From Solirubrobacterales bacterium (GTDB lineage: Bacteria > Actinomycetota > Thermoleophilia > Solirubrobacterales > Solirubrobacteraceae), in NCBI GenBank assembly GCA_015655225.1, contig JAATFK010000323.1, positions 1-10,382 on the forward strand: a DNA stretch of 10,382 nt, given 5' to 3'. Below the pieces are notes generated by a model, which had not been told where the DNA came from, ran no database searches, and worked only from the letters and a program-made list of their open reading frames with translations. Positions 1 through 10,382 of this stretch are shown here, piece by piece. Both the position numbers and the translations under genes were made by a program. Position 1 is the stretch's first letter. Every line of letters begins with the position of its first letter.

Positions 1-498
1 AGCGTCGAGATGTGGGATCGCAACCACGCGATCCTGACGCGCGGCTACTTCCTCGTCGCGCGCGAGGCGTTCAAGCTGCTGCGGCGCCAGGGCACGGCCG
101 GCAGCGTCGTCTTCATCGCGTCGAAGAACGCGCTGGTGGCGGGCAAGAACGCGGCCGCCTACTCGTCCGCGAAGGCGGCCGAGCTGCACCTCGCCCGCTG
201 TCTCGCGGAGGAGGGCGGCGGCGCCGGCATCCGCGTCAACGTGGTCAACCCGGACGCGGTCCTGCAGGGCTCGAGAATCTGGGGCTCGTCGTGGCGCGAG
301 GAGCGCGCGGCGGCGTACAACATCGACCCCGACGAGCTGGAGGCGCACTACAGGGCCCGCACGACCCTGAAGGTGAACATCCTCCCGCAGGACATCGCGC
401 AGGCGGTGCTCCACTTCGCCTCGCCGGTCCGCTCCGGCAAGAGCACCGGCAACATCCTCAACGTGGACGGCGGCGTCCCGGCCGCCTACTCGCGCTGA
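1..498 (+). CDS. Short-chain dehydrogenase, C-terminal part; probably the dehydrogenase half of a bifunctional rhamnulose-1-phosphate aldolase/alcohol dehydrogenase (5' end outside window)
   Basis: The reading frame is open from base 1 and ends at TGA 496-498, giving about 165 residues. It carries the second half of a classical SDR Rossmann domain: a VVFIASKNAL strand with the catalytic Ser, then the YSSAK catalytic Tyr-x-x-x-Lys, then IRVNVVNPDAV after the active site, and a C-terminal GNILNVDGG motif that closes the fold. The segments QGSRIWGSSWREERAAAYNI and STGNILNVDGGVPAAYSR resemble the C-terminus of the roughly 700-residue bifunctional aldolase/SDR proteins (RhaD/YuxG type) of L-rhamnose catabolism. 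In that family the SDR half oxidises lactaldehyde with NAD. The aldolase half would lie upstream and is not visible, so a stand-alone SDR remains possible. The SDR family call is firm; the rhamnose assignment is recognition from memory. ATG 10-12 is an internal methionine, not a supported start. Confidence 0.85.
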   Translation, partial: SVEMWDRNHAILTRGYFLVAREAFKLLRRQGTAGSVVFIASKNALVAGKNAAAYSSAKAAELHLARCLAEEGGGAGIRVNVVNPDAVLQGSRIWGSSWREERAAAYNIDPDELEAHYRARTTLKVNILPQDIAQAVLHFASPVRSGKSTGNILNVDGGVPAAYSR

Positions 499-522
499 TC
501 AGACTCCGTCCCGGGGCGTCGT

Positions 523-565
523 ACGAAAAGAGCCGCGCCCGATGTCTGGGCGCGGCTCCTTTCGT
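523..565. terminator. Bidirectional intrinsic terminator between convergent genes
   Basis: Left arm 523-540 (ACGAAAAGAGCCGCGCCC) and right arm 548-565 (GGGCGCGGCTCCTTTCGT) pair over 18 bp with a single mismatch around a 7-nt loop (GATGTCT). The inner 11 bp are perfect and GC-rich. On the minus strand the GC core is followed at once by TTTTCG, and on the plus strand by CTTTCGTTC, so each direction has a short T-rich tail. The hairpin starts 24 nt after the dehydrogenase stop and lies 15 nt beyond the stop of the DUF4389 gene on the other strand, the expected place for a shared terminator of two convergent genes. Confidence 0.88.
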
Positions 566-580
566 TCAGCGGGGAGTGGG

Positions 581-1201
581 TCAGGCGGTCGGCGCGGGGA
601 AGCCGCCGGTCGACTCGATCGCGCGCTCCCCGTTGTCGTCGGCGGAGAGGGGCGGGAAGTCCTCGGTCAGGAGGAGGTGGAACGTCTGCGCGCGCGCCTG
701 GTAGGCGAGCGCGGTCTTCGTGATGCTGAAGAGGCCCTGCGGCTGGCGGCCGATGATCACGATCGTGACCCAGGAGAGGATCGCGACCACGCGGCTGAGG
801 AGCATCATCAGGTACAGGACGATCACGACCGGGATCAACAGGATCGCGCGGAAGAACGTTCTGAGGCGGCTGTACTTCGGCAGCGGGCGGCCGATCACGA
901 GCCGGATCGGATACTGGGGATCCTCGCCGCCGCCGAACGGCGGCAGCTCGTCGGTCATCAGATGCTGGAAGGCGAAGACCCGCGCGATGTTGCGCGACGC
1001 CGATGCGCTGACGTTGTAGAGACCCTCGGGGTAGCGACCGGTGACCACGATCGCGAACCAGGCGATCACGGTGCAGACGAAGGCGGCAAGACCCCAGAAC
1101 GCGGCCACGATCAGCCACGGAATCGAGATCAGGCCGCGAAAGAACGTGGAAAGTCGACTCCGCTGCTCGACGTAGTCGGCCTCGTAGGCCACGGGGTACA
1201 T
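581..1201 (-). CDS. DUF4389 family membrane protein with two homologous halves
   Basis: This 206-residue protein starts at ATG 1201-1199, preceded by a GGGAGG ribosome site with a 9-nt gap. It has two internal repeats. Residues about 6-89 and 98-186 both follow the pattern SRL-x-TFFR, a hydrophobic double span, a W-x-x-IV segment, GR-x-P-x-GL, an AR motif, F-x-x-L-(M/L)-T and a terminal PP. Hydrophobic stretches lie at about 24-54 and 117-150, probably two hairpin-like membrane insertions, with the GRYPEGL and GRQPQGL loops on one side. I recognise the family as DUF4389, common in actinobacteria and without an assigned biochemical role. No enzyme motif is visible. It is transcribed alone toward the terminator at 523-565, with a 188-bp leader upstream that contains a palindrome. 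The family call is fairly sure; the function is unknown. Confidence 0.85.
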   Translation of the reverse strand: MYPVAYEADYVEQRSRLSTFFRGLISIPWLIVAAFWGLAAFVCTVIAWFAIVVTGRYPEGLYNVSASASRNIARVFAFQHLMTDELPPFGGGEDPQYPIRLVIGRPLPKYSRLRTFFRAILLIPVVIVLYLMMLLSRVVAILSWVTIVIIGRQPQGLFSITKTALAYQARAQTFHLLLTEDFPPLSADDNGERAIESTGGFPAPTA

Positions 1202-1210
1202 CTGTGAGCA

Positions 1211-1216
1211 CCTCCC
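1211..1216 (-). promoter_or_regulatory. Ribosome binding site of the DUF4389 gene
   Basis: The minus strand reads GGGAGGTGCTCACAG directly before ATG at 1201. This strong GGGAGG site with a 9-nt gap fixes the start codon. It contrasts with the peptidase and response-regulator genes, which show no such site. Confidence 0.8.
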
Positions 1217-1328
1217 GGGTGCGTTGAGAGAAGACGCCGCGGACCAGACGTTTCGAATGGCGCACAGCGGGAACTTGGTCACAGTTTCGGCAGATCGCCG
1301 CTGCCGCTTGAGTGTGATTCCGGTCTGG

Positions 1329-1346
1329 GTGTGCCGATCGGCACAC
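1329..1346. promoter_or_regulatory. Perfect 18-bp palindrome, candidate operator
   Basis: GTGTGCCGATCGGCACAC is identical to its reverse complement over all 18 bases. It lies 128 bp upstream of the DUF4389 start and 43 bp downstream of the peptidase stop. No T-tract follows on either strand, so it looks more like a dimeric repressor or activator site than a terminator. As a hairpin it would have a 7-bp stem and a 4-base GATC loop. Which regulator would bind it is not visible from the window. Confidence 0.5.
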
Positions 1347-1389
1347 AAACGCTCGCGTGTCGCACGCGATCCCCTGCGGGGCGGTCGAT

Positions 1390-3321
1390 TCAGGGCGTCG
1401 CGCGGGCCGCCGCGAGGGCCTGCCGCGAGAAGGCCGCGAGCTTGAGCGAGCCCCAGCCGGTCACCGGGTCGTAGCTTCTCGACGAGGAGAAGGCACCGAG
1501 CGGCGTCCCGCCGCCGGCGTCGCTCGGCAGGATGACGCCGACGTCGTTGGAGCCGCTCGTCACGTCGTTCAGCACCGCGTGGGCGTGGGGCCCGCGCGCG
1601 AGCGAATAGATCAGCGGGTTCGCGAAGCCGAGCGGCCGCTGCCCGTGCAGGCGCGCCTCCTGGTCGGCGAGCGCGATCCCGGCCGCCGTCAGCGGGGTCG
1701 CGGCGCTCGTGCCGCCGAACGTCTGCCAGCCGCCGCTGGGCAGCGTCGCGCTGTCGCAGTCGGCCGCGGTGCAGAAGATCGCGTAGCCGGGGAGGAGGTC
1801 GGCCAGCGCGGCGACGTCCGGCACCGCGCGCGTCACGTCGTTTCCGGTGCTCGGCGTCAGGCCCGGGCCGCGCTGCCACCAGGGCCGGTCGAAGATCACG
1901 CTGAGGCCGCCGCCGGTCGCGCCCAGGGTCGCGGGAGCGTCGTTCCAGGCGACCTCGCTCGCGATCGTGTTGCGCGCGGTCAGCTGGAGGTTGGTGCCGC
2001 CGACGGCGGTCACCGACGGCAGCGCCGCCGGCACGTTGACCGCCAGCAGCGGGGGCTTCGCCTGCGGGCTGGCGCACGCCGCGCTGCCGCTGTCGCCGGA
2101 GGAGGCGAGCACGCTGATGCCGGCGCCGGCGGCGACCTCGAAGACGTCCTCCAGCGCGCGGATGCCGATCACCTCGCCGGTCAGCCCGGGCTCGCAGATC
2201 CCGAGCGAGATGGAGATCACGTTCGGACGGGTGCGCGGGTTCGCGATCGCGGCGGCGGCGGCGCCGAGCAGGCCGGCCGCCGTGCCGGGACTGGCGTAGA
2301 CGTGGATGCCCCGCAGGCCAGGGGCGGCGGCGCTCAGCACCTCGAGGTCGAGCGTCGTCTCGTCGCCGGCGGCGGGGAAGCGCCGCAGCCCGACCGCATG
2401 GGCCTGGATCGGCGGGACCCGCACGCCGAAGCAGCGGCCGAAGGTCGCGACGTCGCTCGGGTTGAAGCCGTCGGTCTCCAGCACCGCGACGCGCTCACCC
2501 TCGCCCCGCAGCCCGCGGGCGTGCAGGGCGGCCTGACCGTAGGCGGTCAGGTACTGGTTCGGCGTGAAGCCGCTGAAGCCCGCGACGGTCGCGTTGCGCC
2601 CGGCGGCACAGCCGGCCGGCGTGCCGGTGCGGACGAAGCCAGAGCCGATCAGCGCTCTGAGTCTCGCTCGCTGGGCGGGGGAGATGTCGGCGCCGGAGGC
2701 GCCGCCCGTGCCCGCGGCGGCGCCGGCGCCGTAGGCGCGCGGGCGCGGCGAGGTCGAGGGTGGCGGCGCCGCGGCGGGCGTGCGCGACAGCAGCGCGACG
2801 CCGGTCACCGACCCGCGCAGCCCGGCCGGAACCGGCAGCGCGGCACCGGCGCTGGCCGCGCGGGCCACGCCGCCGCCAAGCGCCCGTCCGACCTGCGCCG
2901 CCGTCCCGCTCGCGACCACGTACGTGCCGGTCGGGCCGACCGTCGCGTGGAGCCGGCGCGCGCCGAGCCAGGCGGTCACGGCGCGCTTCGACCGCGGCGT
3001 CGCCCCGTAGCGCGCGGCGAGCCGCTCGACCGTCGCGTAGTGACGGTAGTCGGGTGACGACGGGTCGGAGACCGAGCGGACGAACCGCTGCAGCCCGGAC
3101 TGCGCCCGCAGCGCCAGCAGCACCTGCTCGGTCGCGCCGCGGTCGAGGCTCTCGGCCCGGGTCGGCGCGGCCGCGCCGGCGGCGGTCGGAAGGAGCCCGG
3201 CCACCGTGGCGCCCGCCGCGACCAGCACGGCGACGCGGCGGACCGAGCGGGCGCGCCGGGGCGCGGCGCGCCGGGTCGCGATGGGGTGGGACGGGGGTGT
3301 CTGCGAGCGAGGGGCGAACAT
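1390..3321 (-). CDS. Secreted S53 family serine-carboxyl peptidase (sedolisin / pro-kumamolisin type)
   Basis: This 643-residue preproprotein begins at ATG 3321-3319. The N-terminus is Arg-rich, followed by a hydrophobic signal segment (about residues 29-50, ending PTAAGA), so export is predicted. Residues about 55-180 form the activation propeptide (QRFVRSVSDPSSPDYRHY is typical). A Pro/Ala/Gly-rich linker (180-212) leads to the catalytic domain. The sedolisin residues are all present: Glu321 and Asp325 in DETTLDLE, oxyanion Asp410 in SSGDSGS, and nucleophile Ser539 in GGTSAATP. The C-terminal NDVTSG...YDPVTGWGS (586-624) matches the calcium site of the family. These enzymes are endopeptidases usually most active at acid pH, matured by self-cleavage. 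A TTG in frame at 3354 would add 11 residues, but ATG is preferred because TAGCCT sits 8 nt before it. The gene stands between its own promoter and the DUF4389 leader. Family certain; substrate unknown. Confidence 0.93.
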   Translation of the reverse strand: MFAPRSQTPPSHPIATRRAAPRRARSVRRVAVLVAAGATVAGLLPTAAGAAAPTRAESLDRGATEQVLLALRAQSGLQRFVRSVSDPSSPDYRHYATVERLAARYGATPRSKRAVTAWLGARRLHATVGPTGTYVVASGTAAQVGRALGGGVARAASAGAALPVPAGLRGSVTGVALLSRTPAAAPPPSTSPRPRAYGAGAAAGTGGASGADISPAQRARLRALIGSGFVRTGTPAGCAAGRNATVAGFSGFTPNQYLTAYGQAALHARGLRGEGERVAVLETDGFNPSDVATFGRCFGVRVPPIQAHAVGLRRFPAAGDETTLDLEVLSAAAPGLRGIHVYASPGTAAGLLGAAAAAIANPRTRPNVISISLGICEPGLTGEVIGIRALEDVFEVAAGAGISVLASSGDSGSAACASPQAKPPLLAVNVPAALPSVTAVGGTNLQLTARNTIASEVAWNDAPATLGATGGGLSVIFDRPWWQRGPGLTPSTGNDVTRAVPDVAALADLLPGYAIFCTAADCDSATLPSGGWQTFGGTSAATPLTAAGIALADQEARLHGQRPLGFANPLIYSLARGPHAHAVLNDVTSGSNDVGVILPSDAGGGTPLGAFSSSRSYDPVTGWGSLKLAAFSRQALAAARATP

Positions 3322-3329
3322 GGCCGGCG

Positions 3330-3335
3330 AGGCTA
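3330..3335 (-). promoter_or_regulatory. Probable -10 box of a leaderless promoter for the S53 peptidase gene
   Basis: On the minus strand TAGCCT is followed by 8 nt (CGCCGGCC) and then ATG. There is no Shine-Dalgarno-like sequence in that gap. TANNNT at 7-10 nt before a start codon is the usual layout of leaderless transcripts in actinobacteria. The same hexamer with the same 8-nt gap precedes the response regulator at 8445. No convincing -35 was found. Confidence 0.6.
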
Positions 3336-3432
3336 TCCGCGCGATGCGGGGCAACGTGCCACGACCGGCCGACTGCCGAATTTGCTCAGCTTTCGCTCCC
3401 GAAAACGGTACGGCGATTGTCGGTTCGCGCGT

Positions 3433-3846
3433 TCAGACGGCTGCCGGCGGCGTCGCGAGGCCGGCGTCGCACAGCGCGCCGTCGCCGCTCACGAGTCGCA
3501 GCCCGCGCGACTCGGCGACCGCCGCGTAGGCGGCGTCGTACAGCGTCAGCTCGCGCACGTCGGCCAGCTCCAGGGCGCGCCGGCGCTCGGCGGGCGACGG
3601 GACCAGCGGGGGCGCCCCCGCGATCGTGAGGACCGCGGCGACGAGCCCCTCGGCGTCGTCGGCGTCGCGGCGCCAGTCGCGCAGGACGACGTTGCCGACC
3701 TCGTAGACGGTCAGGTCGAGCAGCCGCAGCTCCAGCTCGCGCCGCCGCCGGCGCTCCACGAGCACCGTGGCGGCGGCGTGGTCCGGCTCGCGCTCGGCGC
3801 GAGCCCAGGCGAGCCAGACCGAGCTGTCGAGCAGCAGGACGCTCAC
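3433..3846 (-). CDS. PIN-domain (VapC-like) nuclease, no antitoxin visible
   Basis: This 137-residue protein has the four acidic residues of a PIN active site in the usual order and spacing: Asp7 in LLLDSSVWL, Glu49 in TVYEVGNV, Asp104 in TLYDAAYAAVAE and Asp122 in LVSGDGAL. The family are Mg-dependent ribonucleases, most often VapC toxins that cleave tRNA or rRNA. The start is GTG 3846-3844, 18 nt after the stop of the 55-residue membrane protein gene. No clear ribosome site is seen, so coupling to the upstream gene is plausible. A VapB-type antitoxin (roughly 70-80 residues, DNA-binding) would be expected directly upstream or overlapping, and none is present. It therefore appears as the last gene of the glycan-type run. 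It could be an orphan toxin, a toxin whose partner lies elsewhere, or a PIN protein with another RNA role. Confidence 0.85.
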   Translation of the reverse strand: MSVLLLDSSVWLAWARAEREPDHAAATVLVERRRRRELELRLLDLTVYEVGNVVLRDWRRDADDAEGLVAAVLTIAGAPPLVPSPAERRRALELADVRELTLYDAAYAAVAESRGLRLVSGDGALCDAGLATPPAAV

Positions 3847-3864
3847 GTCCGGGAGAGTGCGCGA

Positions 3865-4032
3865 CTAGAGGAGCAGCTCGCGCGCGACGACGATCGCGGC
3901 GATCAGCAGGACGATCCCGATTTCCCACAGCAGCAGCTGCCTCTCCGAGCGCCGCTCGCGCCGCAGGTCGAGCTCGGCCGCGGTCGGGGGTGCCGCCTCG
4001 GGCGGCGCCGGAAGGGACGGCGGCCGCTTCAC
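3865..4032 (-). CDS. 55-residue proline-rich single-span membrane protein coupled to the glycosyltransferase
   Basis: The GTG start (4032-4030) overlaps the glycosyltransferase TGA (4031-4029) in a GTGA junction, with a GGGGGA-like site 6 nt before it. The stop is TAG 3867-3865. The protein has a Pro/Ala-rich N-terminus (residues 4-18), a charged stretch with ELDLRRERRSER (20-31) and a C-terminal hydrophobic span of about 17 residues (33-49: LLLWEIGIVLLIAAIVV) ending RELLL. The positive charges before the span suggest a cytoplasmic N-terminus. I do not recognise a family. Its placement is like that of small membrane subunits (PgaD, IcaD) that accompany processive glycosyltransferases, but those are larger, so the analogy is positional only. 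The overlap, the membrane span and a composition unlike random translation support it as a real gene. Confidence 0.7.
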   Translation of the reverse strand: MKRPPSLPAPPEAAPPTAAELDLRRERRSERQLLLWEIGIVLLIAAIVVARELLL

Positions 4033-5510
4033 GCGAGGTCCCCCACGGTGCCGGTCTTCTCCGTCTTCTCCCAGCGCATCTCCTTGCCCTGCAGCTCCTT
4101 CACGTAGGCGGCCGTCTGGACCGCGCAGAGCAGCGGGCCGAAGCCGACGAGGTAGAGCAGCGGCGCGACGAGGAAGCGGAGGTGACCGGACTTGTCGAGC
4201 TGCTTGATCAGCCAGGCGGCCAGCATCGAGGCCGACAGCCACACGTAGGTGAACAGCTGGATCGCCTGCGAGAGGCCCGCGTGCGGGTCGATCCCGAGGT
4301 CGCGGAGGCCGTCGGCCGCGTAGCGGTCGAAGAGCGGCGGATAGACGGCGTAGGCGATGATCAGGAGGCTGATCGCGCCCGGGAACAGCAGCCCCTCGCG
4401 CCACACGCGCCGTGCCGAGTCGCGGTCGAGCGCGAACGCCGACAGCGTGACGAACAGGTACGTCACGAGCGTGATCGCCCAGAGCGCCTTGAAGACCTCC
4501 TGCGCGAGCGTGCGGTCGACGAAGTAGAGCGCCAGCAGGCTCGCCGACGAGGTGAGCATGAAGACCGGCATCAGGAAGACCGAGAACCAGATCAGGCCGA
4601 AGCCGATGCCGCCGAGCGGGCCGCTCTCGCGCCGCAGCCAGACGTGCCGGAAGCGCAGCGTCACCTGGACGTTGCCGCGTCCCCAGCGGACCCGCTGCTT
4701 CCACAGCCCGAGCACGTCGCCGGGCTCCTCGGCCCAGACGATTGCGTGCGGCTCGAAGACGACCCGCATCCCCGCGAGCTGGACGGTGATCGTCGTGACG
4801 GTGTCCTCCGCCAGCGTCTCGGTGTTGATCGCGCCGCCGATCGCCTCGAGGCTCTCGCGTCGCAGCAGCTGCGCCCCGCCCGCCAGGCACGCCTGCGCGC
4901 CGAGCACGTTCTGCGCCCGCCGCGCGCCCGCCTGCGCGGTCACGTACTCGTAGCCGACGAACCGCTTCATCCAGTTGGCGGGCCGGCTGCCCTCCTTGAT
5001 GTAGCCCATCACGGCGCCGATCTCGGGGTCGGCGAAGTTGCGCGTCATGCGGCGCAGCGAGTCAGTCGTGAAGATCACGTCGGCGTCGATCACGAGCACC
5101 GCCTCATACCAGCCCTCGGCCTGGATCACCCGCAGCCCGTGGTTGATCGTGTGCGCCTTGCCCTCGCCGCCCTGCTCGCGTCGCAGGTGGAAGACGAGGC
5201 CGGGATGCTGCGCGGCCTTCGCGCGCAGGAGCGCCGGCGTCTCGTCCGTGCTGGCGTCGTCGACGACGTAGATCCGCAGGCGGTCGTGCGGGTATTCGAG
5301 TCTCGCCAGCTGGTCGACGGTGCGCTCGATCACGAGCGCCTCGTTCCAGGCCGGGATCACGATCGCGACGTTCGGATAGAACTCGCCCGCCGGCGTGCAC
5401 CGCGAGCGGAAGCCGTGCAGGCCGGCGAGCGCGAACTGGTAGCAGCCGGCGATCAGCGGGAGCGTGCCGGTCAGCACCAGCGCGATCAGGATCGCGGCGA
5501 GGAGGTGCAC
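4029..5510 (-). CDS. Processive family-2 glycosyltransferase (poly-beta-GlcNAc / hyaluronan / cellulose synthase-like membrane protein)
   Basis: This 493-residue membrane enzyme has an N-terminal span (about 3-25), a cytosolic GT-A domain (about 46-290), and some five hydrophobic segments at roughly 303-330, 342-362, 374-392, 416-435 and 446-468. All motifs of the inverting processive GT2 family are visible: VIPAWNE (51-57), Asp84-Asp85 in VVDDASTD, GEGKAHTINHG (115-125), the metal-binding Asp142-x-Asp144 in VIDADVI, the base in AEDT (Asp236), and Q272RVRW276, the acceptor-binding Q-(Q/R)-x-R-W motif. The family uses UDP-sugars to extend and often translocate a beta-linked polymer. The substrate cannot be read, but PgaC/IcaA-type poly-GlcNAc synthases share this size and layout, and a PIG-L deacetylase is in the same run. 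The start is GTG 5510, 12 nt after the PHP gene stop, without a clear ribosome site. It overlaps the 55-residue gene by 4 nt. Confidence 0.92.
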   Translation of the reverse strand: MHLLAAILIALVLTGTLPLIAGCYQFALAGLHGFRSRCTPAGEFYPNVAIVIPAWNEALVIERTVDQLARLEYPHDRLRIYVVDDASTDETPALLRAKAAQHPGLVFHLRREQGGEGKAHTINHGLRVIQAEGWYEAVLVIDADVIFTTDSLRRMTRNFADPEIGAVMGYIKEGSRPANWMKRFVGYEYVTAQAGARRAQNVLGAQACLAGGAQLLRRESLEAIGGAINTETLAEDTVTTITVQLAGMRVVFEPHAIVWAEEPGDVLGLWKQRVRWGRGNVQVTLRFRHVWLRRESGPLGGIGFGLIWFSVFLMPVFMLTSSASLLALYFVDRTLAQEVFKALWAITLVTYLFVTLSAFALDRDSARRVWREGLLFPGAISLLIIAYAVYPPLFDRYAADGLRDLGIDPHAGLSQAIQLFTYVWLSASMLAAWLIKQLDKSGHLRFLVAPLLYLVGFGPLLCAVQTAAYVKELQGKEMRWEKTEKTGTVGDLA

Positions 5511-5522
5511 GGCGGCGTCGGC

Positions 5523-6257
5523 TCAGCGCGCCGCCGGCGGCGCCAGATCGGCGAGCGCGTCGAGCACCGCGCGACCGTGCTGGTAGCGCCCGATCGTGTC
5601 GCTGCGGTGGCTGTCGGTGCTCAGCAGCAGCGGGACGCCGCGCTCCAGGAACGGTCGCAGGGCCGCCGCCGAGGGGGTCGCGTAGCGCTCGTTGACCTCG
5701 ATCCGGTTGCCGGTCGCGGCGGTCGCCTCGGCCAGCTCGGCGAGCAGCTCGGGAGCGACGTCCTCCGCCCGCAGGTCGAGCTTCGGCAGCACGCTGAAGA
5801 GGTGCGCGATCACGATCGGGACGTCGTGGCGGCGCAGCGCGTTCGCGGTCGACGTGAGCAGCGAGGCTAGCACCTCGTCGGCCGTCAGGGTGCCGTCGGC
5901 GATCGCGTCGCGGACCTCGCGCGGGTGGTGCGGGCCGTCGGCGAGCGGGACCTGGTGGTCGGCGGCGTAGACGACCTCGACGCCGTCGACCCACGGCGGC
6001 AGGTCGAGATGGCCGGCGCTGTCGAGCAGCTTCGCCTCGATCCCGCAGTGCAGCGTCAGCGCCGTCGTCGCGCGCACGCGCCGGACCTCCGCCACGTACG
6101 CCGGCAGCCAGTCGGTGTCGGCGCGCACGTGGTCGATGCAGGTCAGCTCGCGCAACCCTCGCGCCTCCGCCTCCCGGACGTTCTCCTCGATCGTGCCGGT
6201 GCCGTCGGAGAAGGTCGAGTGGGCGTGCATGTCCTGGGTCGGCGCCCACGTGCTCAT
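5523..6257 (-). CDS. PHP-domain metal-dependent phosphoesterase
   Basis: This 244-residue protein starts at ATG 6257-6255, which overlaps the ATP-grasp stop (ATGA junction) and has GGGAG 6 nt upstream. The metal ligands of a PHP fold are all in place: His11 and His13 in DMHAHSTFSDG (with Asp18), Asp42-His43 in CIDHVR, Glu74 in CGIEAKLLD, His101 in AADHQV, His152 in VIAHLF, and Asp215/His217 near the end in STDSHRSD. The family are TIM-like-barrel phosphoesterases (histidinol phosphatase, nucleotide and sugar phosphatases, and the CpsB/YwqE tyrosine phosphatases of capsule loci). No extra domain is present, so it is a stand-alone enzyme, and its length is within the family range. The context suggests a phosphorylated sugar intermediate or a regulatory phosphoprotein as substrate, but the sequence does not decide between them. 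Confidence 0.9.
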   Translation of the reverse strand: MSTWAPTQDMHAHSTFSDGTGTIEENVREAEARGLRELTCIDHVRADTDWLPAYVAEVRRVRATTALTLHCGIEAKLLDSAGHLDLPPWVDGVEVVYAADHQVPLADGPHHPREVRDAIADGTLTADEVLASLLTSTANALRRHDVPIVIAHLFSVLPKLDLRAEDVAPELLAELAEATAATGNRIEVNERYATPSAAALRPFLERGVPLLLSTDSHRSDTIGRYQHGRAVLDALADLAPPAAR

Positions 6258-7261
6258 GTGACGCTCCCGCCGCTCTGCTCGACCAGCGCCTCGATCTCGG
6301 CGAAGGGGAAGAAGCGCTCCTCGAAGACGCGCACCATCGCGACCTCCTCGAACCGCAGCGGCTCGTCGCCGAGCGGGACGCCGAGCGCCTCGCCGACCGC
6401 GAGCGACGGCATGTCGATGCCGGCGGCGACCGTCAGCGGCATCGTGCCGGGGAAGCGCGGGTTGACCTCCAGCAGCGCGGGGACGCCGAACGCGTCCTCC
6501 TTCACCTGGATGTTCGCGACCGTCGTCAGGTCGATCAGTCTCGCGACCTCGCGACCGAAGTGCTCGAGGCTCGCGTCGTGGACGGTGCGGCCCGTGATCG
6601 CGATGCCGGAGTCGACTCTCAGCCGCTCGCGCGGGACGACCGCGAGCACGTCGCCGGCGGCGTTCGCGAGCGTGTCGAGCGACCACTCGGCGCCGGGCAG
6701 GTGCTCCTGCACGAGCAGCGAGCCGTCGCGCTCCAGCGCCTCCAGCTGGTCGCGGTGCGTCAGCAGCCGGATCCCGCGCGAGCCGCTGCCGCTGCGCGGC
6801 TTGACGATCGCCGGCAGCTCGGGCGACTCGGGGTCGAACTCCTCGTCGACGAGCCAGGTCGCGGGGACCCGCACGACGTCGCGGCAGCGCTCGAACAGCA
6901 GCCACTTGTCGAGGCAGACGGCGAGCGTGTCCTGGCTCGCGAGCACGAGCTGGATGCCGGCCAGCTCGAAGCGGCGGCGCTCCAACGCGAGCGGCAGCAG
7001 CTCGCTGTCGACCGTCGGCACGAGCACGTCGATCCGCTCGCGCTCGCAGAGGGCGAAGATCCGGTCGGTGAAGTCGGCGTCGTCGCCGCGCGGCAGGATC
7101 GCGCGGCGCGCCTCGGGGACGAGGTAGAGCCCCGCCGCGTAGGGATCGACGTCGCCCGCGAAGACGGTCAGCGCGTCGCTCTCGATCGCGCGCATGACGG
7201 AGATCCCGGACGGGCCTCCCGCTCCGGTGACGAGGACGCGGCCCGCTCGTTGCACTGGCAT
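6254..7261 (-). CDS. ATP-grasp ligase, carbamoyl-phosphate-synthase large-subunit-like
   Basis: This 335-residue protein starts at ATG 7261-7259, which shares its A with the upstream TGA (TGATG), preceded by GGAGG with a 7-nt gap. A Rossmann-like pre-ATP-grasp domain opens with VLVTGAGGPSGISVMRAI (9-26). The ATP-grasp core includes CLDKW (116-120), Lys154 and the flexible glycine loop in VKPRSGSGSRGI (153-164), the VQEHLPGAEWSLD strand (184-196) and the metal-binding LLEVNPRFPG (263-272, with Glu265, Asn267 and Arg269). Such CarB-like stand-alone ATP-grasp proteins activate a carboxylate as acyl-phosphate and join it to an amine or other nucleophile; many occur in surface-polysaccharide loci. 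Directly after a PIG-L deacetylase, it could acylate the freed amine, but that is inference. The substrate is unknown. Confidence 0.9.
   Translation of the reverse strand: MPVQRAGRVLVTGAGGPSGISVMRAIESDALTVFAGDVDPYAAGLYLVPEARRAILPRGDDADFTDRIFALCERERIDVLVPTVDSELLPLALERRRFELAGIQLVLASQDTLAVCLDKWLLFERCRDVVRVPATWLVDEEFDPESPELPAIVKPRSGSGSRGIRLLTHRDQLEALERDGSLLVQEHLPGAEWSLDTLANAAGDVLAVVPRERLRVDSGIAITGRTVHDASLEHFGREVARLIDLTTVANIQVKEDAFGVPALLEVNPRFPGTMPLTVAAGIDMPSLAVGEALGVPLGDEPLRFEEVAMVRVFEERFFPFAEIEALVEQSGGSVT
6264..6268 (-). promoter_or_regulatory. Ribosome binding site of the PHP gene, inside the ATP-grasp gene
   Basis: The minus strand reads GGGAGCGTCACATGA: GGGAG, 6 nt, then ATG at 6257 overlapping the upstream TGA. 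It supports the short ATGA-coupled start of the PHP gene. Confidence 0.65.
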
Positions 7262-8346
7262 CAGACAGCCTCCGACATGGTGGGGATCGTGACCTTCGAC
7301 GGCTCGGCTGCCGGCTGCGTCGCGGTGGTCGAGACGTCGCTCTCGCGAATGATCTCCAACGGCTCGACGTAGCGCGACTGCGTGAAGCGGGCCCAGTAGC
7401 GCGCGGTCGCGCGCATCAGCTCCGGGTCGAGGTAGTGGCGGACGGCGGTCTGCGAGGCGTAGGCGTCGATCACGTCGAGCTTGCGCTCGACGAAGTCGTC
7501 GATCGCGACGAAGCGCGTGGGCAGGAACTCGACCGTCGTGGACGGCGCCTGGTAGCAGTAGATGCGAGGGATCCCGCGCGCCGCGACGAGCGTCGCGCTG
7601 TGCACGCCGCGGTGGTCCTGGTGCACGTCGCGGGCGGTGTGCGTGTAGATCGTGCCGGGGCCGATCTCGTCGATCACGCCCTTGATCGTCGCGATCGTGC
7701 TGCCGCCCTCGCTCACGCTCCTGTCCATCAGGTCGGCGTGGACGAGCCGGGCGCCGAGCAGCTCGGCCGCGCGGCGCGACTCGGCCGCGCGCTCGGCCGG
7801 CTCGCCGCCCGCCTCGCCGCCGGACAGCGTCAGGATCGTCACGTCGTGGCCGGCCGCGACGTGACGCAGCAGCAGCCCGCCGACGCCGATCTCGACGTCG
7901 TCGGGGTGGGCGCCGATCGCGAGCACGATCTCGCGGTCGGCGGCGCGCCGCTCGCGCGTGAGGGCGATCAGCTCCTCCACCTTCGTGACGAGCTGTCCCG
8001 GCTCGACCGGCTTCGTCACGTAGTCGTCGGCGCCCGCGCGGATCGCCTCGACGGCATAGTCGAAGCTCGCGTGGCCGGAGAGGATCAGCGTCGCGACGTG
8101 CGGCTGCGCCGCCTTCGCGGCGCGCACGAGGTCGAGCCCGCTCATGCCCGGCAGCTCGACGTCGGCGAGCACGGCGTCCCAGGGACGCGTCGCGAGCAGG
8201 CGCTCGGCCTCCTCGCCGTCCGGCGTCCAGTGCACGTCGCCGAGCGTCGTCAGCAAGGCGGTGACGACGCTCGCCAGGAGGTCGTCGTTCTCGACCAGCA
8301 GCACGGCCGGGCGCCGCGCGCTGCCCCCTGTGTTCGCATGGGCCAT
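7261..8346 (-). CDS. Fusion protein: response-regulator receiver (REC) domain + PIG-L/LmbE zinc N-deacetylase
   Basis: This 361-residue protein has two domains. Residues about 13-130 are a CheY-like receiver: VLLVEN at 15-20 (Glu19 and Asn20 at the acidic pair), phospho-acceptor Asp62 in LADVELPGMSG, switch Ser90 in LILSGHAS and Lys112 in YVTKPV. Residues about 139-335 are a PIG-L deacetylase with AHPDD (His147, catalytic Asp149, Asp150) and HQDH (242-245, zinc ligand His245). PIG-L enzymes remove acetyl groups from N-acetyl-sugars (GlcNAc-PI, MshB in mycothiol, BshB in bacillithiol). No DNA-binding domain or signal peptide is present, so this is a cytoplasmic enzyme with a phosphorylation switch. 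The tail (336-361) is Thr/Pro/Ala-rich and probably disordered. It heads the six-gene minus-strand run. ATG 8346 is chosen because translation upstream of it looks non-coding; GTG 8364 or 8439 cannot be excluded, and no good ribosome site is seen. Confidence 0.9.
   Translation of the reverse strand: MAHANTGGSARRPAVLLVENDDLLASVVTALLTTLGDVHWTPDGEEAERLLATRPWDAVLADVELPGMSGLDLVRAAKAAQPHVATLILSGHASFDYAVEAIRAGADDYVTKPVEPGQLVTKVEELIALTRERRAADREIVLAIGAHPDDVEIGVGGLLLRHVAAGHDVTILTLSGGEAGGEPAERAAESRRAAELLGARLVHADLMDRSVSEGGSTIATIKGVIDEIGPGTIYTHTARDVHQDHRGVHSATLVAARGIPRIYCYQAPSTTVEFLPTRFVAIDDFVERKLDVIDAYASQTAVRHYLDPELMRATARYWARFTQSRYVEPLEIIRESDVSTTATQPAAEPSKVTIPTMSEAV
7269..7273 (-). promoter_or_regulatory. 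Ribosome binding site of the ATP-grasp gene, inside the REC–PIG-L gene
   Basis: GGAGG on the minus strand lies 7 nt before ATG 7261 and inside the last codons of the REC–PIG-L gene. Together with the TGATG junction it marks translational coupling of the two genes. Confidence 0.75.
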
Positions 8347-8444
8347 GCCCTGAGTGATCGGCACGAACGGGAGCGGGGCGCACCCGCCGTTTCGATCGTG
8401 GCGCGTGTGCGGGTTCCGGGGGCATGGCGATAGCCTCACCAGCG
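8347..8444. promoter_or_regulatory. Divergent promoter region between the six-gene run and the two-component system
   Basis: These 98 bp separate the start of the REC–PIG-L gene (minus strand) from the start of the response regulator (plus strand). Both transcription units must be initiated here or within the gene ends. The plus-strand -10 box at 8431-8436 is visible. For the minus-strand unit I could not identify a box or a ribosome site with confidence. A regulator bound here could control both directions. Confidence 0.55.
8431..8436 (+). promoter_or_regulatory. Probable -10 box of a leaderless promoter for the response regulator gene
   Basis: GATAGCCT is followed by CACCAGCG (8 nt) and ATG at 8445, with no Shine-Dalgarno sequence between them. 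The box, the preceding GA and the 8-nt gap match those before the S53 peptidase gene. This fixes the start at 8445 rather than at the in-frame ATG 8424, which lies before the box. Confidence 0.6.
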
Positions 8445-9143
8445 ATGACAGACGCCTCGCTGGAGATCCTCGTCGTCGACGACGAGTCGGAGCTGCGGGA
8501 GATGCTCTCGCGTCTCTTCACGCGCCAGGGCCACCGCGTCACGGCGGTCGCGGACGGGAGCGCGGCCGTGGACCGCGCCAGCAGCGACCACTTCGACATC
8601 GTGCTGCTCGACGTCGCGCTCGGCGGCGGGCCGGACGGCTACGACGTCTGCCGCACCCTGCGCGAGCGCCGCAACGTCGTCCCGATCATCATGCTGACGG
8701 CGCTCGACAGCGAGGCCGACGCGGTCCTCGGGCTCGAGGCCGGCGCCGACGACTACGTGACGAAGCCGTTCGGCCCGGCGGAGCTGCGCAGCCGCATCCG
8801 CGCGGTGCTGCGGCGCGCGGGCGCCCGTGCGCTCGGCGCGGAGATCCTCAACATCGGCCCGGTCGTGCTCGACCGCGCGCAGCGCGAGGTGACCGCCCAC
8901 GGGCAGCCGGTGACGCTGACGTTCTCCGAGTTCGAGGTGCTGCAGGCGCTGATGAGCCAGCCCGGCCGCGTCTTCGACCGCCAGGAGCTGATGCGCGCGA
9001 TCTGGGGTGACAGCGCCTACCGCGATCCGCGCGGGATCGACGTCCACGTCCGGCACCTGCGCGAGAAGCTGGAGGACAAGCCGGAGCATCCGCGGCTGCT
9101 CCTGACCGTGCGCGGGACCGGATACCGGATCGCGCCGACGTAG
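8445..9143 (+). CDS. OmpR/PhoB-family response regulator
   Basis: This 232-residue transcription factor has a receiver domain (about 6-120) and a winged-helix DNA-binding domain (about 135-231). Receiver residues are Asp12-Asp13 in LVVDDE, phospho-acceptor Asp56 in VLLDVAL, Thr85 in IIMLTAL and Lys107 in YVTKPF. The output domain shows the OmpR-type features: LTFSEFEVLQALMSQPGRVF, the ELMRAIWG segment, the recognition-helix stretch GIDVHVRHLREKLE and the closing hairpin VRGTGYRI. The loop after Asp56 reads VALGGGPDG instead of the usual (M/L)LPGMDG, with one extra residue and no Pro. The partner histidine kinase begins 10 nt downstream. The divergent position opposite the REC–PIG-L run makes that run a likely target. 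Family is certain; target genes are inferred. Confidence 0.95.
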   Translation: MTDASLEILVVDDESELREMLSRLFTRQGHRVTAVADGSAAVDRASSDHFDIVLLDVALGGGPDGYDVCRTLRERRNVVPIIMLTALDSEADAVLGLEAGADDYVTKPFGPAELRSRIRAVLRRAGARALGAEILNIGPVVLDRAQREVTAHGQPVTLTFSEFEVLQALMSQPGRVFDRQELMRAIWGDSAYRDPRGIDVHVRHLREKLEDKPEHPRLLLTVRGTGYRIAPT

Positions 9144-9146
9144 GAT
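9141..9146 (+). promoter_or_regulatory. Possible -10 box of a second, leaderless promoter for the histidine kinase
   Basis: TAGGAT begins with the TAG stop codon of the response regulator and is followed by CGACTCC (7 nt) and GTG at 9154. No ribosome site lies in the 10-nt gap between the genes. The layout is like the two TAGCCT boxes in this window, but the match could be incidental because the stop codon itself supplies the TA. Confidence 0.4.
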
Positions 9147-9153
9147 CGACTCC

Positions 9154-10382
9154 GTGCGCTTCTTCCTCGGCCTTCGCGGGCGGCTGATGCTGGCGCTGCT
9201 GGCGGTCACGGTCCTGGCGCTCGGCGGCGCGGCGCTCGCCCTGCTGGTCCCGCTCGACAAGCGGCTGCGCGACGACGCGCTCGCGAGCCTCAGCTCGGAT
9301 GCCAACACCGCGCGTCAGGCGGTCGCGCAGATCGACGCCGTCGACGTCTACCCGCGCTCGCCCGCGCTGGGACGGGTCGGCCGCTCGCTGCGGCGCGTCG
9401 GCGCCGACGTCGACATCTACGCGCCCGACGGGACGCCGCTCACGGGCGTCGATCCGGAGCACGCCTTGCCGCCGGCGCTGCTGACGCTCAAGAGCAACCG
9501 CCAGCGGCGGCGGATCATCGGGGGCGGCGCCAACGAGGAGGCGAGCGTCGTGCTGCGCGCGCGCACCCGCGGCGTGCGGCAGGCGGACGGCTCGACCAGA
9601 CCGGGGCTCCTGCTGACGCTCGCGGTGACGCGCTCGCTGAAGGAGGCGCACGCCGCCCGCGCCGTCTTCGTGACGGGCTTCGAGCGCGCCTCGGCGCTCA
9701 CGCTGCTGATCGCGCTCGTGCTCGGCTTCGGGTTCTCGACGCGCCTCGCGCGCCGCACGCGGGCGCTGCGCAACGCCGCGCTGCGCGTCGCGGCCGAGGG
9801 GCCGGGCGTGCCGCCGCCGGACGTCGCCGGACGCGACGAGATCGGCGATCTGGCGCGCGCGTTCGCGACGATGCAGGAGCGGCTGCGGGCACAGGAGGAC
9901 GCGCGCAAGGCGTTCGTCGCGACCGCCTCCCACGAGCTGCGCACGCCGATCGCGGCGCTCCAGCTGCGGCTCGGGCTGCTGAGCGAGGACCTCGCCGCCG
10001 ACGGCTCCGACGTCGCCGACGCGCGCGAGCAGGTCGCCCACGCGGAGGCCCAGACGATCCGCCTCGCCCGCCTCGCGAGCGACCTGCTCGACCTCAGCCG
10101 GCTCGACGCGACCGTCGACCTGCGCAGCGAGCGGGTCGAGCTGGGCTCGCTCTGCCACGTCACCGTCGCCGAGTTCGACCCGGTTCCGGGACCACCGGTG
10201 CACCTCGACGACCACGACGGCGGGACGGCGCTCGCCGACCCCGGCAAGGTCTCGCAGATCGTCCGCATCCTGGTCGAGAACGCGCGCGGCTTCTCGCCGC
10301 CGGACGGGACGGTGCGGGTGCTCGTGCGCGGCGCCTCGATCGCGGTCGAGGACGACGGGCCGGGCGTCGACCCCGCCGAGGC
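9154..10382 (+). CDS. Membrane sensor histidine kinase, partner of the upstream regulator (3' end outside window)
   Basis: The frame opens at GTG 9154, 10 nt after the regulator stop, and stays open to the window end (409 codons). Segments in order: membrane span 1 (about 11-33, LMLALLAVTVLALGG onward), an extracytoplasmic sensor region of about 140 residues (34-175) of no recognised fold, membrane span 2 (about 178-196), a HAMP domain (about 195-248, with RDEIGDLARAFATM), a HisKA dimerisation domain with phospho-acceptor His260 in FVATASHELRTPIAAL, and the start of the ATP-binding domain with the N box (Asn376 in ILVENARGFSPP) and the G1 box (DDGPG, 400-404). The rest of the ATPase domain, expected to be some 50 residues, is cut off. 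It should phosphorylate the regulator at 8445 and, by proximity, perhaps the REC domain of the PIG-L fusion. The sensed signal is unknown. Confidence 0.93.
   Translation, partial: MRFFLGLRGRLMLALLAVTVLALGGAALALLVPLDKRLRDDALASLSSDANTARQAVAQIDAVDVYPRSPALGRVGRSLRRVGADVDIYAPDGTPLTGVDPEHALPPALLTLKSNRQRRRIIGGGANEEASVVLRARTRGVRQADGSTRPGLLLTLAVTRSLKEAHAARAVFVTGFERASALTLLIALVLGFGFSTRLARRTRALRNAALRVAAEGPGVPPPDVAGRDEIGDLARAFATMQERLRAQEDARKAFVATASHELRTPIAALQLRLGLLSEDLAADGSDVADAREQVAHAEAQTIRLARLASDLLDLSRLDATVDLRSERVELGSLCHVTVAEFDPVPGPPVHLDDHDGGTALADPGKVSQIVRILVENARGFSPPDGTVRVLVRGASIAVEDDGPGVDPAE

Follow-up and report, generated by a model that had tools for sequence, protein, structure and literature searches.

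Receiver domains mostly drive transcription or second-messenger enzymes. In response regulators of the PleD, RpfG and CheB types the receiver controls an enzyme, the outputs being cyclic-di-GMP enzymes or a methylesterase. BshB, MshB and the diacetylchitobiose deacetylases, judged by the lengths of the structure targets and from general knowledge, have the PIG-L fold without a receiver. PorX, the response regulator of type IX secretion, carries a receiver and a zinc-dependent phosphodiesterase output in the account given by PMC11320123.

The stretch of DNA analysed in this work (10 382 nucleotides of a Solirubrobacterales contig, hereafter the window) encodes a receiver joined to a PIG-L domain (REC-PIG-L). 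A sequence-only reading had proposed that phosphorylation of the receiver gates the deacetylase. In the interpretation favoured here, to which a probability of about two in three is assigned, REC-PIG-L is a response regulator with a PIG-L output, likely a sugar de-N-acetylase, which heads a glycan operon and is controlled by a kinase.

Results

The fusion gene and its protein

The REC-PIG-L gene occupies 7261..8346 on the minus strand as a single unbroken reading frame (ATG at 8346, stop codon at 7261-7263) and encodes 361 aa; a public prediction for the same protein (P0001) has 367 aa, its N-terminus being six residues longer. Pfam matched residues 15-123 to Response_reg (E 1.3e-22) and residues 142-255 to PIG-L (E 1.1e-22), and the in-frame fusion that had been claimed is thus borne out by one frame with two Pfam domains. 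Pfam and an AF2 model (mean pLDDT 93.4, pTM 0.85) together delimit a receiver that includes helix 5 (residues 14-136; 7939..8307, minus strand) and a PIG-L deacetylase-fold domain (residues 138-335; 7342..7935, minus strand). The statement that there is almost no linker was correct, because helix 5 (116-136) stops at residue 136 and the first PIG-L strand begins at residue 140 in the model. Among the best 50 matches of each of two structure comparisons, none was a PDB chain that combines the two domains.

The fusion is genuine. A search of 5.8 billion proteins, in which 7997 were scored, gave 2561 homologues at E 1e-3, and all 120 homologues listed of these 2561 (the window's own protein and 119 besides) possessed both Pfam domains, which rules out a sequencing or assembly artefact, a concern raised with the original claim. 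Among the homologues listed in this search, the names given were domain names.

Both PIG-L motifs were found complete, as the sequence-only reading had stated, with AHPDD at residues 146-150 and HQDH at 242-245. Among 80 relatives HPDD (H147-D150; 7897..7908, minus strand), which we take to be the zinc site and base, was invariant, as were H242, D244 and H245 of the HQDH motif (7612..7623, minus strand). The receiver half diverged faster than the PIG-L half (mean pairwise identity 41 % versus 57 %), which weighs against the favoured interpretation. Its phospho-acceptor Asp62 (8161..8163, minus strand) was conserved in 80/80 relatives and in 119/119 proteins of the close-relative alignment, and the phospho-site is therefore not degenerate in the orthologues, degeneracy there having been named beforehand as a refutation of the proposal. 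The switch residue Ser90 (8077..8079, minus strand) was Ser or Thr in 80/80, and Lys112 (8011..8013, minus strand) was Lys in 75/80 and Arg in 5/80.

Distribution of the fusion

A genome scan gave at least 547 encoding stretches that matched the fusion, of which the best 80 were kept; these 80 loci were selected by similarity to the fused query and the sample therefore favours fused copies. The fusion was present in at least six phyla (Actinomycetota, Pseudomonadota, Bacteroidota, Rhodothermota, Gemmatimonadota and Myxococcota). It behaves as an accessory gene, a full-length match being found in four of 41 genomes (own genome included), three of them from the window's genus. At E 1e-40, matches were found in at least eight of 250 genomes of the class and at least seven of 396 genomes of the phylum (own genome included in both), four of the latter seven being PIG-L only; eight and five candidates, respectively, were scored per genome, and these frequencies are lower bounds.

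Stand-alone PIG-L relatives also exist (120 listed of 650 have PF02585 only). In a quick tree of the PIG-L domain (64 fused and 27 stand-alone sequences, with 17 near-duplicate fused loci removed and 22 of the 120 stand-alone relatives picked by hand), a single change between fused and stand-alone forms fitted (SH-aLRT 78), with single origin and direction both unproven since the tree is unrooted and contains some long rows (YaiS and L134). Separate receiver and PIG-L genes were rejected as the norm, the stand-alone forms sitting across one branch from the fused ones. One ORF (L078:7674-9461) contained two stretches matching the fusion query (98-241 and 241-586) and possibly encodes a double receiver ahead of PIG-L.

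The operon and its surroundings

REC-PIG-L heads a four-gene operon, all on the minus strand. It is followed by an ATP-grasp ligase (6254..7261; Pfam), whose start codon overlaps the REC-PIG-L stop codon, by a PHP-domain protein, likely a phosphoesterase (5523..6257; Pfam), which overlaps the ATP-grasp stop codon in the same way and, after a gap of 12 bases, by a membrane GT2 glycosyltransferase (4029..5510; Pfam). The GT2 protein has five hydrophobic stretches by hydropathy and a QRVRW motif, presumably the sign of a processive synthase; its score against the PgaC/IcaA poly-GlcNAc synthase equivalog TIGR03937 was 137.5 bits, below the cut-off of 422.3. None of the curated NCBIfam cut-offs was reached in the best 25 of 94 matches for the fusion or in all 24 for GT2.

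The neighbourhood is conserved with the fusion, and the suggestion that the architecture be sought across genomes is answered by its recurrence in at least six phyla. ATP-grasp, PHP and GT2 genes were found near 78, 62 and 69, respectively, of 93 fused loci other than the window's own; these neighbours and the TPR proteins were called with profiles or single queries built from these loci, and divergent neighbours may therefore be missed, more so beside stand-alone genes. A TPR protein, whose C-terminal half resembles an outer-membrane barrel by eye, was present near 13 of the 93 (confirmed with Pfam in L055, L075 and L003), and no match to the TPR-protein profile was found near the window's REC-PIG-L gene. 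In four gammaproteobacterial loci (L036, L055, L065 and L068) the TPR gene lies inside the operon, and the PHP queries had no match in these loci.

In three kinase-paired Microbacteriaceae loci (L048, L069 and L074), a carbon-nitrogen hydrolase lies directly upstream of REC-PIG-L (e.g. L074:6973-7794; called with Pfam on L074 and by clustering on L048 and L069), and no ATP-grasp gene was found nearby. Elsewhere in the window, positions 1390-3354 (minus strand) encode a protease with a Pro-kumamolisin activation domain and a subtilase-family match, presumably of the sedolisin type, and positions 3433-3846 (minus strand) encode a PIN-domain protein.

Association with histidine kinases

A histidine kinase was found within 6.5 kb of 69 of the 93 fused loci, compared with none of 13 stand-alone PIG-L loci. 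The 93 loci represent 91 places (L011 = L139 and L052 = L164, each fetched twice), kinship among loci means that the counts are not independent and that the Fisher values calculated from them cannot be taken as probabilities, and two of the 69 kinase calls were weak (L006, 33 bits; L031, 45 bits). Among loci with full flanks the figures were 56 of 67 fused and none of 10 stand-alone; among the fused loci from the whole-genome search (15 in total, G164 not being counted and one other being the L002 place), a kinase was near eight of the 13 counted. In 12 genomes totalling 48.3 Mb, 181 HisKA matches were counted; at this density approximately 0.05 kinases would be expected per span of this size.

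Kinases of the fused loci had in part gone into the kinase profile, and Pfam HisKA served as an independent check. The complete HisKA lists for 12 stand-alone loci contained either no match on the contig of the locus or none closer than 27 kb, three of these contigs being short (13-21 kb); for the thirteenth locus (G586) the nearest was at 46 kb among the 10 of 14 matches listed. Genome G677, which has both forms, had a HisKA match approximately 1 kb from the fused copy and none within 27 kb of the stand-alone copy. The stand-alone loci nonetheless had similar partners (ATP-grasp in eight, GT2 in nine and PHP in one of 13), and L131 had the full set of PIG-L, ATP-grasp, PHP and GT2 without a receiver. 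With kinases usually near the fused loci and none by stand-alone genes in a similar operon, the receiver has the look of a regulatory element that was added to a glycan operon.

The kinases were placed in several ways (window included: downstream distal in 36, downstream adjacent in nine, upstream on the same strand in 14 and divergent in 11), which does not amount to a single inherited layout. They were also of several kinds: PAS kinases neighbour REC-PIG-L in L014, L005, L048, L069 and L074, hybrid kinases with Hpt in L004 and L115, and in Gammaproteobacteria a hybrid kinase is divergent from the REC-PIG-L operon. In L033, L036, L065 and L068 a haem-NO-binding (H-NOX) type protein is encoded between the divergent hybrid kinase and REC-PIG-L (called with Pfam on the L036 member, L036:1676-2230, and by BLAST clustering in the other three).

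Asn20 and altered receivers

In receivers such as CheY, an acidic pair (Asp12 and Asp13) binds the metal. The corresponding pair in the window's receiver is Glu19-Asn20, where position 20 (codon 8287..8289, minus strand) is equated by us with CheY Asp13. Of 119 aligned close relatives one was truncated at this position, and all 118 that could be read had Asp there, as did 72/80 of the wider relatives. The receiver had been described as complete; this stands for Asp62, Ser90 and Lys112, whereas the metal-binding Asp is replaced by Asn. The association with kinases and the conserved pocket support phosphorylation in the family, but Asn20 in the acidic pocket makes phosphorylation of the window's own copy uncertain.

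The strongest rival to control by phosphorylation, a serious possibility though short of probable, is that the receiver is a pseudo-receiver in this lineage or copy and that the enzyme is constitutive or under another signal. Asn20 speaks for it, as does the finding that the operons of L001, L002 and L113, three close fused loci, have no kinase next to them, and altered receivers do occur elsewhere in the family. Position 20 is occupied by Ser, Gly or Val in six alphaproteobacterial loci (L059, L071, L075, L076, L077 and L080), five of which also have Arg for Lys112, and no kinase was found nearby in any, two of the six having short flanks. In all, seven of nine altered-pocket receivers were without a kinase neighbour, whilst of the 52 receivers among the 80 loci that have both a canonical pocket and full flanks, 47 had a kinase nearby, the exceptions being L001, L002, L011, L012 and L070. 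At the level of the family this pattern speaks for control by phosphorylation. The fusion L163:6177-7745 has a receiver half that is barely recognizable (6.6 bits, and also by eye) in an otherwise complete operon with no kinase found nearby; it is likely a natural pseudo-receiver, and was left out of both the fused and stand-alone groups owing to its degenerate receiver N-terminal half.

Against this stand the intact Asp62, Ser90 and Lys112 of the window's own receiver and the canonical pocket kept by its close relatives. The substitution itself has natural parallels, as L055 and L058 share Asn20 yet adjoin a hybrid kinase (called by Pfam in L055 and by profile in L058), so that pocket state and kinase presence are imperfectly matched. 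Moreover, Asn is one base away from Asp and the assembly is a draft of 729 contigs, so a sequence error is possible.

Length of the tether

The tether from Lys112 to His147 comprised 28 or 30-36 residues across the family. Since all these lengths occur, a fixed helical register, and with it rigid (heptad-phased) coupling through the helix, is unlikely family-wide, and both docking and a less rigid allostery would be compatible with this variation. The receiver might then be a docking module that, when phosphorylated, recruits the deacetylase to the membrane GT2 or other operon enzymes without gating it. The varied tether fits such a role better than a rigid allosteric helix, and ATP-grasp, GT2 and PHP are frequent partners, but an ATP-grasp gene is lacking in the vicinity of 15 of 94 fused loci, and docking in place of gating is considered unlikely.

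Identity of the PIG-L half

The PIG-L half falls within PF02585 by the Pfam gathering score, by its HPDD and HxDH motifs and by fold. Within the best 50 matches per structure comparison, the best were BshB, TT1542 and diacetylchitobiose deacetylases; the GalB hydratase (5cgz), a non-deacetylase member of the PIG-L fold, and LnmX were also present. The latter two are what favours another zinc hydrolase or hydratase (GalB-like, LnmX-like or BshB-like of a thiol pathway) in place of a sugar deacetylase. This was judged improbable in view of the top matches and the conserved catalytic motifs, of the GT2 glycan synthase near 69 of 93 fused loci and, for BshB, of a score of 77.4 bits against the BshB1 equivalog TIGR04001, below its cut-off of 182.5. 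The PIG-L half is thus an LmbE/BshB-fold zinc hydrolase, most likely a sugar de-N-acetylase.

The adjacent OmpR-kinase pair

An OmpR-type regulator and a histidine kinase (8424-10382, plus strand; the kinase runs off the contig) are divergent from the operon, 78 bp from the fusion gene, and the sequence-only reading had suggested an assay of phosphotransfer from the neighbouring kinase. A role of this kinase as the partner was not supported at this locus. G001 (87 and 75 % identity) and G006 (82 and 58 %) both encode adjoining orthologues of the pair, and the fusion search found a full-length fusion in neither; in the fused relatives G002 and G005 the only homologues of the pair are more distant and lie elsewhere; and beside the operon of the close fused loci L001, L002 and L113 neither pair gene, nor any kinase, was found. 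With the pair present in sister genomes where no fusion was found and absent at the three nearest fused loci examined, it is not the evident partner; it was rejected as the default one, and the most fitting reading is that it forms a separate system belonging to the genus. That the pair is nevertheless the cognate system and phosphorylates both regulators is therefore improbable, in spite of its divergent position close to the fusion and of a divergent OmpR-type regulator in that place in Blastococcus loci as well.

Discussion

In the favoured reading, a kinase-controlled response regulator with a PIG-L output, a histidine kinase, which in many relatives is encoded in or near the operon, would phosphorylate Asp62. 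The receiver, tethered by helix 5, would then change how the deacetylase, a cytoplasmic enzyme, is reached or assembled. Deacetylation of an N-acetylated sugar or glycan precursor inside the cell would expose an amine, to which the ATP-grasp enzyme may couple a carboxylate, and GT2 may polymerize or export the product. In which direction and by what mode the enzyme would be gated, what its substrate would be and how these steps would be ordered are proposals of ours.

More tentatively, and with rather less confidence than even odds would express, these proteins might form a distinct class of two-component output, in which a glycan operon gained its deacetylase receiver once and varied kinases were plugged in later. 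Cells could thereby switch, post-translationally, how a surface polysaccharide is charged or acylated, and at the H-NOX loci NO might be a direct switch of glycan deacetylation. Control of glycan chemistry by NO at those loci is possible on the gene arrangement, and the H-NOX neighbourhood would supply a defined input for the REC-PIG-L system. If the favoured reading is true, the conserved receiver on a sugar de-N-acetylase would be a direct phosphorylation switch of polysaccharide chemistry. As canonical fused copies with operon kinases, altered-receiver copies and stand-alone enzymes in a similar operon all occur, the value of the receiver is testable by natural contrast.

No report of a REC-PIG-L protein was found among the matches listed in titles and abstracts of the open-licence PMC literature (subscription papers being outside this scope); REC-PIG-L would thus be a response regulator of known type with an output not described in the open-licence literature found. 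A PleD receiver aligns with the REC-PIG-L model in the structure comparison. PorX resembles REC-PIG-L in that a receiver is joined to a zinc hydrolase, but its output, on the description in PMC11320123, belongs to the alkaline phosphatase superfamily and not to PIG-L, and it serves a different system.

On gene content, the YaiS/YaiP/YaiO cluster of E. coli (NC_000913.3 380069-384616) offers a further comparison. YaiS is a stand-alone PIG-L protein with 33 % identity to the PIG-L half (E 1e-25) and 135.7 bits against the family profile, and YaiP is a GT2 protein related to the window's GT2 (25 %, E 9e-11), both E values coming from an eight-protein comparison; both proteins are annotated as putative. 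The Yai cluster has no receiver, ATP-grasp or PHP among its annotated neighbours, unlike the window. It contains YaiO, annotated as an outer membrane protein. No TPR-profile match lies near the window's gene; YaiO itself was not matched by that profile, which was made from eight TPR proteins encoded at proteobacterial and Rhodothermal REC-PIG-L loci, and gave chance scores only against eight operon proteins. Judged by these sequence comparisons, yaiS-yaiP is the nearest named gene set among those compared: its PIG-L and GT2 genes lie in one cluster, as do those of the window, where ATP-grasp and PHP genes stand between them.
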